From NCBI GenBank assembly GCA_903909215.1, contig CAIVUX010000051.1:1-64000 (forward strand): a DNA stretch of 64,000 bases. The letters run 5' to 3'. Below, one piece after another: positions 1 through 64,000 of this stretch. This DNA is from an uncultured Ferrovum sp. GTDB lineage: Bacteria; Pseudomonadota; Gammaproteobacteria; Burkholderiales; Ferrovaceae. Each line of letters begins with the position of its first letter. The first letter of the stretch is position 1. Below the pieces are notes generated by a model. It saw nothing but the letters and a program-made list of their open reading frames with translations. It had not been told where the DNA came from and did not search any database. The position numbers and the translations under genes were made by a program.

Positions 1-56
1 AAATCGGATTTAAGCGGCCTTTTCTTATATAATATTTCAGTCTATTGGAATAACTT

Positions 57-77
57 TATATTATTTTTAATAATATA
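57..77. promoter_or_regulatory. AT-rich inverted repeat upstream of the TSUP gene
   Basis: TATATTATT at 57-65 and AATAATATA at 69-77 are perfect 9-bp inverted arms with a 3-base spacer, ending 23 bases before the ATG at 101. All positions are A or T. It could be an operator for a repressor or simply promoter-region AT richness. No regulator is identified. Confidence 0.3.
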
Positions 78-100
78 GCTATCCCTATACACTGGTGCCC

Positions 101-892
101 ATGGAACAATTCTTATTACTGGCCTGGCCCTACACCCTCACCGGGGCCTTAGTGGGTCTTTTGGTAGGCTTAACCGGTGTAGGCGGCGGCTCTTTAATGA
201 CGCCGCTGCTCACCCTGCTCTTCTCAGTACCCCCCTCGGTGGCCGTGGGTACGGACTTGGCCTTCGCCTCCATTACCAAAGGGTTTGGCACCGTAGCCCA
301 TCGCTTTCATGGCAATGTGCGCTGGGATATCGTCACCTACCTATGCCTGGGCAGCATCAGCGCATCCCTTCTCTCTTTGTTGCTCATGAAAATTTTGGGT
401 GAAATGGGGGAGGTGGGCCATCAATTCATCCGTGTGTCCATTGGTGTTTCGGTACTGCTCACGGCCCTCTCTCTAGTATTTCGCAAACGCATGCTGCTAC
501 TGGTTGATGCGCACCCCCGTTATCAGCTGCACGGGTCGCCATTGAAGTGGGCCACCATCATTGTGGGTTGCGTTACCGGCGTGCTGGTTACCGTCTCTTC
601 CATTGGGGCAGGCGCCATTGGGGCCACCCTAATTTTAGTACTCTACCCGCGCTTGCAGCCCGCACAGGTGGCCGGCACGGACGTGGCCTATGCCGTACCG
701 CTTACCGCCATTGCGGGATTGGGCCACTGGTGGTTGGGGAATGTTCATTTTGATTTATTGGTAGGGCTGTTGGCGGGCTCCATTCCCAGCATTTGGCTGG
801 GCGCTCACTTGGCCAAACATTTGCCAGAACGAGCCACACGCTTCACCCTCATTACCACCTTAACCTTGGTTGGCATTAAAATGGTTGCTTAA
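101..892 (+). CDS. TSUP (TauE/SafE) family sulfite/sulfate permease
   Basis: An integral membrane protein of 263 residues with about eight hydrophobic segments and the TauE/SafE fold repeated in two halves. The glycine-rich stretch LTGVGGGSLMTP in the first half and VSSIGAGAIGATL in the second are typical of the family. TSUP proteins move sulfite, sulfate, thiosulfate or organosulfonates across the inner membrane. It is followed after 2 bases by cysH, so a role in sulfate uptake or sulfite export for assimilatory sulfate reduction is inferred. ATG at 101 was chosen; an in-frame GTG lies two codons upstream at 95, and neither has a strong ribosome-binding site. Direction of transport cannot be read from sequence. 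Confidence 0.88.
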   Translation: MEQFLLLAWPYTLTGALVGLLVGLTGVGGGSLMTPLLTLLFSVPPSVAVGTDLAFASITKGFGTVAHRFHGNVRWDIVTYLCLGSISASLLSLLLMKILGEMGEVGHQFIRVSIGVSVLLTALSLVFRKRMLLLVDAHPRYQLHGSPLKWATIIVGCVTGVLVTVSSIGAGAIGATLILVLYPRLQPAQVAGTDVAYAVPLTAIAGLGHWWLGNVHFDLLVGLLAGSIPSIWLGAHLAKHLPERATRFTLITTLTLVGIKMVA

Positions 893-894
893 AT

Positions 895-1662
895 ATGAGT
901 ACCTCCGTGACCAATAGCGAATCCACAAACCCGCCCGAAGTCCATCTATGGAAAATACCGCCCATTACCGTGGCAGAACCGCTCTTGGCTGCGCGCCGCA
1001 TTGAGTTATATGAGCGGCTTAAAAAGATCGCCGACGTGCATCGCGCTGTTCAATTTGCTACCAGCTTGGCCGCAGAAGACATGGTGCTCACTCATGCCAT
1101 ATTTGAATGCGCGGCGCCCATCACCATCTTTACACTGGACACCGGGCGCTTGCCTGCTGACACCTTGACCATGATTGCCACTGTTGAGAAAAAATATCAC
1201 ACCACGCTAAAACGCTTTTTACCCCAACCCACCGGGGTTGAAACATTTATTGCCGAATACGGCTTGAATGGATTTTTTGAAAGCGAAGAAGTTAAGAAAG
1301 CCTGTTGCGGCGTGCGCAAAGTAGAGCCCCTTAATCGCGCCTTGCAAGGTGCGGATGCCTGGCTGACAGGACAGCGCCGCCAACAAGCCGCCACGCGCAG
1401 CGCTCTGTTGCTAAACGAGCAGGACGAGGTACGCGGTATCGCCAAATACAACCCCCTTTTTGATTGGACAGAGGCCGAGGTCTGGTCGTTTCTGCAGTTT
1501 TATGACGTACCCATTCACCCGCTGCACGCACGTGGTTACCCCAGTATTGGCTGTGAACCCTGTACGCGCGCCATTCGTAGCCATGAAGACGTTCGCGCGG
1601 GGCGTTGGTGGTGGTTGCAAAGTGACAGCAAGGAGTGCGGTTTGCACGTAAAAGCCTTATGA
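895..1662 (+). CDS. cysH: Assimilatory APS reductase (phosphoadenylyl-sulfate reductase family)
   Basis: Reduces adenylylsulfate (APS) to sulfite in cytosolic sulfate assimilation. The 255-residue protein carries the two Cys pairs that bind a [4Fe-4S] cluster in APS-type enzymes (CC at 137-138, C220 and C223) and the C-terminal catalytic motif ECGLH with Cys248. The cluster pairs mark it as APS-using rather than PAPS-using, which fits the absence of an APS kinase gene here. It starts 2 bases after the permease stop and its TGA overlaps the cysD ATG in ATGA, so translation is probably coupled. The product sulfite would go to CysI, encoded in a separate locus at 56780-58456. Confidence 0.95.
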   Translation: MSTSVTNSESTNPPEVHLWKIPPITVAEPLLAARRIELYERLKKIADVHRAVQFATSLAAEDMVLTHAIFECAAPITIFTLDTGRLPADTLTMIATVEKKYHTTLKRFLPQPTGVETFIAEYGLNGFFESEEVKKACCGVRKVEPLNRALQGADAWLTGQRRQQAATRSALLLNEQDEVRGIAKYNPLFDWTEAEVWSFLQFYDVPIHPLHARGYPSIGCEPCTRAIRSHEDVRAGRWWWLQSDSKECGLHVKAL

Positions 1663-2582
1663 CCACTACACCGTTGCAAGACAGCCACTTAGATGGCCTA
1701 GAAGCAGAATCCATTACCATCATTCGCGAAGTGGTAGCCCAATGCGCCAACCCCGCTATGCTGTTTTCCAGTGGTAAAGATTCCATCGTAATGTTTCACT
1801 TGGCACGCAAAGCCTTTCACTTTGGCGCGCGCCCCATTCGTCTACCCTTTCCGCTGTTGCACATCGACACCGGGCATAACTACGATGAAGTGATTCAATT
1901 TCGTGACGCGTTGGTAAGAAAAACCGGTGTCCAGTTAATCGTGGGGCATGTGGAAGACTCTATCAAGCGCGGTACTGTGCGTCTGCGCAAAGCCACGGAT
2001 TCCCGCAACGCGGCACAGGCGGTAACCTTATTAGAATCCATTGCCGAACATGAATTTGACGCCTTAATGGGCGGCGCACGGCGCGATGAAGAAAAAGCGC
2101 GCGCTAAAGAGCGGATATTCTCTTTCCGCGATGAGTTTGGGCAGTGGGACCCCAAAGCCCAACGCCCCGAACTGTGGCACCTCTACAATGCCCGCATCAC
2201 TCGTGGCGAGAACATGCGTGTATTTCCCATTTCTAACTGGACAGAATTAGATATATGGCAGTATATCGCCCGAGAAAAACTAGAACTGCCCAGCATTTAC
2301 TACAGCCACAGCCGCGAAGTGGTTCGCAAAAATAATCTCTTGGTACCAGTAACCCCCGTTACACCCAAGGGGCCTTCAGACAATAGTGAGGTACTGAGTG
2401 TGCGTTTTCGCACCGTGGGTGACATCAGTTGCACCTGCCCGGTGGAGAGTCGTGCCGCCACACCCACTGAAATTATTGCAGAAACCGTACTCTCTGAACT
2501 TACGGAGCGCGGCGCCACACGCATGGACGATCAAACCAGCGAAGCTTCCATGGAGCGGCGCAAAAAAGAAGGGTACTTTTAA
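1659..2582 (+). CDS. cysD: Sulfate adenylyltransferase small subunit
   Basis: Forms APS from sulfate and ATP together with the CysN GTPase. The 307-residue protein has the PP-loop motif SSGKDS near residue 40 and the C-terminal RRKKEGYF end typical of CysD. The start at ATG 1659 overlaps the cysH stop by ATGA; an upstream in-frame GTG at 1635 would place eight extra residues inside cysH and is less likely. Its TAA overlaps the cysN ATG (TAATG). Length and gene order are normal for the family. Confidence 0.95.
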   Translation: MTTTPLQDSHLDGLEAESITIIREVVAQCANPAMLFSSGKDSIVMFHLARKAFHFGARPIRLPFPLLHIDTGHNYDEVIQFRDALVRKTGVQLIVGHVEDSIKRGTVRLRKATDSRNAAQAVTLLESIAEHEFDALMGGARRDEEKARAKERIFSFRDEFGQWDPKAQRPELWHLYNARITRGENMRVFPISNWTELDIWQYIAREKLELPSIYYSHSREVVRKNNLLVPVTPVTPKGPSDNSEVLSVRFRTVGDISCTCPVESRAATPTEIIAETVLSELTERGATRMDDQTSEASMERRKKEGYF

Positions 2583-3898
2583 TGGACCAAGGTGTGGTGC
2601 GTTTTATTACTGCAGGCAGCGTGGACGATGGCAAGAGCACCTTAATTGGCCGCTTGCTCTACGACACCAAATCCATTTTGGTGGACCAGATGGAATCGCT
2701 CTCCAAAACCCGTCATGCGCGCGCGGTTTCCACTGAAGCAGGTATTGATTTGGCATTGCTCACCGATGGCTTAGAAGCAGAACGTGAGCAAGGCATCACC
2801 ATTGATGTGGCGTATCGTTACTTTTCTACACCTCAACGCAAATTTATTGTGGCCGATGCCCCAGGGCATGAACAATACACACGCAACCTGGTAACCGGCG
2901 CATCGCAATCGGACGTGGCTGTGGTGTTGGTGGATGCCACGCGTGTGGATTTAAGTACGCAGCCCGCTACCTTATTGGCGCAGACCAAACGTCATGCCGC
3001 CATTATTCGTTTACTGGGTTTAAGGCATGTGGTATTTGTGATTAACAAAATGGACTTGCTGGATTTCAATGAGCAAACCTTTAACGCCATTGGCGAATCC
3101 ATCACCGACCTCACCCAAAAGTTGGGCCTGCCCAAACCGCAACTGATCCCCATATCAGCCTTGCTGGGCATTAACGTAGTAGAAAAAAGTGCAGCCACAC
3201 CTTGGTATAGGGGTCAGACCCTATTGCAATGGCTGGAAAATTTGGACCTCGGTGTGGATAATAAATCTGCAGAATTTCGTTTTCCTGTGCAGTTCGTGGC
3301 GCGCCAAGACGGCAGCGATGCCAACGGTTTTAGAGGTTACATGGGGCGCATTGACGCGGGCCATGTCAGAGTGGGGCAAAAAATTACGGTGTTGCCCAGT
3401 GGGCGGCACAGCACGGTAACCGAAATTTATTTGGCCAATGGATCGGGCGCTTTGGATACAAACAATGCCGTGCCCAGCGCTGCCACCGATCAAACAGTTA
3501 CGCTCTGCTTAAGCGACGAGCTGGATGTATCGCGTGGCGATCTATTCACACAAACCGACGGATTAACGCCGCCCGCTCTCACCCAATTGCTCTCTGCTGA
3601 TTTATGTTGGCTAGACAGCGAGCCGCTCTCGCTAACACGCAAGTATGCCTTGCGCCACACCACCAACACCGTGTCTGCCAAAGTAAAACGCATCGAACAG
3701 GTCCTGGACGTCCATACTTTGTTGCACGGCACTGATGTGCAGGTTTTAAACGCCAACGATATTGGGCGCGTAGAACTGGTTCTGCAAAAACCCATTGCTG
3801 CAGATTTATTTGATGAGGCACGCCGTACGGGTTGCTTTATTTTGATTGATGAGGCCACCCATCATACCGTGGCCGCGGGAATGATTCGCAACACTTAG
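2582..3898 (+). CDS. cysN: Sulfate adenylyltransferase large subunit (GTPase)
   Basis: A translation-factor-type GTPase that drives APS synthesis by CysD. In the 438 residues one sees the P-loop GSVDDGKST, the G3 motif DAPGHEQY and the G4 motif NKMD, followed by beta-barrel domains. No CysC kinase domain is fused at the C terminus, consistent with an APS-reductase pathway. The start codon overlaps the cysD stop (TAATG). A copy of the dispersed TATAGGGGTCAGACCC repeat lies in frame at 3206 and encodes the family-typical WY-x-G-x-TLL segment, so it does not appear to add residues. Confidence 0.95.
   Translation: MDQGVVRFITAGSVDDGKSTLIGRLLYDTKSILVDQMESLSKTRHARAVSTEAGIDLALLTDGLEAEREQGITIDVAYRYFSTPQRKFIVADAPGHEQYTRNLVTGASQSDVAVVLVDATRVDLSTQPATLLAQTKRHAAIIRLLGLRHVVFVINKMDLLDFNEQTFNAIGESITDLTQKLGLPKPQLIPISALLGINVVEKSAATPWYRGQTLLQWLENLDLGVDNKSAEFRFPVQFVARQDGSDANGFRGYMGRIDAGHVRVGQKITVLPSGRHSTVTEIYLANGSGALDTNNAVPSAATDQTVTLCLSDELDVSRGDLFTQTDGLTPPALTQLLSADLCWLDSEPLSLTRKYALRHTTNTVSAKVKRIEQVLDVHTLLHGTDVQVLNANDIGRVELVLQKPIAADLFDEARRTGCFILIDEATHHTVAAGMIRNT
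3206..3222. repeat. REP-like palindrome GGGGTCAGACCCT, solo copy inside cysN
   Basis: TATAGGGGTCAGACCC here is identical to 16-mers at 29501 and 55715 in intergenic DNA. In this gene it is in frame and codes for a normally conserved segment, so it may be a chance or selected match rather than an insertion. Confidence 0.5.
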
Positions 3899-3970
3899 GT
3901 CAACCTTTGTTCAGAATTTATCCGTTACAGTAAATGCCCCCATTGATGAACTAACTTTTATTTACAATTA

Positions 3971-4012
3971 CTCCAAAAAATATAATACTTATATACCAAG
4001 TAATATTTGGAG
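3971..4012. promoter_or_regulatory. Imperfect inverted repeat before the winged-helix gene
   Basis: CTCCAAA at 3971-3977 pairs with TTTGGAG at 4006-4012, and inside it ATACTT pairs roughly with AAGTAAT. The centre is AT-rich. It lies just upstream of the small winged-helix gene and could be its operator; equally it could be a transcript hairpin. Confidence 0.35.
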
Positions 4013-4029
4013 CAACCCACAAGGAGCTG

Positions 4030-4275
4030 TTGCTGTTAATTGGAATGGCTCATTTCGAGAAAGGCTCTTTGACGGTGAGCGATGTTTTGGCTTTAAGCGA
4101 ATTAGCCTCTCCGGCGACCTTGCATTGTCGGCTAAAAGAATTGCGTAATTGGGAATTTGTAGAAATTGTGCCCGGTGACGCCAACCGCTTCAAGTTCTTG
4201 AAGCCCTCCGCCTTGGCCAATGATTACTTCAACGCGGTGGATCGCTGCCTTAAAAAAGCCGCACAAACCGTTTAA
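4030..4275 (+). CDS. Small winged-helix-like protein, possible regulator
   Basis: An 81-residue or slightly longer protein. The segment LTVSDVLALSELASPATLHCRLKELRNW resembles the helix-turn-helix core of short MarR-like winged-helix proteins, with a KFLKPS strand as a possible wing. The start is unclear: the frame is open back to 3955 without an ATG, TTG 4030 is very close to an AAGGAG at 4021-4026, and ATG 4045 is 18 bases from it. In-frame residues upstream of 4030 (KELLLLIG) continue the helix, so a non-ATG start or N-terminal loss is possible. It follows cysN by about 130 bases and converges with the M24 gene. Its target is unknown. Confidence 0.55.
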   Translation: MLLIGMAHFEKGSLTVSDVLALSELASPATLHCRLKELRNWEFVEIVPGDANRFKFLKPSALANDYFNAVDRCLKKAAQTV

Positions 4276-4281
4276 AACGCC

Positions 4282-4974
4282 CTACAGTTCGCGCAACTCC
4301 TGGCCTTCAAAGTAGTAGATGTTTTCATGCTTAATGCCGTAGGCGCCACCCTTGAGCCGTAACTGTGGCTCTAGGGTAAAAAGCCGCGCTTCGCCCAAAG
4401 TCATCATCACTCCGGGGGCCAGCAGTTCAAAACGGGTCATGTCCCTCTGCACGCCGTGGCCCAAGTAATCCAGCGAATCAAACCCCAGGTTTTTAATCTC
4501 CTCTTGCATGAAATCATTTAATTCATGAAAGGTGGTGTCTGGTCGCGCCATTTTCATGAGCTTCTGGTGCAAGTGCTGCTGCGCTGCGGCACCAGCTAAA
4601 AATTCAGGGTTGGACTGCGGTGTTCGGCGCGCCATACCCTGCTCTACATAGTAGCTGCGAGCACAGTCACCGCAGTAACCGCCTAAGGTGGGGTTTAAAT
4701 CGATGGTGACCAAATCGGTCTCTTGGATGGGTTCATCATTGGGTGTGTAGGGCATGGCAGAAATGGCTAAGGTGGTATGCGCCCCCACCAACACCAAAGC
4801 CGCCAAATCCTTGTACCAATAACCCTCTACACCGGCTTGCATCTGCAAAGTATGGCAATGCTGCACCAGCTGCGCTTCAGTGACGCCCGGTTTTATGAAG
4901 GCCGTAATGCCCTCCAGAGTAAAGCGTGCAGCATTCTGCACTTTTTTGTAGCACACTAACTCAAGAGCATCCAT
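4282..4974 (-). CDS. M24 (pita-bread fold) family protein, probably divergent in activity
   Basis: A 230-residue single-domain protein of the methionine aminopeptidase/creatinase fold. The five metal ligands are present: D92 and D103 (IDLNP and GDCARS, spaced 11 as in the family), H173 (LGHG), E202 (TLEP) and E217 (HEN). The His that normally sits in an HGIP or PHxxP context before the first Asp is missing; the aligned segment reads SAMPYTPND (72-80). The gene follows etfA by 11 bases as the last gene of the trimethylamine operon. It may hydrolyse or cleave a small methylated compound rather than process peptides, since M24 members include creatinase and the DMSP lyase DddP, but this is inference. 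ATG 4974 was preferred to TTG 4983. Confidence 0.8.
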   Translation of the reverse strand: MDALELVCYKKVQNAARFTLEGITAFIKPGVTEAQLVQHCHTLQMQAGVEGYWYKDLAALVLVGAHTTLAISAMPYTPNDEPIQETDLVTIDLNPTLGGYCGDCARSYYVEQGMARRTPQSNPEFLAGAAAQQHLHQKLMKMARPDTTFHELNDFMQEEIKNLGFDSLDYLGHGVQRDMTRFELLAPGVMMTLGEARLFTLEPQLRLKGGAYGIKHENIYYFEGQELREL

Positions 4975-4985
4975 GAACGCCAAGC

Positions 4986-5951
4986 CTATGCGGGAAACTG
5001 GTTGCGCAGCTCTTCACCAATTTCAAAAATATCCCCCACAATGCCATAGCGCGCAATGTGGAAGATGGAGGCCTTGGGATCAGTATTTACTGCCACAATG
5101 TTTTCCACATGTTTCATACCGGCCATATGCTGCACCGAGCCTGAAATGCCCATGGCAATGTAGAGTTTACAATTAGCCGCTGTTTTTCCTGACTGACCCA
5201 CCTGACGAGACTTGGGTAACCAGCCCGCATCCGCGATAGGACGTGAGCAACCCAATTCGGCGCCCACGGTTTGTGCCAGCTCACGGAATTGCTCCACATT
5301 GTCTTCTTCGCCCACACCGCGACCAATAGACAAAATAAATTCGGATCCTGGAATGTCCACATCCCCACCACCCGCGGCTTCAATGTATTTTTTATGCTGA
5401 CCGCGAGCCGGTGTGGCGGGTGCATCCATTTGAGTGACTGTGGGAGAGCCTGCTGCATCAATGGGTTTGCACACATTGGCACGGAAGGTCACTACCACGG
5501 TGCTCTTCCCCGGAAAGTCCACTTCCACATTTAATTTCTGACCGTAACCACCGCGCGTGGCCACTAAGGCGCCCGCGTCAAACTCTACTTTAAAAGCATC
5601 GGTGGCCAAACCCAAGCCAGTCTTTGCGGCCAATGCGGGTGCGTAAGCCAAAGAGTTAACACTGTGTGGCAACAACACCAAGGAAGGGTTCTTGGCGGCA
5701 ATCAAAGCCGCCACTGTGGCCTCATAGGCATCGGGGTCAAATTCCACCACCGCGGACTTCACGCAAATCACTTCATCCACACCCTGCACGCTCAGAGCTT
5801 GCGCATACTTTTGTGGGTCGTTGGCGATAATGGCAACCGTAACGGGACCGGATGCTTGCGCTTTAACGCCTACGGCGACTGCTATCAGCTCCAAAGATAC
5901 GGGACGCAGTTCATCCATCCGGTGCTCTGCAATGACTAAAATTCCACTCAT
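4986..5951 (-). CDS. etfA: Electron transfer flavoprotein alpha subunit
   Basis: The FAD-binding subunit of ETF, carrying electrons from flavin dehydrogenases to a membrane quinone reductase. Its 321 residues end with the alpha-subunit signature, seen as SGKTAANCKLYIAMGISG followed by QHMAGM and VNTDPKASIF. The start MSGILVIAEH at 5951 is one base from the etfB stop, so the two are co-translated. Because the operon encodes two trimethylamine-dehydrogenase-type enzymes and a membrane ETF oxidoreductase, this ETF is probably dedicated to amine oxidation. Confidence 0.95.
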   Translation of the reverse strand: MSGILVIAEHRMDELRPVSLELIAVAVGVKAQASGPVTVAIIANDPQKYAQALSVQGVDEVICVKSAVVEFDPDAYEATVAALIAAKNPSLVLLPHSVNSLAYAPALAAKTGLGLATDAFKVEFDAGALVATRGGYGQKLNVEVDFPGKSTVVVTFRANVCKPIDAAGSPTVTQMDAPATPARGQHKKYIEAAGGGDVDIPGSEFILSIGRGVGEEDNVEQFRELAQTVGAELGCSRPIADAGWLPKSRQVGQSGKTAANCKLYIAMGISGSVQHMAGMKHVENIVAVNTDPKASIFHIARYGIVGDIFEIGEELRNQFPA

Positions 5952-5952
5952 G

Positions 5953-6747
5953 TCATACCCCTTTAAATTCTTGAATAATTTTAACCAGCCGTGCCACTTG
6001 CTCGGCGGGCGTTCCTTCAATCAATTCAGCCTGACCCTTGGCCGGCACATACATGCGCCGCACACGGGACAAGGAACCTGCTTCACCCACATCTGTGGCT
6101 GCTAAACCCAAGGCAGAAGGGGTTAACACGTCAATGGGCTTGGCTGCCGCTTGCTTAATGCCGCGCAGAGAAGCGTAACGGGGCACATTAATGCCCAATT
6201 GAATGGTGAGTACCGCAGGGCATTCTAATTCCACTTCTGCGTAGGTTCCGCCTTCTAGCTCGCGTTGCAAGGTGGCCATTTTGCTGCCCGGTGTGTAGTT
6301 GAGTAGTGACACTACGGCCGCATGGGGCCAGCCCAAAAAGGAAGCCGTGGCAATACCGGTAGCCGCATAAGAATGATCGGAAGCCTGCACGCCGGCGAAA
6401 AGCATGTCGGGCGCTTCGTTCTTGGCTACGGCGGCAATAATGCGCGCAATAGCAATGGGGTCAGACCCCTCAACACTGTCATCCCACACGCGAATGGCGC
6501 GATCAGCGCCCTTGGCTAAGCATTTGCGCAGTTCTTCGTCCACAGACTCAGGGCCCACGGACACCACCACCACTTCCACCTCACCACCCGCGGCTTCTTT
6601 AATTTTCATGGCCTCTTCGAGAGAGAAGTTGTCCCACTCGTTAAGATCATGAATTAAGAAATCGGGGTCTACGTCGCGCCCATCGGTGCGGATTTCAAAA
6701 TCATCATCCACCGCAGCCACTTGTTTTACAGTAACCAGTATCTTCAT
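5953..6747 (-). CDS. etfB: Electron transfer flavoprotein beta subunit
   Basis: The AMP-binding subunit that pairs with EtfA. The protein of 264 residues begins MKILVTVKQV and contains the ADRAIRVWDD and ECPAVLTIQLGIN segments typical of ETF beta. The start at 6747 was chosen because upstream in-frame sequence runs into the LRV gene and has no family similarity; AGGA sits upstream on the coding strand. A 44-base AT-rich gap separates it from the LRV gene. The REP-like GGGGTCAGACCCC word at 6457 is inside this gene, coding GSDP. Confidence 0.95.
   Translation of the reverse strand: MKILVTVKQVAAVDDDFEIRTDGRDVDPDFLIHDLNEWDNFSLEEAMKIKEAAGGEVEVVVVSVGPESVDEELRKCLAKGADRAIRVWDDSVEGSDPIAIARIIAAVAKNEAPDMLFAGVQASDHSYAATGIATASFLGWPHAAVVSLLNYTPGSKMATLQRELEGGTYAEVELECPAVLTIQLGINVPRYASLRGIKQAAAKPIDVLTPSALGLAATDVGEAGSLSRVRRMYVPAKGQAELIEGTPAEQVARLVKIIQEFKGV
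6457..6469. repeat. REP-like palindrome GGGGTCAGACCCC, solo copy inside etfB
   Basis: An exact 13-base match to the dispersed palindrome, read on the coding strand as codons for GSDP. No extra residues are evident, so the match could be coincidental. Confidence 0.4.
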
Positions 6748-6791
6748 AACGAATCCTATTTTCTCAACAGTAGTTAAAAACAAAAACGCAT

Positions 6792-8189
6792 TTATATTAT
6801 AGTGCCTGGAGTTTTTGGCATACCCAAGCGCCGTCCAAAATAACCATATACCGCAAACCTCACACGGGGATCGGGGTCTTGGTGCAGCTGCCAACGGTCC
6901 TCATCATGCAAATGCGGATGCCTCAACACCATACCCCGATGCAACGCGTAGGGGTCTTGCAAAATATTTTGCAACAGGGCGCGCGGTGCCATTTTATTCA
7001 AAATCACAGCGCGGCGCACATCCGGGTTTTCATGCTGCACCAACCGCTGCAACATGTGTTGGCTGGCGGCTGCATTCTGCGCAATCCCACTTAATACATC
7101 AGCCGAGGTTTCTCCTGCTTCCATCTGGTACAACACCTGAGCCGGCACGTCCGCTCGGTAGGCCACACCTGCGCGCACCCACTCGTTCTCATCTTTTGCC
7201 AATGCCGCCACCAAAGGGGCTGGGCAAGCTGGATTGCGCGCCACGGCACGGCGCACTTCCATCACCGCATCCTGTGCCAAGCGCTCTAATACTTCTGGCG
7301 CTGTAATGGCATTGCGTGCTACCACTTGTCGCACCCAATCATCATCATCCTGTGCCAACCAAGCTGCTGCAGTGACGGGCAAGTCCGGCCGCATAGCCAC
7401 CGCACGTCGCACCGCTTCAGCCTCATCACGGCTTAAAGCTGTTAATAGCGCCACCGCTGTGGCCGCATTACCCGCCGCCGCACGACGCACACTCCAATGC
7501 TGGTCAGTGCTCAAGGCCTGCAGCACAGGGCTGGGGGCGCGCACATTACCCGCCAGCTTGCGCCGTTGCAGCACCGTATTCGGTATGGCCTCCAGCAAGA
7601 CCTCAGGGCATTGCGGGTGACCCAAAATCTGTGCTGCGATGCCCTCTGTGGCCCCGGCCCATAAGTGCTGCAATACAGCGCTGTTAGAGGCCAAATTAAC
7701 CGCCAGCAGGGTTTGTAATGCGGCAATGCCACGCTGGGCTGCCAGCCCCAATACTTCCGGCTCTGCACCACTGTTGGCGCATAAGCCTTTTAAAACATCC
7801 AAATCTTGCTCTGTCTCAACCCACTGCAGCAACACCTTATGGGGTGTGGCGGGGTTAGCCACCAAATAACGGCGCAATCGTTGACGTTGGGCCCCAGCTT
7901 GGCTGCGCTGAAACAGCTTTTCCAAAACCACAGGAGCTGTGTTGCCATGGCGCGCCAATCGGGCATCCACGCTGGCATCGTTCAATGCAAACAACTGTTC
8001 CAACACGGTGGCAGGCGTTCCCTCCATTTGCGCCAACAACAGCGCTTGGCGTCGCTCACCCCACAAATCTTCCAACAACCGGCGCTGCGCAGTGTTTACC
8101 CAGGGGTGCAGCGCGGCGGCGGCGTATACGTCTTTTTTTTCCGTGGCATGGCGCACCAAATCAGACAGGTCTTTGGGCACCGTCATCAT
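6792..8189 (-). CDS. LRV/HEAT-like repeat protein in the amine-dehydrogenase operon
   Basis: A 465-residue, probably soluble all-helical solenoid. It is built from repeats of roughly 24 residues with the pattern VRR-x-VA-x-NP-x-xP-x-x-L-x-x-LA-x-D, clearest in the second half (for example VRQVVARNAITAPEVLERLA and VRRAVARNPACPAPLVAALA). This is the leucine-rich-repeat-variant pattern. The Cys-rich Fe-S domain found at the N terminus of the Azotobacter LRV protein is absent. Its ATG overlaps the stop of the upstream ETF oxidoreductase gene (TAATG) and etfB follows 44 bases later. A scaffold or assembly role for the ETF-oxidoreductase system is inferred from position only. Confidence 0.8.
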   Translation of the reverse strand: MMTVPKDLSDLVRHATEKKDVYAAAALHPWVNTAQRRLLEDLWGERRQALLLAQMEGTPATVLEQLFALNDASVDARLARHGNTAPVVLEKLFQRSQAGAQRQRLRRYLVANPATPHKVLLQWVETEQDLDVLKGLCANSGAEPEVLGLAAQRGIAALQTLLAVNLASNSAVLQHLWAGATEGIAAQILGHPQCPEVLLEAIPNTVLQRRKLAGNVRAPSPVLQALSTDQHWSVRRAAAGNAATAVALLTALSRDEAEAVRRAVAMRPDLPVTAAAWLAQDDDDWVRQVVARNAITAPEVLERLAQDAVMEVRRAVARNPACPAPLVAALAKDENEWVRAGVAYRADVPAQVLYQMEAGETSADVLSGIAQNAAASQHMLQRLVQHENPDVRRAVILNKMAPRALLQNILQDPYALHRGMVLRHPHLHDEDRWQLHQDPDPRVRFAVYGYFGRRLGMPKTPGTII

Positions 8190-10339
8190 TACACCGCCAC
8201 AGCTTCCTCTTCAGTGACTGTGGTTAAGGCCTCTTCAATCAATTCAATCAGTTCACGCACCACAAACTTGCCCTCATAACCACTGGTCTTCAAAGCATCT
8301 TCAAACATGGTGAGATCTTTGGGGCAAGCCACCACGAATACTTGCAGGCCTTCAATGGCACAGGCTTCTCGCATGCGATTTTGTGAAGGCTTTTCAGTGC
8401 CCACGGGGTCTGGAATCCAGATGCGTCCACCGCCCGCTCCGCAGCAGAAGGAGTTGTCGCGGTTGCGCGCCATTTCCACCAGCTCACAGCCCAAGGTTTT
8501 TAATATTTCACGGGGCGCATCAAAGCCCTTGTTAAAGCGGCCCAAATGACAAGGATCATGATACGTTACGCGATAATTTAGCAGATGGTCCAGTTTAATG
8601 CGGCCCTGGTCCATTAAGCGTTTTACAACGGTGGTGTAATGCTCAATCTCGTACTTGCCGCCAAAATCAGGATACTCATTCTTGATGGTGTTAAAGGAAT
8701 GCGGATCCGTGGTCACGATGCTCTTGAAGGTGCTCTTGTTGAGGGAGGCGATATTGTTCTCCGCCAGCAACTCATACAGTCCTTCTTCGCCCACACGGCG
8801 CACATCATTGCCGGCATTCATTTCATCTTCATAGAGAATACCAAAATCAATACCGGTGTTGTGCAGCAGGCGAGCAAAACCTTGCGTCACTTTTTGGTTG
8901 CGCGGATCAAATGAAGCGTAATCCCCCACAAACCACATAAGGTCCACGGGGTCTGTGCGCGCATCTTTTACAGGAAAGTCCAGCGCCTTGGTCCAGGTGG
9001 CACGTTTGCGTTTGGATTCCCCAAAGGAGTTGCCGGTCTTATGAATGGTCTGCAGGGTTTTTTGCAGCAGCGGATCCATCTCGCCCTCTTCCACCAACTT
9101 GCGACGCAATTGCACAATAATCGGCACATGTTCAATGGCCACCGGGCAGATTTCCACGCAAGCCATGCAAGTACGGCAGGACCAGAGGGTTTCCATAAAC
9201 ACTTGCCCCACCCCTTTGCCATGAACATTGAGTTTCACTTCATCGGGCAGCGCATTGGACTGCAAGGCGTTATTGGCAAACTCGCGCAAGCTTAAGATAA
9301 CATCACGCGGGGATAAGGGTGCACCCACCGCATTGGCAGGGCACGCTTCCTGACAGCGGCCGCATTTGGTACAGGCGTCTAGGTTCAGAAGATGCTTCCA
9401 CGTGAAGTCGGTGATGGTGTTGTAACCAATCTTTTCGCCCGTTAAATCCACTTTAGGCAAGCGTTGTGCCGCCAGAGGGTCGCGGAACATTAAGGAGCCC
9501 GTGGCGGTAAAAATATGCTTGACCTTGGTGAAAGGGATGAGCGAAATGAAAGTCAGTGCCAAGAGGCCATGGAACCACCAGAGGTTGGTGCGTAAAAGTC
9601 CTGCACCTTCTGCGCTTAAACCGGTAGAGGCCATGACTTGCGCCAGTAACGCACCCACCGGTGACCACCAGCGGTAATTCCACACATGGGGGTCTGACCC
9701 CAACCACACCAAGCGCACTGCTTCTAATACAAAACCAGTGACGCCAATGAAGATCATGGTCCATAGAAACGCCCAATCTTCGCGACGGTAAAAACTGCGA
9801 TCGTAATCCGCATCACCGGGTTGACGGTCCACGCGCTTATAATCCAGCTTAGGGAGCTTCATCCATTTGCGCCGATACATCATGTACAACATGCCAGAGA
9901 GCAGGCTTAAGCCCGCCAAGTCCATGGCCAAGGAAAACCACAGGTAAAAATCGCCATACCAGAACTTGTAGCCGAAGAAGCGGCTGGTGCCGTCATATTC
10001 CACGGTAATGGTGGCGGTGCCGATGAACAGCACCAGGAAGCCATAAAATATAAAACGGTGCGCGATACCTGCTCCGCGATCACGACGGGCAATGGTGCGG
10101 TGGCTTAATACCAATTGCGCCATTTGACGGGCGCGACTCCACAACTCATTCCAACTACCGGCGGACGCCCCACGACGGTACTTGCGAATTTGCACGTAAA
10201 AGCCCCAGCAAAAAATGCCAATGGCCGATAATCCCAATAGGTAAAAAAATTCAATCGTTGAAGGCGCAAAGCCTTCAAACAAAATTCGCGTAACCTCTTT
10301 CTGGTCACTCACGGCGGGACCTAAGAGCGCTACATCCAT
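8189..10339 (-). CDS. Membrane ETF:quinone oxidoreductase, cytochrome b / HdrD-like fusion
   Basis: A 716-residue protein. Residues 25-275 form a NarI-like membrane domain with several helices and possible heme ligands such as H80, H94 and H257. Two [4Fe-4S] motifs follow (C323, C326, C329, C333 and C388, C391, C394, C398). A C-terminal CCG-type domain has C597 and CCG at 632-634, while the first CCG copy expected near 500-515 lacks the cysteines. This architecture matches the membrane ETF:(mena)quinone oxidoreductases called EMO and differs from the soluble-type ETF-QO. It lies between the dehydrogenase genes and etfBA, so it probably passes ETF electrons to quinone. AGAGGT lies upstream of the ATG. 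Confidence 0.85.
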   Translation of the reverse strand: MDVALLGPAVSDQKEVTRILFEGFAPSTIEFFYLLGLSAIGIFCWGFYVQIRKYRRGASAGSWNELWSRARQMAQLVLSHRTIARRDRGAGIAHRFIFYGFLVLFIGTATITVEYDGTSRFFGYKFWYGDFYLWFSLAMDLAGLSLLSGMLYMMYRRKWMKLPKLDYKRVDRQPGDADYDRSFYRREDWAFLWTMIFIGVTGFVLEAVRLVWLGSDPHVWNYRWWSPVGALLAQVMASTGLSAEGAGLLRTNLWWFHGLLALTFISLIPFTKVKHIFTATGSLMFRDPLAAQRLPKVDLTGEKIGYNTITDFTWKHLLNLDACTKCGRCQEACPANAVGAPLSPRDVILSLREFANNALQSNALPDEVKLNVHGKGVGQVFMETLWSCRTCMACVEICPVAIEHVPIIVQLRRKLVEEGEMDPLLQKTLQTIHKTGNSFGESKRKRATWTKALDFPVKDARTDPVDLMWFVGDYASFDPRNQKVTQGFARLLHNTGIDFGILYEDEMNAGNDVRRVGEEGLYELLAENNIASLNKSTFKSIVTTDPHSFNTIKNEYPDFGGKYEIEHYTTVVKRLMDQGRIKLDHLLNYRVTYHDPCHLGRFNKGFDAPREILKTLGCELVEMARNRDNSFCCGAGGGRIWIPDPVGTEKPSQNRMREACAIEGLQVFVVACPKDLTMFEDALKTSGYEGKFVVRELIELIEEALTTVTEEEAVAV
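9688..9701. repeat. REP-like palindrome GGGGTCTGACCCC, solo copy inside the ETF oxidoreductase gene
   Basis: An exact copy of the dispersed 13-base palindrome preceded by an extra G. It encodes GSDP in a loop between predicted membrane helices of the oxidoreductase. Confidence 0.45.
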
Positions 10340-10380
10340 AGCCTGCTACCTCTGATTTTATTCATGGGTTTGTATTAAGG

Positions 10381-10410
10381 CTAGGTGGCCAGCACAGGCC
10401 AGCCACCTAG
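10381..10410. repeat. Intergenic hairpin between the second dehydrogenase and the ETF oxidoreductase
   Basis: CTAGGTGGC at 10381-10389 and GCCACCTAG at 10402-10410 form a 9-bp stem with a 12-base loop in the 80-base gap. There is no U-tract on the coding (minus) strand, so it is not a standard terminator. It may stabilise the 3' end of the dehydrogenase mRNA or reduce read-through. Confidence 0.5.
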
Positions 10411-10419
10411 GTGTGACAA

Positions 10420-12642
<2,223 letters not shown>

Positions 12643-12660
12643 TCAACAAAAACCAAGCGG

Positions 12661-14886
<2,226 letters not shown>

Positions 14887-14893
14887 TTAATAA

Positions 14894-15679
14894 TTAACCT
14901 ACTACCAATTCAAATTTGCGCCAATCATTGATGTAATGGCTCAGTTCCGGCGCTATTTCCATGCTGCGCTCAAAGTGAATATGGCAAGCGGGCAGTCCTA
15001 AGGTTTGCGCCGCAGCAATCACCGCCTCCACAAGAGCGCGCGGACCGGATACATAAAAATGAGTCACGGGTGGTTGTGTGGCCATGAGGGCGTGCACATC
15101 CAAGCGTCGTCCTTCGCGTGAGGTATAGCTGTAAAAACGGTTGGCCGGCATGGACTGCGCCAGGGTTTTGGTAAAGATAGCCTCCGCTGCAGTGCGTGTG
15201 CTGTAGTGCAGTTCGTAATCGTCATCCGCGTCGGCCAATGCGGCGCAATGGGACAAGAAAGGAGTAACCCCCATGCCGCCGGCAATAAACACATGCTTCT
15301 CGGCATCCAAGGCCAAGGCCATGCCACCCATAGGTGCGCTAATCTGTAATGTCATGCCCACGGTGGCTGAATCATGCATAAAACTCGACACGCCACCCAC
15401 GCTGGTACCACGCCCCACCACAATGCGGTAATGATCGCGGTGATCAGGATGGCTGGTGAGGGAGTAAGGTTTTGATTTGATCTCGCCGTCGAGCGTTAGG
15501 TTGACGCTTACATGGCTGCCCGCACTAAAGGTGGGTAGTTGACCGCCCGCCACGGGCGTGAGAGCGAATTCTTTTACCTGCGGACTTAATTCATGAATAA
15601 GCGCTACCCGCACCAGAATTTCACACTGGGTTTGCGGCCAAGGCGCGCTGACACTGATTTCTGGTTTAATTTTTGACAT
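14894..15679 (-). CDS. FAD/NAD(P)-binding reductase lacking a 2Fe-2S domain
   Basis: A 261-residue ferredoxin-NADP-reductase-fold protein. The FAD-binding motif is KPYS (the family RxYS with Lys for Arg) near residue 70, and a GGMGVTPF nucleotide-binding loop lies near 135. In phthalate-dioxygenase-reductase relatives an HFER segment leads into a C-terminal plant-type [2Fe-2S] domain. Here HFERS is followed by only some two dozen residues without cysteine, and the next gene starts 37 bases later, so the domain is absent. As the first gene of the trimethylamine operon it may supply electrons to a partner ferredoxin or an amine monooxygenase encoded elsewhere. No strong ribosome-binding site is visible. 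Confidence 0.75.
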   Translation of the reverse strand: MSKIKPEISVSAPWPQTQCEILVRVALIHELSPQVKEFALTPVAGGQLPTFSAGSHVSVNLTLDGEIKSKPYSLTSHPDHRDHYRIVVGRGTSVGGVSSFMHDSATVGMTLQISAPMGGMALALDAEKHVFIAGGMGVTPFLSHCAALADADDDYELHYSTRTAAEAIFTKTLAQSMPANRFYSYTSREGRRLDVHALMATQPPVTHFYVSGPRALVEAVIAAAQTLGLPACHIHFERSMEIAPELSHYINDWRKFELVVG

Positions 15680-15791
15680 GAGTATCCGTAATAAACCTTA
15701 ATAATTTCCAAAATATGCCAATACAGGCCTATTTTCAGCTGAGGTTCAAATGCGGGCAATTGCCACAAGGAGCTACCCCCTTGGTGTAGGC

Positions 15792-15829
15792 CTTGGGGTC
15801 AGACCCCGTTTTTAGGGTCTGACCCCAAG
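15792..15829. repeat. REP-like inverted pair of GGGGTCAGACCCC
   Basis: The 15-base arm CTTGGGGTCAGACCC at 15792-15806 and its exact reverse complement at 15815-15829 flank an 8-base loop. Each arm is itself nearly palindromic. The pair sits 24 bases downstream of the YCF48 gene stop on the minus strand and could fold into a long hairpin that protects that transcript end. There is no U-tract. Confidence 0.85.
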
Positions 15830-15853
15830 ATTTATCCCAAGACCCTGCCAACC

Positions 15854-16888
15854 CTACTTGGTGGTGACCAACCCTTCTTTTGAGAAGAGCAACGGAACCC
15901 CTTTTTGGGTGGCCACTAAGGCTGTAATAGAAAGTCTGTCTTCACGCTGACCGGCCACAAATGTTTTGCCGTCGTCGTCGCTGGCCAATGACAAGCCATC
16001 AAGGCCTGCGGCAATAATTTTTCCATCGGGCAATTGCACCATGTCGGTAATGGAGCTGCGGGTAGTGAGGGTAACCTGCGCCCATTTTTTGCCATCATCC
16101 ACGCTGCGGAATAGGTTACCCGCCAAGCCGCCCATCAAGATGGTGCCGCTTTTTAAGGAAATACCGGTCCAGAAACTGCCGCGGCTGCCCGATTCAACAG
16201 GAACCCAGGTGGCACCTTTATCGGTAGAGCGGTACACCGTACCCGCTTCGGCAGCGATTAATAGTGTGCCTTTAGCGGTAGAAAACATTTTCAGTAAATT
16301 GCGATCGGCCTTAGCGCTATTTTTAGCAGCGGGCACTGTGAGCGCCTGCCAGATTTTGCCCCCATCATGAGTGGCCAAGAGCGTGGACCAAAGGCCCGCT
16401 GCAAAGCCATTCTGGCTGTCTGTAAAGAACGCCGTAAAAAGCGGACGGTCTTCGATTAAGTTGTCACGCTGCAAGGTCCAGGTTTCGCCGCCGTCAGTGG
16501 TGTGCAAAATAACGCCCCAGTGACCCGCCGCCCAACCCTCCTTGTCGCTGACAAAACTCACAGAGGTGAGCGTGGCACGCGTGGGCACAGCCTTGGCTTG
16601 ATGAAATTTAACACCATCATCAGAGAGTAAAATGACACCGCGGTCCCCTACGGTGACGATACGATCTCCTTCTCGTGTGACAGCCAACACGGCAGAAGTT
16701 AAGCTGCCCTCAGATATCACAGCAGGCATTTGCACCAAACCATTACCCACTGGCGGGCTGGCTACGGCAGGCGCATCCGCCGCAGGTACTGGCGCAACAG
16801 AATCTGCCGCGTATAAAGAGAACGAAACCAATAGCCCCGTAAAAGCAACCACCGTTTTAAGTGACATTTTATTTTTCATGTTTTTCAT
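15854..16888 (-). CDS. Exported YCF48/BNR-repeat beta-propeller protein
   Basis: A 344-residue protein with an N-terminal signal peptide (hydrophobic run ending at about residue 28 with YAADS). The mature part repeats WAAGHWGVILHTTDGGETW-like units, the pattern of YCF48/photosystem II stability factor HCF136-like propellers. Such proteins are often encoded beside RND (MMPL-type) transporters and DUF1302/DUF1329 genes, as here, and are thought to help assemble or serve an envelope export system. The start lies 5 bases after the RND stop, so the two are co-translated. Confidence 0.85.
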   Translation of the reverse strand: MKNMKNKMSLKTVVAFTGLLVSFSLYAADSVAPVPAADAPAVASPPVGNGLVQMPAVISEGSLTSAVLAVTREGDRIVTVGDRGVILLSDDGVKFHQAKAVPTRATLTSVSFVSDKEGWAAGHWGVILHTTDGGETWTLQRDNLIEDRPLFTAFFTDSQNGFAAGLWSTLLATHDGGKIWQALTVPAAKNSAKADRNLLKMFSTAKGTLLIAAEAGTVYRSTDKGATWVPVESGSRGSFWTGISLKSGTILMGGLAGNLFRSVDDGKKWAQVTLTTRSSITDMVQLPDGKIIAAGLDGLSLASDDDGKTFVAGQREDRLSITALVATQKGVPLLFSKEGLVTTK

Positions 16889-16893
16889 TACGC

Positions 16894-19254
16894 CTAATGC
16901 TGAAGAATGCCAGGAAGGCGAACCGGTCCACGACGTGGGAACAGACGCTCCAAGACCACGGAAATAGCGGGCAGTACCGTCATGGCCATAACCAAGTTAA
17001 TCATGAACATAAAGGCCAACAGTTCGCCCATATCCGCCTGAAACTTCAGTTGCGAGAAGGACCAGGTGGCCACACCAATAGCCAAGGTAATGGCCGTGAA
17101 GATGGTGGCCATCCCTACTTCCAGAATGGAATGCTCCAATGCTTTCACAATGGGTTGCCCACCAGCCAAGTGCAGCTGTAAGCGACTGTAGATGTAGAAG
17201 GCGTAATCAACACCAATCCCCACCGCCAACACCATCACGGGCAGCGTGGCCACGGTTAAGCCAATGTGCAACTCTTTCATGAACCAGTAACCAATGAAGG
17301 TGGCCACCGTAAGCGGCAAGCAGCAAGCAATTACCGCACGGAAGTCACGATAAGCCAAGAACGTGAGAATGGCGATGGCCGCATACACGTAGAGCATCAT
17401 GGGCAATTCACTCTTCTCCAATTCCTCATTGGTAGCCGCCAATACACCGGCGTTGCCTGAGGCCAGACGAATCTTTACGGTGGAGAGCTTGTTCTTATCA
17501 CGGAAATCTTTGGTGGCGTTGATCACACGCTTAATGGTGGATGATTTGTGATCGGCCAGGTAAATATGGACTGCGGACATGCTGCAATCGGAACTGACAA
17601 AGCCACGCACGCGAGAAATTTCTGTAGCCATAGCCGCGTAGTTGCCCGCATCAAAGGGCACCACCGCCATCTTGGGGTTGCCCTCGTTATAGCCTTCGCT
17701 GTAAGTGCGCATCATGCTGGCAAAAGAGGTAATGGAAGTGACTCCCGGCACATGCTCCATGGCATCCACGTAATCGTCCTGGTATTTTCCAATGGCCACA
17801 TCACGACAGGACTCAGGGGGCGACTCAAACACCACGCTCATCCAATCCAGTCCAATGTTATAGCTGCCGGCAATGGCCACTGCATCACGATTAAAGCGTG
17901 AATCGGCACGCAGTTCAGGGGCGCCGGGTTCTAATGTACCCACCACACGATCACGACTTTGCCAAACCGCAACAACAAATACCACGGCCGTAATAACCGT
18001 AACAATCACCGCGTTGCGCGGTTCTGCAATACGGGCCAAGACACGTAGCCAGTTAGAACGCCGTTCACGAGAGAGCATGGCTTTTTCGGCAAACTCTTTG
18101 GTGAAGTTAAAGTATGAAGCGGCAATGGGCAGCATAATCAAGTTGGTAATGATCTTGTAGCCCACACCAATGGAAGCTGTGATGGCCAACTCGCGTACCA
18201 TGGGGATAGGGATCAGAGTTAAGGTAATAAATGACACAAACGCGGTTACTAAGGCCAATACACCGGGGATCAGCAAGTTGGTAAAACTTAACCGTGCGGC
18301 CTCTACTGTATTTTTACCGTGGGCGATTTCACGCACGATGTAGTTGATCTGCTGCACACCGTGCGACACCCCAATAGCAAAGATGAGGAATGGCACCAAC
18401 ACTGCGAGCGGGTCGAGGCCAAAACCCAACAGGCGCAATGTGCCAAACTGCCAGACCAGAGAAGTGAGCGAGCAGACAATCGGTAAAATAGTTAGGCGAA
18501 TAGAATGGCTGTACCAATACACAGCAAGTGCTGTTAAAAGCAATGCAATCCCACAGAACTCCAGCACGGCTGAAGCGCCATCTGCAATATCACCAATCTG
18601 TTTGGCGAAGCCCGTCATCTCAATTTCAAATTTGTCGTTCTCAAACTTCTTGCGGATATTGTCTTCCAGCAAACGGTTAAACGCCACGTAGTCCATGCGT
18701 TTGCCATCGCGACCATATTCAGCCAGTTCCGCCACAATCATGGCGCTCTTCTGATCATTGGACACCAAGGTACCCACAAAGCCACCCTGATTGGTGGCGC
18801 GTTGAATTTTGGTAATCAATTCCGGTGTTAGGCCTTCCGGGGCAATGGTGCCGTCAATAATGGGATCCGCGCGAAAACCATCCTCTGTAACCTCATTCAC
18901 AAAACTATTGGGGGTCCATAAGGACTGCACGCCCAAGCGATCCACATTGGGCAGCAAGATAACGGCTTGGGTGACTTGATAGAGTTGGGTGAGTGCTTCT
19001 TTATTCCAGATGGTGCCGCTGCGAGCCTTTACCACTACCGTAAGACGGTTGGCGCCAAAGAGCTGGTTGCGGTATTTCTGGAAGGTTTGAATATATTCAT
19101 GCCCAATCGGCATTTGCTTTTCGTAGCCCGCCTCCATTTTAAGCTTGGTGGCAAAGACCATCATTAACGCAGTAAATACCACAAGACCAATTAAGATGGG
19201 CAGACGTCGTTTGAAGAACAACGTTTCGAGCTTTTGAACAATAATAGCTAGCAA
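16894..19254 (-). CDS. RND superfamily (MMPL-type) transporter
   Basis: A large inner-membrane protein with the RND layout: one transmembrane helix near the N terminus (RRLPILIGLVVF), a large periplasmic loop, a block of about five helices, a second helix and loop, and a final helix block. It ends about 786 residues after a TTG at 19254. This start was preferred because the upstream frame crosses a strong hairpin at 19334-19363 and has no helix or signal. It is third in a DUF1329-DUF1302-RND-YCF48 operon. The substrate is unknown; hydrophobic molecules are the usual guess for this subgroup. An alternative in-frame ATG at 19371 cannot be excluded. Confidence 0.85.
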   Translation of the reverse strand: MLAIIVQKLETLFFKRRLPILIGLVVFTALMMVFATKLKMEAGYEKQMPIGHEYIQTFQKYRNQLFGANRLTVVVKARSGTIWNKEALTQLYQVTQAVILLPNVDRLGVQSLWTPNSFVNEVTEDGFRADPIIDGTIAPEGLTPELITKIQRATNQGGFVGTLVSNDQKSAMIVAELAEYGRDGKRMDYVAFNRLLEDNIRKKFENDKFEIEMTGFAKQIGDIADGASAVLEFCGIALLLTALAVYWYSHSIRLTILPIVCSLTSLVWQFGTLRLLGFGLDPLAVLVPFLIFAIGVSHGVQQINYIVREIAHGKNTVEAARLSFTNLLIPGVLALVTAFVSFITLTLIPIPMVRELAITASIGVGYKIITNLIMLPIAASYFNFTKEFAEKAMLSRERRSNWLRVLARIAEPRNAVIVTVITAVVFVVAVWQSRDRVVGTLEPGAPELRADSRFNRDAVAIAGSYNIGLDWMSVVFESPPESCRDVAIGKYQDDYVDAMEHVPGVTSITSFASMMRTYSEGYNEGNPKMAVVPFDAGNYAAMATEISRVRGFVSSDCSMSAVHIYLADHKSSTIKRVINATKDFRDKNKLSTVKIRLASGNAGVLAATNEELEKSELPMMLYVYAAIAILTFLAYRDFRAVIACCLPLTVATFIGYWFMKELHIGLTVATLPVMVLAVGIGVDYAFYIYSRLQLHLAGGQPIVKALEHSILEVGMATIFTAITLAIGVATWSFSQLKFQADMGELLAFMFMINLVMAMTVLPAISVVLERLFPRRGPVRLPGILQH

Positions 19255-19333
19255 GAGACACTCACTTTTTTTAAAATTAACACTGAGTAAGCGGGTTTTA
19301 TTAAAACGAGTCTTACGCAGGACGCCGCAGAAA

Positions 19334-19363
19334 TGCAACAGTGCGCATTTGCGCACTGTTGCA
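19334..19363. repeat. Strong 14-bp hairpin between the DUF1302 and RND genes
   Basis: TGCAACAGTGCGCA at 19334-19347 and its exact reverse complement at 19350-19363 are separated by two T residues. The minus strand has no U-run after it, so intrinsic termination is unlikely. It may stabilise the DUF1302 message or lower expression of the RND gene downstream. Confidence 0.75.
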
Positions 19364-19416
19364 CCCAACATTATTCGGTTACACAGCAAATCATGCTGCT
19401 GTCTCAAACCCTACAA

Positions 19417-21114
19417 TTAGAAGTTGTAGGTCACGAAGCCACCGATAAAGTCACGATCGATGTACGGTGAGTTGTACGGGCTGCTCGACCCAAAGAAAGT
19501 GGTGTAGTTCAAACCGGCCTGCCACTTTACCGGGTTCTGGTTAAAGAGCAAATAGAAGTTAGCATTTTGCGCACCAGACATGTAATTGGCGTTAAAAGTC
19601 GGGGTTACGCCAGAGATGGCACGGTAATAGGTGACCCCTGGAGTGACCTGCCAACCGGGGACGAGTGAGCCATCATAGGTCCAGTTGAAGTCGGTGGTAA
19701 TGCCGTAGGAGTTGGCAGTACCCAAAGGGGAAAAATACGAGCCGCTTGGTGTGCCGACCGTTGCGTAATATCCCGCATCCGGCGTTTGAGTGCTTGAAAT
19801 GTTATTGGTTAAACCAGGAAAGCGTATGGCCACGAACTCTGTGGTGGAATAGGCAATCTGTGCGCCACCCAACCACTTCAATATGGAACCAGAGTTACTG
19901 GGGGTCAACTCCAGTTGCCCGGTGATATGAGCCTGATAATGCTGCATATCTTTCCATTGATTGCCTCCATTACCGTCGGCAATGGATACGGCATCTCTCG
20001 GACGCCATGAAAGCTCACTGCCAATCGCCCAGTCACCCAATGGGAAATTAACACTGGCCCCAAACAGTTTGCGGTTTTCCAAATACTTCCACGTCCAAGC
20101 ACCGGCCTGAGTGGGGTCATACAAAGCCACGGGTGACTTGTCATGATAGTTCAGGAAATACAGCCCTGAATCCAATGTGGTGCCTTCTGGCTTGTAATGG
20201 AACGCAATGCCATACTGACCGCTGCTCTTAGGCTTTATGTCGTTACCAAGCCCATAGTTATTTCCGTTGCTACAGCTTTTACCAAGCCCGGAAGCTGCAG
20301 CGCCTACAGTGCCGCCTGCTGCAGAGCATCCTTGAGGATCAGATCCTGTGTAAAAGGGTTGAGCCCCGCGACCAAAGATATCCGAGTTAGACCAGAATGT
20401 TCCCACAGGTGGGTAGAGGTTTTTATTCCACTGGAACTGATAGTAGCTATCAAAGCTCAAGCCGCCGCCAATACCCGTGGCAAAACTCAGCATGGGCGCT
20501 GGCAAAATAGCTTCTTTAATCTGGGTGCCCGGCATAGCCAGTTTCTGAAAATCCAGAGCCATGGTAGAGCTGATACCCCCAATACCATACAAGCTTTCAC
20601 CCCAGTTAAGCACTTGATTGCCTAAGCGCCAGCGTGCACTTTGCCCATTAAGCGAGAAGTCCTTACTGACCCATAAATCCAGCAGTCGAACATCGCGCCC
20701 CACTTGTGACAGGGCGTCTCCTGAAAGAGGTGTTCGTTCTGTGTTACCTGCTACAAAATCATACAGGTAGCTGGCGCGTGCCATGAACTTATAGCCATCC
20801 GGGAACTTCAACACCATTTCATTGGTGCCCTTCAGGTTTAGGGCAAAGAAGTCACCCTTGTTATAGTTCAGGTCACCATTGTCGCCGGAACTAAAATTAG
20901 AGTTTGACGTAGTGCATCCACCCTTAGATGTCTGGTCACCGACGATATTACAATTCTGGTTGAGCAGTCTGTAACCAAACCCTGCGGTAATCTGCGAATC
21001 GATGGACCCCGTTACAGAGCCATCATCACTTTTTACCGGAAATGCATATACCGCACTGGTGGCCAGCAGCAGGGCTGCTGCCAGCATCCCCTTTAAATTT
21101 TCTTTCATGATCAT
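19417..21114 (-). CDS. DUF1302 family outer-membrane protein
   Basis: A 565-residue protein with a signal peptide (MKENLKG then a hydrophobic run ending VYAFP) and a body rich in alternating beta-strand sequence, ending in a terminal Phe as in outer-membrane barrels. Family members are co-encoded with DUF1329 proteins and RND pumps. GAGGGG followed by ATGATCATG supports a start at 21114 rather than the longer reading to 21138. It probably forms the outer-membrane channel of the four-gene system. Substrate unknown. Confidence 0.85.
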   Translation of the reverse strand: MIMKENLKGMLAAALLLATSAVYAFPVKSDDGSVTGSIDSQITAGFGYRLLNQNCNIVGDQTSKGGCTTSNSNFSSGDNGDLNYNKGDFFALNLKGTNEMVLKFPDGYKFMARASYLYDFVAGNTERTPLSGDALSQVGRDVRLLDLWVSKDFSLNGQSARWRLGNQVLNWGESLYGIGGISSTMALDFQKLAMPGTQIKEAILPAPMLSFATGIGGGLSFDSYYQFQWNKNLYPPVGTFWSNSDIFGRGAQPFYTGSDPQGCSAAGGTVGAAASGLGKSCSNGNNYGLGNDIKPKSSGQYGIAFHYKPEGTTLDSGLYFLNYHDKSPVALYDPTQAGAWTWKYLENRKLFGASVNFPLGDWAIGSELSWRPRDAVSIADGNGGNQWKDMQHYQAHITGQLELTPSNSGSILKWLGGAQIAYSTTEFVAIRFPGLTNNISSTQTPDAGYYATVGTPSGSYFSPLGTANSYGITTDFNWTYDGSLVPGWQVTPGVTYYRAISGVTPTFNANYMSGAQNANFYLLFNQNPVKWQAGLNYTTFFGSSSPYNSPYIDRDFIGGFVTYNF

Positions 21115-21153
21115 CACAGTCCCCTCAAAACATGTCATTTAAGAAGTAACTTC

Positions 21154-22536
21154 CTAGCGCTCACTAATGGCGCGCAGGGTATCCGGTGTGTAAAAGCTAG
21201 AGCTATACACGTTTTCTTTGCTTTCTAGGAAGTACTGCACATCCTTCTTCTGACCTAAGACAGAATAATCAGACATGTAGCGACCGCTTTGCAGGTTGTA
21301 CTGAATGAACGGGTTGTAGGTACAAATACCGCCCAACTCCCAAACCGGAATTTGCCAAGCTTGGCGCACGTTCCACAGCTTGCCGCTGGAATCGTAGTCT
21401 TCTGCAATCAAGATGTTCCAGCTGTCTTCATCCAAGTAGTAGGTGCGTTTCGGTGCACTGTGGCGCATCCCTGCGCGAACGGTGGCTTCCACTACCCACA
21501 CGCGGTGCAACTCATAGCGGCCCAGATCAGGATTCACTTCATCCTTCAGGTAGGCGTCTTTATGTGGAGTATTAAAGTTGTACATCTTGAACGCGTCATG
21601 AGGAATGTAGATCTCCTTTTTGCCGGCCAATTTGTAATCGAAGCGATCTAAGGTGCTCCAGAACATGTTCTGAATGTCCACCATGTACTCGTTCTCGAAA
21701 CCAATCAGCGGTGCATCATACGCGTAGGCCGGTAAGCGGCGTACACGACGTTGCCCGGGGAAGTAATAGCTGGATTCTGCAATCTTATCCAGGTAGCTGA
21801 TGTAAACAAGGGCTTGTCCCACCAAAGCCACTGGTGCGGAGTATTTGTAGTAGCCATACAACTCCACCTTGCCAGAATCCTCTACATTCTTGGCACCCTT
21901 CGCTCCCCATGGGTAAAACTGGGTCAGTTCCCAATCGTAGAACACGTAGTCGTTGGTTCCGCGACGGGGGCTTAATACGCTGCCGCCGTTTTGAAAGGTA
22001 AAGCCCACGCCTGTGGGGCGCAGTTTTTGGTTCCACATGGCTTCAGCGCCATTGGCAGGGATTGGGAAGGGTACGCCGCCGGCCTTGGCATGATCCAAGC
22101 TAAAGCCATCGGCGTTCATCTTGGCTTCTAACGCATTCATCTTGGTGCGCTCTTCCACAGAACTGGGCACTACGCAATTGCGGTGCGATGGATAAACATC
22201 CATACGGTAGTTGGGCACTTGTTTGACCAAGGCCACCTGACCGGGAGTCATTTTGCTGGCGTATTGGTCTACGTTGGCAGGGGTAATTGTGAAGAGGGGT
22301 TTTTCTTCTTTGGTCATCTTAGAAAAGCCAGCGCGTTCTTTGCCCCAGGCCCAACCGGGCAACGCTTCGTCGGCTTTACCGCTCCACGCGGGGATGGTGC
22401 CGTCCTTATTGCCCGCTTTTTCAGCGCCAATAGGCGTCAAATCTTTCCCCAAGCGGTCTGCCTCTTGCTGCGATGCCGCAAATGTCATATCGGCACATAG
22501 TGCTGCCAGTACAAAAATTAGCCATTTCTTACTCAT
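21154..22536 (-). CDS. DUF1329 family exported protein
   Basis: A 460-residue protein with a signal peptide (MSKKWLIFVLAALCADMTFA). The mature N terminus carries the family-typical QQEADRLGKDLTPIGAEKAG and a GTIPAWSG segment. DUF1329 proteins are periplasmic or outer-membrane associated and are encoded with DUF1302 and RND genes. The start at 22536 has a GGGGGG upstream; the longer frame to 22641 is Arg-rich and unlike the family. It is the first gene of the operon, and the 190 bases upstream to 22726 show no other gene. Confidence 0.85.
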   Translation of the reverse strand: MSKKWLIFVLAALCADMTFAASQQEADRLGKDLTPIGAEKAGNKDGTIPAWSGKADEALPGWAWGKERAGFSKMTKEEKPLFTITPANVDQYASKMTPGQVALVKQVPNYRMDVYPSHRNCVVPSSVEERTKMNALEAKMNADGFSLDHAKAGGVPFPIPANGAEAMWNQKLRPTGVGFTFQNGGSVLSPRRGTNDYVFYDWELTQFYPWGAKGAKNVEDSGKVELYGYYKYSAPVALVGQALVYISYLDKIAESSYYFPGQRRVRRLPAYAYDAPLIGFENEYMVDIQNMFWSTLDRFDYKLAGKKEIYIPHDAFKMYNFNTPHKDAYLKDEVNPDLGRYELHRVWVVEATVRAGMRHSAPKRTYYLDEDSWNILIAEDYDSSGKLWNVRQAWQIPVWELGGICTYNPFIQYNLQSGRYMSDYSVLGQKKDVQYFLESKENVYSSSFYTPDTLRAISER

Positions 22537-22726
22537 TTCGCCCCCCGTTCGTAATAACCCATATAAAAAATTTTTAATCGCTTCACGCAGTCGTGCGCAC
22601 GCACCGCGAACAGCGTTATCTAACCATGCGCTTCCCCTCAAATATATTGTTTTAAGGGGTTACTCCCAAATGATTACATTCTATTACGGGGGCAGTGTAC
22701 CTCAAGACGTGCACTGCAGGTGAGGG

Positions 22727-25171
22727 TTACGCGGAAGCCTGGGTCAATGGGGAGCGCTCGCGCCCTCCCAGAATCAGCTGATTAATACGGTCATGGGACA
22801 CGGGTTCGCAAAACAATGAGCCCACGCCATAAGTAAACCCGTAGTACTGCGCCATGGCTAAGGCGTCTTCGTTTTTAATGCCCGATATGACCGCGATAGC
22901 CCCTTGGGATTTCGCTTTAGCGACCATCTCACCCAGTAAGGCTGTTCCGTGTTCGTCCTGCACGCGAGCCAAGTTCACCCGCCATACATCGGCATTGAAT
23001 AACCTCTCGCGCCCTTCTGCCATGAGTATCTTACCGTCCATCACCAACCTTGCTCCCATATGACGCAATTCGAGTAATGCGGCATCGGCAACCGGCGCAT
23101 CAGAGGGGTTATGCCAGGCCTCAATCATGCAGCAATCTGCAGATAGATCGTATTCCTTTAGGGCTTGTTTAAATTCCTCAATCACCGTGGGGTCCGATAA
23201 GCAAGCGATAGGCAGGTTAACGCACACCGCCTCTGGGCAACGATCAGCCAAATCCATCACCCACGCCTTTTTTTGTCGGCATACTTCACGCAACAGCCAA
23301 CGGCTAATGGGAACCAAGAGCTCCATGTCTTCCGCCGCCAATTGAGAGGGCTTAAACTCCAATAGGCCGCGCCGCGGATGGTGCCAATACATGACGGCGT
23401 CCACCCAAGCCAAGGAGCGGGAATCTAACGACACCACGGGCTGAAAGCGGACGCGCAGTGCATTGGCAGTAAAGGCGCCGGCCAAACTAGAATCAATTGC
23501 ACGCCTCCCCAACACATTGGGGTACAGGCCACTATCAGCCAAGGTAATATGCGAGGAACCCAAAAACTTGGCTCGGTGGACGGCCTCTAGAGCGCTTTGC
23601 AACATACCTTGCCCGCCCTCATACCCTGAAATACTCACCGCAATGCCCGCGCTGGCGGTGACGTTAATATCGCCATCCACCATCCGTACGGGGCGCGACA
23701 GGGCCCGTTGCAGCTGCTCGGTTATCTGCATGGCGCGCACCGTGAGCTGAGCGGTACCCATTTCTTCGGTATTTTCAATGGTTCTGGCCGCTACGGGCTC
23801 AGTGTTTTGCAAGACGGGCTCGCTAAGGTCGCTCACCAATAGCGCAAACTTATCGCCACCCAACCAGGCGGTGGTGTTGGCCGGGCGTTGCAATGCCAAG
23901 AGGCGACGCCCCATTTCAACAATCACGCGCTGCGCGGCCTTATCGCCAAAACGCTCGCTAATGTGGCTAAAGTTATCTAAATCCAGATAAATCAACAGGA
24001 AGGGGTAGCCAACAGCTTTGGAATGATGATGCAAATAATCCAGTCGCTCCTCAAAGGTGGCGCGATTGCATAAACCGGTATGGGGGTCGCGAAAAACATG
24101 CTGGCGCGCTTCTTCTTCCTCTTGTTTGCGCGCCGTGATATCGATAATGGAGCCCTCTAAGGCCAGCAACTCGCCTCCTGAGGAATAAACCCCGCGCCCC
24201 TGCTCCCACACCCACTTGGTTTTACCATCTTGGGTGATGATTCGGTACTCCATGTCATAGGGTTGGTTCTGCGTGAGTGCAGTTTGCGTGTGGTGCCATA
24301 CCTGATCACGATGCTCTGGATGAATTAAATCCACGTAGGCCGTTTTCATGTTCTCCACAAAGTCGCAAGCTTCATAGGCGGTCAGCTCAAAGCAACCGTC
24401 ACTGACGTACTCCATGGTCCAATCGCGATCATTGCGGCCACGGTAGAGCATTCCTGGCAAGCGGTCTAATAAGGTGGTCATGGCACGGCCACTGGCGCGC
24501 AATGATTCTTCTGTGATTTTGCGTTGGTTGATGTCGGTAATGGTTCCGGTAATTCCCAGTAGCGCGCCGGTACTAGAGATTTCAGGACGGGCACGCACCT
24601 CCATCCATAAAAAACCACCGTCTGCGGTGAGGAAGCGGGTGTCGTACCAACAGGTTTCTTTGCGCCCACTGGCAAAGTTTTCAAAATGCTCTTGGTTGCG
24701 CAAAATTTCATCGGGGTGCACGGAATCCAAGAATGGGCGGCCCATGCTGCCCACTGCCGTAAAGCCCGTGAGCTGTTCCCATGAAGGATTGAGAAAGGTC
24801 CAACGTCCTTCGCCATCGGTTTGAAAGGCCACATCCACCATACTGTTAATCACCGCGCGGCAACGCGCCTCGTCATCGGAGGGTTGCGCAAAAGGATCTG
24901 TGCTGCGTATGGATTGCAGTGATTGGGTGGCAATGGAGGAGGTATTCTGATCAGCGGCGGCCGTGGGCGTGGCGCCCCCTGCTCGTAACCCGCTCCTGGC
25001 GCGCGCCCAAAAGGGTTTGCTGGACCGGTACAGCACCGCAGCAAAAATACCCAAAAACAATAACCAACCCAAATCAGCCACCCAGCCGGCAGTGGGGCCC
25101 CACCAACGCAGGCTTAAGTCGGCCAGTAAAAATAGCAGTGCCAAAGCAGCTGTCAAATAAAGCGGCAGCAT
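22727..25171 (-). CDS. PAS-PAS-GGDEF-EAL protein with degenerate catalytic motifs
   Basis: An 814-residue membrane protein: two N-terminal helices within residues 1-50, two PAS domains (about 105-225 and 232-352), a GGDEF domain (about 360-530) and an EAL domain (about 550-805). The GGDEF loop reads GGDKF, the EAL motif is replaced by VDAV, and the DDFG motif of active phosphodiesterases reads MDGK. Both activities are therefore doubtful, and a c-di-GMP-binding or purely signalling role is more likely. ATG 25171 follows AGAGG; a TTG at 25189 is less likely. It is transcribed divergently from the NarX-like kinase gene about 100 bases away. Confidence 0.9.
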   Translation of the reverse strand: MLPLYLTAALALLFLLADLSLRWWGPTAGWVADLGWLLFLGIFAAVLYRSSKPFWARARSGLRAGGATPTAAADQNTSSIATQSLQSIRSTDPFAQPSDDEARCRAVINSMVDVAFQTDGEGRWTFLNPSWEQLTGFTAVGSMGRPFLDSVHPDEILRNQEHFENFASGRKETCWYDTRFLTADGGFLWMEVRARPEISSTGALLGITGTITDINQRKITEESLRASGRAMTTLLDRLPGMLYRGRNDRDWTMEYVSDGCFELTAYEACDFVENMKTAYVDLIHPEHRDQVWHHTQTALTQNQPYDMEYRIITQDGKTKWVWEQGRGVYSSGGELLALEGSIIDITARKQEEEEARQHVFRDPHTGLCNRATFEERLDYLHHHSKAVGYPFLLIYLDLDNFSHISERFGDKAAQRVIVEMGRRLLALQRPANTTAWLGGDKFALLVSDLSEPVLQNTEPVAARTIENTEEMGTAQLTVRAMQITEQLQRALSRPVRMVDGDINVTASAGIAVSISGYEGGQGMLQSALEAVHRAKFLGSSHITLADSGLYPNVLGRRAIDSSLAGAFTANALRVRFQPVVSLDSRSLAWVDAVMYWHHPRRGLLEFKPSQLAAEDMELLVPISRWLLREVCRQKKAWVMDLADRCPEAVCVNLPIACLSDPTVIEEFKQALKEYDLSADCCMIEAWHNPSDAPVADAALLELRHMGARLVMDGKILMAEGRERLFNADVWRVNLARVQDEHGTALLGEMVAKAKSQGAIAVISGIKNEDALAMAQYYGFTYGVGSLFCEPVSHDRINQLILGGRERSPLTQASA

Positions 25172-25199
25172 GTGGTAACCTCTAATCAATGGGCGTTAT

Positions 25200-25218
25200 G
25201 AATGTATTTTCAACATTC
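25200..25218. promoter_or_regulatory. Inverted repeat GAATGT-N7-ACATTC in a divergent promoter region
   Basis: Perfect 6-bp arms lie at 25200-25205 and 25213-25218 between the GGDEF-EAL gene and the sensor-kinase gene. Its centre position fits an operator shared by both promoters, perhaps for the adjacent response regulator. The arms are short, so chance is possible. Confidence 0.35.
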
Positions 25219-25272
25219 TAGACCTTTTCATAAGGGCGCGCGCAGAGTCGTGGCGGCCTACGGAGATTCACC

Positions 25273-27069
25273 ATGGTTCAAAAACTAAGTTTACTGGCGC
25301 GACTGCGCCAACACGACTTGCTATGGCGCATGGCGACCGTACTGAGCATTTCATTGCTCATGGCCATGCTAAGCTCCGTGGCCTCATTCATCCTGGCCAA
25401 GCAGGTGCAAGAACATATTGCGCTGTCCAATCAGGTGCAAATTTTACAGGTTCAGCTTAATGGTGTTGCCCGTCAGTTGGCCTCCAGCAAGCCCGACAAC
25501 AGCTTACCCACTCACGTAGGCCTGGTAGATGCCATGCTGGCCAGTCCAGCCTTAGCACTGCTCTCCGCCCACCCCGCCCCCTATCCGCCCACCGTGGCCT
25601 TGCAGCGCCTCACACAAGCCTGGTCGCTACAAGTAAAACCTTTAATTGTTGTAGCAGAGCAGCAACCCACGCATTCATCCAAGCCCTCGCGCAAAGCGCG
25701 CGCCGACAACAGCGCAACCAATGCTGCACCCAACGCATTGGCCGCCGTTGATGAGGTGTTATTGCAAACACAGGTACTAGCACAAGCTCTGGAACAAAGC
25801 GTACGTGACAAGCAATTGGTTATGGGGACGGTGCAACTGGCCTGTTGGGTATTGGCCGCCATCGGTTTTATCATGGCCGGTCTCTACACTCGCCAAGCCA
25901 TTTTGCAACGCAGCCTCATTATTAATGGCCGCCACAATACCCGTGAAATAGCCCGCTCAGAAGAGCGGTTTGTTGAGATTGTGGACCATGTGGATCAGCT
26001 ACTGGCCAAATCGGCTTTGGGAAACGCAACTCTATCGCGCGTTGTTACAGAACTTGAAAACATACCGGGAGTTGCCGCAGGCAGCCTAGAAATAATGGAT
26101 GATTTGGCAGAAACGTGGGGCATTGGGTATAGCATTACCACCGAGAAAGCCACCCTAACGCCGCTGCGCACCACCTTCATTAAGCTTTTGGCGGGCACTC
26201 ACACGCTCGCCACCTACACCCTGCCCGGGTCGTCGGAAATACCTATTTTGGCTTTGAGCGTTCCCATTAAAGACCGCAACCGCATCTTTGGCGTATTGAT
26301 ACTGGAAGCGGAACCCGGGTTTCAATTTGAACCCTGGCACATCCAACTGGTTCGAGTAGTCGCCCGGCAGATTGCCGCTGCCATTGGCGCTGTAAGCGTG
26401 GCCCGGGAAAGCCGTCGCATTGCCCTCATAGAGGAACGCGCTGCCATTGCGCGCGAGCTTCACGACTCTATCGCACAATCTTTGGCTTTCATGAAAATTC
26501 AAATTACTCGCCTGCAGACCTTAATTAACCTGCACCATATCCCCGACGACATGAACTTGGTGGTGAACGATTTACGAGAAGGTCTTAACAACGGCTATCG
26601 CAAGTTGCGCGAATTACTCACCACCTTCCGCGTGAATGTCAGTGCAGCAGGGCTTTCCGCCTCGCTGGAAGAAGCCATTGAAGAATTCCGTGCCCATAGC
26701 GGACTATCATTAACTTTAGACAATCGCTTGCGCGACTGCAAACTCACCGCCAACGAAGAAATTAATATTCTACAAATTGTGCGTGAAGCACTTTCCAACG
26801 TGGTGCGCCACGCCCAGGCCAGTAGCGCACAGGTGGCGCTGGCGTATGATGAGCATATAGTGACGGTGGCTATAGAGGATGACGGAAAGGGTTTTGATAA
26901 CACCGCCAACCCTAAATTTCACCATGGTGCATCCATTATGCAAGAGCGTGTGAGTAGCCTTAATGGCGAGCTGCGCATCGATCCACGCGAAGCCGGTGGC
27001 ACGCGCATACGCTTTAGTTTTACTCCTAGCTCAAACCGCAACCGCGATAAACTTTTATTGGAAGCTTGA
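25273..27069 (+). CDS. NarX-type sensor histidine kinase
   Basis: A 598-residue inner-membrane kinase. A first transmembrane helix lies at about 20-45 and a second at about 180-205, framing a periplasmic sensor region that resembles the NarX/type IV pili sensor type. A GAF-like domain follows (about 240-375), then a HisKA_3 dimerisation domain with phospho-acceptor His397 (ARELHDSIAQS) and an HATPase domain with NVVRHAQA and EDDGKGFD. GGAG precedes the ATG. It pairs with the response regulator one base downstream. The signal cannot be predicted. Confidence 0.92.
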   Translation: MVQKLSLLARLRQHDLLWRMATVLSISLLMAMLSSVASFILAKQVQEHIALSNQVQILQVQLNGVARQLASSKPDNSLPTHVGLVDAMLASPALALLSAHPAPYPPTVALQRLTQAWSLQVKPLIVVAEQQPTHSSKPSRKARADNSATNAAPNALAAVDEVLLQTQVLAQALEQSVRDKQLVMGTVQLACWVLAAIGFIMAGLYTRQAILQRSLIINGRHNTREIARSEERFVEIVDHVDQLLAKSALGNATLSRVVTELENIPGVAAGSLEIMDDLAETWGIGYSITTEKATLTPLRTTFIKLLAGTHTLATYTLPGSSEIPILALSVPIKDRNRIFGVLILEAEPGFQFEPWHIQLVRVVARQIAAAIGAVSVARESRRIALIEERAAIARELHDSIAQSLAFMKIQITRLQTLINLHHIPDDMNLVVNDLREGLNNGYRKLRELLTTFRVNVSAAGLSASLEEAIEEFRAHSGLSLTLDNRLRDCKLTANEEINILQIVREALSNVVRHAQASSAQVALAYDEHIVTVAIEDDGKGFDNTANPKFHHGASIMQERVSSLNGELRIDPREAGGTRIRFSFTPSSNRNRDKLLLEA

Positions 27070-27070
27070 A

Positions 27071-27721
27071 ATGAATATCACTCCTACCCGTATTTTACTC
27101 ATTGACGACCATGCTTTGTTTCGCAAGGGCGTGGCGCAATTGGTGGGCATGGACCCAGAATTAGAAATTGTGGGCGAAGCGGGCTCCGGACGCGAGGGTC
27201 TGGCCTTAGCGCAAACCTTACATCCGGATGTGATTCTCATCGATTTGAATATGAAAGAAATGGACGGCGTTGAAACGGTTAGAGCCATGAAAGCTGCCAG
27301 CATTGAAGCGCGATTCATTATGCTGACCGTCTCTGATAGTGAAGATGATGTGGTAGCCGCCTTGCGCGCAGGCGCACACGGCTACTTACTTAAAGACATG
27401 GAACCCGAAGATCTCTGCGCCACAATTAAAAAAGCTGCTCGTGGCGGCATGGTGTTGGGGGCTAACCTAGCAGACAATTTGGCGCGCGCTCTGGTGGACG
27501 ACAAGCCTCAAGCGGGCGTAACGCCTTCAGGTCTGACCAAACGCGAACAAGAAATTCTAAACCATCTATGTGCCGGCATGAGCAACAAAGCCATTGCACG
27601 GGAGCTTAACATTTCAGACAGCACAGTGAAGGTGCACATCAAACATTTGCTGCGTAAATTTAATTTGAAATCACGCCTTGAAATTGCTGTCTGGGCGCAC
27701 GGTCATAACCTGCAGAAATAA
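27071..27721 (+). CDS. NarL/FixJ-family response regulator
   Basis: A 216-residue DNA-binding regulator with a receiver domain (phosphorylatable Asp58 in ILIDLNM, acidic pair at 12-13, Lys in LKDM) and a C-terminal LuxR-type HTH (LTKREQEILNHLCAGMSNKAIA). The start at 27071 is one base after the kinase stop; the upstream in-frame extension lies inside the kinase gene. It is phosphorylated by the adjacent kinase by inference. Targets are unknown, but the 25200-25218 inverted repeat in its own promoter region is a candidate. Confidence 0.94.
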   Translation: MNITPTRILLIDDHALFRKGVAQLVGMDPELEIVGEAGSGREGLALAQTLHPDVILIDLNMKEMDGVETVRAMKAASIEARFIMLTVSDSEDDVVAALRAGAHGYLLKDMEPEDLCATIKKAARGGMVLGANLADNLARALVDDKPQAGVTPSGLTKREQEILNHLCAGMSNKAIARELNISDSTVKVHIKHLLRKFNLKSRLEIAVWAHGHNLQK

Positions 27722-27756
27722 AAATTGTCGCAAAGAGCGCAACCGTGCAATGACAC

Positions 27757-27786
27757 AAAAAAAGGGGGCCATAGCCCCCTTTTTTA
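27757..27786. terminator. Bidirectional intrinsic terminator
   Basis: An A-tract, the stem GGGGGC-CATA-GCCCCC and a T-tract give a symmetric terminator between the response regulator (+) and the permease (-), which converge here. The stem extends through A/T pairs on both sides. Confidence 0.9.
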
Positions 27787-27787
27787 T

Positions 27788-29476
27788 TTAGTACACCGCA
27801 AGACTATGCCCCACATAAATAACCGTGGCCGCCGCAATCAAGGTGACGTAAGGCCAAATGCCGGCGCTGGAAGTCGCTCCGTCAGCGCTTAAATGAAGGT
27901 CTTCCATCATGGCTGGTGGAAACTGTCCCTTGTCTTGAATGTAATGACGGAACACAAAGATAGGTACTATCAACGCTGCACAACTCAGACCAATTACCAA
28001 TGTACCCGCACCCCAAGTGTCTGCCCCCATTCCCATGAAGAATAAGTTGGCGAAGCCCAATACAGCACCCATGGTGAGCAACCAACCCGGGGCTTTGAAG
28101 GGGCGCTCCCATCTGGGGCGGTCCATGCGGTGAATCCAACCCGCATTCAGGTTTAAGAAACTAAAGGTGATGTAACTGATGTTGGATATGGCCAGCACAA
28201 ACACGTAATCCGACATCAGTAGCAGCAGCAAGTTAAAGACAAAGTTGGTCCACATGGCTCTCGTCGGTGCACCATGGGCGTTTACATGGGACAAGTACTT
28301 AGGCAACCAACCATCCACGGAGGCTTGATACAGCGTGCGTGAAGAACCGGACATGGAGGTCATGAGAGCCAAGAGCAGCGCCAGCACCAACATAATCACC
28401 AGTACGTTTTCAATCCAGCGCGCACCACCCACCATGTGCGACATGGCTTTAGCCACACCCATGCCGCTGTAGATGTCCGGTGCCAGCATGCCGCTATACA
28501 CCGCGGGGGTGGTGATATTACCCGCCGCATCCAGCACCGCAGGAGTCACTAATTCACCTAGCCCTAAGGAACCCTGAAAGGCCAAAGGCACCACGGTAAA
28601 CACCACCAAGCATAAAAGGCCCGAATAAAAAATGGCTCTGAAAGTGTCTTTCTTGGGGTCTTTAAATTCGGAGGCGTAACAAACAGCAGTTTCAAAACCG
28701 TAAGTGGACCAACCGGCAATAAACATACCCCCAGCAATGAGCGTCCAACCCGCCATGTTCCAACTGCCATCCACCACATTACCCACAGCATCATGGGTCA
28801 TGGGCAGCAGCGGCCAGAAATGCACTTTGGGCATATCGCCGGTGAAAAGGGGCACGAAACCAATCAACAGCAAAGGCACCAAACCTGCAATGCCCAACAA
28901 CATGGTGGCCTTGCTAGAACCCAGAATGCCGCCGTTTTGAACTTTAAAAATAACCAGCAGGAGCGCCAAACCCAACAAGAAAGTGGAATTAATACGCAGC
29001 GACAGGCCTTGCTTCAACAAACCCAAATCCAGTAAGGTAATTTGCCACGTATTAATCAGCGCATCAGGAGCGAAGAGCGCGTTTAAGATGTATCCCGCGG
29101 CCAGGCCTGAACCAATAGCCAACACGGGCGACCATGCCATCCAGTTGCACCACACAGAAACGGGGGCCACCAGCTTGCTATAGCGCACCCAGGCAATGGC
29201 GCCATACACCGAAGCACCACCCGACTTATTGGGAAACAGACCCGCAATTTCAGCGTAGGTAAAAGACTGCAAAAAACCAAAGCAAATAGAAACCGCCCAC
29301 ACAATCCATGAGGGTTTACCTACCGTAGCCGCAATGGCGCCGATGGTGAACAACACCAATGCCGGAACACCGCTGGCCACCCAAAATGCGCCGGTCCAAC
29401 TAATTCTGCGTTGTAAGGTGGTTCCGTCCTCAGATGTGGACACTTCCCGCTTAATAATGCCTTCTTCTACGCTCAC
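27788..29476 (-). CDS. APC-superfamily amino acid/amine permease
   Basis: An inner-membrane transporter of 562 residues with about twelve hydrophobic helices and the APC signature near helix 1 (SGVPALVLFTIGAIAA) and a GFETAVCYASEF segment. It is the last gene of the N-methylglutamate operon and may import an amino acid, methylamine or a pathway intermediate; substrate is inferred only from position. The GTG at 29476 was chosen because GAGGAG stands 6 bases before it. A longer frame to 29539 would translate through a REP-like inverted pair and is rejected. Confidence 0.88.
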   Translation of the reverse strand: MSVEEGIIKREVSTSEDGTTLQRRISWTGAFWVASGVPALVLFTIGAIAATVGKPSWIVWAVSICFGFLQSFTYAEIAGLFPNKSGGASVYGAIAWVRYSKLVAPVSVWCNWMAWSPVLAIGSGLAAGYILNALFAPDALINTWQITLLDLGLLKQGLSLRINSTFLLGLALLLVIFKVQNGGILGSSKATMLLGIAGLVPLLLIGFVPLFTGDMPKVHFWPLLPMTHDAVGNVVDGSWNMAGWTLIAGGMFIAGWSTYGFETAVCYASEFKDPKKDTFRAIFYSGLLCLVVFTVVPLAFQGSLGLGELVTPAVLDAAGNITTPAVYSGMLAPDIYSGMGVAKAMSHMVGGARWIENVLVIMLVLALLLALMTSMSGSSRTLYQASVDGWLPKYLSHVNAHGAPTRAMWTNFVFNLLLLLMSDYVFVLAISNISYITFSFLNLNAGWIHRMDRPRWERPFKAPGWLLTMGAVLGFANLFFMGMGADTWGAGTLVIGLSCAALIVPIFVFRHYIQDKGQFPPAMMEDLHLSADGATSSAGIWPYVTLIAAATVIYVGHSLAVY

Positions 29477-29503
29477 TTTGGGCTCCTCAAAATCATTGCG
29501 TAT

Positions 29504-29535
29504 AGGGGTCAGACCCCCCCAGGGGTCTGACCCCT
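29504..29535. repeat. REP-like inverted pair of GGGGTCAGACCCC
   Basis: AGGGGTCAGACCCC at 29504-29517 and AGGGGTCTGACCCCT at 29521-29535 form an inverted pair with a 3-base spacer. It fills the 66-base gap between the GcvT-like gene and the permease. The left copy is preceded by TAT, giving the 16-mer shared with 3206 and 55715. Confidence 0.85.
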
Positions 29536-29542
29536 TCACCTA

Positions 29543-30646
29543 TTATGCTCCGCGCTTTTTCTTTTCAGGATCATCAAAGGGCAAGGGATGCGCGGTTGCT
29601 GTGCATTGTATCTTAGGTCCGCGCACTTCTAACTTAACGCCCTCTTTGGCGTATTCAGGCTTCACTTTAATAATGGCCAATGATTTTTTGAGAATAGTGG
29701 AATACATGGGGCCGGTGATTTTGCCCACTTCTTTGCCATCGGCAAAGAGCAAGGCGCCCGATTCGGTGGGTTGATCGGTATCGGCAATCAAACCATAGAG
29801 CAATACTTTTTCTTTACCCATGCGCGCCATGAGGGCCGCCTTACCACGGTACTCGGCGGTTTTCTTTTTAGAAACCGCAAAGCCCAAACCGCATTCCCAA
29901 GCATCGTTCTCTTCGGTCATGTCGTAGGGGTAGAAGAATAAGGCTGATTCCACACGCACCATGTCCAAACAATTAAACGAACAAGGAAGAATACCGATGG
30001 ATTTTCCTTTTTCAAGGATGTTGTCCCAGATGTGTCCCACATCATCGCCTTTGGCAAAAATTTCGTAGCCCCGCTCGCCGGAATAACCGGTGCGAGAAAT
30101 CATGCAATGGCGGCCAAACAAGGTAGTGGATACTTGATGAAAATATTTCAATGATTTGAGATCAAATGGCGTGTATTCATTTAAGAAATGGACCGCCCGG
30201 GGGCCTTGCAACGAAATGTTGTGCAAGTCGTCATCAAACAAGATGCTGACGTTGCGCCCTTCTGCGGATTTGGTGAGTTGCGTTAAGGCGGTACCGCTGC
30301 CATGCACCATGATCCAGTTGTTGGGTGAGATGTGATACATGATGCAGTCATCGGTGAAACCGCCGTTGTCATCGCAGATGACGGCATAAGCAGACTTTCC
30401 TGGGTAGATAAGGTTAAGATCGCGGGTGCAGACATGATTCAACACGGCCAATGCATCAGGGCCTGTGATATGGACTTTGCGCAAACCCGACACATCAAAC
30501 AAACCAGCCACATTGCGCACAGCGCGATGCTCGGCGTTCACGTCCTGGGCATAGGCCCAAGCGGTATCCATGCCGTTCCAATCGCCCAAGGGCGAGCCCA
30601 ATGCGCGGTGACGCGCAGCCAGTACTGATTGTCTTGGGGAAGCCAT
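29543..30646 (-). CDS. GcvT-family aminomethyltransferase/demethylase
   Basis: A 367-residue protein of the glycine-cleavage T-protein fold, which transfers methyl or methylene groups from substrates to tetrahydrofolate. The family segment with the catalytic acidic residue is visible as NGGFTDDCIMY (about 94-104), and SRTGYSGERGYEI and DMVRVESALFFY are conserved blocks. Glycine-cleavage H and P genes are absent, so it is probably a dedicated C1 transferase. Its position downstream of the N-methylglutamate genes and folD suggests moving C1 units of methylamine origin onto THF. Similarity to the DMSP demethylase DmdA is only at fold level. GGAGA precedes ATG 30646. Confidence 0.82.
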   Translation of the reverse strand: MASPRQSVLAARHRALGSPLGDWNGMDTAWAYAQDVNAEHRAVRNVAGLFDVSGLRKVHITGPDALAVLNHVCTRDLNLIYPGKSAYAVICDDNGGFTDDCIMYHISPNNWIMVHGSGTALTQLTKSAEGRNVSILFDDDLHNISLQGPRAVHFLNEYTPFDLKSLKYFHQVSTTLFGRHCMISRTGYSGERGYEIFAKGDDVGHIWDNILEKGKSIGILPCSFNCLDMVRVESALFFYPYDMTEENDAWECGLGFAVSKKKTAEYRGKAALMARMGKEKVLLYGLIADTDQPTESGALLFADGKEVGKITGPMYSTILKKSLAIIKVKPEYAKEGVKLEVRGPKIQCTATAHPLPFDDPEKKKRGA

Positions 30647-30783
30647 TTGCGTACTCTCCTGTTTAAAAATGAATTTCCATAGGCCTATGAGGACCCGTAT
30701 AAAATTTTGGTCAAAACGCCATTTTATCGTTTCGGCTCTTCATGATGCCCCAGCACCCTTCAACCCGCTATCCGTCAGGGGGG

Positions 30784-31047
30784 TTACTCCATTCGGGGTA
30801 GCGCGCCCTGCAATAGAATACGTCGCAATAAACCCAGCAACGCAATCCCCATCCAGGCGCCCTCTAGAATAACGAAGGGAAGATAATCAATAAGATAGGA
30901 GGCGTAACAAGATACTCCTGCCCCCGCTATATTCATTAAAATATAGCTCAAGCTGTTCTGCGATAAAAGACCAAATAAATTCAGTAAAAAAGCCAATAGC
31001 AATAGTGCCACGCCCAATGAGCCGATGACGACCGAATAAGAGGCCAT
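30784..31047 (-). CDS. Small membrane protein, CBU_0592-like family
   Basis: An 87-residue protein with three hydrophobic segments (about 5-27, 32-52 and 56-76). The pattern of a central NIAGAG segment followed by aromatic residues and ILEGAWMGIA resembles the uncharacterised CBU_0592 family seen beside transporters and metabolic genes. It lies between folD and the GcvT-like gene on the same strand, 14 bases after folD. Function unknown. It could be an accessory subunit for the permease at the end of the operon, but nothing shows that directly. Confidence 0.65.
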   Translation of the reverse strand: MASYSVVIGSLGVALLLLAFLLNLFGLLSQNSLSYILMNIAGAGVSCYASYLIDYLPFVILEGAWMGIALLGLLRRILLQGALPRME

Positions 31048-31061
31048 GGTGATTGCCAGGC

Positions 31062-31961
31062 CTAGGCCAACACGGTGACTTGCGAGGGTTGTGGAGCGAG
31101 GCCCTTGGTACGTTCCAACATGCGCTCGGCAGATTGCACCGTATTCACCACCAACATGGTCACCGTCATGGGGCCCACGCCACCGGGCACCGGAGTGATG
31201 TAAGAGGCCTTCTTTTTAACCCCTTCAAAATCCACATCGCCCACCAAGCGACCATTGGGGAGGCGGTTAATACCCACATCAATCACCACCGCACCGGTCT
31301 TCACCATTTGCGGCAAAATGAGGTTGGGCACGCCTGCGGCTACCACCAGAATATCGGCCAGTATAGTGAACTGGGCCAGATCGCGGGTCTTGGCGTGACA
31401 GATCACCACCGTGGCCTCGCTTTGCATAAGCATCAGCGCCATGGGTTTGCCCACAATGTTGCTGGCCCCCACCACCACCACATTTTGCCCAGCCACAGAA
31501 ATATTTTCTGATTCTAATAAACGTTGCACACCATAGGGAGTGCAAGGGGGAAAGACAATGCCACCCACCACCAAGCCTCCTACGTTATACAGATGAAAAC
31601 CATCCACATCTTTTTCATGGGAAATGGTTTCTAGTACCTGACGAATTTGAAAATGCGGAGGTAAGGGCAGTTGCACCAAAATGCCATGAATACTGGGGTC
31701 GGCATTAAGCTTGGCAATTTCTGCAATGATGACATCCTGATGCACATCCGCAGGAAATCGATACACTTCAGAATGTAGTCCAACCTCCGCGCAAGCCTTG
31801 GCTTTTTTATCCACATACACTTTTGAAGCCGGATTGTCGCCCACCAAAATGACAGCAAGGCCGGGCTTGCACCCCAACGCCACCAAACCCTCAACCCGCG
31901 TGCGGTATTCCGCGCGCACTTGCTTGGCCACTGCATTGCCATCAATAATCTTTGCAACCAT
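31062..31961 (-). CDS. folD: Methylene-THF dehydrogenase / methenyl-THF cyclohydrolase
   Basis: A bifunctional cytosolic enzyme that oxidises methylene-THF to methenyl-THF and hydrolyses it to formyl-THF. The 299-residue protein shows the substrate-binding YVDKKAKAC segment, GILVQLPLP, and the nucleotide-binding VVGASNIVGKPMA and PVPGGVGPMT signatures. ATG 31961 was chosen over GTG 31967 because GGAG is well spaced for it. Located in the methylamine operon, it probably processes methylene-THF from N-methylglutamate dehydrogenase toward FtfL, replacing the mtdA/fch pair used in alphaproteobacterial serine-cycle methylotrophs. Confidence 0.95.
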   Translation of the reverse strand: MVAKIIDGNAVAKQVRAEYRTRVEGLVALGCKPGLAVILVGDNPASKVYVDKKAKACAEVGLHSEVYRFPADVHQDVIIAEIAKLNADPSIHGILVQLPLPPHFQIRQVLETISHEKDVDGFHLYNVGGLVVGGIVFPPCTPYGVQRLLESENISVAGQNVVVVGASNIVGKPMALMLMQSEATVVICHAKTRDLAQFTILADILVVAAGVPNLILPQMVKTGAVVIDVGINRLPNGRLVGDVDFEGVKKKASYITPVPGGVGPMTVTMLVVNTVQSAERMLERTKGLAPQPSQVTVLA

Positions 31962-32040
31962 TTTCACGTTCTCCGCTAATACTCGCTACCAATACAGTTA
32001 TTGCTCGAATAAAAAACCGGCGCCTACCCACCAAGAACGA

Positions 32041-32092
32041 CTGAGCGCTCAGGACATATGGGGCGAGCTCCGGAGGGTATAACGAGGTACCC
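32041..32092. repeat. Structured intergenic segment upstream of folD
   Basis: The 140-base gap between mgsC and folD holds a perfect 12-base palindrome CTGAGCGCTCAG (32041-32052) and an inverted repeat GGGTA...TACCC (32075-32092). These may be operator or mRNA processing elements that set separate expression of folD. No known riboswitch class was recognised. Confidence 0.45.
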
Positions 32093-32101
32093 TAAAAAAA
32101 T

Positions 32102-33445
32102 CTATAACGGCACGCCAGGAATCCAATTGGTTCCTGCCAAGGGCAGCTTGGCCATAGCTGCTGCTTCAATGGTGAGCGCCACCAAGTCTTCGCGCTCCAA
32201 ATGATGCACATTCGACTTTCCGCAAGCGCGCGCAATGGTGGTGAGCTCCATATTGAGCGTCTTGAAGTAATTGCGCACATGCTTTGCCGCCACTTCTGGA
32301 TTAAGGCGCTGTTCCAAAATAGGATCTTGCGTGGTGACACCCACCGGACATTTTCCCGTATGGCAGTGATGACAGAAGCCTGGTGCGGTGCCCAGCTTCT
32401 TGTAATCAGCCAATGCAGAATGATGTTCGCCGTTCTGGAAATAAGTTTCATTGTTGCAACCCAAAGCAAACAACACGCCCTGCCCAATGGCCACTGCATC
32501 AGCGCCCATGGCCAAAGCCTTGGCCACATCGGCGCCTGTGCGAATACCGCCGGACACAACCAATTGCACCTTATCCTTCATGTTGAGGTCTTCTAAGGCT
32601 TCCACTGCCTGGCGCACAGCGGCCAGCGTAGGAATGCCCACATGCTCAATGAATACGGTTTGGGTGGCCGCCGTACCGCCTTGCATGCCATCCACCACCA
32701 CCACATCAGCACCGGCATGCACTGCCAGCTTCACGTCGTTGTACACCCGCGTGGCACCAATCTTCACGTAGATGGGCACTTGCCAATCGGTCATTTCACG
32801 CAATTCATTAATCTTGATCACCAAGTCATCGGGACCCGTCCAATCAGGGTGGCGACAAGCGGAACGCTGATCGATGCCCTCGGGCAAGGTGCGCATACCC
32901 GCCACCCGTGGGTTAATTTTTTGGCCCAGCAACATACCGCCACCGCCGGGTTTAGCACCCTGTCCAATCACCACCTCAATGGCATTGGCCTTGCGCAGGT
33001 CATCCGGATTAAAGCCGTAGCGCGAAGGCAAGCACTGATAGACCAATGTTTTTGATGACTGGCGCTCTTCTTGTGTCATACCGCCATCACCAGTAGTAGT
33101 GGTGGTGCCCAATTCTGTAGCAGCCAAACCCAAAGCTTCCTTCACGTTGGCGGAGAGCGAGCCGAAGCTCATGCCGGCGATGGTGATTGGCATATCCAAC
33201 ACGATGGGGTTTTTAGCAAAGCGCGTACCCAACACCGTTTTGGTAACGCATTTCTCGCGGTACCCCTCTAAGGGGTAACGCGATGCAGATCCTGCTAGAA
33301 ACAGCAGATCATCAAAAGAAGGTAATGCGCGTTTAGCACCCAAACCACGGATTTCATATAGGCCATGGGCCGACGCATTTTGAATGTAATTGATCACATC
33401 ACGGTTAAAACCGTGGCTTTCTTCGTGGGTAATTTTTTCGCTCAC
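32102..33445 (-). CDS. mgsC: N-methylglutamate synthase subunit C (FMN-binding glutamate synthase domain)
   Basis: A 447-residue protein matching the FMN/Fe-S synthase domain of glutamate synthase large subunit: GAKPGGGGMLLGQKI and VVDGMQGGTAATQ barrel motifs, and a Cys cluster CHHCHTGKCPVG for iron-sulfur binding. With MgsA and MgsB it forms N-methylglutamate from methylamine-derived substrate and 2-oxoglutarate. The start is GTG 33445, preceded by AGGAGT and one base from the mgsB stop; the longer frame has no family similarity. Context with gmaS and mgdABCD separates it from ordinary GltB. Confidence 0.92.
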   Translation of the reverse strand: MSEKITHEESHGFNRDVINYIQNASAHGLYEIRGLGAKRALPSFDDLLFLAGSASRYPLEGYREKCVTKTVLGTRFAKNPIVLDMPITIAGMSFGSLSANVKEALGLAATELGTTTTTGDGGMTQEERQSSKTLVYQCLPSRYGFNPDDLRKANAIEVVIGQGAKPGGGGMLLGQKINPRVAGMRTLPEGIDQRSACRHPDWTGPDDLVIKINELREMTDWQVPIYVKIGATRVYNDVKLAVHAGADVVVVDGMQGGTAATQTVFIEHVGIPTLAAVRQAVEALEDLNMKDKVQLVVSGGIRTGADVAKALAMGADAVAIGQGVLFALGCNNETYFQNGEHHSALADYKKLGTAPGFCHHCHTGKCPVGVTTQDPILEQRLNPEVAAKHVRNYFKTLNMELTTIARACGKSNVHHLEREDLVALTIEAAAMAKLPLAGTNWIPGVPL

Positions 33446-33446
33446 T

Positions 33447-34121
33447 TTAGTACTCCTGTTTGGCGTCCGCGTTCCAGTGATACAGCTTCTTGGCAGAGGC
33501 AATGCGCTTAAATTCTTTTGCGTTGTAATCAAAACCAGCTTTCTTAAGCAAATCTCCAACTTTTTTAATGTCTTGTTCGGTCATTTTTTGTTCTTCGGCA
33601 TCAGCGCCCAAAGAACGAATTTCACCGCGCACATATAAGACGGCTTCGTATAAAGAATCACCCAGCGCATCACCGGCGTTGCCGCACACCACCATGTTTC
33701 CGGCTTGCGCCATAAAGGCGGAATAGCTGCCCACATCCCCACCCACCACAATGTCAATACCCTTCATGGAAATGCCACAGCGCAGCGATGCGTCGCCTTC
33801 GATAATTAAGGTGCCGCCATGTCCGGTAGCGCCCGCTGATGCAGAAGCAAAACCCTTCACGCGTACAGTGCCGGACATCATGTTTTCAGCTACACCAGTA
33901 CCGGCGTTACCATGAATGGTGACGTTGGCGGTTTTATTCATGCCTGCAGCGTAATAGCCTGCGTGCCCTTGAATATCCACACTCACATCCGCATCCAGTC
34001 CCACGGCAATATTATGGGCCCCGTCGGGATTGGTAATGTTGACGTGCTTAACGCCCGCCTTCGCCAAATCATGGTGCAAATATTGGTTTAACTCTCTGAC
34101 ACTGACTTTGCTTAAATCCAT
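33447..34121 (-). CDS. mgsB: N-methylglutamate synthase subunit B (GltB C-terminal-like)
   Basis: A 224-residue protein with the right-handed beta-helix (GXGXG) fold of the glutamate synthase C-terminal domain, seen as repeated units like IHGNAGTGVAENMMSGTVRVKG and IEGDASLRCGISMKG. In this family it is a structural subunit that couples MgsA and MgsC. The gene lies 37 bases after mgsA and 1 base before mgsC. No catalytic motif is expected. Confidence 0.92.
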   Translation of the reverse strand: MDLSKVSVRELNQYLHHDLAKAGVKHVNITNPDGAHNIAVGLDADVSVDIQGHAGYYAAGMNKTANVTIHGNAGTGVAENMMSGTVRVKGFASASAGATGHGGTLIIEGDASLRCGISMKGIDIVVGGDVGSYSAFMAQAGNMVVCGNAGDALGDSLYEAVLYVRGEIRSLGADAEEQKMTEQDIKKVGDLLKKAGFDYNAKEFKRIASAKKLYHWNADAKQEY

Positions 34122-34158
34122 GGTGAAGCCTCCCCATGCTTACAATTTAAATTGATGT

Positions 34159-35070
34159 TCATGCTTTTCCTTCCACGGTCCAAACATAGAGTTGCTCGGG
34201 AACCGGTTCGAATAGGCTTGCGTTTTTAATATCGGGCAACTGAGCCAAAGAACGAAACTCAGAGGCGATGGCCACGTAATCATCGGTTTCAGCCACCACC
34301 GCGGGTTTGCAGGCGAAGGGATCGCGCACCAAGGCTAATTTGTCACGGGTGCCCATGAGGAAGGTGTAGAAGCCATCCAGCTCTTCAAAACACTTTTTGA
34401 TGGCGGTTTCCAAATCATCGCCACTGCGCATGCACCACTCGATAAAGCGGCATGCGGCTTCCGTATCATTGTCGGTATCAAAGTGAATGCCAAAATGTTC
34501 CAGCTTACGACGCACGCTAAAGGGGTTTGAAATGGTACCGTTATGCGCCAAACAAAAATCGGTACCCGCTGTAAAGGGATGGGCATGAGCTGGAGTGACC
34601 GCCGATTCCGTAGCCATACGGGTGTGGCCAATTAAGTGGCTGCCCTTTAGCTTGCCCAAGTCATAGCGTTCCACCACTTGCGCAGGCGTGCCAATGTCTT
34701 TGTACACATCCAGGTTATGGCCCACGGAAAGAATATGCACTCCGGGGAAATGCTCGCCAATCCAGGTCCTCACCACTTCCGTTTCCAAGTGAGAAATAAG
34801 AATGGCATGGTTGCCCTTGGTGCTGAGGCGCACTTTAGAACCCAAATGCTGATTGAAGTCGTTTTCCAACCCCGCCCAATAATTGAAGTCTGTGGTGTTG
34901 GCCCATAAATTGTATTTGAGCTCGCCTTTTTTAGCGCCATTAGTAAACACGGCCAAGCCCGCAGACTCCGGACCGCGCTCGGTCATACCAATCAACATAG
35001 GCACCATGAGTGCACCCAAGGTGTCATACAGAGCCGGTTTTTTAACCAGTAGTCCTACCAATCCACACAT
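34159..35070 (-). CDS. mgsA: N-methylglutamate synthase subunit A (class II amidotransferase)
   Basis: A 303-residue Ntn-type amidotransferase with nucleophile Cys2 exposed after Met removal (MCGLVGLL) and the conserved HTRMATES and HNGTISN segments. It releases the amine from gamma-glutamylmethylamide (instead of ammonia from glutamine) for the MgsC site. It follows gmaS by 18 bases, consistent with channelled use of the GmaS product. Confidence 0.92.
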   Translation of the reverse strand: MCGLVGLLVKKPALYDTLGALMVPMLIGMTERGPESAGLAVFTNGAKKGELKYNLWANTTDFNYWAGLENDFNQHLGSKVRLSTKGNHAILISHLETEVVRTWIGEHFPGVHILSVGHNLDVYKDIGTPAQVVERYDLGKLKGSHLIGHTRMATESAVTPAHAHPFTAGTDFCLAHNGTISNPFSVRRKLEHFGIHFDTDNDTEAACRFIEWCMRSGDDLETAIKKCFEELDGFYTFLMGTRDKLALVRDPFACKPAVVAETDDYVAIASEFRSLAQLPDIKNASLFEPVPEQLYVWTVEGKA

Positions 35071-35088
35071 ATTATTTTCCTCTAATGG

Positions 35089-36480
35089 TTAAAAGAATTC
35101 GATGTAGCGCTTGAATTCCCAGTCCGACACTTGCCGTTGGTATTCCAGCCACTCATTGCGTTTGTTGTCTACAAATTCTTCAATGAATGCACCGCCCAAG
35201 GCGTTGCAAATGGTCTTGTCCGCTTCTAGAGCGTCCAATGCCAAACTCAAGTTCTGGGGCAGAATCTTAATTTTATGTTTCTCGAGCTCTTCGTAGGTGA
35301 GGTTATAAATATTAAAGTTATGCGGCTCACCGGGATCCAAATTGCGCTCTACGCCATCCAAACCGGCTGCAATAATGGCGGCGGTGGCAAGGTAGGGGTT
35401 GCAAGAGGTGTCTGGTAAACGCATTTCCAAACGGCCAAAAGGCACGCGCAACAAAGTGGAGCGATTGTTGTTGCCGTAGGAAATGTAGGCCGGCGCCCAT
35501 GTGGCACCGGTGCGCGAACCACCCACCACCAAACGTTTGTAAGAGTTCACCGTGGGGTTGCACAGTGCTGTGAGGGCGGGTGCATGTGCCAAAATACCAG
35601 CGCCAAATTGGTAAGCTAATTTGGAGAGGCCCATGCCACGCTTGTCTGATTTGTCCTCAAACAAATTGCGTTTTCCATCGCTCAAAGAAATGTGCTGATG
35701 CATGCCATTACCAGGGCGATTGGCGAAAGGCTTGGGCATGAAAGAACACACCAAGCCCAAATCATTGGCAATTTCACTGGCCGCCATCTTCACCAAAATG
35801 AAATGATCCGCAGAGGTTAAACAATCGGTGTAGGTGTAGTTAATTTCAAACTGACCGTTGGCATCCTCATGGTCAATTTGATACACATCCAACCCACATT
35901 CAATTAAAGACTCGCTCAGGCGCTCTAGGAATGCACGGTTGCGTGACATACCTTTGTAGTCGTAGCAGGGTTTCTCCAGCGTATCGGTATCATCCGCGGG
36001 CACATAGGCGCCGGCGGCGTTCTTTTTGAGCAATGAAAACTCAGGCTCCAGACCGGTAAACATGGTCCAACCGTGTTTTTTAAGACGCGCCACTTGGTTT
36101 TGCAACACGAAGCGGGTGTCGAAGGGGTGGGGTTTTCCATTCACGTGGCCCACGCAGACAATGCGCGCATAACCGGGCTGCCAAGGTACCAAACATAAGG
36201 TGTTAAGATCGCCCACAGCCATGTAATCAGGGCCATCGGGGCCAATGCCCAATCCGCCAATGGCGAAGGCTGCAAAGCCTGCACCAACGGTCAGAATGTC
36301 ATCCAGATGCGCAACCGGAACCGATTTGGTTTTGGCCACACCATGAATATTGACGAACTGCGCCAAGATGTACTTAACGCTGTTGTCCTTTAAAAACTTC
36401 TTTGCAACTGCAACCGAAGCGAACTTCTGGTTTAATCCGGCACTGCTTCCCGTCTTTGTTGGTACTTTTTTAGTTGCCAT
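35089..36480 (-). CDS. gmaS: Gamma-glutamylmethylamide synthetase
   Basis: A 463-residue glutamine-synthetase-family ligase that joins methylamine to glutamate using ATP. Visible family elements are GLEPEFSLL, the metal-binding [24 protein letters not shown], and [13 protein letters not shown]. The protein belongs to the GS type III-like branch and lacks the C-terminal adenylylation Tyr region of GlnA. Clustering with mgsABC and mgdABCD is the main reason for GmaS rather than a generic glutamate-amine ligase. ATG 36480 lies 11 bases after the mgdD stop. Confidence 0.92.
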
Positions 36481-36491
36481 GGGGCTCTCCT

Positions 36492-37181
36492 TTATCTCAG
36501 GGACAATGCTTTCAGCTTGGCCAGGTCCGGGTACAAGCTGTTAATACCAATCGCCGCCCCACCCAACTCTTGGGACACTTGCAGCAGCGTTTTCCACAAA
36601 CAAGCGCCAAACGTGCCATCACACCAGATGCGGTACAAGGGAACGCCGTCACTTAATTTTCGAATCACCAAAACACTAATCCCAGTCATGGAGGTCATTA
36701 CCAAGCGACGCTCATTCATGGGGAAGCTATTAAAATTCACATTGCAAGTCTGCACCAACAACGAATTGATCTCACTGCCGGTTATGGCAATAGAAGCGTC
36801 TTGACGGAATACCGGCGTTACACCCGGTAAGCCGCGACCCAATGCTGCCGCCAAGCGTGCCGCTGTCACCCCTTCCAAACCATCTTCCACCAAAAATTCT
36901 GTGCTGGCCAAGCGCGCCACCAAGCCGTTTTCTTCTATGGCGTCCCAATGATTAATTTCAGCGGGGGGTGTTACGCCCTGGCTGCGCAACCAGTCACCAG
37001 CGCCAGGGCCTTTAACCCCAAAGCGTGACAAAAAGCTCACATCCGCCAAGCCTAATTTTTGACGAGCCACATCTTCATGCGGGACAAACTGCAGGGGAAT
37101 GGGCATATGGTTCAACGTAATCCACATGGGTTTCAGCGCTTCATGCGCACTGTGTAAGGGGCTGGATCGAACGGCGCTCAT
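36492..37181 (-). CDS. mgdD: N-methylglutamate dehydrogenase subunit D (SoxG-like)
   Basis: A 229-residue protein of the sarcosine-oxidase gamma subunit family, with the segments [15 protein letters not shown] and STEFLVEDG and a C-terminal [14 protein letters not shown]. The gamma subunit supports the methylene-transfer half of the heterotetramer. Its start overlaps the mgdC stop by 4 bases. The assignment to N-methylglutamate rather than sarcosine follows from the adjoining gmaS and mgsABC genes. Confidence 0.88.
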
Positions 37182-40090
37182 GCGGACTCCTCCAATTTCT
37201 GGCGTGCCCCTTCGGGGTCATAGAACGGTGTTTTTACCACCGTAGCCTCTACCAATTTTCCATCCACGCGAATTTTACAGTGCGAACCCACGGCCGATTG
37301 AGCCATTTCTATAAACATCAAACCGATAAAGTGGCCTAGGGATTCACTAAAAGCCACGCTGGTAATGCGCCCAATGATGCGTTGACCATCAATCACCAAG
37401 TGGCTTTCTTTTAAGGCTGGGCCGCGATAGCTGCCGGGCACAGCAAAGCCCACCAATACTTGCTTGCGTGCTTTTTCATTCAAAATTTTAAGGCTGCGCT
37501 GACCCACAAAGAAAGGTTTATCAAGCTTTACCGCCCAGCTCATGGCGGCGTCAAAGGGTGAGGTCAGCCCATCCGTGTCTTGGCTTACAATGATGTGGCC
37601 CTTTTCCAAACGCAGCAGTCGTTGCGCTTCAACGCCGAAGGGGCGGATGTTAAACCCAGCGCCGGCTTTCATGATTTCGTCCCACACATGTGCCGCGTAG
37701 GTAGCGGGAATATGAATTTCGTAGCCCAACTCGCCAATAAAGCCCACGCGCATTAAACGAGCAGGCACACCCGCCACATCGCCTTCGCGCACAGCAAGGT
37801 ACGGAAAGCCCGCTTCACTCACATCCATAGACGTGAGCGCTGCCAATACTTTGCGCGACAGGGGTCCTGCTAAATTCATGCCGGCAAAAGAACCGGTCAC
37901 ATTCACGATGCCCACATTCAACCCCCATTGGGTGTTGAGTCGTGTCATTTCACGATATACAGTGGCAGAACCGGTGGTGGTGGTGGTGAAGTAGAAATGA
38001 TTGTCGCCCAGCTTGGCCACCACCCCATCATCAATCACCACGCCCGCTTCATCCACCATCACGGCGTAGCGTGTGGCGCCCACCTTCATGTTGGAATAGC
38101 GGCCCACGTAAATGCGTTCCAAAAACTCGCCTGCATCAGGGCCAAACACTTCCATTTTGCCCAGAGTGCCCACATCAATCAAAGCCACACCGGTGCGCAC
38201 TGCTTGTACTTCAGCGGCAATGGCACCTTCACGGGTAACACCCGCGGCGCCATAGTATTCTGGGCGCAACCATGCACCGGCTTGCATAAATACGGCGCCG
38301 GCGCTTTCGTGGCGCGACTGTAAGGGTGTTAAGCGCTCGGGATAAAAACTGCGTCCCGCCAAATGACTTAAAGGCACGGGATGAAAGAATGGGCGAGCCG
38401 TGGTGGTCCCTACTTCTTGAATGGGTTTCTGAGTAATCTTGGCCAACACGCGAATAGCATTCATGTTGGAATGCTTGCCCTGGCTAGGGCCCATGCCCAC
38501 CGTGGTGAAGCGCTTCATTAACTCAATGTTATCGAAGCCTTCCTGGGCGGCATTGTAAAAATCTTTGAGTTGTAAATCTTCATCAAAATCCACAAAGTTT
38601 TTACCATTGGGGTGATCCACGAAGGGGTAAGGATGCGAAGGCGACACCGCTTCAGGCGCCACGCTCACCGAAGGGCCGCTGCCCAAACCCACATGTGCGG
38701 CGGCGGCTTGCCCTGCGCGCTCGCCATCTTTCAGTTTTTGCGTAAGGTCGTACACGCCATTCACGCGCCCTGCGGCAAACACACCGGCAGGTAAAACATC
38801 AGGAACAAACTGATGAACATGGGTGGCATAGCGCATGCGCGTACCGGCTTGATACAACAGCGGTGCAGCAGGCGCCCAACCAACGCTCATGAAAATGCCG
38901 TCGCAGGCCAATACACTTTGCACGGTGGTATCCACAACACCTTCTGCGTTACGAGGACAGATTACCGCAGCACGCACCCCATCATTATTGCTGGTGGGGG
39001 TGGCTTCATAGATGCAATGCCCCACTAAAATGTCAATGCCCAAGGCGGCCACTGCACCGGCATAAGGCGTGGACTCACCTTCGGGACGCAAGTCCACCAA
39101 GGCCACTACTTTTACCCCATGGTTATGCAAATTTACTGCGGTGCGGTAACCCTCGGTGTTGGCAGCCAGCACCACCACCTCACTGGCAGGCTGCACCGCA
39201 TAGCGATAAATAAGGCGCTGTGCAGCGGAGGCCATCATAATGCCGGGCAGGTCATTGTTGCGGAATACTGCGGGCTGATCGTAAGCTCCGGAGGCTACCA
39301 CCACAGCACGTGCGCGCATTTTGGTCATTCGTTTGGCGTCTACCAACGGCACCCAATGATCTGCGTAGTAACCGCTGGCAATAGTAGATAAGCGCACGTC
39401 AATGTTGGGTTGTGCCGCAATGGTTTTAAGCAGCCCTTGCAAAATGGCTGATGAATCATGCTGGCCACCACGGTTGTAGCCCAACCAACCGCCCACGCCC
39501 GCTTGCTCGTCCACCACCACCACCTTAGCGCCTGCGTTGGCCGCGCTAATGGCGGCTGATAAACCTGAGGGGCCGGAGCCAATGACCAATACATCTGTAA
39601 AATCGTATTGCTTGGGTGTTTTAATGCGCGGCGCATTAAAATCCACACGTCCCAAACCGGTTAACGCACGGAATAATTTTTCCCAAGCATGTACCAGAAA
39701 TTTTGGGCTGTGGAACGCCTTGTAATAAAAACCTACCGGCAAGAAAGCGCTTAAGTAATCCAGAATGCGTGCTTTGTCCTTAGCCAAACCACCAAAGGTA
39801 TTGACCGCGCGCAAATCCATGCCCGCTTCGAGTGGTGTGACATCGCCGCGCATATTAAGGCGCGCACCATCTTGCACCATGACATTAACGTCGTGATTGG
39901 CCATGCTGAGAACACCGCGTGTGCGGTGGTACTTAAAACTGCGACCCATAACCTTAACGCCACATGCCATTAAGGCGCTGCTGATGGTGTCTCCAACAAA
40001 TCCGCTGTAATCCCGACCTTCAAAACGAAAGGCTATGGGTTGGCTGCGGTCAATCCATTCGCCCGATACCTGTGGCAGACGTTTACTCAT
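37178..40090 (-). CDS. mgdC: N-methylglutamate dehydrogenase subunit C (SoxA-like alpha)
   Basis: A 970-residue alpha subunit. An N-terminal region resembling the plant-ferredoxin-like/Fdh-type domain of SoxA precedes a Rossmann domain (VLVIGSGPSGLSAAISAA), and the C-terminal part is a GcvT-like THF-binding domain (LIDVGTLGKMEVFG and RLLRLEKGHIIVSQDTDG). The complex oxidises N-methylglutamate, regenerating glutamate and giving methylene-THF. The start at 40090 overlaps the mgdB stop by 8 bases; upstream frame residues belong to mgdB sequence in another frame. Confidence 0.92.
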   Translation of the reverse strand: MSKRLPQVSGEWIDRSQPIAFRFEGRDYSGFVGDTISSALMACGVKVMGRSFKYHRTRGVLSMANHDVNVMVQDGARLNMRGDVTPLEAGMDLRAVNTFGGLAKDKARILDYLSAFLPVGFYYKAFHSPKFLVHAWEKLFRALTGLGRVDFNAPRIKTPKQYDFTDVLVIGSGPSGLSAAISAANAGAKVVVVDEQAGVGGWLGYNRGGQHDSSAILQGLLKTIAAQPNIDVRLSTIASGYYADHWVPLVDAKRMTKMRARAVVVASGAYDQPAVFRNNDLPGIMMASAAQRLIYRYAVQPASEVVVLAANTEGYRTAVNLHNHGVKVVALVDLRPEGESTPYAGAVAALGIDILVGHCIYEATPTSNNDGVRAAVICPRNAEGVVDTTVQSVLACDGIFMSVGWAPAAPLLYQAGTRMRYATHVHQFVPDVLPAGVFAAGRVNGVYDLTQKLKDGERAGQAAAAHVGLGSGPSVSVAPEAVSPSHPYPFVDHPNGKNFVDFDEDLQLKDFYNAAQEGFDNIELMKRFTTVGMGPSQGKHSNMNAIRVLAKITQKPIQEVGTTTARPFFHPVPLSHLAGRSFYPERLTPLQSRHESAGAVFMQAGAWLRPEYYGAAGVTREGAIAAEVQAVRTGVALIDVGTLGKMEVFGPDAGEFLERIYVGRYSNMKVGATRYAVMVDEAGVVIDDGVVAKLGDNHFYFTTTTTGSATVYREMTRLNTQWGLNVGIVNVTGSFAGMNLAGPLSRKVLAALTSMDVSEAGFPYLAVREGDVAGVPARLMRVGFIGELGYEIHIPATYAAHVWDEIMKAGAGFNIRPFGVEAQRLLRLEKGHIIVSQDTDGLTSPFDAAMSWAVKLDKPFFVGQRSLKILNEKARKQVLVGFAVPGSYRGPALKESHLVIDGQRIIGRITSVAFSESLGHFIGLMFIEMAQSAVGSHCKIRVDGKLVEATVVKTPFYDPEGARQKLEESA

Positions 40091-40349
40091 GATGCGGTCC
40101 CGCCCCATATAAATAGGTTTCTTTAACTTCATCCGCTTGCGTATCGCGCACGGCAATAAACCACACGCCACTGGCCATGTGATACCACCATTCTTTCTTC
40201 ACACCCGGCGCTCCGTTGCGGTGGAATACGTAATCTACCCACTCGCCGTCGGTGCACGTATCGGGGTTGGGCATATCACGACATTCACCCCAATAAAAAA
40301 ACTCTTGCAGGGGGCGTGGACCATTGATAGGACAGTTCATTAGTTTCAT
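40083..40349 (-). CDS. mgdB: N-methylglutamate dehydrogenase subunit B (SoxD-like delta)
   Basis: An 88-residue zinc-binding delta subunit type protein. It has CPING near the N terminus, then GECRDMP, and the WVDYVFHRNGAPGVKKEWWYH segment characteristic of SoxD. The ATG at 40349 starts 2 bases after the mgdA TGA; a TTG two codons upstream would overlap it. Small size is normal for this subunit. Confidence 0.9.
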   Translation of the reverse strand: MKLMNCPINGPRPLQEFFYWGECRDMPNPDTCTDGEWVDYVFHRNGAPGVKKEWWYHMASGVWFIAVRDTQADEVKETYLYGAGPHHE

Positions 40350-40351
40350 GA

Positions 40352-41593
40352 TCAATGCCCCACGGAAGCTGCGCCCTTTTCACCGGTCAGCTCATACTCG
40401 GCAAAACGGGACAGTCGGAATGATTTAATGAGATCGTGATCGCGGTCATTGGCTAAGGTGTAAGACATGGTCTTGCCGCTAATGGGCGTGGCTTTAAAGC
40501 CCCAAGTTCCCCAGCCCGCATCCAGATAAAAGCCTTCCACAGGAGTCTTACCCATAATGGGTGCAAAATCAGGGGTCATATCTGCCATGCCCGCCCACTG
40601 GCGATTTATTTTTACATTCGATAAGAACGGGAACATGTCCAACATATGCGCTGACAGCCCTTCTGCAAAGTCGAGTGTGGAGCGCGTGGATTGCACTTCA
40701 TAGGGGTCTAGTGAGGCGCCCATGACCAGCTCACCGCGGTCCGATTGACTGACATACACATGTAAGCTGCCGGACACCAAAATGGTATTGAGCCAAGGCT
40801 TAATGGGCTCGGTCACCATGGCCTGCAGGGGGTGAATAATAATGGGGGTGCGCAAGCCCACCATGTTGGTAACCCGTGGCGTGGAGCCTGCCACAGCACA
40901 TAAAATTTTAGGGGTGCTGATGTAGCCGCGATTGGTTGTCAAACCTTGCACGCGCCCACCCTTCACATCGATGTTGAGCACTTCTGTGCGTTGGTGAATT
41001 TCTACACCACGCTGATCGGCGCCGCGCCCATAACCCCAAGCCACGGCATCGTGGCGCGCAATGGCGCCCGGCGCATGATACAAAGCGCCCAATATGGGTG
41101 CATGTCCGGCACAGGTCATGTCCAATTGCGGGCAAGCATCTTGGATGTCTTTAGTGCCCACCACTTCGCTTTCAACGCCCATATGTTTGTTTACTTCCGC
41201 GCGCCAGCGCATGGTACGCATGGCGGAATCCGTATGAGCTAAGGTGAAGTGGCCGCGCTTAGAATAAAATAAGTTAAGGTCAAAGTCCTGACCCAAGTCT
41301 TCCCATAATTTAATGCTGGCATCGTAGAACTCAACGCCTTCGGGTGTGAGGTAATTGGAGCGAATGATGGTCGTATTGCGGCCCGTGTTGCCGCCGCCTA
41401 TATACCCTTTCTCCAGCACCGCTACATTGGTCATGCCATGATCGCGCGCCAAATAATAGGCGGCCGCCAAACCATGTCCGCCGGCGCCGATAATAACGGC
41501 GTCGTAGGAACTTTTGAGCGTGTCATGGTTTCTGAACATGCGGGGTTCAGAATGTTTTCCATTGAGCGCAAAACGCAATAACCGCAAAGGCAT
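40352..41593 (-). CDS. mgdA: N-methylglutamate dehydrogenase subunit A (SoxB-like beta)
   Basis: A 413-residue FAD-dependent amine oxidase fold protein with the dinucleotide motif DAVIIGAGGHGLAAAYYLA at about 30-48 and the C-terminal GWGTWGFKATPISGK. This beta subunit carries out the amine oxidation step. It is the promoter-proximal gene of the operon; AGGAGT stands just before ATG 41593. The upstream 337-base region is shared with the divergent ftfL gene and probably holds promoters for both. Confidence 0.92.
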   Translation of the reverse strand: MPLRLLRFALNGKHSEPRMFRNHDTLKSSYDAVIIGAGGHGLAAAYYLARDHGMTNVAVLEKGYIGGGNTGRNTTIIRSNYLTPEGVEFYDASIKLWEDLGQDFDLNLFYSKRGHFTLAHTDSAMRTMRWRAEVNKHMGVESEVVGTKDIQDACPQLDMTCAGHAPILGALYHAPGAIARHDAVAWGYGRGADQRGVEIHQRTEVLNIDVKGGRVQGLTTNRGYISTPKILCAVAGSTPRVTNMVGLRTPIIIHPLQAMVTEPIKPWLNTILVSGSLHVYVSQSDRGELVMGASLDPYEVQSTRSTLDFAEGLSAHMLDMFPFLSNVKINRQWAGMADMTPDFAPIMGKTPVEGFYLDAGWGTWGFKATPISGKTMSYTLANDRDHDLIKSFRLSRFAEYELTGEKGAASVGH

Positions 41594-41930
41594 GTGTTAC
41601 TCCTGATAGCTCGCTTTATCGGGGTTTCCCGACCAGAACGTTGTTTCATGCTGTTCACTATTTACCACACAGCTTAAACACACTCTGATCATATTCTTCC
41701 CATGCGCGTGGGTTGTCAATACTACTATGCACTTTTTTTTAACAATAAGAATGTTTTTTTCGGTAGACTGTTCGGTCCGGCCATCCATGACGTAAAAGTA
41801 ATGCTGAAACCGAAAGCGAGCTTCGCATACAATATTAAATGGTCGCAGGAAAACAGTTTAAGAATGCTGAAAGATTTAACCCATTTTGAAATAACTTGAT
41901 GTAAATCAAGGCCAACAGGAGAAGGTTGTC
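41594..41930. promoter_or_regulatory. Divergent promoter region between mgdA and ftfL
   Basis: A 337-base AT-rich region with no convincing gene. It holds oligo-T stretches at 41733-41740 and 41754-41760 and an FNR-type palindrome near the ftfL end. Short open frames on both strands lack ribosome-binding sites and family similarity. Promoter boxes could not be assigned with confidence. Confidence 0.6.
41896..41909. promoter_or_regulatory. Perfect FNR/Anr-type box TTGAT-N4-ATCAA
   Basis: TTGATGTAAATCAA matches the FNR-family consensus exactly, extended by one more base pair on each side (C41895, G41910). It lies 21 bases before the ftfL ATG, overlapping or just upstream of the ribosome-binding site, so repression or a very short leader would be expected rather than classic activation. 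Confidence 0.5.
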
Positions 41931-43607
41931 ATGTCATCGGATATCGAAATTGCCCAAGCAGCAAAAATGAAACGCATCACCCAAGTAGCCCAGGACGCCC
42001 TGGGGATTGGGGAAGAGCATCTGGAGCCCTACGGTCACTATAAGGCCAAGATTTCATTGGAATATCTTAATAGTCTGAAAGATCGCCCCGACGGTAAACT
42101 TATTTTGGTCACCGCCATCAGCCCCACTCCAGCCGGCGAAGGCAAAACCACCACCACTGTGGGTTTGGGCGATGCACTGAACCGAATTGGTAAGAAAACC
42201 ATGATTTGCCTGCGCGAACCCTCACTGGGCCCCGTGTTTGGCGTGAAAGGTGGTGCCGCCGGCGGCGGTTATGCACAAATCGTCCCTATGGAAGACATTA
42301 ATTTGCATTTCACCGGCGATTTTCATGCCATTGGTGCAGCACATAATTTGCTGTCTGCCTTAATAGACAACCACATTAACCACGGCAACGCCTTACGCAT
42401 CGACCCGCGCCTCATTCAGTGGAAGCGTGTGGTAGACATGAATGACCGTGCTCTGCGTAAAATCGTAGTGGGCTTGGGTGGCACCGCCAACGGCTTTGTA
42501 CGTGAAGATGGTTACGACATTGTAGTGGCCTCAGAAGTGATGGCCATTCTGTGCCTGTCCAGCTCCCTGGCCGATTTGAAAGAACGGTTAAGCCGCATTG
42601 TGATTGGCTACACCCAAGGCGACCGTCTGCCCATTTACGCACGCGACCTCAAAGCCCATGGCGCTATGGCCGTGTTGCTGAAAGACGCCATCAAGCCCAA
42701 TCTGGTGCAAACACTAGAAAACAATCCTGCCATTATTCACGGCGGACCTTTCGCCAACATCGCCCATGGTTGTAATTCGGTCATTGCCACCAAGGCCGGT
42801 CTTAAAATGGCGGATTACGTGGTGACGGAGGCAGGCTTTGGTGCCGACTTGGGCGCTGAAAAGTTTATCGACATTAAATGCCGCATGGCAGGGCTTAACC
42901 CCTCTGCCGTAGTGCTGGTGGCCACCATTCGTGCCTTGAAATTCCATGGCGGCGTGAAGAAAGAAGATCTCAATAAAGAAGACTTAGTGGCACTTGAAAA
43001 AGGCATGGTCAATATTGAGCGTCATATGGAAAACATTCGCGACCATTACGGCCTGCCTTGTGTGGTGTCTGTAAACCACTTCACCTTCGATACCCAGGCT
43101 GAAATTGATCTGCTGCAAAAGAAGATTGAGTCATTGGGCGGCACCTTCGTTGTAGCGCGTCATTGGGCTGAGGGCGGTAAAGGGGCTGAAGGTGTTGCAC
43201 GTGCGGTGGTGTCCTTGATTGAAAAATCCACCAAAAAACATACTTTTGTTTACCCAGACAACGCCACCTTGGAAGAGAAAATCATCGCTGTGGCCACCAA
43301 GATCTATCGCGCTGGGCAAGTTACTTTCACCGACAGCGTGAAGAAGCAATTGGCCGAATGGAATAAAGATTACGGTCACTTCCCAGTGTGTATGGCCAAA
43401 ACGCAAATGTCGTTTAGTGCGGATCCTTCTGTTCGCGGTGCGCCCACGGGCCATACGTTGAACGTTCGCGAAGTGCGTTTGGCCAATGGTGCGGGTTTTG
43501 TGGTGGCCGTGTGCGGCGACATGATGACCATGCCGGGACTGCCCAAGGTGCCTTCTTCTGAAAAAGTGGATATCGATGCCAACGGCAACATCGTCGGCTT
43601 GTTTTAA
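41931..43607 (+). CDS. ftfL: Formate-tetrahydrofolate ligase
   Basis: ATP-dependent ligation of formate to THF, the entry to or exit from the THF C1 pool in serine-cycle methylotrophs. The 558 residues contain the nucleotide loop [31 protein letters not shown], and [11 protein letters not shown], all standard for the family. AGGAGAAGG precedes the ATG. Divergent from the methylamine operon and followed by folC, it fits assimilation of formate-level carbon together with FolD. Confidence 0.96.
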
Positions 43608-44931
43608 ACCATTCACGGACCGTCTAGAGTTGCTTAATCGAAATACGGTCCAAGGGACTTCGCCACCCTCCGCCCGCACCTTAGCGGAGTGGTTGGCGCA
43701 TACCGAACGTCTACATGAACAAACCATTGATATGGGTTTGACCCGCGTGGCCGCCGTGCGCGATGCCATGGGCCTTCATCCCAGATTCCCCATTTTTACT
43801 GTGGCCGGCACCAACGGCAAAGGTTCCACCTGCGCCCTGCTTGCGGCCTGCTTAAGTGCTGCGGGCTATCGCGTGGGTGTTTATTCTTCACCCCATTTGG
43901 TACGCTACAACGAACGCGTGCGCATTGGTGATGCGTTTGCCAGTGACGCTTGTCTTTGTGACGCTTTTTCAAAAGTGGAGGCTGCCCGGGCTACACAATC
44001 ACTCACCCCCTTCGAGTTTGGCACCTTGGCTGCCATGCAAGTATTCGTGGACGAAGCGCTGGATGCTGTCATTTTGGAAGTGGGTTTGGGCGGCCGATTG
44101 GATGCGGTTAATATTTTTGACGCGCACTGCGCTATCGTTACCAGCATCGCCATTGACCACGAAGCTTATCTAGGCCACACGCGCGAAGCCATTGGCTATG
44201 AAAAAGCCGGCGTGTTTCGTGCGCAGGTTCCTGCCATTTGCGCGGACCTCGACCCACCCATCAGTATTGCCAGCAGTGCCCATGAGCGTAACGCTCAACT
44301 AATGCAAATTGGCCGTGACTTTTCTTGCGGGGGCAGCGCAGATGACTGGTGGTTTTCTTTTGGCGACACCCATTACACGCATTTGCCGGCGCTTAAATTA
44401 TCTGGCGAATTTCAGCACCGCAACGCCTCTGCTGCCTTGGCCGCATTAATCACCTTGCGTGAGCGTCTGCCCGTATCCGAAGAAGCTTTGCGTCAAGGCT
44501 TGCAGGCAGCGCGCTTACCCGGTCGCTTTCAAATGTTGAGCGGCAAACCACTCATCATTTTGGATGTGGCACATAACCCCCATGCCGCCACCGAGCTGGC
44601 CCATAATCTACAAGTGCTGCCTTGCAATGGAAAAACATTTGCTGTGCTGGGCATGCTGCGCGATAAGGATATTGCCGGTGTAGTGGCCATCATGAACCCA
44701 CTGGTAGACAGTTGGCATGTGGCGGGTATTGAAGAGCGACGGGGAGCCACCCTAGCGGAGATGATGCAGGCCTTGTCTGCGGTGCGCGGAAATAAACTCG
44801 GTTATGAGTCGGCCTTAACTGCCTTCTTAGGCGTTCTTGAGGCCGCGCAACCTGAAGACAGGATTGTGGTGTTTGGTTCTTTTGTCACCGTGGGTCAGAT
44901 TCTCGCCCATCTGGAAAGTCTTAACGCTTAG
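43576..44931 (+). CDS. folC: Folylpolyglutamate synthase / dihydrofolate synthase
   Basis: Adds glutamate to dihydropteroate and folates, raising cofactor retention and affinity. The 451-residue protein has the Mur-ligase-type P-loop [27 protein letters not shown], and the DVAHNPHA C-terminal motif. ATG 43576 overlaps ftfL by 32 bases; a TTG at 43630, just past the ftfL stop, is a plausible alternative because family similarity begins only at [13 protein letters not shown]. Pairing with ftfL suggests demand-matched folate modification during C1 growth. Confidence 0.93.
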
Positions 44932-45581
44932 CGAGGGTCCGTGGCTTCATCACCATACATGGTGATGGCCAGCATTCGAATGGGTACTTTAATGAGCTCA
45001 ATCGGACCATGCGCAATCTTTCCTTTAAAGGTAAGAGAGTCGCCCGGCGACATCAAATAGGTTTGCTTGCCATGCCGGTAACGCAACTTACCTTCCAACA
45101 AATAAATAAACTCCGTACCGGTATGCTCGAAATCGGGAAACACTTCGCTTTTGTCGTTGATGGTCACCAAAAAAGGGTCGAAAACTTTCTTCGGCCCTTG
45201 GTCGTAAGCCAGCAACTGATAAGAGTGCCCTCTCTTGGTTCCAGCGCGCACCACTTCCATGCCTTCGCCGTTTTTAATTAACTGCGCACCGCCCGTGGGC
45301 GTATTAAAATCGCGAAACAGATTGGAGATGGTCACGCCCAGGGCGTTGGCAATTTGAAACAGGGTGTCTAGGCTGCTGGAGGTTTGCCCGTTTTCAATCT
45401 TGCTCAGCATGCCTGCACTAATGCCCGCACGGGAGGCCAAATCGGCAATGGTTAAGCGGTAGCGCAAACGCAAATCGCGCACCGTAATGCCCAAATGTTG
45501 TTCCAGCATGCGTTCGCTACCGCTTCGTGTGGTTGCGGCAACGGTTGCGGGTTTACGTGCAACGCCTTTTGTGGGGCTCAT
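44928..45581 (-). CDS. XRE-family transcriptional regulator with cupin domain
   Basis: A 217-residue regulator. A helix-turn-helix of the XRE type lies at about 33-90 (LTIADLASRAGISAGMLSKIENGQ) and a C-terminal cupin at about 140-205 (HTGTEFIYLLEGKLRYRHG). The cupin usually binds a small ligand or metal. Its stop codon overlaps that of the convergent folC gene. The neighbours glycerate kinase, ftfL/folC and the serine cycle make a C1 or glycerate signal plausible, but the ligand is unknown. Confidence 0.88.
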   Translation of the reverse strand: MSPTKGVARKPATVAATTRSGSERMLEQHLGITVRDLRLRYRLTIADLASRAGISAGMLSKIENGQTSSSLDTLFQIANALGVTISNLFRDFNTPTGGAQLIKNGEGMEVVRAGTKRGHSYQLLAYDQGPKKVFDPFLVTINDKSEVFPDFEHTGTEFIYLLEGKLRYRHGKQTYLMSPGDSLTFKGKIAHGPIELIKVPIRMLAITMYGDEATDPR

Positions 45582-45616
45582 GACATTCCCTGGGTGAGTA
45601 TCGCTTTAACCAACCC

Positions 45617-46882
45617 TTACCATACCAGAATGGCGCGGAAATCGTTCACATTGGTAAGCGTTGGGCCGGTCTCAATTAAATCGCCCAGCTCTGAAAAGAA
45701 GCTATAGCCATCGTTATTGGCCAAAAACGCTTTGGCACTGAGTAATTTTTTCTCGGCGCGCGCCAACGTATCAGGAGCCAACTGCGCCCCGGCGTTATCT
45801 TCGGTGCCATCTACTCCATCAGTATCACAGGCTATGGCATGGATGCGTGGATGTCCTTCTAAGGCCACCGCCATGGCCAATAAAAATTCCGCATTGCGCC
45901 CCCCGCGCCCCTTGCCGCGCACGGTAACGGTGGTCTCCCCTCCGGACAACAGCACACAAGGCGCCGCCGCAGGTTGATTGTGATTGGCCACTTGCTTGGC
46001 GATGCCCGCATGCACCAAGGCCACATCGCGTGCTTCGCCTTCTAAACTATCGCCCAAGATGACGGGTGTAATGCCCGCCGCGCGAGCCACTGCGGCAGCC
46101 GCTTCCAATGAGGCCTGAGGTGTTGCAATCATGCGCACACTGGCACGCGCCAAGCGCGGATCGCCGGGTTTGGGCGTTTCGTCATGGGCTTTTTTGATAT
46201 GCGCATAGGCGGCGGCAGGTTCCGTGATGCCGTATTTATCCAAAATAGCCAGCGCATCGGCGCAGGTGGTGGGGTCGGCCACAGTGGGGCCGGAAGCAAT
46301 TACAGAGGGATCATCGCCGGGCACGTCTGAAATCATCAAGGTAATCACCTGCGCTGGCGCGCAAGCCGCAGCCAAGCGCCCACCTTTAATGGCCGAGAGA
46401 TGCTTGCGCACGCAATTCATTTCGGTGATGGTGGCACCGCTTTTTAATAAGGCCTTATTCATGGCCTGTTTATCCGCCAATGTCAGGCCCGCGGCGGGTG
46501 CTGACATGAGGGAGGAACCCCCGCCGGAGATGAGGCAAATCACCAAATCATCGGCTGTAAGCCCTTTCACGGAAGCCAAAATGCGTGCGGCAGCGCGCTC
46601 ACCTGCTTCGTCGGGCACGGGATGCGCTGCCTCTACCACCTCAATGCGACTGGTGGGCAACTTATGGTCATAGCGCGTCACCACCAAACCCTCTAAGGGG
46701 CCCGGCCAATGGTCTTCCAAGGCCTTAGCCATGGAGCCTCCGGCTTTACCTGCACCAATCACCAAGGTACGCCCCTTTGGAGGCGTTGGTAAATGCGCAG
46801 GCAAACAAGCAAAGGGGTCGGCTGCGGCCACGGCAGCGTCAAAGAGGGCACGGAGAAACATTTGGGGGCTGTCTGGATTCAT
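45617..46882 (-). CDS. gck: Glycerate 2-kinase (MOFRL family)
   Basis: Phosphorylates D-glycerate to 2-phosphoglycerate, a serine-cycle step between hydroxypyruvate reductase and enolase. The 421-residue protein carries the GCK/MOFRL pattern: VIGAGKAGGSMAKALE, LISGGGSSLMSAP, and C-terminal GGRNAEFLLAMA and DTDGVDGTEDNAGA. ATG 46882 is chosen; a TTG ten codons upstream would precede family similarity, and neither has a clear Shine-Dalgarno. It is divergent from glyA, the first gene of the serine-cycle operon. Confidence 0.93.
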   Translation of the reverse strand: MNPDSPQMFLRALFDAAVAAADPFACLPAHLPTPPKGRTLVIGAGKAGGSMAKALEDHWPGPLEGLVVTRYDHKLPTSRIEVVEAAHPVPDEAGERAAARILASVKGLTADDLVICLISGGGSSLMSAPAAGLTLADKQAMNKALLKSGATITEMNCVRKHLSAIKGGRLAAACAPAQVITLMISDVPGDDPSVIASGPTVADPTTCADALAILDKYGITEPAAAYAHIKKAHDETPKPGDPRLARASVRMIATPQASLEAAAAVARAAGITPVILGDSLEGEARDVALVHAGIAKQVANHNQPAAAPCVLLSGGETTVTVRGKGRGGRNAEFLLAMAVALEGHPRIHAIACDTDGVDGTEDNAGAQLAPDTLARAEKKLLSAKAFLANNDGYSFFSELGDLIETGPTLTNVNDFRAILVW

Positions 46883-47097
46883 ATGGGGAATAGGCTGTGC
46901 GATAATAATCAATTGAGTTAATCAAAATACAGGTTTCAACCTTTGGTCGACAACCTGAACCAAGTTATTATAATTATAGCTTCAAGGTTCCATTAAAAGA
47001 TTCTCTTATAGTTACGAGAAGACATTCTTAATTTTAATTTTGGCCATTATGTGGCTAAATCTTATGGGCTGAGTAAACCCTCTGCCCCGAGAGAAAA

Positions 47098-47111
47098 TGC
47101 GCTGCAGCGCA
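47098..47111. promoter_or_regulatory. 14-base palindrome before the glyA ribosome-binding site
   Basis: TGCGCTGCAGCGCA is perfectly self-complementary and ends 6 bases before AGGAGG at 47118-47123. It could be an operator or a small hairpin affecting translation of glyA. No riboswitch class was recognised in the 247-base upstream region. Confidence 0.4.
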
Positions 47112-47129
47112 ACATTTAGGAGGATTACC

Positions 47130-48377
47130 GTGTTTGATTCCAGAAAGCTTCTTGCCGATACCGACCCCGAGTTATGGGGTGCCATCCAGAAAGAGTATCG
47201 CCGTCAGGAAGACCATATTGAGCTGATTGCCTCCGAAAACTATACCAGCCCGGCTGTTTTACAGGCCCAAGGCTCGGTGCTCACCAACAAATACGCGGAA
47301 GGTTATCCCGGCAAGCGCTATTACGGTGGCTGCGAATTTGTGGATATTGCCGAGCAATTGGCCATCGACCGTGTGAAGAAATTGTTCGGTGCCGAATATG
47401 CCAACGTACAGCCCCATTCCGGCTCACAAGCCAACGCAGCGGTCTATATGGCCATGTTGACCCCCGGCGACACCATTTTGGGCATGTCTTTGGCTCATGG
47501 CGGTCACTTAACCCATGGCGCATCTGTAAACTTTAGCGGCAAGCTGTACAAATCGGTTTCTTATGGCTTACACGCCGATACGGAACAAATTGATTACGAA
47601 GAAGTGGCGCGCTTAGCCCTTGAGCATAAACCCAAAATGATCGTGGCCGGCGCCTCCGCCTACTCCATGGTTATTGACTGGAAACGCTTCCGCGACATCG
47701 CGGACAGTGTGGGTGCGTACCTGTTGGTAGACATGGCCCATTACGCCGGCTTAATTGCGGCAGGCGAATACCCCAGCCCTGTGGGCATCGCACATTTCGT
47801 CACTTCCACCACACATAAAACATTACGCGGCCCGCGCGGTGGCATTATTTTATCTTCCATGGAATTTGAAAAGCCTTTGAACTCCATGATTTTTCCAGGC
47901 ATTCAAGGCGGTCCTTTGATGCACGTCATCGCCGCCAAGGCCACCGCTTTTCAAGAAGCGTTGAAGCCTGAATTTAAGGATTATCAAATCAAAGTAAAAG
48001 CCAATGCCAAAACCATGGCTGAAACTTTCATTGAACGGGGACTGCGCATTGTCTCCGGCGGCACCGAAAGCCATGTGTTCTTAATGGACTTACGCGCCAA
48101 GAAGATTACCGGTAAAGAAGCCGAGGCCGTATTGGGCCGCGCGCATATGACTGTCAACAAAAACGCGATTCCGAATGACCCGGAAAAGCCTTTCGTCACC
48201 TCAGGTATTCGCATTGGCACACCCGCCATGACGACCCGCGGCTTTGGTATCCCCGAAGTGCAAAAGGTGGCGCATCTTATTTCCGATGTACTGGAAGCGC
48301 CCACCGATGACGCCGTCATCGCACGCGTGGTGGGAGAAGTGGGCACTCTGTGCAACAAATTCCACGTATACGGTTAA
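47130..48377 (+). CDS. glyA: Serine hydroxymethyltransferase
   Basis: PLP enzyme converting glycine and methylene-THF to serine, the C1 entry of the serine cycle. The 415 residues include [11 protein letters not shown], the PLP lysine in [13 protein letters not shown], and [15 protein letters not shown] 47130 is preceded by AGGAGG at 47118-47123; an ATG at 47097 lies upstream of that ribosome-binding site and would add unrelated residues. It is first in the operon with sga, hprA, mtkA, mtkB and mcl. Confidence 0.96.
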
Positions 48378-48428
48378 TCATTTATTTAAAACATTAAGAC
48401 AAAAAAGATTTATTCGAGGAGATTCACC

Positions 48429-49613
48429 ATGGCTGGACATAATTTTCTGTTTGTACCCGGACCTTCCAACGTACCCAACCGTATTCAACGCGCCATGATG
48501 GTGCCTATGGAAGATCACCGCTCGCCCAAATTTCCTGAACTCACTTTAGCCGTCATCAGCGGACTGAAGAAAATATTCAGAACCCAAAAAGGTACGCCCA
48601 TCATTTTTCCATCCTCCGGTACCGGTTGCTGGGAAGCCGCGCTCACCAATTGCCTGAACCCCGGTGACACCGTATTGGCGTCACGCTTTGGTCAGTTCAG
48701 CCACCTGTGGGTGGACATGTGCGAGCGTTTGGGCTTTAAGGTGCAATTGATTGAAGTGGAATGGGGTGAAGGTGCGCCACCCGATTTGTACCAAGCCGCA
48801 TTGGGTGCAGATAAAGAACATAAAATTAAAGCCGTTTTGGTTTGCCAAAACGAAACAGCAACCGGTGTGGCCAGTGATGTTAATGCCATCCGTCGTGCCA
48901 TGGACGCTGTTAAGCACCCTGCTTTGTTATTTGTGGATGCGGTGAGCGGTTTGGGCTGTATCGACTTCCGCATGGACGATTGGAATGTGGATGTGTGTGT
49001 ATCTGGTTCGCAAAAGGGGTTAATGTTGCCTGCTGGGATGGGGATTACCTGCGTCAGCGAAAAGGCTTTGGCTGCTCGCCAAAATGCCACCCAACCCCGT
49101 TGCTACTTCGACTATTTGGATATGGTGAAGAACAACGCCCAGGGTTACTTCCCCTACACGCCTTCCATTCCTATGCTCTATGGCCTGAAAGAAGCCTTGG
49201 CCGTAATTGAAGAAGAAGGCTTGGACAACATTCTGGCGCGTCACACCTACTTGGCCAACGGCGTACGCGCTGCGGTACAAAAAGGCTGGGGGCTTCAGTT
49301 GTGCGCCAAAGATGCAAAATGGTATTCCGATGCTGTATCCGCCATCGTGGTACCTGAAGGCTTTAACGCCGCCCAAGTGATTGAACGCGCTTACAAGCGC
49401 TACAACCTCTCCTTAGGTGCAGGCCTTTCTAAGGTTGCCGGCAAAGTGTTCCGCATCGGACATTTGGGCGACTTAAACGAATTGATGTTGATGGGCGCTA
49501 TTGCCGGTGCTGAAATGGCCATGTTGGATATGGGCATTCCTGTTAAAGCCGGTAGTGGTGTGGCCGCAGCTTCCGAGTACTGGCGCAACAACCAGCCTAA
49601 GGTGGCAGCATGA
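48429..49613 (+). CDS. sgaA: Serine-glyoxylate aminotransferase
   Basis: Transfers the amino group of serine to glyoxylate, giving hydroxypyruvate and glycine. The 394-residue class V aminotransferase has NVPNRIQRAMM near the N terminus, DAVSGLGCIDF, and the PLP-binding lysine in VSGSQKGLMLPAG. GGAG stands before the ATG. Its end overlaps the hprA start by ATGA. Adjacent glyA and hprA make the serine-cycle assignment firm. Confidence 0.95.
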   Translation: MAGHNFLFVPGPSNVPNRIQRAMMVPMEDHRSPKFPELTLAVISGLKKIFRTQKGTPIIFPSSGTGCWEAALTNCLNPGDTVLASRFGQFSHLWVDMCERLGFKVQLIEVEWGEGAPPDLYQAALGADKEHKIKAVLVCQNETATGVASDVNAIRRAMDAVKHPALLFVDAVSGLGCIDFRMDDWNVDVCVSGSQKGLMLPAGMGITCVSEKALAARQNATQPRCYFDYLDMVKNNAQGYFPYTPSIPMLYGLKEALAVIEEEGLDNILARHTYLANGVRAAVQKGWGLQLCAKDAKWYSDAVSAIVVPEGFNAAQVIERAYKRYNLSLGAGLSKVAGKVFRIGHLGDLNELMLMGAIAGAEMAMLDMGIPVKAGSGVAAASEYWRNNQPKVAA

Positions 49614-50563
49614 CCGGCAAAGTCGTCTTTCTGGACCGCGCCTCACTGAAAGCAAAGGTCAGAAAACCTGCCTTTTCCGACAGCTATGTGGAGTTTGAAA
49701 AGACGTCGCCCGAGCAAATTGTGCCCCATCTGCAAGGGGCCACAGTGGCCATCACCAACAAGGTGCCATTGCGCGAAGAAACGCTCAAGCAATTGCCCGA
49801 TTTGAAGATGATTGCTGTGGCCGCCACCGGCTACGATGTGGTGGATGTGCCCTACTGCAAAGCCCACGGCATTGCAGTGGCCAACATTCGCAACTATGCG
49901 GTACATACCGTACCCGAACATGCCTTCGCACTTATTCTGGCCTTACGCCGCAACATCTTGGCCTACCGCGCCGACGTGGAAGCAGGCGTCTGGCAAAAGT
50001 CTGATCAGTTCTGCTTCTTCACCCACGACATTGGTGATCTGCATGGCGCCACCTTAGGCGTTATTGGTGAAGGCGCCTTAGGCAAAGCCACGGCTCATAT
50101 TGCAGAAAAAGGGTTTGGTATGCGCGTACTCTACGCGGACCATGTTCCCCCTAAAATGGAAGGCGTAACCTTCACGCCATTTGACCAAGTTCTGGCAGAA
50201 GCTGATGTGCTGACCCTGCATTGCCCGCTGACCCCCGACACCAAGAACATTATCGGCATGAATGAGCTGCGCAAAATGAAGCGCTCGGCTTTGTTGATTA
50301 ATACCTCACGGGGCGGCCTGGTGGACGAATCCGCACTCATTCAAGCATTGGATGAAGGGTTAATTGCGGGGGCTGGTTTTGATGTGCTCACCACCGAACC
50401 ACCGCGCAACGGACATCCCCTATTGGATGTGCGGCGCACTAATTTTATTCTGACCCCCCATGTGGCCTGGGCGTCGGACGGCGCCATGCAATTTTTGGCT
50501 GATCAGCTCATCGACAATATTGAATTATGGGAAAAAGGAACGCCTCAGCATCTGCTGACGTAA
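49610..50563 (+). CDS. hprA: Hydroxypyruvate reductase (D-2-hydroxyacid dehydrogenase family)
   Basis: Reduces hydroxypyruvate to D-glycerate with NAD(P)H. The 317-residue protein shows the NAD-binding GVIGEGALGKATA (GxGxxG type), the catalytic Arg in NTSRGGLVDE, an acidic residue downstream, and the catalytic His in LTPHVAWAS. Start overlaps the sga stop (ATGA). The product goes to the glycerate 2-kinase encoded at 45617-46882. Confidence 0.94.
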   Translation: MTGKVVFLDRASLKAKVRKPAFSDSYVEFEKTSPEQIVPHLQGATVAITNKVPLREETLKQLPDLKMIAVAATGYDVVDVPYCKAHGIAVANIRNYAVHTVPEHAFALILALRRNILAYRADVEAGVWQKSDQFCFFTHDIGDLHGATLGVIGEGALGKATAHIAEKGFGMRVLYADHVPPKMEGVTFTPFDQVLAEADVLTLHCPLTPDTKNIIGMNELRKMKRSALLINTSRGGLVDESALIQALDEGLIAGAGFDVLTTEPPRNGHPLLDVRRTNFILTPHVAWASDGAMQFLADQLIDNIELWEKGTPQHLLT

Positions 50564-50633
50564 TCGCTTAACCCGATACATCCGTGACACATAACGCGGA
50601 GTACAGTTTTTATTAAACAGCTGGAGGAGATTC

Positions 50634-51791
50634 ATGGATATTCACGAGTATCAGGCCAAAGACTTATTGGCAGGTTTTGGTGTGCCCATTGCCCGTGGCA
50701 ATGTGGCTTATAGCGCCGATCAAGCGGTATATGTGGCCACCGAATTGGGTGGCTGGCATTGGGCGGTGAAAGCCCAGGTTCACAGTGGCGGGCGCGGTAA
50801 GGCCGGTGGCATTAAGTTATGCCGCACCTACGGTGAAGTGGCACAAGCGGCCAAGGACATGTTGGGGAAAACTTTGGTGACGCACCAGAGCGGTCCGGAA
50901 GGAAAAATTGTTCAGCGCCTCTACATTGAAGTGGCCGAACCCTTTGATCGCGAAATTTATTTGGGTTTTGTGTTGGATCGCAAAGCGCAACGCATTCGCG
51001 TGATTGCCTCCGCTCAAGGCGGTATGGATATTGAAGAGATCGCCAAGAGTAATCCCGAATCCATTATGCAAGTGCAGGTGGAACCCGCCGTGGGCTTGCA
51101 ACAATTCCAGGCGCGCGAGTTGGCCTTTGGTTTGGGGCTTAACATCAAACAAGTGAGTCGCGCTGTGGCCACTATTATGGGCTGCTATCGGGCTTTCCGC
51201 GATTTAGACGCCACCATGGTAGAAATTAATCCGCTGGTGGTCACCAAAGACAATCGTATGCTGGCCTTAGATGCCAAGATGTCCTTTGATGACAACGCGT
51301 TGTTCCGCCGTCCACGAATTTCTGAAATGCGCGACCCTGCTCAAGAAGACCCACGCGAAGCGCAAGCCAATCAACATGGCTTAAATTATGTGGGCTTGGC
51401 TGGTGATATTGGCTGCATTATTAATGGCGCCGGTTTGGCCATGGCCACCATGGACATGATTAAGCATGCCGGTGGTGAACCTGCCAACTTCTTGGATGTG
51501 GGTGGTGGCGCTTCACCTGAGCGCGTGGCTGAAGCGTTCCGCTTGGTGCTTTCCGATAAAAATGTAAAAGCAATTCTGGTGAATATTTTCGCGGGTATTA
51601 ACCGTTGCGATTGGGTGGCTGAGGGCGTGATACAAGCCGCTCGCGGCCTTAAGGTGCCCCTCATCGTGCGCTTGGCTGGCACCAATGTGGAAGCAGGCGA
51701 GAAAATCATCCAGGAGAGTGGGCTGCCCATTATCAGCGCCAACACCTTGGCTGATGCTGCCACCAAAGCCGTGGCTGCTGCCAAAGGCTAA
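50634..51791 (+). CDS. mtkA: Malate-CoA ligase (malate thiokinase) beta subunit
   Basis: A 385-residue ATP-grasp protein of the succinyl-CoA synthetase beta family, beginning [12 protein letters not shown] and containing the ATP-grasp [12 protein letters not shown] and VEINPLVV. With MtkB it makes malyl-CoA from malate, CoA and ATP. The placement before mtkB and malyl-CoA lyase, and after serine-cycle genes, favours malate over succinate as substrate. GGAGGAG precedes the ATG. Confidence 0.92.
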
Positions 51792-51822
51792 TTGCCCAAC
51801 CCAATTTCCAGGAGATTTTGAA

Positions 51823-52716
51823 ATGAGCATTTTGATTGATGAAAAAACACGGGTGATTGTGCAAGGGTTTACCGGCGACAAAGCCACCTTCCACGCCACG
51901 GAAATGATTGCCTACGGCACGCGCGTAGTGGGCGGAGTTACTCCCGGTAAAGGCGGCATGACGCATTTGGGCCTACCAGTATTTAATACGGTTAAAGAAG
52001 CCGTGGCCGCCACAGGGGCTGAGGCCAGCCTGGCTTTTGTGCCCCCACCTTTCGCTGCAGATTCTTTGATGGAAGCGGCGGATGCCGGGTTAAAGTTGGT
52101 GTGTACCATAACCGACGGCATTCCCGCCCAAGACATGATGCGCGTAAAGCGCTACCTCATGCGCTACCCCAAAGACAAGCGCACCATGATTGTGGGTCCT
52201 AACTGCGCGGGTATTATCAGCGCCGGCAAAGCCATGCTGGGCATTATGCCCGGCAATATCTACAAGCGTGGCCCGGTTGGAATTGTGTCGCGCTCGGGCA
52301 CCTTGGGCTACGAAGCCGCTGCACAAATGACCGAACTAGGCATTGGTATTACCACCAGCGTGGGCATTGGGGGTGATCCCATTAACGGCAGTTCGTTCCT
52401 GGACCATATGGCGCTGTTTGAACAAGATCCCGAAACTCACGTAGTGGTGATGATTGGCGAAATTGGTGGCCCGCAAGAAGCAGAGGCTTCGCGTTGGATT
52501 AAAGAAAACATGACCAAACCCGTGGTGGGTTATGTGGCCGGTCTCACAGCACCCAAAGGGCGTCGTATGGGCCACGCGGGGGCCATTATTTCAGCCGAGG
52601 GCGATACCGCTGCTGAGAAAGCCGAAATTATGAAATCTTACGGATTGTTTGTGGCGCCCAGCGCATCCGAATTGGGTGTAACCGTTGCGCGCGCCTTAGC
52701 GAGTATTAAGTCATGA
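51823..52716 (+). CDS. mtkB: Malate-CoA ligase (malate thiokinase) alpha subunit
   Basis: A 297-residue SucD-like subunit with the CoA-binding [19 protein letters not shown], and the phospho-histidine in [12 protein letters not shown] 51823 has AGGAG upstream and gives a family-sized protein; the longer frame to 51685 lies inside mtkA. Its TGA overlaps the mcl ATG. In Methylobacterium ppc stands between mtkB and mcl; here they are directly joined. Confidence 0.93.
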
Positions 52717-53693
52717 GCTTTACCATTATTGAACAAGCCACACCCCGCCTGCACCGCTCAGAATTGGCGGTGCCCGGCTCTAATCCCGGAATGTTTGAAA
52801 AGGCCGCCGCTTCTGCCGCAGACATTATTTTTCTGGATGTGGAAGATGCCGTAGCGCCGGACGATAAAGCACAGGCACGCAAAAATATTATTCAAGGCCT
52901 AAACGACATCAACTGGGGCACTAAGACCATGATGGTGCGCATCAATGGTTTGGATACCCACTACATGTACCGCGACGTGGTGGACATCGTGGAAGCCTGC
53001 CCCCGTTTGGATATGATCCTTATCCCTAAAGTGGGTGTGCCCGCCGACGTCTATGCCATCGACATGATGGTGACGCAAATCGAAAATGCTGCACAGCGCA
53101 CCAAACGCATCGGTTTTGAAGTATTGATTGAAACCGCGCTGGGCATGGCCAATGTGGAAGCCATCGCACAATCCAGCAAACGTTTGGAAGCCATGAGTTT
53201 TGGTGTGGCCGATTACGCCGCCTCCACACGAGCACGCACCACCGTGATTGGCGGAGTAAATAAAGATTCTGGCGTGTTAACCGACAAGGACGATTCAGGC
53301 AACCGTCTGTACTTCTGGACCGATCCGTGGCATGCCGCACAGACCCGCATGATGGTGGCTTGCCGTGCTTATGGTCTGCGCCCCATTGATGGCCCTTTTG
53401 GCGACTTCGGTGACCCCGATGGGTTTATTGCCGCCGCCAACCGTGCCGCAGTATTGGGCTATGAAGGCAAATGGGCTATCCATCCTTCGCAAATCGCTTT
53501 GGCCAATCAGGTATTCACGCCCTCAGAAGCCGAAGTTACCAAGGCGCGGCGCATTATGGAAGCCATGACACAAGCGGCTCGTGAGGGACGCGGTGCCGTA
53601 TCGTTGGATGGACGCTTAATCGACATCGCCAGCATTCGTATGGCGGAAGCGTTGCTGACTAAGGCCGCCAGCATTGCAGGTTCTGTGGTTTAA
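52713..53693 (+). CDS. mclA: Malyl-CoA lyase (HpcH/HpaI/CitE family)
   Basis: Splits malyl-CoA to acetyl-CoA and glyoxylate, closing the serine cycle. The 326-residue protein has [13 protein letters not shown], the metal-binding [12 protein letters not shown], a conserved Arg/Glu set (VRING, LIETALG) and the [10 protein letters not shown] segment. ATGA overlap with mtkB indicates translational coupling. It is the last gene of the operon and converges on sirB with a 3-base gap; no intrinsic terminator is visible. Confidence 0.95.
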
Positions 53694-53696
53694 TTT

Positions 53697-54065
53697 TTAT
53701 TGTGTTTGTTGTGCAACCCACTGGGCAATCGCTGAAAGCAGCACTGGCGATTCGCCCAAAGCCTGGGTTATAGTGATTTGTATTGTCGGGTGGGCTGTTT
53801 TGATTTCCGTTACTAGTTTTGGTAAATCTTCTTTTAAGTGACCTCCTTGGGCCATGAACAGCGGCACCAAGGTGATCTGCGTGATGCCCTGCTGCTTCAG
53901 TTCGTTTACCGCATCTTTCAGTCGCGGTTCCATTAATTCTAAATACGCCAGCCGTACAGTTGTATTGGGCGAGAGCTTTTCTACGTTGGCGTGAATAGCG
54001 TGAAAGGGTTCGGCCCACTGCGGGTCGCGAGCACCGTGCGCAAATAAAATAATGCCGCGCTTCAT
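53697..54065 (-). CDS. sirB: Sirohydrochlorin ferrochelatase/cobaltochelatase (CbiX/SirB)
   Basis: A 122-residue single-domain class II chelatase with the metal-site His in FAHGARDP near residue 10 and a second in GGHLKEDLP near 77. Such proteins insert iron into sirohydrochlorin to make siroheme, or cobalt for B12 synthesis. Siroheme is the cofactor of the CysI encoded 3 kb away, so the iron role is plausible. The ATG overlaps the dut stop by 4 bases, placing it in a coaBC-dut-sirB transcript. Confidence 0.85.
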
Positions 54066-54511
54066 AGGCGACCGGTACTGCCAAACCCGCCGGTCCCACG
54101 TGCGCTGGCTTCAAACTGATCCACTACCGTTAATTCCACTTGCACCACCGGCACCACCACCAATTGCGCAATGCGCTCCATAGGTTTTAACTCAAACACT
54201 TCATGTCCGCGGTTCCATAAAGACACAAAAATTTGCCCTTGGTAATCAGAATCAATAAGTCCCACCAAATTTCCCAACACAATGCCATGCTTATGACCCA
54301 ACCCGGAGCGTGGCAACACCATGGCGGCGAAGGCCGGATGACCAATGTGAATAGCCATTCCCGAAGGGATTAATTCCGTTTGGCCCGGATGCAACAACAC
54401 TGTTTCATCAATGCAGGCGCGCAGGTCTAAGCCGGCCGCTCCTGCAGTGCCGTAGGCGGGCATATTGTCTTTGATACGCGCATCTAGAATGCGAACTTCT
54501 AAGGGGGTCAT
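54062..54511 (-). CDS. dut: dUTP diphosphatase
   Basis: A 149-residue trimeric dUTPase with all usual motifs: [33 protein letters not shown] and the C-terminal [11 protein letters not shown]. It hydrolyses dUTP to dUMP to keep uracil out of DNA. It overlaps coaBC and sirB by 4 bases each; coaBC-dut is a common pairing in proteobacteria. Confidence 0.97.
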
Positions 54512-55707
54512 AGGCGTTCCTTCAAGTGAGCCAATGTAATGGCGTGGTCTAGCAACTGGCGCGCCAACACCAGCTTCGGCGCCGCCGGGAGGGGATGCGC
54601 GCCCTCATCATCAAACAAAGTCAGTTCGTTATCATTGCGGCCCAAAGCGCGCTGCGCCAAGTTGCCCGCAATTAAGGGGATATTCTTTTTGCGCCGCTTG
54701 GTTTCTGCGTAAGCCTCTAAGTTCTCGCTCTCAGCGGCGAAGCCCACACAGAAGGGCGGTTTGGGCAGCGCCGCCACATACCCCAAGATATCCTCTGTGG
54801 GCACCAGGGTAATCGTTAAATTTTGTTCGGATTTTTTTAATTTTTGTGCGGCGGGGGCAGCGGGGGTGTAATCCGCCACGGCCGCCACCGAGAAAAACAA
54901 ATCAGTGCCACTCAACTCGGCTTTTACCGCTTCAAACATTTGTGCGGCACTGGTCACAGAGCGCAACTCACAGCCCGGTGGTGGCGTTAGGGCGGTGGGG
55001 CCACTTACCAGCACCACATGCGCGCCCAATTCCAGCGCTGCTTCTGCCACGGCATAGCCCATTTTTCCGGAACTGGCGTTGGTGATACCGCGCACCGGAT
55101 CAAGGGCTTCTACGGTGGGCCCTGCTGTTACCAGCACCTTGCGCCCTTTTAAGCATTGCGCGGGGTAGAGCGCCAGAACGGCCTCTAATATCTGTTGCGG
55201 CTCCACCATACGCCCCTGCCCCACTTCACCACAGGCCTGATCACCGCTATCCGGACCAATTAGGGTAATGCCGTCGGCTTTTAGAATGTCGATATTGCGT
55301 TGTGTGGCCGGGTTGTCCCACATTTCACGGTTCATGGCAGGAGCCAGTAGCAACGGGCAATTGCGCGCACTCACGGTGGTGGAGAGCAAGTCATCTGCAA
55401 TACCGCCGGCCACCTTGGCTAAAAAATTGGCACTGGCGGGAGCAATCACGATGGCATCCGCTTGGCGGGACAACTCAATATGGGCCATGCGATTAGGCAC
55501 CCGAGGGTCCCACAAGTCGGTGAGTACCGGGCGCCCGGAGAGGGCCTGAAAGGTGGCAGGGGTAACAAATCCGCAAGCGGCTTCCGTCATGGCCACCTGC
55601 ACCTGCAGGCCCGCCTTAACCAACAGACGCACCAATTCGGCTGCCTTGTAGGCCGCTACGCCGCCGGTAACACCTACCAAAATGTGACGATGGAAGCTTT
55701 TTAACAT
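54508..55707 (-). CDS. coaBC: Bifunctional phosphopantothenoylcysteine decarboxylase/synthetase
   Basis: A 399-residue coenzyme A biosynthesis enzyme. The N-terminal CoaC half has [15 protein letters not shown], the catalytic region [18 protein letters not shown] and PAMNREMW. The C-terminal CoaB half has [24 protein letters not shown] and the CTP-site KLKKSE. The start at 55707 faces rpmB, with a solo REP-like copy at 55715-55731 in the gap. Confidence 0.96.
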
Positions 55708-55714
55708 GCGCTAT

Positions 55715-55731
55715 TATAGGGGTCAGACCCC
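55715..55731. repeat. REP-like palindrome GGGGTCAGACCCC, solo intergenic copy
   Basis: TATAGGGGTCAGACCC, then C, lies between the divergent coaBC and rpmB genes. It shares its first 16 bases with copies at 3206 and 29501. Confidence 0.75.
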
Positions 55732-55736
55732 ATATC

Positions 55737-55766
55737 TTGCCAAGACTTCAGTTTTCGTGCCATAAT
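55737..55766 (+). promoter_or_regulatory. Putative sigma-70 promoter for rpmB-rpmG
   Basis: TTGCCA at 55737 and CATAAT at 55761 are separated by 18 bases and lie 35-65 bases upstream of the rpmB ATG. Both boxes differ from consensus at one or two positions. Confidence 0.4.
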
Positions 55767-55801
55767 TGACGTTTATCTTAATCCATTACTGGAGAAGCAC
55801 C

Positions 55802-56041
55802 ATGGCACGCGTCTGCGCGGTGACTGGGAAAAAGCCGATGGTTGGCAATAACGTTTCCCACGCCAACAATAAAACAAAGCGGCGCTTTTTGCCCAATTTG
55901 CAATACCGTCGCTTTTGGCTGGAAAGCCAAAACCGTTGGATTCGTTTGCGCGTTTCTAACGCCGGTCTGCGATTGATCGACAAAAAGGGTATTGAAGTGG
56001 TCCTGGCCGATTTGGCCGATAAAGCCGCTCTTCAAGCTTAA
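55802..56041 (+). CDS. rpmB: Ribosomal protein bL28
   Basis: A 79-residue basic ribosomal protein starting [12 protein letters not shown] with [15 protein letters not shown], the standard bL28 signature. GGAG precedes the ATG at 55802; the in-frame extension to 55766 lies in the promoter region. It is followed after 12 bases by rpmG, the usual partner. Confidence 0.97.
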
Positions 56042-56053
56042 AGGGCAAACATC

Positions 56054-56209
56054 ATGCGCGAAAAAATTAAACTGGAATCGACTGCCGGCACGGGTCACTT
56101 CTACACCACCACCAAGAACAAAAAGACCATGCCCGAAAAAATGGAAATCAAGAAGTTTGATCCCATCGCCCGTAAGCATGTGCCTTACAAGGAAGGCAAA
56201 ATCAAGTAG
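56054..56209 (+). CDS. rpmG: Ribosomal protein bL33
   Basis: A 51-residue ribosomal protein beginning [20 protein letters not shown] and ending [11 protein letters not shown], matching bL33 along its whole length. It lacks the CxxC zinc-binding pairs, so it is the C-minus type. It is in an operon with rpmB and is followed by a strong terminator. Confidence 0.97.
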
Positions 56210-56229
56210 CGTTGACGGCTTTCCCCAAT

Positions 56230-56258
56230 AAAAAACCCCAGTCATGCTGGGGTTTTTT
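56230..56258. terminator. Intrinsic terminator after rpmG
   Basis: The stem CCCCAG-TCATG-CTGGGG (56236-56252) is followed by six T on the plus strand and preceded by an A-tract, so it can also serve the opposite strand. Confidence 0.92.
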
Positions 56259-56272
56259 ATTGAATGCTCGAG

Positions 56273-56286
56273 AGGGTCTGACCCCT
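56273..56286. repeat. REP-like palindrome AGGGTCTGACCCCT, solo intergenic copy
   Basis: A near-exact copy (one G fewer in the left run) between the rpmG terminator and the DUF934 gene stop. On the minus strand it reads AGGGGTCAGACCCT. Confidence 0.7.
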
Positions 56287-56295
56287 AAAAAAAGA

Positions 56296-56787
56296 TTACG
56301 CCAAGCGGCGGCGATACAAGGGGGCGGGCTTATCCACGCCAGACTGATAGGATTCGCTAAAGGTGTTCAGGCCCAATAAAGCATTCTCAGGTGTGTCAGA
56401 GGCACGCACCACAAAGGCATTAAAGCCGCAGCGTGCCAAATAAAACATCACATCACGGAACACATCGCCCACCGCACGCACTTGTCCGCGGTAGTGATAC
56501 TTTTCACGCAACAGGCGCGCTGTAGAATAACCGCGGCCATCGGTGAAGGACGGAAAATCAATAGCCACCACGGACAGATGTTCTAAATCCTCGGCCAGAA
56601 CTTCAGCGTCGTCCCCGGCTGCAAGCCACACACCCAATTTTCCAGAACGTGCCAACCACTGCGCTTTATGTGCCACAAACACTGTCAGCGGCACAATCAC
56701 ATCCGGTAGGTTTGCCGCTTGCTCCAGGCTCTCCACCGTTACAAAGCTGTCGTCCACCAAGGTGCTCCCTAAGATCAACTTAACCAT
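56296..56787 (-). CDS. DUF934 family protein, probable sulfite reduction partner
   Basis: A 163-residue protein matching DUF934, with VVAIDFPSFTDGRGYSTARLLRE and the ending GDVFRDVMFYLARCGFNAF that are conserved in the family. DUF934 genes almost always follow cysI in betaproteobacteria and are thought to supply electrons or assist sulfite reduction, but the biochemistry is not settled. Its start overlaps the cysI stop by 8 bases. Confidence 0.9.
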   Translation of the reverse strand: MVKLILGSTLVDDSFVTVESLEQAANLPDVIVPLTVFVAHKAQWLARSGKLGVWLAAGDDAEVLAEDLEHLSVVAIDFPSFTDGRGYSTARLLREKYHYRGQVRAVGDVFRDVMFYLARCGFNAFVVRASDTPENALLGLNTFSESYQSGVDKPAPLYRRRLA

Positions 56788-58456
56788 TGGCGACCTCTAG
56801 ATGAGGCTCATCATAGATGCGCGCCCGGAAGGGTTCCAACCCCACCCGCTCCACCACATCCACAAAGCGCTCATGGCCGCCATTGCGCTGTTCCAAATAC
56901 ACGTCGATTAATTGCTCCATCACATCCGGAACTTCCTCCTGGCTTACAGAGGGGCCGATAACACGGCCAATACGCGCAGGGGCTTGACTGCCGCCGATGG
57001 TGATTTGATAAAACTCTTGCCCGTGCTTATCCACCCCCAAAATACCGATATGGCCCACATGGTGATGCCCACAAGCATTCATACAACCGGAGATGTTAAG
57101 GTCGAGCTCGCCAATTTCGTACAGCTCATCTAAGTCATTAAAGCGTTCCTGAATGGCCTGCGCCACAGGAATGGAGCGCGCATTGGCCAAGGAACAATAG
57201 TCGCCACCCGGGCAGGCAATAATATTGGTGAGCAACCCGATATTGGGCGTGGCAAAACCGAGCTCTTTTAATGCCAAGTAAAGTGCTGGCAAATCATCTT
57301 GCGCGATGTCCGGTAAAATTAAATTCTGTTCGTGACTGACGCGAATTTCACCAAAGCCATATTGATCAGCCAAGTCGGCCACGGCATCCATCTGAACCGC
57401 GCTGGCGTCCCCAGGGGGCGTGCCGGTGGGCTTTAGTGATAGCACCACTGAGGCATATCCCGCCACCTTATGAGCGTGTACATTGCGCTCATGCCAGCGT
57501 TTAAAGGGAATGTCGCGTTCAAGCGCTTCTTTTAATACGGCGCTCTGAGCGGGCAGCGCTGCGTACTGCGGGCGGATCATGCGCGCTTCAATGCGTGCCA
57601 ATTCTTCCGGCACCACGGTGGCAGGACCGTCTTTTAGCCGCGCCCATTCTTCTTCCACTTCCTGCTGAAAGCGTTCAGGGGTTAAGGATTTCACTAGTAT
57701 TTTAATGCGCGCTTTATGTTTGTTATCGCGCCGACCATGGCGGTTATAAATGCGCAAAATAGCATCCAAATAAGTCAGCACATGCTGAACCGGTAGAAAC
57801 TCTCGAATCACGGTGCCAATAATAGGCGTGCGCCCCAACCCGCCGCCCACAATGACACGAAAGCCCAAATGGCCCGCGTCGTCTGTGCACACATGCAGCC
57901 CAATATCGTGCACCCAAGTGGCTGCGCGATCGGCCACGGCACCATTCACTGCAATTTTAAATTTGCGCGGCAGATAGGCGAATTCAGGATGAAAGGTGGA
58001 CCATTGGCGAATCAGCTCGCAGTACACACGCGGATCAATCAGTTCGTCCGCGGCCACGCCGGCAAAGTGGTCGGTGGTGGTGTTGCGCACACAATTGCCA
58101 CTGGTTTGAATGGCGTGCATCTGTACTGTGGCCAGGTCGGCCAAGATATCGGGCACGCGTTCTAGGGGTGGCCAGTTGTATTGAATGTTTTGGCGGGTGG
58201 TGAAATGACCCAATCCGCGGTCGTAGGTGCGGGCAATATGGGCCAACATGTGCAATTGGCGCGACGACAGCACGCCATAGGGAATGGCCACGCGCAACAT
58301 GGGCGCATGGCGTTGAATGTAGAGGCCGTTTTGCAGGCGCAATGGACGGAAATCATCTTCCGACAACTCGCCTGTCAAAAAACGTTGGGTTTGGCTGCGA
58401 AATTGCGCCACCCGTTCGTCCACGATGCGTTGATCTATTTCGTCATATTGATACAT
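56780..58456 (-). CDS. cysI: Sulfite reductase hemoprotein (nitrite/sulfite reductase family)
   Basis: A 558-residue siroheme/[4Fe-4S] enzyme that reduces sulfite to sulfide. The cluster ligands are in CPGGDYCSLANARS (C-x5-C) and SGCMNACGHHHVGH (C-x3-C). The N-terminal RHAPMLRVAIPYG and NIQYNWP segments are typical of the assimilatory betaproteobacterial type. No flavoprotein CysJ gene is adjacent, so an alternative electron donor is expected. The upstream 150 bases are AT-rich. It completes the pathway begun by cysDN and cysH at the other end of the window. Confidence 0.93.
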   Translation of the reverse strand: MYQYDEIDQRIVDERVAQFRSQTQRFLTGELSEDDFRPLRLQNGLYIQRHAPMLRVAIPYGVLSSRQLHMLAHIARTYDRGLGHFTTRQNIQYNWPPLERVPDILADLATVQMHAIQTSGNCVRNTTTDHFAGVAADELIDPRVYCELIRQWSTFHPEFAYLPRKFKIAVNGAVADRAATWVHDIGLHVCTDDAGHLGFRVIVGGGLGRTPIIGTVIREFLPVQHVLTYLDAILRIYNRHGRRDNKHKARIKILVKSLTPERFQQEVEEEWARLKDGPATVVPEELARIEARMIRPQYAALPAQSAVLKEALERDIPFKRWHERNVHAHKVAGYASVVLSLKPTGTPPGDASAVQMDAVADLADQYGFGEIRVSHEQNLILPDIAQDDLPALYLALKELGFATPNIGLLTNIIACPGGDYCSLANARSIPVAQAIQERFNDLDELYEIGELDLNISGCMNACGHHHVGHIGILGVDKHGQEFYQITIGGSQAPARIGRVIGPSVSQEEVPDVMEQLIDVYLEQRNGGHERFVDVVERVGLEPFRARIYDEPHLEVANG

Positions 58457-58560
58457 GAGCCGACCAAAAATGATTAGGAACAGGAGATTGTACGGGAAGG
58501 CACTATATATCTACAAAGACTAAAAGGTTAATATTATATAACTATATAGCATAAATAAGC

Positions 58561-58576
58561 CCCACGCCGAAGTGGG
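58561..58576 (-). terminator. Probable terminator of the desaturase gene
   Basis: On the minus strand CCCAC-TTCGGC-GTGGG is followed by GCTTATTTAT, 33 bases past the desaturase stop. The stem is only 5 bp with a stable UUCG-type loop and the T-tract is broken. Confidence 0.45.
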
Positions 58577-58608
58577 TCCAGAAAGATCAGATATAAGCCT
58601 AAGGGGCG

Positions 58609-59640
58609 CTAAGCGTAGGCGCGCAGGGTCATAGAGAAGCGTTCCAACTCTAAAATACCACTGGCTTCTGCCCGTCGACACCAGTCTTTAAGCTGGCCGA
58701 GCAACTGTTCGCGGGTGGCGTTGCTGGCGGTCCATAGATCCATTAAATCGCGACGCATGGCATCCACAGTGTTCATGACTGCACTGCCCGCCGTGCTGGC
58801 CTCAAAGCGTGCCAACACATCGTAACGGTTAAGGATAATGGCCTGTAGTGTGGCGTCATCGCATTCAGGCTTATTGCGATCAAAACGCACCTTGGGGGCC
58901 ACGTTCTTAACCCGGGCCTGACCCACCATTTCCAATAACCGAATGTACATCCAGCCTATGTCAAATTCGTACCAGCGATTAGACAGCTTGGCAGATGTAG
59001 CAAAGGTATGGTGATTGTTATGCAACTCTTCACCGCCTATCAAAATCCCCCAAGGCACAATGTTGGTGCTGGCATCTTTGCAGGCAAAATTGCGATAGCC
59101 CCAGAAATGGCCAATACCATTAACAACTCCCGCGGCCCAGAAGGGGATCCAGATCATCTGCAGGCCCCAAATAACGAGACCCGGTACGATGCCAAACAGC
59201 GCCATATCGATAAGCGCCATCAGTGTGACGCCTAAGCGGCCATGGCCGGTGTACACGTGACGCTCCATCCAGTCATCGGGCGTGCCATGACCGTAGCGCT
59301 CTAGTGTCTCAGTGCGACAGGCTTCTTTTACATACAAGAACACTCCGCCCCACAGTACGCGGTTAATGCCATAAATCTGTGGGCTGTGCGGGTCTTCAAC
59401 GGTTTCGCATTTGGCGTGATGCTTACGGTGCACGGCCGCCCATTCCTTGGTGATCATGCCTGTACTCATCCATAACCATAGTCTGAAAAAATGACTGGTA
59501 GCTGGCGCCAAATCAAGGGCGCGATGTGCCTGATGGCGGTGTAGAAAAATGGTGACCGCAACAATAGTGACATGGGTCATGACCAGCAGCGCGATAACAT
59601 CGCCCCACCAGGACAGGTTTAAGAGACCAGAAAAAAACAT
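58609..59640 (-). CDS. Acyl-CoA/fatty acid desaturase
   Basis: A 343-residue membrane di-iron desaturase. The three His boxes are HRHQAHRALD, HRKHHAKCE and ELHNNHHTF, the delta-9 acyl-CoA desaturase pattern, with hydrophobic spans between them. It introduces a double bond into membrane fatty acids aerobically. AGGAT stands about 10 bases before ATG 59640. It is flanked by cysI and an MscS channel gene on the same strand but with gaps, so it is probably its own transcript. Confidence 0.93.
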   Translation of the reverse strand: MFFSGLLNLSWWGDVIALLVMTHVTIVAVTIFLHRHQAHRALDLAPATSHFFRLWLWMSTGMITKEWAAVHRKHHAKCETVEDPHSPQIYGINRVLWGGVFLYVKEACRTETLERYGHGTPDDWMERHVYTGHGRLGVTLMALIDMALFGIVPGLVIWGLQMIWIPFWAAGVVNGIGHFWGYRNFACKDASTNIVPWGILIGGEELHNNHHTFATSAKLSNRWYEFDIGWMYIRLLEMVGQARVKNVAPKVRFDRNKPECDDATLQAIILNRYDVLARFEASTAGSAVMNTVDAMRRDLMDLWTASNATREQLLGQLKDWCRRAEASGILELERFSMTLRAYA

Positions 59641-59723
59641 GGCTATATAATCCTAAGATAAAGCATAACTGAACATTATACTAATTACTTAATCGTTCGT
59701 CAATACAAAGGGGCCACAGTTCG

Positions 59724-60986
59724 CTAAGGCAAAACGGCCTGCGCCCCATCGGTCAGAGGAACCTTAATCTGCGCAGAACGCAAGCCAACTTGCAGTTCCT
59801 GCAGTATTGCAGAACGCAAGACCCCATCGCTAATACCAGGATCTGCGATCCAAAACTGTAAGGTCAACTCTACCCCATGCCCGTTGAGGCGTGTTACGTT
59901 GGCCAACGGCGCGGGATAGGTCAGCACGCGCGTCTGGGCGCGCATAGCAGCCTCGCCTATGGCTTGCACCATGCTAAGGTCGCTGCCATGAGCCACTTCA
60001 AATACAATGCTGCGCAACACCCCCAGGCCGCTTCTGGTGTGGTTAATCACCGAGTGAATCATGAACGTTTCATTGGGCACAATGAATGTGGTGCCATCAA
60101 TAGCACTTAAGGTGGTGCAGCGCGCCTCCAATTGAATAACGGTTCCTTGGCGTCCTTCAATCGTAATAACGTCGCCCAAGCGTACCGAGCGATCCAACAA
60201 AATAATAAACCCACTCACATAATTGCTGGCAATTTTTTGTAGTCCCAAACCCAACCCAACACCCAAGGCCCCACCCAGAACCGATAAAAATGTGGAGTCA
60301 ATGCCTACAGCAGGTATGGCAATCACCAACGCTAAAAATATGAGTAGGCCACGCAACAGTTTGGAGACAATCACGCGCACAGTGGGGTCTAAGGTTTGCG
60401 AGCGCGTTAAGCGCCGCTCAAGGGCGCCGCTTAACCACAGTGCCAACACCAATACAACCCCCACGATAATGGTGGCTTGCAGAACTTGTAGCAACGATAC
60501 ATAACTATTGCCTATGGGCAGTCCAATTTCTTGCAACACTTCCATGATGGGCGACAACAGGCCAATAACGTGCAGCGCAAATAGAAGCCACACACCGCGC
60601 ACAAAGGAGGTTTGCCAAACCACAGTACGGGCAGAGCTGGCCACCACGTGATTTAGTACATACACGCCCACGCGCGCCGCCACCAAAGCCAAGGTGAGCG
60701 CCGTGGCCATGTGCAGCAACGGGGCCGGACGGCCCATGCCGAAGAAGCGCCCCAATAAAGCGATGCTGGTGACGGCCACTAAGGCGAAGATAATGCCGCG
60801 CAGACGCCGCACACGGGTGCGGTCTTCGGCCTCACGGCTTAACTGTCGGCCCAAGGTGGCTGAAGCCCCGGCGCCTAAAGCCAAAGCGGCCAACAACACA
60901 GGAACTTGCCACAGGTGTTGCACTTGCGACAAAGACTGCAAAAAGTCAGTGAAGCCGGAAAAAAAACCCGGAAATTGTTCCATCAT
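59724..60986 (-). CDS. MscS-family mechanosensitive ion channel
   Basis: A 420-residue inner-membrane protein with about five or six N-terminal helices and the pore-lining MscS segment (GGALGVGLGLGLQKIASNYVSGFIIL), followed by the beta domain IRLGDVITIEGRQGTV-like region (VRLGDVITIEGRQG). It opens under membrane tension to release solutes. GGAGAG lies before ATG 60986. It is longer than E. coli MscS because of extra N-terminal helices. Confidence 0.93.
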   Translation of the reverse strand: MMEQFPGFFSGFTDFLQSLSQVQHLWQVPVLLAALALGAGASATLGRQLSREAEDRTRVRRLRGIIFALVAVTSIALLGRFFGMGRPAPLLHMATALTLALVAARVGVYVLNHVVASSARTVVWQTSFVRGVWLLFALHVIGLLSPIMEVLQEIGLPIGNSYVSLLQVLQATIIVGVVLVLALWLSGALERRLTRSQTLDPTVRVIVSKLLRGLLIFLALVIAIPAVGIDSTFLSVLGGALGVGLGLGLQKIASNYVSGFIILLDRSVRLGDVITIEGRQGTVIQLEARCTTLSAIDGTTFIVPNETFMIHSVINHTRSGLGVLRSIVFEVAHGSDLSMVQAIGEAAMRAQTRVLTYPAPLANVTRLNGHGVELTLQFWIADPGISDGVLRSAILQELQVGLRSAQIKVPLTDGAQAVLP

Positions 60987-61035
60987 TAACGCTCTCCGTT
61001 ATGAGACCCTAGCAGCACTAAAAGACCGTCTAATT

Positions 61036-62295
61036 TTACTCCTCGCGCTGCCAAACCGCAGCAAAAAACCCATCGGTGCCCTGCATCTGAGGTGACAAAT
61101 GCAAGCGTTCGCCCATTTCCAGTGGAATATGTTGTTGTTTTAATATTTCCCCCACATGTAGCGACTTGAATTGCGGATGTTCCGCGCCAAAGCGATCGGC
61201 TTGCTCGTCGTTTTCTTCTGCCAACAAACTGCAGGTGGCATACACCAAACGGCCGCCCGGTTTTACCAAGGTGGCGGCAGCGTTTAAAATGGAGGCTTGC
61301 TTTATCACCAGTTCTGCCACCGACGCGGCACTCATGCGCAGTTTTAAATCAGGATTACGGCGCAAGGTCCCCAACCCACTGCACGGCGCATCCACCAACA
61401 CACGATCAATCTTACCGGCCAAGCGCTTGACACGCGCATCATTCTCACTGGTAATCAGCACTGGGTTAAGATTAGAAAGCCCCGAGCGCTTTAAGCGCGG
61501 TTTTAGGTTGTCTAAGCGACGGGAGGACACATCAAACGCGTAGATGCGCCCCTGATTGTTCATCAGCGCGCCGAGTAATAATGTTTTACCCCCGGCCCCG
61601 GCGCAAAAATCCACCACCATTTCACCACGGCGCGGCGCCACCAAGAAGCCTAACAACTGACTGCCTTCGTCCTGCACTTCCACCTGCCCAGCTGCGAAAA
61701 TGGATAAACGGTTAATAGAGGGGCGTCCTTCTACGCGGATACCCATGGGCGACCAAGGGGTAGCTTTAGCGCTAATGCCGGCTATTTTAAGCGCCTCTAA
61801 GACGCCTTCACGATTGGCACACAACGTGTTGACGCGTAAATCCAATGGCGCCTGAGATTGCATAGAGCGGCCCAAGGCCACCACTTGTTCAGGGGTGGCG
61901 TGGGCGCTTAATTTATCCACCACCCATTGCGGAAGGTCGGACTGAATGGAGAGGCTATCTACAACCTGCTGCGCTTTCACAGTGGCCAGCCATTCAGTCT
62001 CTTCACCCTGGCAAAGCGCCTGAAGCTCGCGCGTGCTGCGCCCTTGCACGCGCAACAACATGGCCAGCGCCATACGTCGCGGCGCCGTAAGGGGGGCCAA
62101 GGTTTTTACCAACTCGAAACGTCGCAAGGTGGCGTATACCCCCTCCGCCACAAAAGCGCGATCTTGCATGCCGAGGTCGGGGTTATTGCGAAAGAATTGG
62201 TGCAGAGCGGTATCCGCAGGCATTAGCGCCGGCAAGACGATTTCCAGCGCCTGCGCCAATGCAGAAAATTGTGTGGTGGTGATGATATTGCTCAT
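61036..62295 (-). CDS. rsmB: 16S rRNA m5C967 methyltransferase (RsmB/Sun family)
   Basis: A 419-residue SAM-dependent RNA methyltransferase. An N-terminal NusB-like domain precedes the catalytic part with VVDFCAGAGGKTL (SAM site), VDAPCSGLGTLRRNPDLK (motif IV Cys) and VYATCSLLAEEN (motif VI catalytic Cys). The gene overlaps the DUF3108 gene by 4 bases. The order purM, purN, DUF3108, rsmB on one strand is seen in betaproteobacteria. Confidence 0.9.
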   Translation of the reverse strand: MSNIITTTQFSALAQALEIVLPALMPADTALHQFFRNNPDLGMQDRAFVAEGVYATLRRFELVKTLAPLTAPRRMALAMLLRVQGRSTRELQALCQGEETEWLATVKAQQVVDSLSIQSDLPQWVVDKLSAHATPEQVVALGRSMQSQAPLDLRVNTLCANREGVLEALKIAGISAKATPWSPMGIRVEGRPSINRLSIFAAGQVEVQDEGSQLLGFLVAPRRGEMVVDFCAGAGGKTLLLGALMNNQGRIYAFDVSSRRLDNLKPRLKRSGLSNLNPVLITSENDARVKRLAGKIDRVLVDAPCSGLGTLRRNPDLKLRMSAASVAELVIKQASILNAAATLVKPGGRLVYATCSLLAEENDEQADRFGAEHPQFKSLHVGEILKQQHIPLEMGERLHLSPQMQGTDGFFAAVWQREE

Positions 62296-63014
62296 TCGAA
62301 ACTAACCTTTTGTAATTGTTGCTCCCAGCGATTTCCGCGCTCCAGTACTTGCATGCGGATGGGTGGGTCCTGTGGGTTATCAGACAACCAAATGTCAAAA
62401 TAGGATTCGGCTTGCTGATTTTGATCGGCCATATGCCGAGTAGAAAAATGTCCGGCTGTGGTATCAAGTTCTTCTTTAGATACCAACACCAAATGATGCG
62501 TTTCCAAACGCTTTCCGGTGGTCAGCGCAATATCTGTATTCAAGGCTGCGTCCCCTGCAATACGAAATAAAAACTTAATCGATAGCGCGTCTTGAGTGCC
62601 AGCACTTAATCTCACCGTTTCTGTGCGGCCCGCAAAATGATTCGTCAGTTGGCTGGTCTCCCAATTAAAATCCGCCATTAAGGGGGTGGCTTGGTCGCTG
62701 CGGGAGTGCTCGAAATGCCGGGGTTGCAAGACTTTCCCCACCACTCGTCCTTCGCTCACTTCGCGAAACGTCGGAACCACAAAAGCCAATATGGGATAGG
62801 GCTTGGCATCGCTTTCTACGCGATAGTCATCGCCTTGGCGCACCCATGTTTCATTGACATTGCCAACTGGCACGCCCCGATAAAACAAACGATATTGCGC
62901 ATGAATGGTCTCGTTGGCTTTGGGGTCAGGCCCCGATTCGGGGTCTGACCCCAAAGCCAACAAAGCCGACCCCATCAGCGCCAGCCACAAAGCAGCGCGC
63001 GCCACCCCCCTCAT
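62292..63014 (-). CDS. DUF3108 family exported protein with a REP-like insertion
   Basis: A 240-residue protein. A signal peptide (MRGVARAALWLALMGSALLA) is followed by LGSDPESGPDPKAN, encoded by an inverted pair of the REP-like repeat, and then by the DUF3108 body (YRLFYRGVPVGNVNETW, RHMADQNQQAESYFDIWLSDN). The mature protein is probably periplasmic; function unknown. ATG 63014 overlaps the purN TGA (ATGA), which excludes the longer frame to 63113 inside purN. Confidence 0.85.
   Translation of the reverse strand: MRGVARAALWLALMGSALLALGSDPESGPDPKANETIHAQYRLFYRGVPVGNVNETWVRQGDDYRVESDAKPYPILAFVVPTFREVSEGRVVGKVLQPRHFEHSRSDQATPLMADFNWETSQLTNHFAGRTETVRLSAGTQDALSIKFLFRIAGDAALNTDIALTTGKRLETHHLVLVSKEELDTTAGHFSTRHMADQNQQAESYFDIWLSDNPQDPPIRMQVLERGNRWEQQLQKVSFE
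62914..62960. repeat. REP-like inverted pair inside the DUF3108 coding sequence
   Basis: Arms of 21 bases (62914-62934 and 62940-62960) are complementary at all but one position, with a 5-base loop. Each contains the GGGGTC-GACCCC core (one has GGCC) plus TTGGCTTT/AAAGCCAA flanks. The pair is in frame and encodes the linker directly after the signal peptide. Confidence 0.85.
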
Positions 63015-63652
63015 GCCACGGGCTCGGGCGCACTGAGTCCACCAAAGTTTTGAAACTCGCCATCCACGTGAATGCAGTCTTCCTGCCAATGCAAACGACC
63101 CTCGGCCCACCAACGCAGGGCACGGGAATAAATAACATGTTCGCGGCGCAACACACGTGCGGATAACAAGGCTTCAGTATCACCTTGCAACACAGGCACC
63201 GCAGCCTGCACCACGATGGGACCATGGTCCAAACGGTCGGTAACAAAATGTACAGTGCAGCCGTGAATGCGCACACCGGCTGCTAAGGCCTGACGGTGGG
63301 TATGCAACCCAGGAAAAGCGGGCAACAGCGAGGGGTGAATATTGATGAGTCGTTTTTCGTAATGCGCCACAAACTGCGGCGACAAAATGCGCATGAAGCC
63401 GGCTAACACCACCAACTGTGGGGAAAACTGATCAATGGCGTTCTGTAATGCGGCATCAAAATCTTCGCGCGTAGAAAAGGCCCGATGGTCCACTACGGCA
63501 GTGGGAATGCCTTGCGCAGCAGCCAACTCTAATCCAGTGGCATCCGCTTGATTGCTAATCACGGCGGCCACTTTAATCGGCAGAGAGGCCGACAAAATAG
63601 CCGCCATATTCGAGCCGCGCCCTGAAATCAAAATAACAATGGTGGGTTTCAT
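63011..63652 (-). CDS. purN: Phosphoribosylglycinamide formyltransferase
   Basis: Uses 10-formyl-THF to formylate GAR in purine synthesis. The 213-residue protein has the phosphate-binding GRGSNM near residue 12, the folate-site INIHPSLLPAFPG and HFVTDRLDHGPIV with the catalytic His and Asp. It follows purM by 6 bases and overlaps the DUF3108 gene by 4. Confidence 0.97.
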   Translation of the reverse strand: MKPTIVILISGRGSNMAAILSASLPIKVAAVISNQADATGLELAAAQGIPTAVVDHRAFSTREDFDAALQNAIDQFSPQLVVLAGFMRILSPQFVAHYEKRLINIHPSLLPAFPGLHTHRQALAAGVRIHGCTVHFVTDRLDHGPIVVQAAVPVLQGDTEALLSARVLRREHVIYSRALRWWAEGRLHWQEDCIHVDGEFQNFGGLSAPEPVA

Positions 63653-63658
63653 GGTGTG

Positions 63659-64000
63659 CTAGATAACCCGGGTGGCGGCTTGATGGGCAGTACGCGCTTC
63701 AATTACACCAATGCGCCAGGCATCCAGTCCCTGCGCTTTAAGAAAGGCCAAGGTTGCTGCTTCTTCAGTAATCGACACAATCAACGTTAAGCCGATCCCA
63801 CAATTAAACACCCGATGCATTTCATCGTCGGCCACATTGCCGGCTTTTTGCAACCATTCAAACACAGGGGGGAGAGGCCATGCATCGCGGTGCAGCACAG
63901 CAGCCACGCCTTCTGGCAACACGCGTGGAATATTATCCACCAAACCACCGCCGGTAATATGGGCCATGCCTTTAACGGTAACCTCTTGCATCAAAGCCAA
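63659..64000 (-). CDS. purM: Phosphoribosylformylglycinamidine cyclo-ligase, C-terminal part
   Basis: The last 113 or so residues of AIR synthase; the gene runs off the right edge of the window, so its start is not seen. GMAHITGGGLVDNIPRVLP and the Cys-Gly segment HRVFNCGIGLTLIV are standard C-terminal blocks of PurM. It is immediately upstream of purN, the usual order. Confidence 0.95.
   Translation of the reverse strand: MALMQEVTVKGMAHITGGGLVDNIPRVLPEGVAAVLHRDAWPLPPVFEWLQKAGNVADDEMHRVFNCGIGLTLIVSITEEAATLAFLKAQGLDAWRIGVIEARTAHQAATRVI

Follow-up and report, generated by a model that had tools for sequence, protein, structure and literature searches.

A gene for a helical repeat protein of the LRV type lies inside an operon for trimethylamine dehydrogenase (TMADH), a membrane iron-sulfur oxidoreductase (here FeS) and the two subunits of the electron transfer flavoprotein (ETF), in a window of 64,000 nucleotides from an uncultured Ferrovum sp., and it is well supported that the LRV protein is a member of this TMADH/ETF electron-transfer module. 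Taken singly, TMADH, LRV repeats and oxidoreductases of the EtfD-like kind are all familiar. We found no paper in the open-access literature linking an LRV or HEAT repeat protein to TMADH or ETF, and no name for the protein either there or among the NCBIfam models. As for its role, we propose, giving the proposal an even chance, that the protein catalyses nothing itself and acts as a docking scaffold dedicated to this module, keeping ETF at the membrane oxidoreductase.

The LRV gene and its operon

The genes of the module, all on the minus strand of the window, are as follows.

4986..5951, minus strand: EtfA, ETF alpha subunit, 321 aa (Pfam ETF and ETF_alpha)
5953..6747, minus strand: EtfB, ETF beta subunit, 264 aa (Pfam ETF; start taken from the sequence)
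6792..8189, minus strand: LRV/HEAT-type alpha-solenoid gene, 465 aa, about 17 predicted helical hairpins (open reading frame and translation, Pfam, AlphaFold2, neighbourhood)
8189..10339, minus strand: FeS, EtfD/DgcB-like membrane Fe-S oxidoreductase, 716 aa (Pfam CCG and Fer4; PDB 9ojn; cysteine map)
10420..12642, minus strand: second TMADH-like paralogue, between TMADH and FeS, with H172D and D267N (phmmer, residue table)
12661..14856, minus strand: TMADH, 731 aa (phmmer to 1djn/2tmd; residue table)

The LRV gene starts with ATG and encodes 465 residues; open reading frame and Pfam here agree with an earlier sequence-only reading, which had left out the strand. The FeS stop overlaps this start by one base (TAATG), and EtfB begins at 6747, 44 bases past the LRV stop, followed by EtfA from 5951, so that both the coupling to the membrane ETF oxidoreductase and the position directly before etfBA are as that reading described them. 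Pfam recognises LRV repeats (PF01816, 1.1e-14, 54.1 bits against a gathering cut-off of 21.6) as well as HEAT repeats (PF02985, 1.2e-13), and the sole PDB match by sequence is 1lrv, the Azotobacter vinelandii LRV protein, with which the window protein shares LRV-type helical repeats of about 26 residues. It differs from the 1lrv protein, however, in being about twice as long, in lying in an ETF operon and in having no Fe-S module detectable by Pfam; its three cysteines are scattered over 465 residues, and by Pfam and cysteine count it lacks the N-terminal cysteine-rich 4Fe-4S domain of the Azotobacter type, which 1lrv carries, just as had been claimed from the letters. Pfam detected no catalytic, enzyme or DNA-binding domain either, and the protein has no NCBIfam family.

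The AlphaFold2 model, made with 23 sequences (mean pLDDT 95.3), consists of 34 helices in about 17 hairpins with no other elements, which is an all-helical repeat superhelix like that of 1lrv (Foldseek 2.5e-5; VIA Z 14.7, rmsd 6.7 over 220 residues). Foldseek and VIA also match this model to alphaRep binders and to the PP2A scaffold; these matches are generic for helical repeats, speak in a predicted structure for fold class only, and were rejected as a functional clue. The fold class shared with the PP2A A subunit, alphaRep and other HEAT scaffolds is one of solenoids acting by partner binding. The most conserved portion of the LRV protein is residues 301-400.

The FeS protein matches the solved iron-sulfur-binding reductase 9ojn at 3.8e-69 and is homologous to mycobacterial EtfD, which links ETF to the quinone pool (PMC13083937). 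A membrane part, two 4Fe-4S motifs and CCG domains are all found in it by Pfam, by comparison with 9ojn and in a model of medium quality (pLDDT 68, with membrane or hydrophobic helices visible) that was used for topology alone. Mycobacterial EtfD has cysteines in both CCG halves (clusters D1 and D2), whereas the window protein has none between residues 399 and 596 and carries C597, C632, C633 and C672 in the second half, so that one of the two cluster sites is kept. In being without the D1 cysteines of the first CCG half it is like DgcB and FadF and unlike EtfD (PMC13083937). The Pseudomonas DgcA-DgcB system of dimethylglycine catabolism likewise combines an OYE-type demethylase with an EtfD-like oxidoreductase, both flavoenzymes upstream of FeS in the window being OYE-type, and ETF is the presumed electron donor of DgcB (discussed in PMC13083937).

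The amine dehydrogenase that the sequence-only reading had placed in the operon proves to be TMADH, with a full-length match to 1djn/2tmd of 1460 bits. By comparison with 2tmd it has the bowl Y60/W264/W355, the triad Y169/H172/D267, S74 and W105, together with the flavin Cys30 and the cluster Cys345/348/351/364. The operon is like the Methylophilus TMADH-ETF pair (1djn, 2tmd, 1o94) in having a full-length TMADH with all key residues, and ETF downstream; that pair was presumably solved and studied as TMADH plus ETF only (1o94/1o95), with LRV and FeS outside the picture. In the paralogue two positions of the triad are changed (H172D and D267N) but the bowl residues Y60, W264 and W355 are all present, and its open reading frame is listed from a TTG, while an ATG at about 12612 matches the known TMADH length.

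Elsewhere in the window lie genes for a TMAO permease and an aminomethyltransferase as well as folate-linked C1 genes, and its glutamate-synthase-like, type III glutamine-synthetase-like and sarcosine-oxidase-like genes resemble the N-methylglutamate pathway, which makes the setting one of methylated-amine catabolism. The aminomethyltransferase (29543-30646, minus strand, 367 aa), adjoined by the TMAO permease (27788-29539), is like the C-terminal half of TMAO demethylase only (profile 400-760 of 763), and many TMADH modules have genes of this kind beside them. Also recurring near TMADH modules (L036, L039, L040, L043, L044, L046, L049, L050 and L066) is a flavin reductase that has a DmmA-like domain (14894-15679, minus strand) and possibly serves as the reductase for a dimethylamine monooxygenase. 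Genes of the Ycf48-like, MMPL transporter, DUF1302 and DUF1329 types form a cassette directly upstream of the TMADH operon (15854-22641, minus strand).

Recurrence and evolution of the LRV gene

The order TMADH-FeS-LRV-EtfB-EtfA recurs in alpha-, beta- and gammaproteobacteria, in dozens of genomes. In the window's own order of bacteria, a genome of another family has FeS-LRV-EtfB-EtfA with 4-base overlaps, at 31% identity. In a scan of one genome per species, 24 of 26 LRV loci have FeS upstream, while L056 begins at a contig edge and L067, a weak match (29%), stands outside the module. The LRV start is mostly at most 30 bases from the FeS stop and often overlaps it. A random scatter of LRV homologues would have told against the sequence-only reading; in the neighbourhood survey they lie beside the oxidoreductase, bar the one 29% match.

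When 150 Methylophilaceae genomes were queried with the FeS protein at E 1e-100, FeS was found in 23 and LRV in the same 23, always adjacent and with EtfB next (Fisher 1.4e-27, kinship ignored). Among 369 genomes of Gammaproteobacteria, FeS at an identity of at least 61% is present in 6, the window's included, and LRV in all of them; one genome with FeS at 39% has no LRV, and no genome of the Pseudomonas family rises above the FeS threshold. The 289 genomes of Alphaproteobacteria include 6 with FeS, namely the survey centre G504, which has LRV, four in which FeS is fused to EtfB without an LRV orthologue, and G897, where it is unfused and likewise without LRV. One more fusion is found in the family of G499 and two more LRV systems in the order of G504. 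These counts overstate the number of independent events because the species are related, and the survey centres G488, G499 and G504 are not independent since they were picked for carrying LRV.

On plasmids, the seven best records are identical for LRV, FeS (63-74%) and TMADH (73-86%), and no record with a FeS or TMADH homologue of lower identity contains an LRV orthologue. The annotated plasmid neighbours show the same order, the LRV product being annotated as "hypothetical protein". In the window's own family the LRV gene is absent from all 31 relatives searched, and hence the module in the window genome looks acquired. Weak LRV/HEAT matches outside the module were rejected as orthologues, being local, at most about 52 bits and from generic repeat proteins, and so was a Deinococcus plasmid match (H8), a repetitive protein outside the module context. 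Altogether the association of LRV with the module is due to more than chance, and the recurrence beside the oxidoreductase is what gives its membership of the module, already suggested by the sequence-only reading, its good support.

Two further observations concern individual loci. The LRV gene is in pieces in two Methylophilaceae MAGs (L063; L065/L090), and these broken frames, which are probably assembly or sequencing errors, were excluded from the rate tests. In the Paracoccus group, the loci L059:1755-7652 and L057:5496-7688 carry an enzyme with Q60/T74/F105, which by its residues we take to be of the dimethylamine-dehydrogenase type; in L057 it occupies the TMADH place ahead of FeS-LRV.

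Purifying selection acts on the LRV gene (dN/dS 0.07-0.38), yet it evolves faster than the other four operon genes compared, with a mean identity to the window of 38% for LRV, 80% for TMADH, 67% for FeS, 65% for EtfB and 60% for EtfA. Among these genes it is EtfB whose distance matrix agrees most closely with that of LRV (r 0.92, partial 0.63); LRV does not track FeS or TMADH (TMADH partial r -0.22). The correlation with EtfB is robust to leaving groups out and to resampling taxa and sites, and it is a hint of contact, of a kind that also arises without contact.

Fusions at the FeS-EtfB slot

Six in-frame fusions of FeS into EtfB were found, on a Shinella plasmid and in five alphaproteobacterial genomes.

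FeS::EtfB fusion loci, in-frame: L037:7767-11069; L093:502-3543; L094; L095; L096; L112

The open frames run from 902 aa (ended by the contig) to 1110 aa, and the linkers, 74-181 aa in the five measured, are Pro/Ala-rich, most of them after a helical-looking start. None of the six cases has an LRV gene. All six fall into a single clade of the FeS tree (100/99), whose neighbour is a clade of 33 with LRV present in 32 and lost once, and three more distant FeS proteins have neither LRV nor fusion. Between FeS and EtfB, one clade thus has the solenoid gene and its sister clade a covalent tether.

Next to the fusions stands a dehydrogenase with only 49-54% identity to TMADH, and in the Shinella enzyme the residues F60, T169, D172 and F355 are found, from which we judge that the dehydrogenase of this clade probably uses an amine other than trimethylamine. 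Cys30 and the cluster cysteines are kept in the Shinella enzyme. As the fused clade has a different dehydrogenase, architecture is confounded with substrate class. Moreover, G897 (L091) has TMADH-FeS-EtfB-EtfA with neither LRV nor fusion, and no LRV orthologue was found anywhere in its genome, so that a tethering device is not strictly necessary.

A possible docking role and its alternatives

Electrons in these systems flow from TMADH to ETF, to the EtfD-like oxidoreductase and to quinone. In the proposed docking scheme, TMADH would oxidise trimethylamine and hand the electrons to ETF (EtfAB), and ETF would next have to get to the Fe-S clusters of the EtfD-like oxidoreductase, which feeds the quinone pool. 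The solenoid would bind ETF, probably via EtfB, and also the cytosolic side or the C-terminus of the oxidoreductase, making ETF a tethered shuttle, not a free carrier; in the sister clade the same tethering would be covalent, as oxidoreductase-linker-EtfB. Both the binding partners and the tethering are what we infer from several lines of evidence: the fixed order TMADH-FeS-LRV-EtfB-EtfA across three proteobacterial classes, the co-occurrence of FeS and LRV (23/150 Methylophilaceae; seven plasmid records), a pure helical solenoid whose nearest PDB entries are 1lrv and binding or scaffold proteins, and distances that track EtfB (partial r 0.63) together with purifying selection. The sequence-only reading had suggested a structural or an assembly component; the natural fusion in the LRV-less sister clade, exactly at the LRV slot, favours the structural role, in the form of docking.

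Published work on mycobacterial EtfD points the same way. ETF was not retained in the EtfD structure, which the authors suggested was due to weak binding, and in their AlphaFold3 prediction ETF touches EtfD at a disordered C-terminal region, of which DgcB and FadF have a short version or none (PMC13083937). The window FeS ends shortly past its last domain, and in the present FeS family what comes after the C-terminus is either the LRV gene or EtfB. An acidic FeS tail lying in a basic LRV groove was considered and dropped: the FeS C-terminal tails are acidic, that of the LRV-less G897 included, and the net charge of LRV spans -13 to +20, hence it is unused as evidence.

The main rival to a docking scaffold, which we regard as possible though rather unlikely, is that LRV is an assembly or maturation chaperone for the noncubane cluster of the oxidoreductase, for the 6-S-cysteinyl-FMN or 4Fe-4S of TMADH, or for the ETF flavin. 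The position inside the operon and the fast evolution fit it equally, and there is a precedent in the HEAT-repeat protein Met18, which acts in Fe-S assembly (PMC10728100). However, the fused FeS proteins retain their cluster cysteines and the Shinella enzyme its Cys30 and cluster cysteines without any LRV, which argues against a general need for LRV in maturation, so that an obligatory role in maturing FMN or clusters was ranked lower; moreover, a module without the gene exists in G897, and a chaperone does not predict a swap for a covalent FeS-EtfB link.

It is improbable that the solenoid docks TMADH, instead of ETF, at the membrane near the oxidoreductase. Systems with LRV do have true TMADH (65-87% identity), and those with more distant dehydrogenases have no LRV, but the LRV gene sits between FeS and EtfB without adjoining TMADH, its distances follow EtfB and not TMADH, and L057 keeps it with the Q60/T74/F105 enzyme in the TMADH place. 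Still less credible, and in our judgement very improbable, is a passenger or regulator riding on a mobile catabolic module with no part in electron transfer. The module is indeed patchy, plasmid-borne in several hosts and missing from the relatives of the window genome, yet even in deeply diverged systems the gene stays in its place within the FeS-EtfB pair, unlike the genes around the module, which vary; selection on the gene is purifying, and no DNA-binding or enzyme domain was detected in it by Pfam.

With the docking scaffold as the preferred reading, we further suggest, tentatively and with somewhat less than an even chance, that the LRV family belongs, as an integral subunit, to the ETF:quinone oxidoreductase module of trimethylamine respiration: an exchangeable solenoid tether, channelling ETF from the dehydrogenase to the membrane acceptor and back, whose place is taken in the sister clade by fusion of EtfB to the oxidoreductase. 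TMADH and its ETF are a textbook interprotein electron-transfer pair, usually studied as freely meeting partners. A conserved extra component, together with natural fusions that seem to bypass it, would mean, if true, that the membrane acceptor keeps hold of its carrier inside the cell. For mycobacteria the question of how EtfD-type oxidoreductases recruit ETF has been raised in print (PMC13083937), and the LRV operon would offer a direct genetic handle on it.
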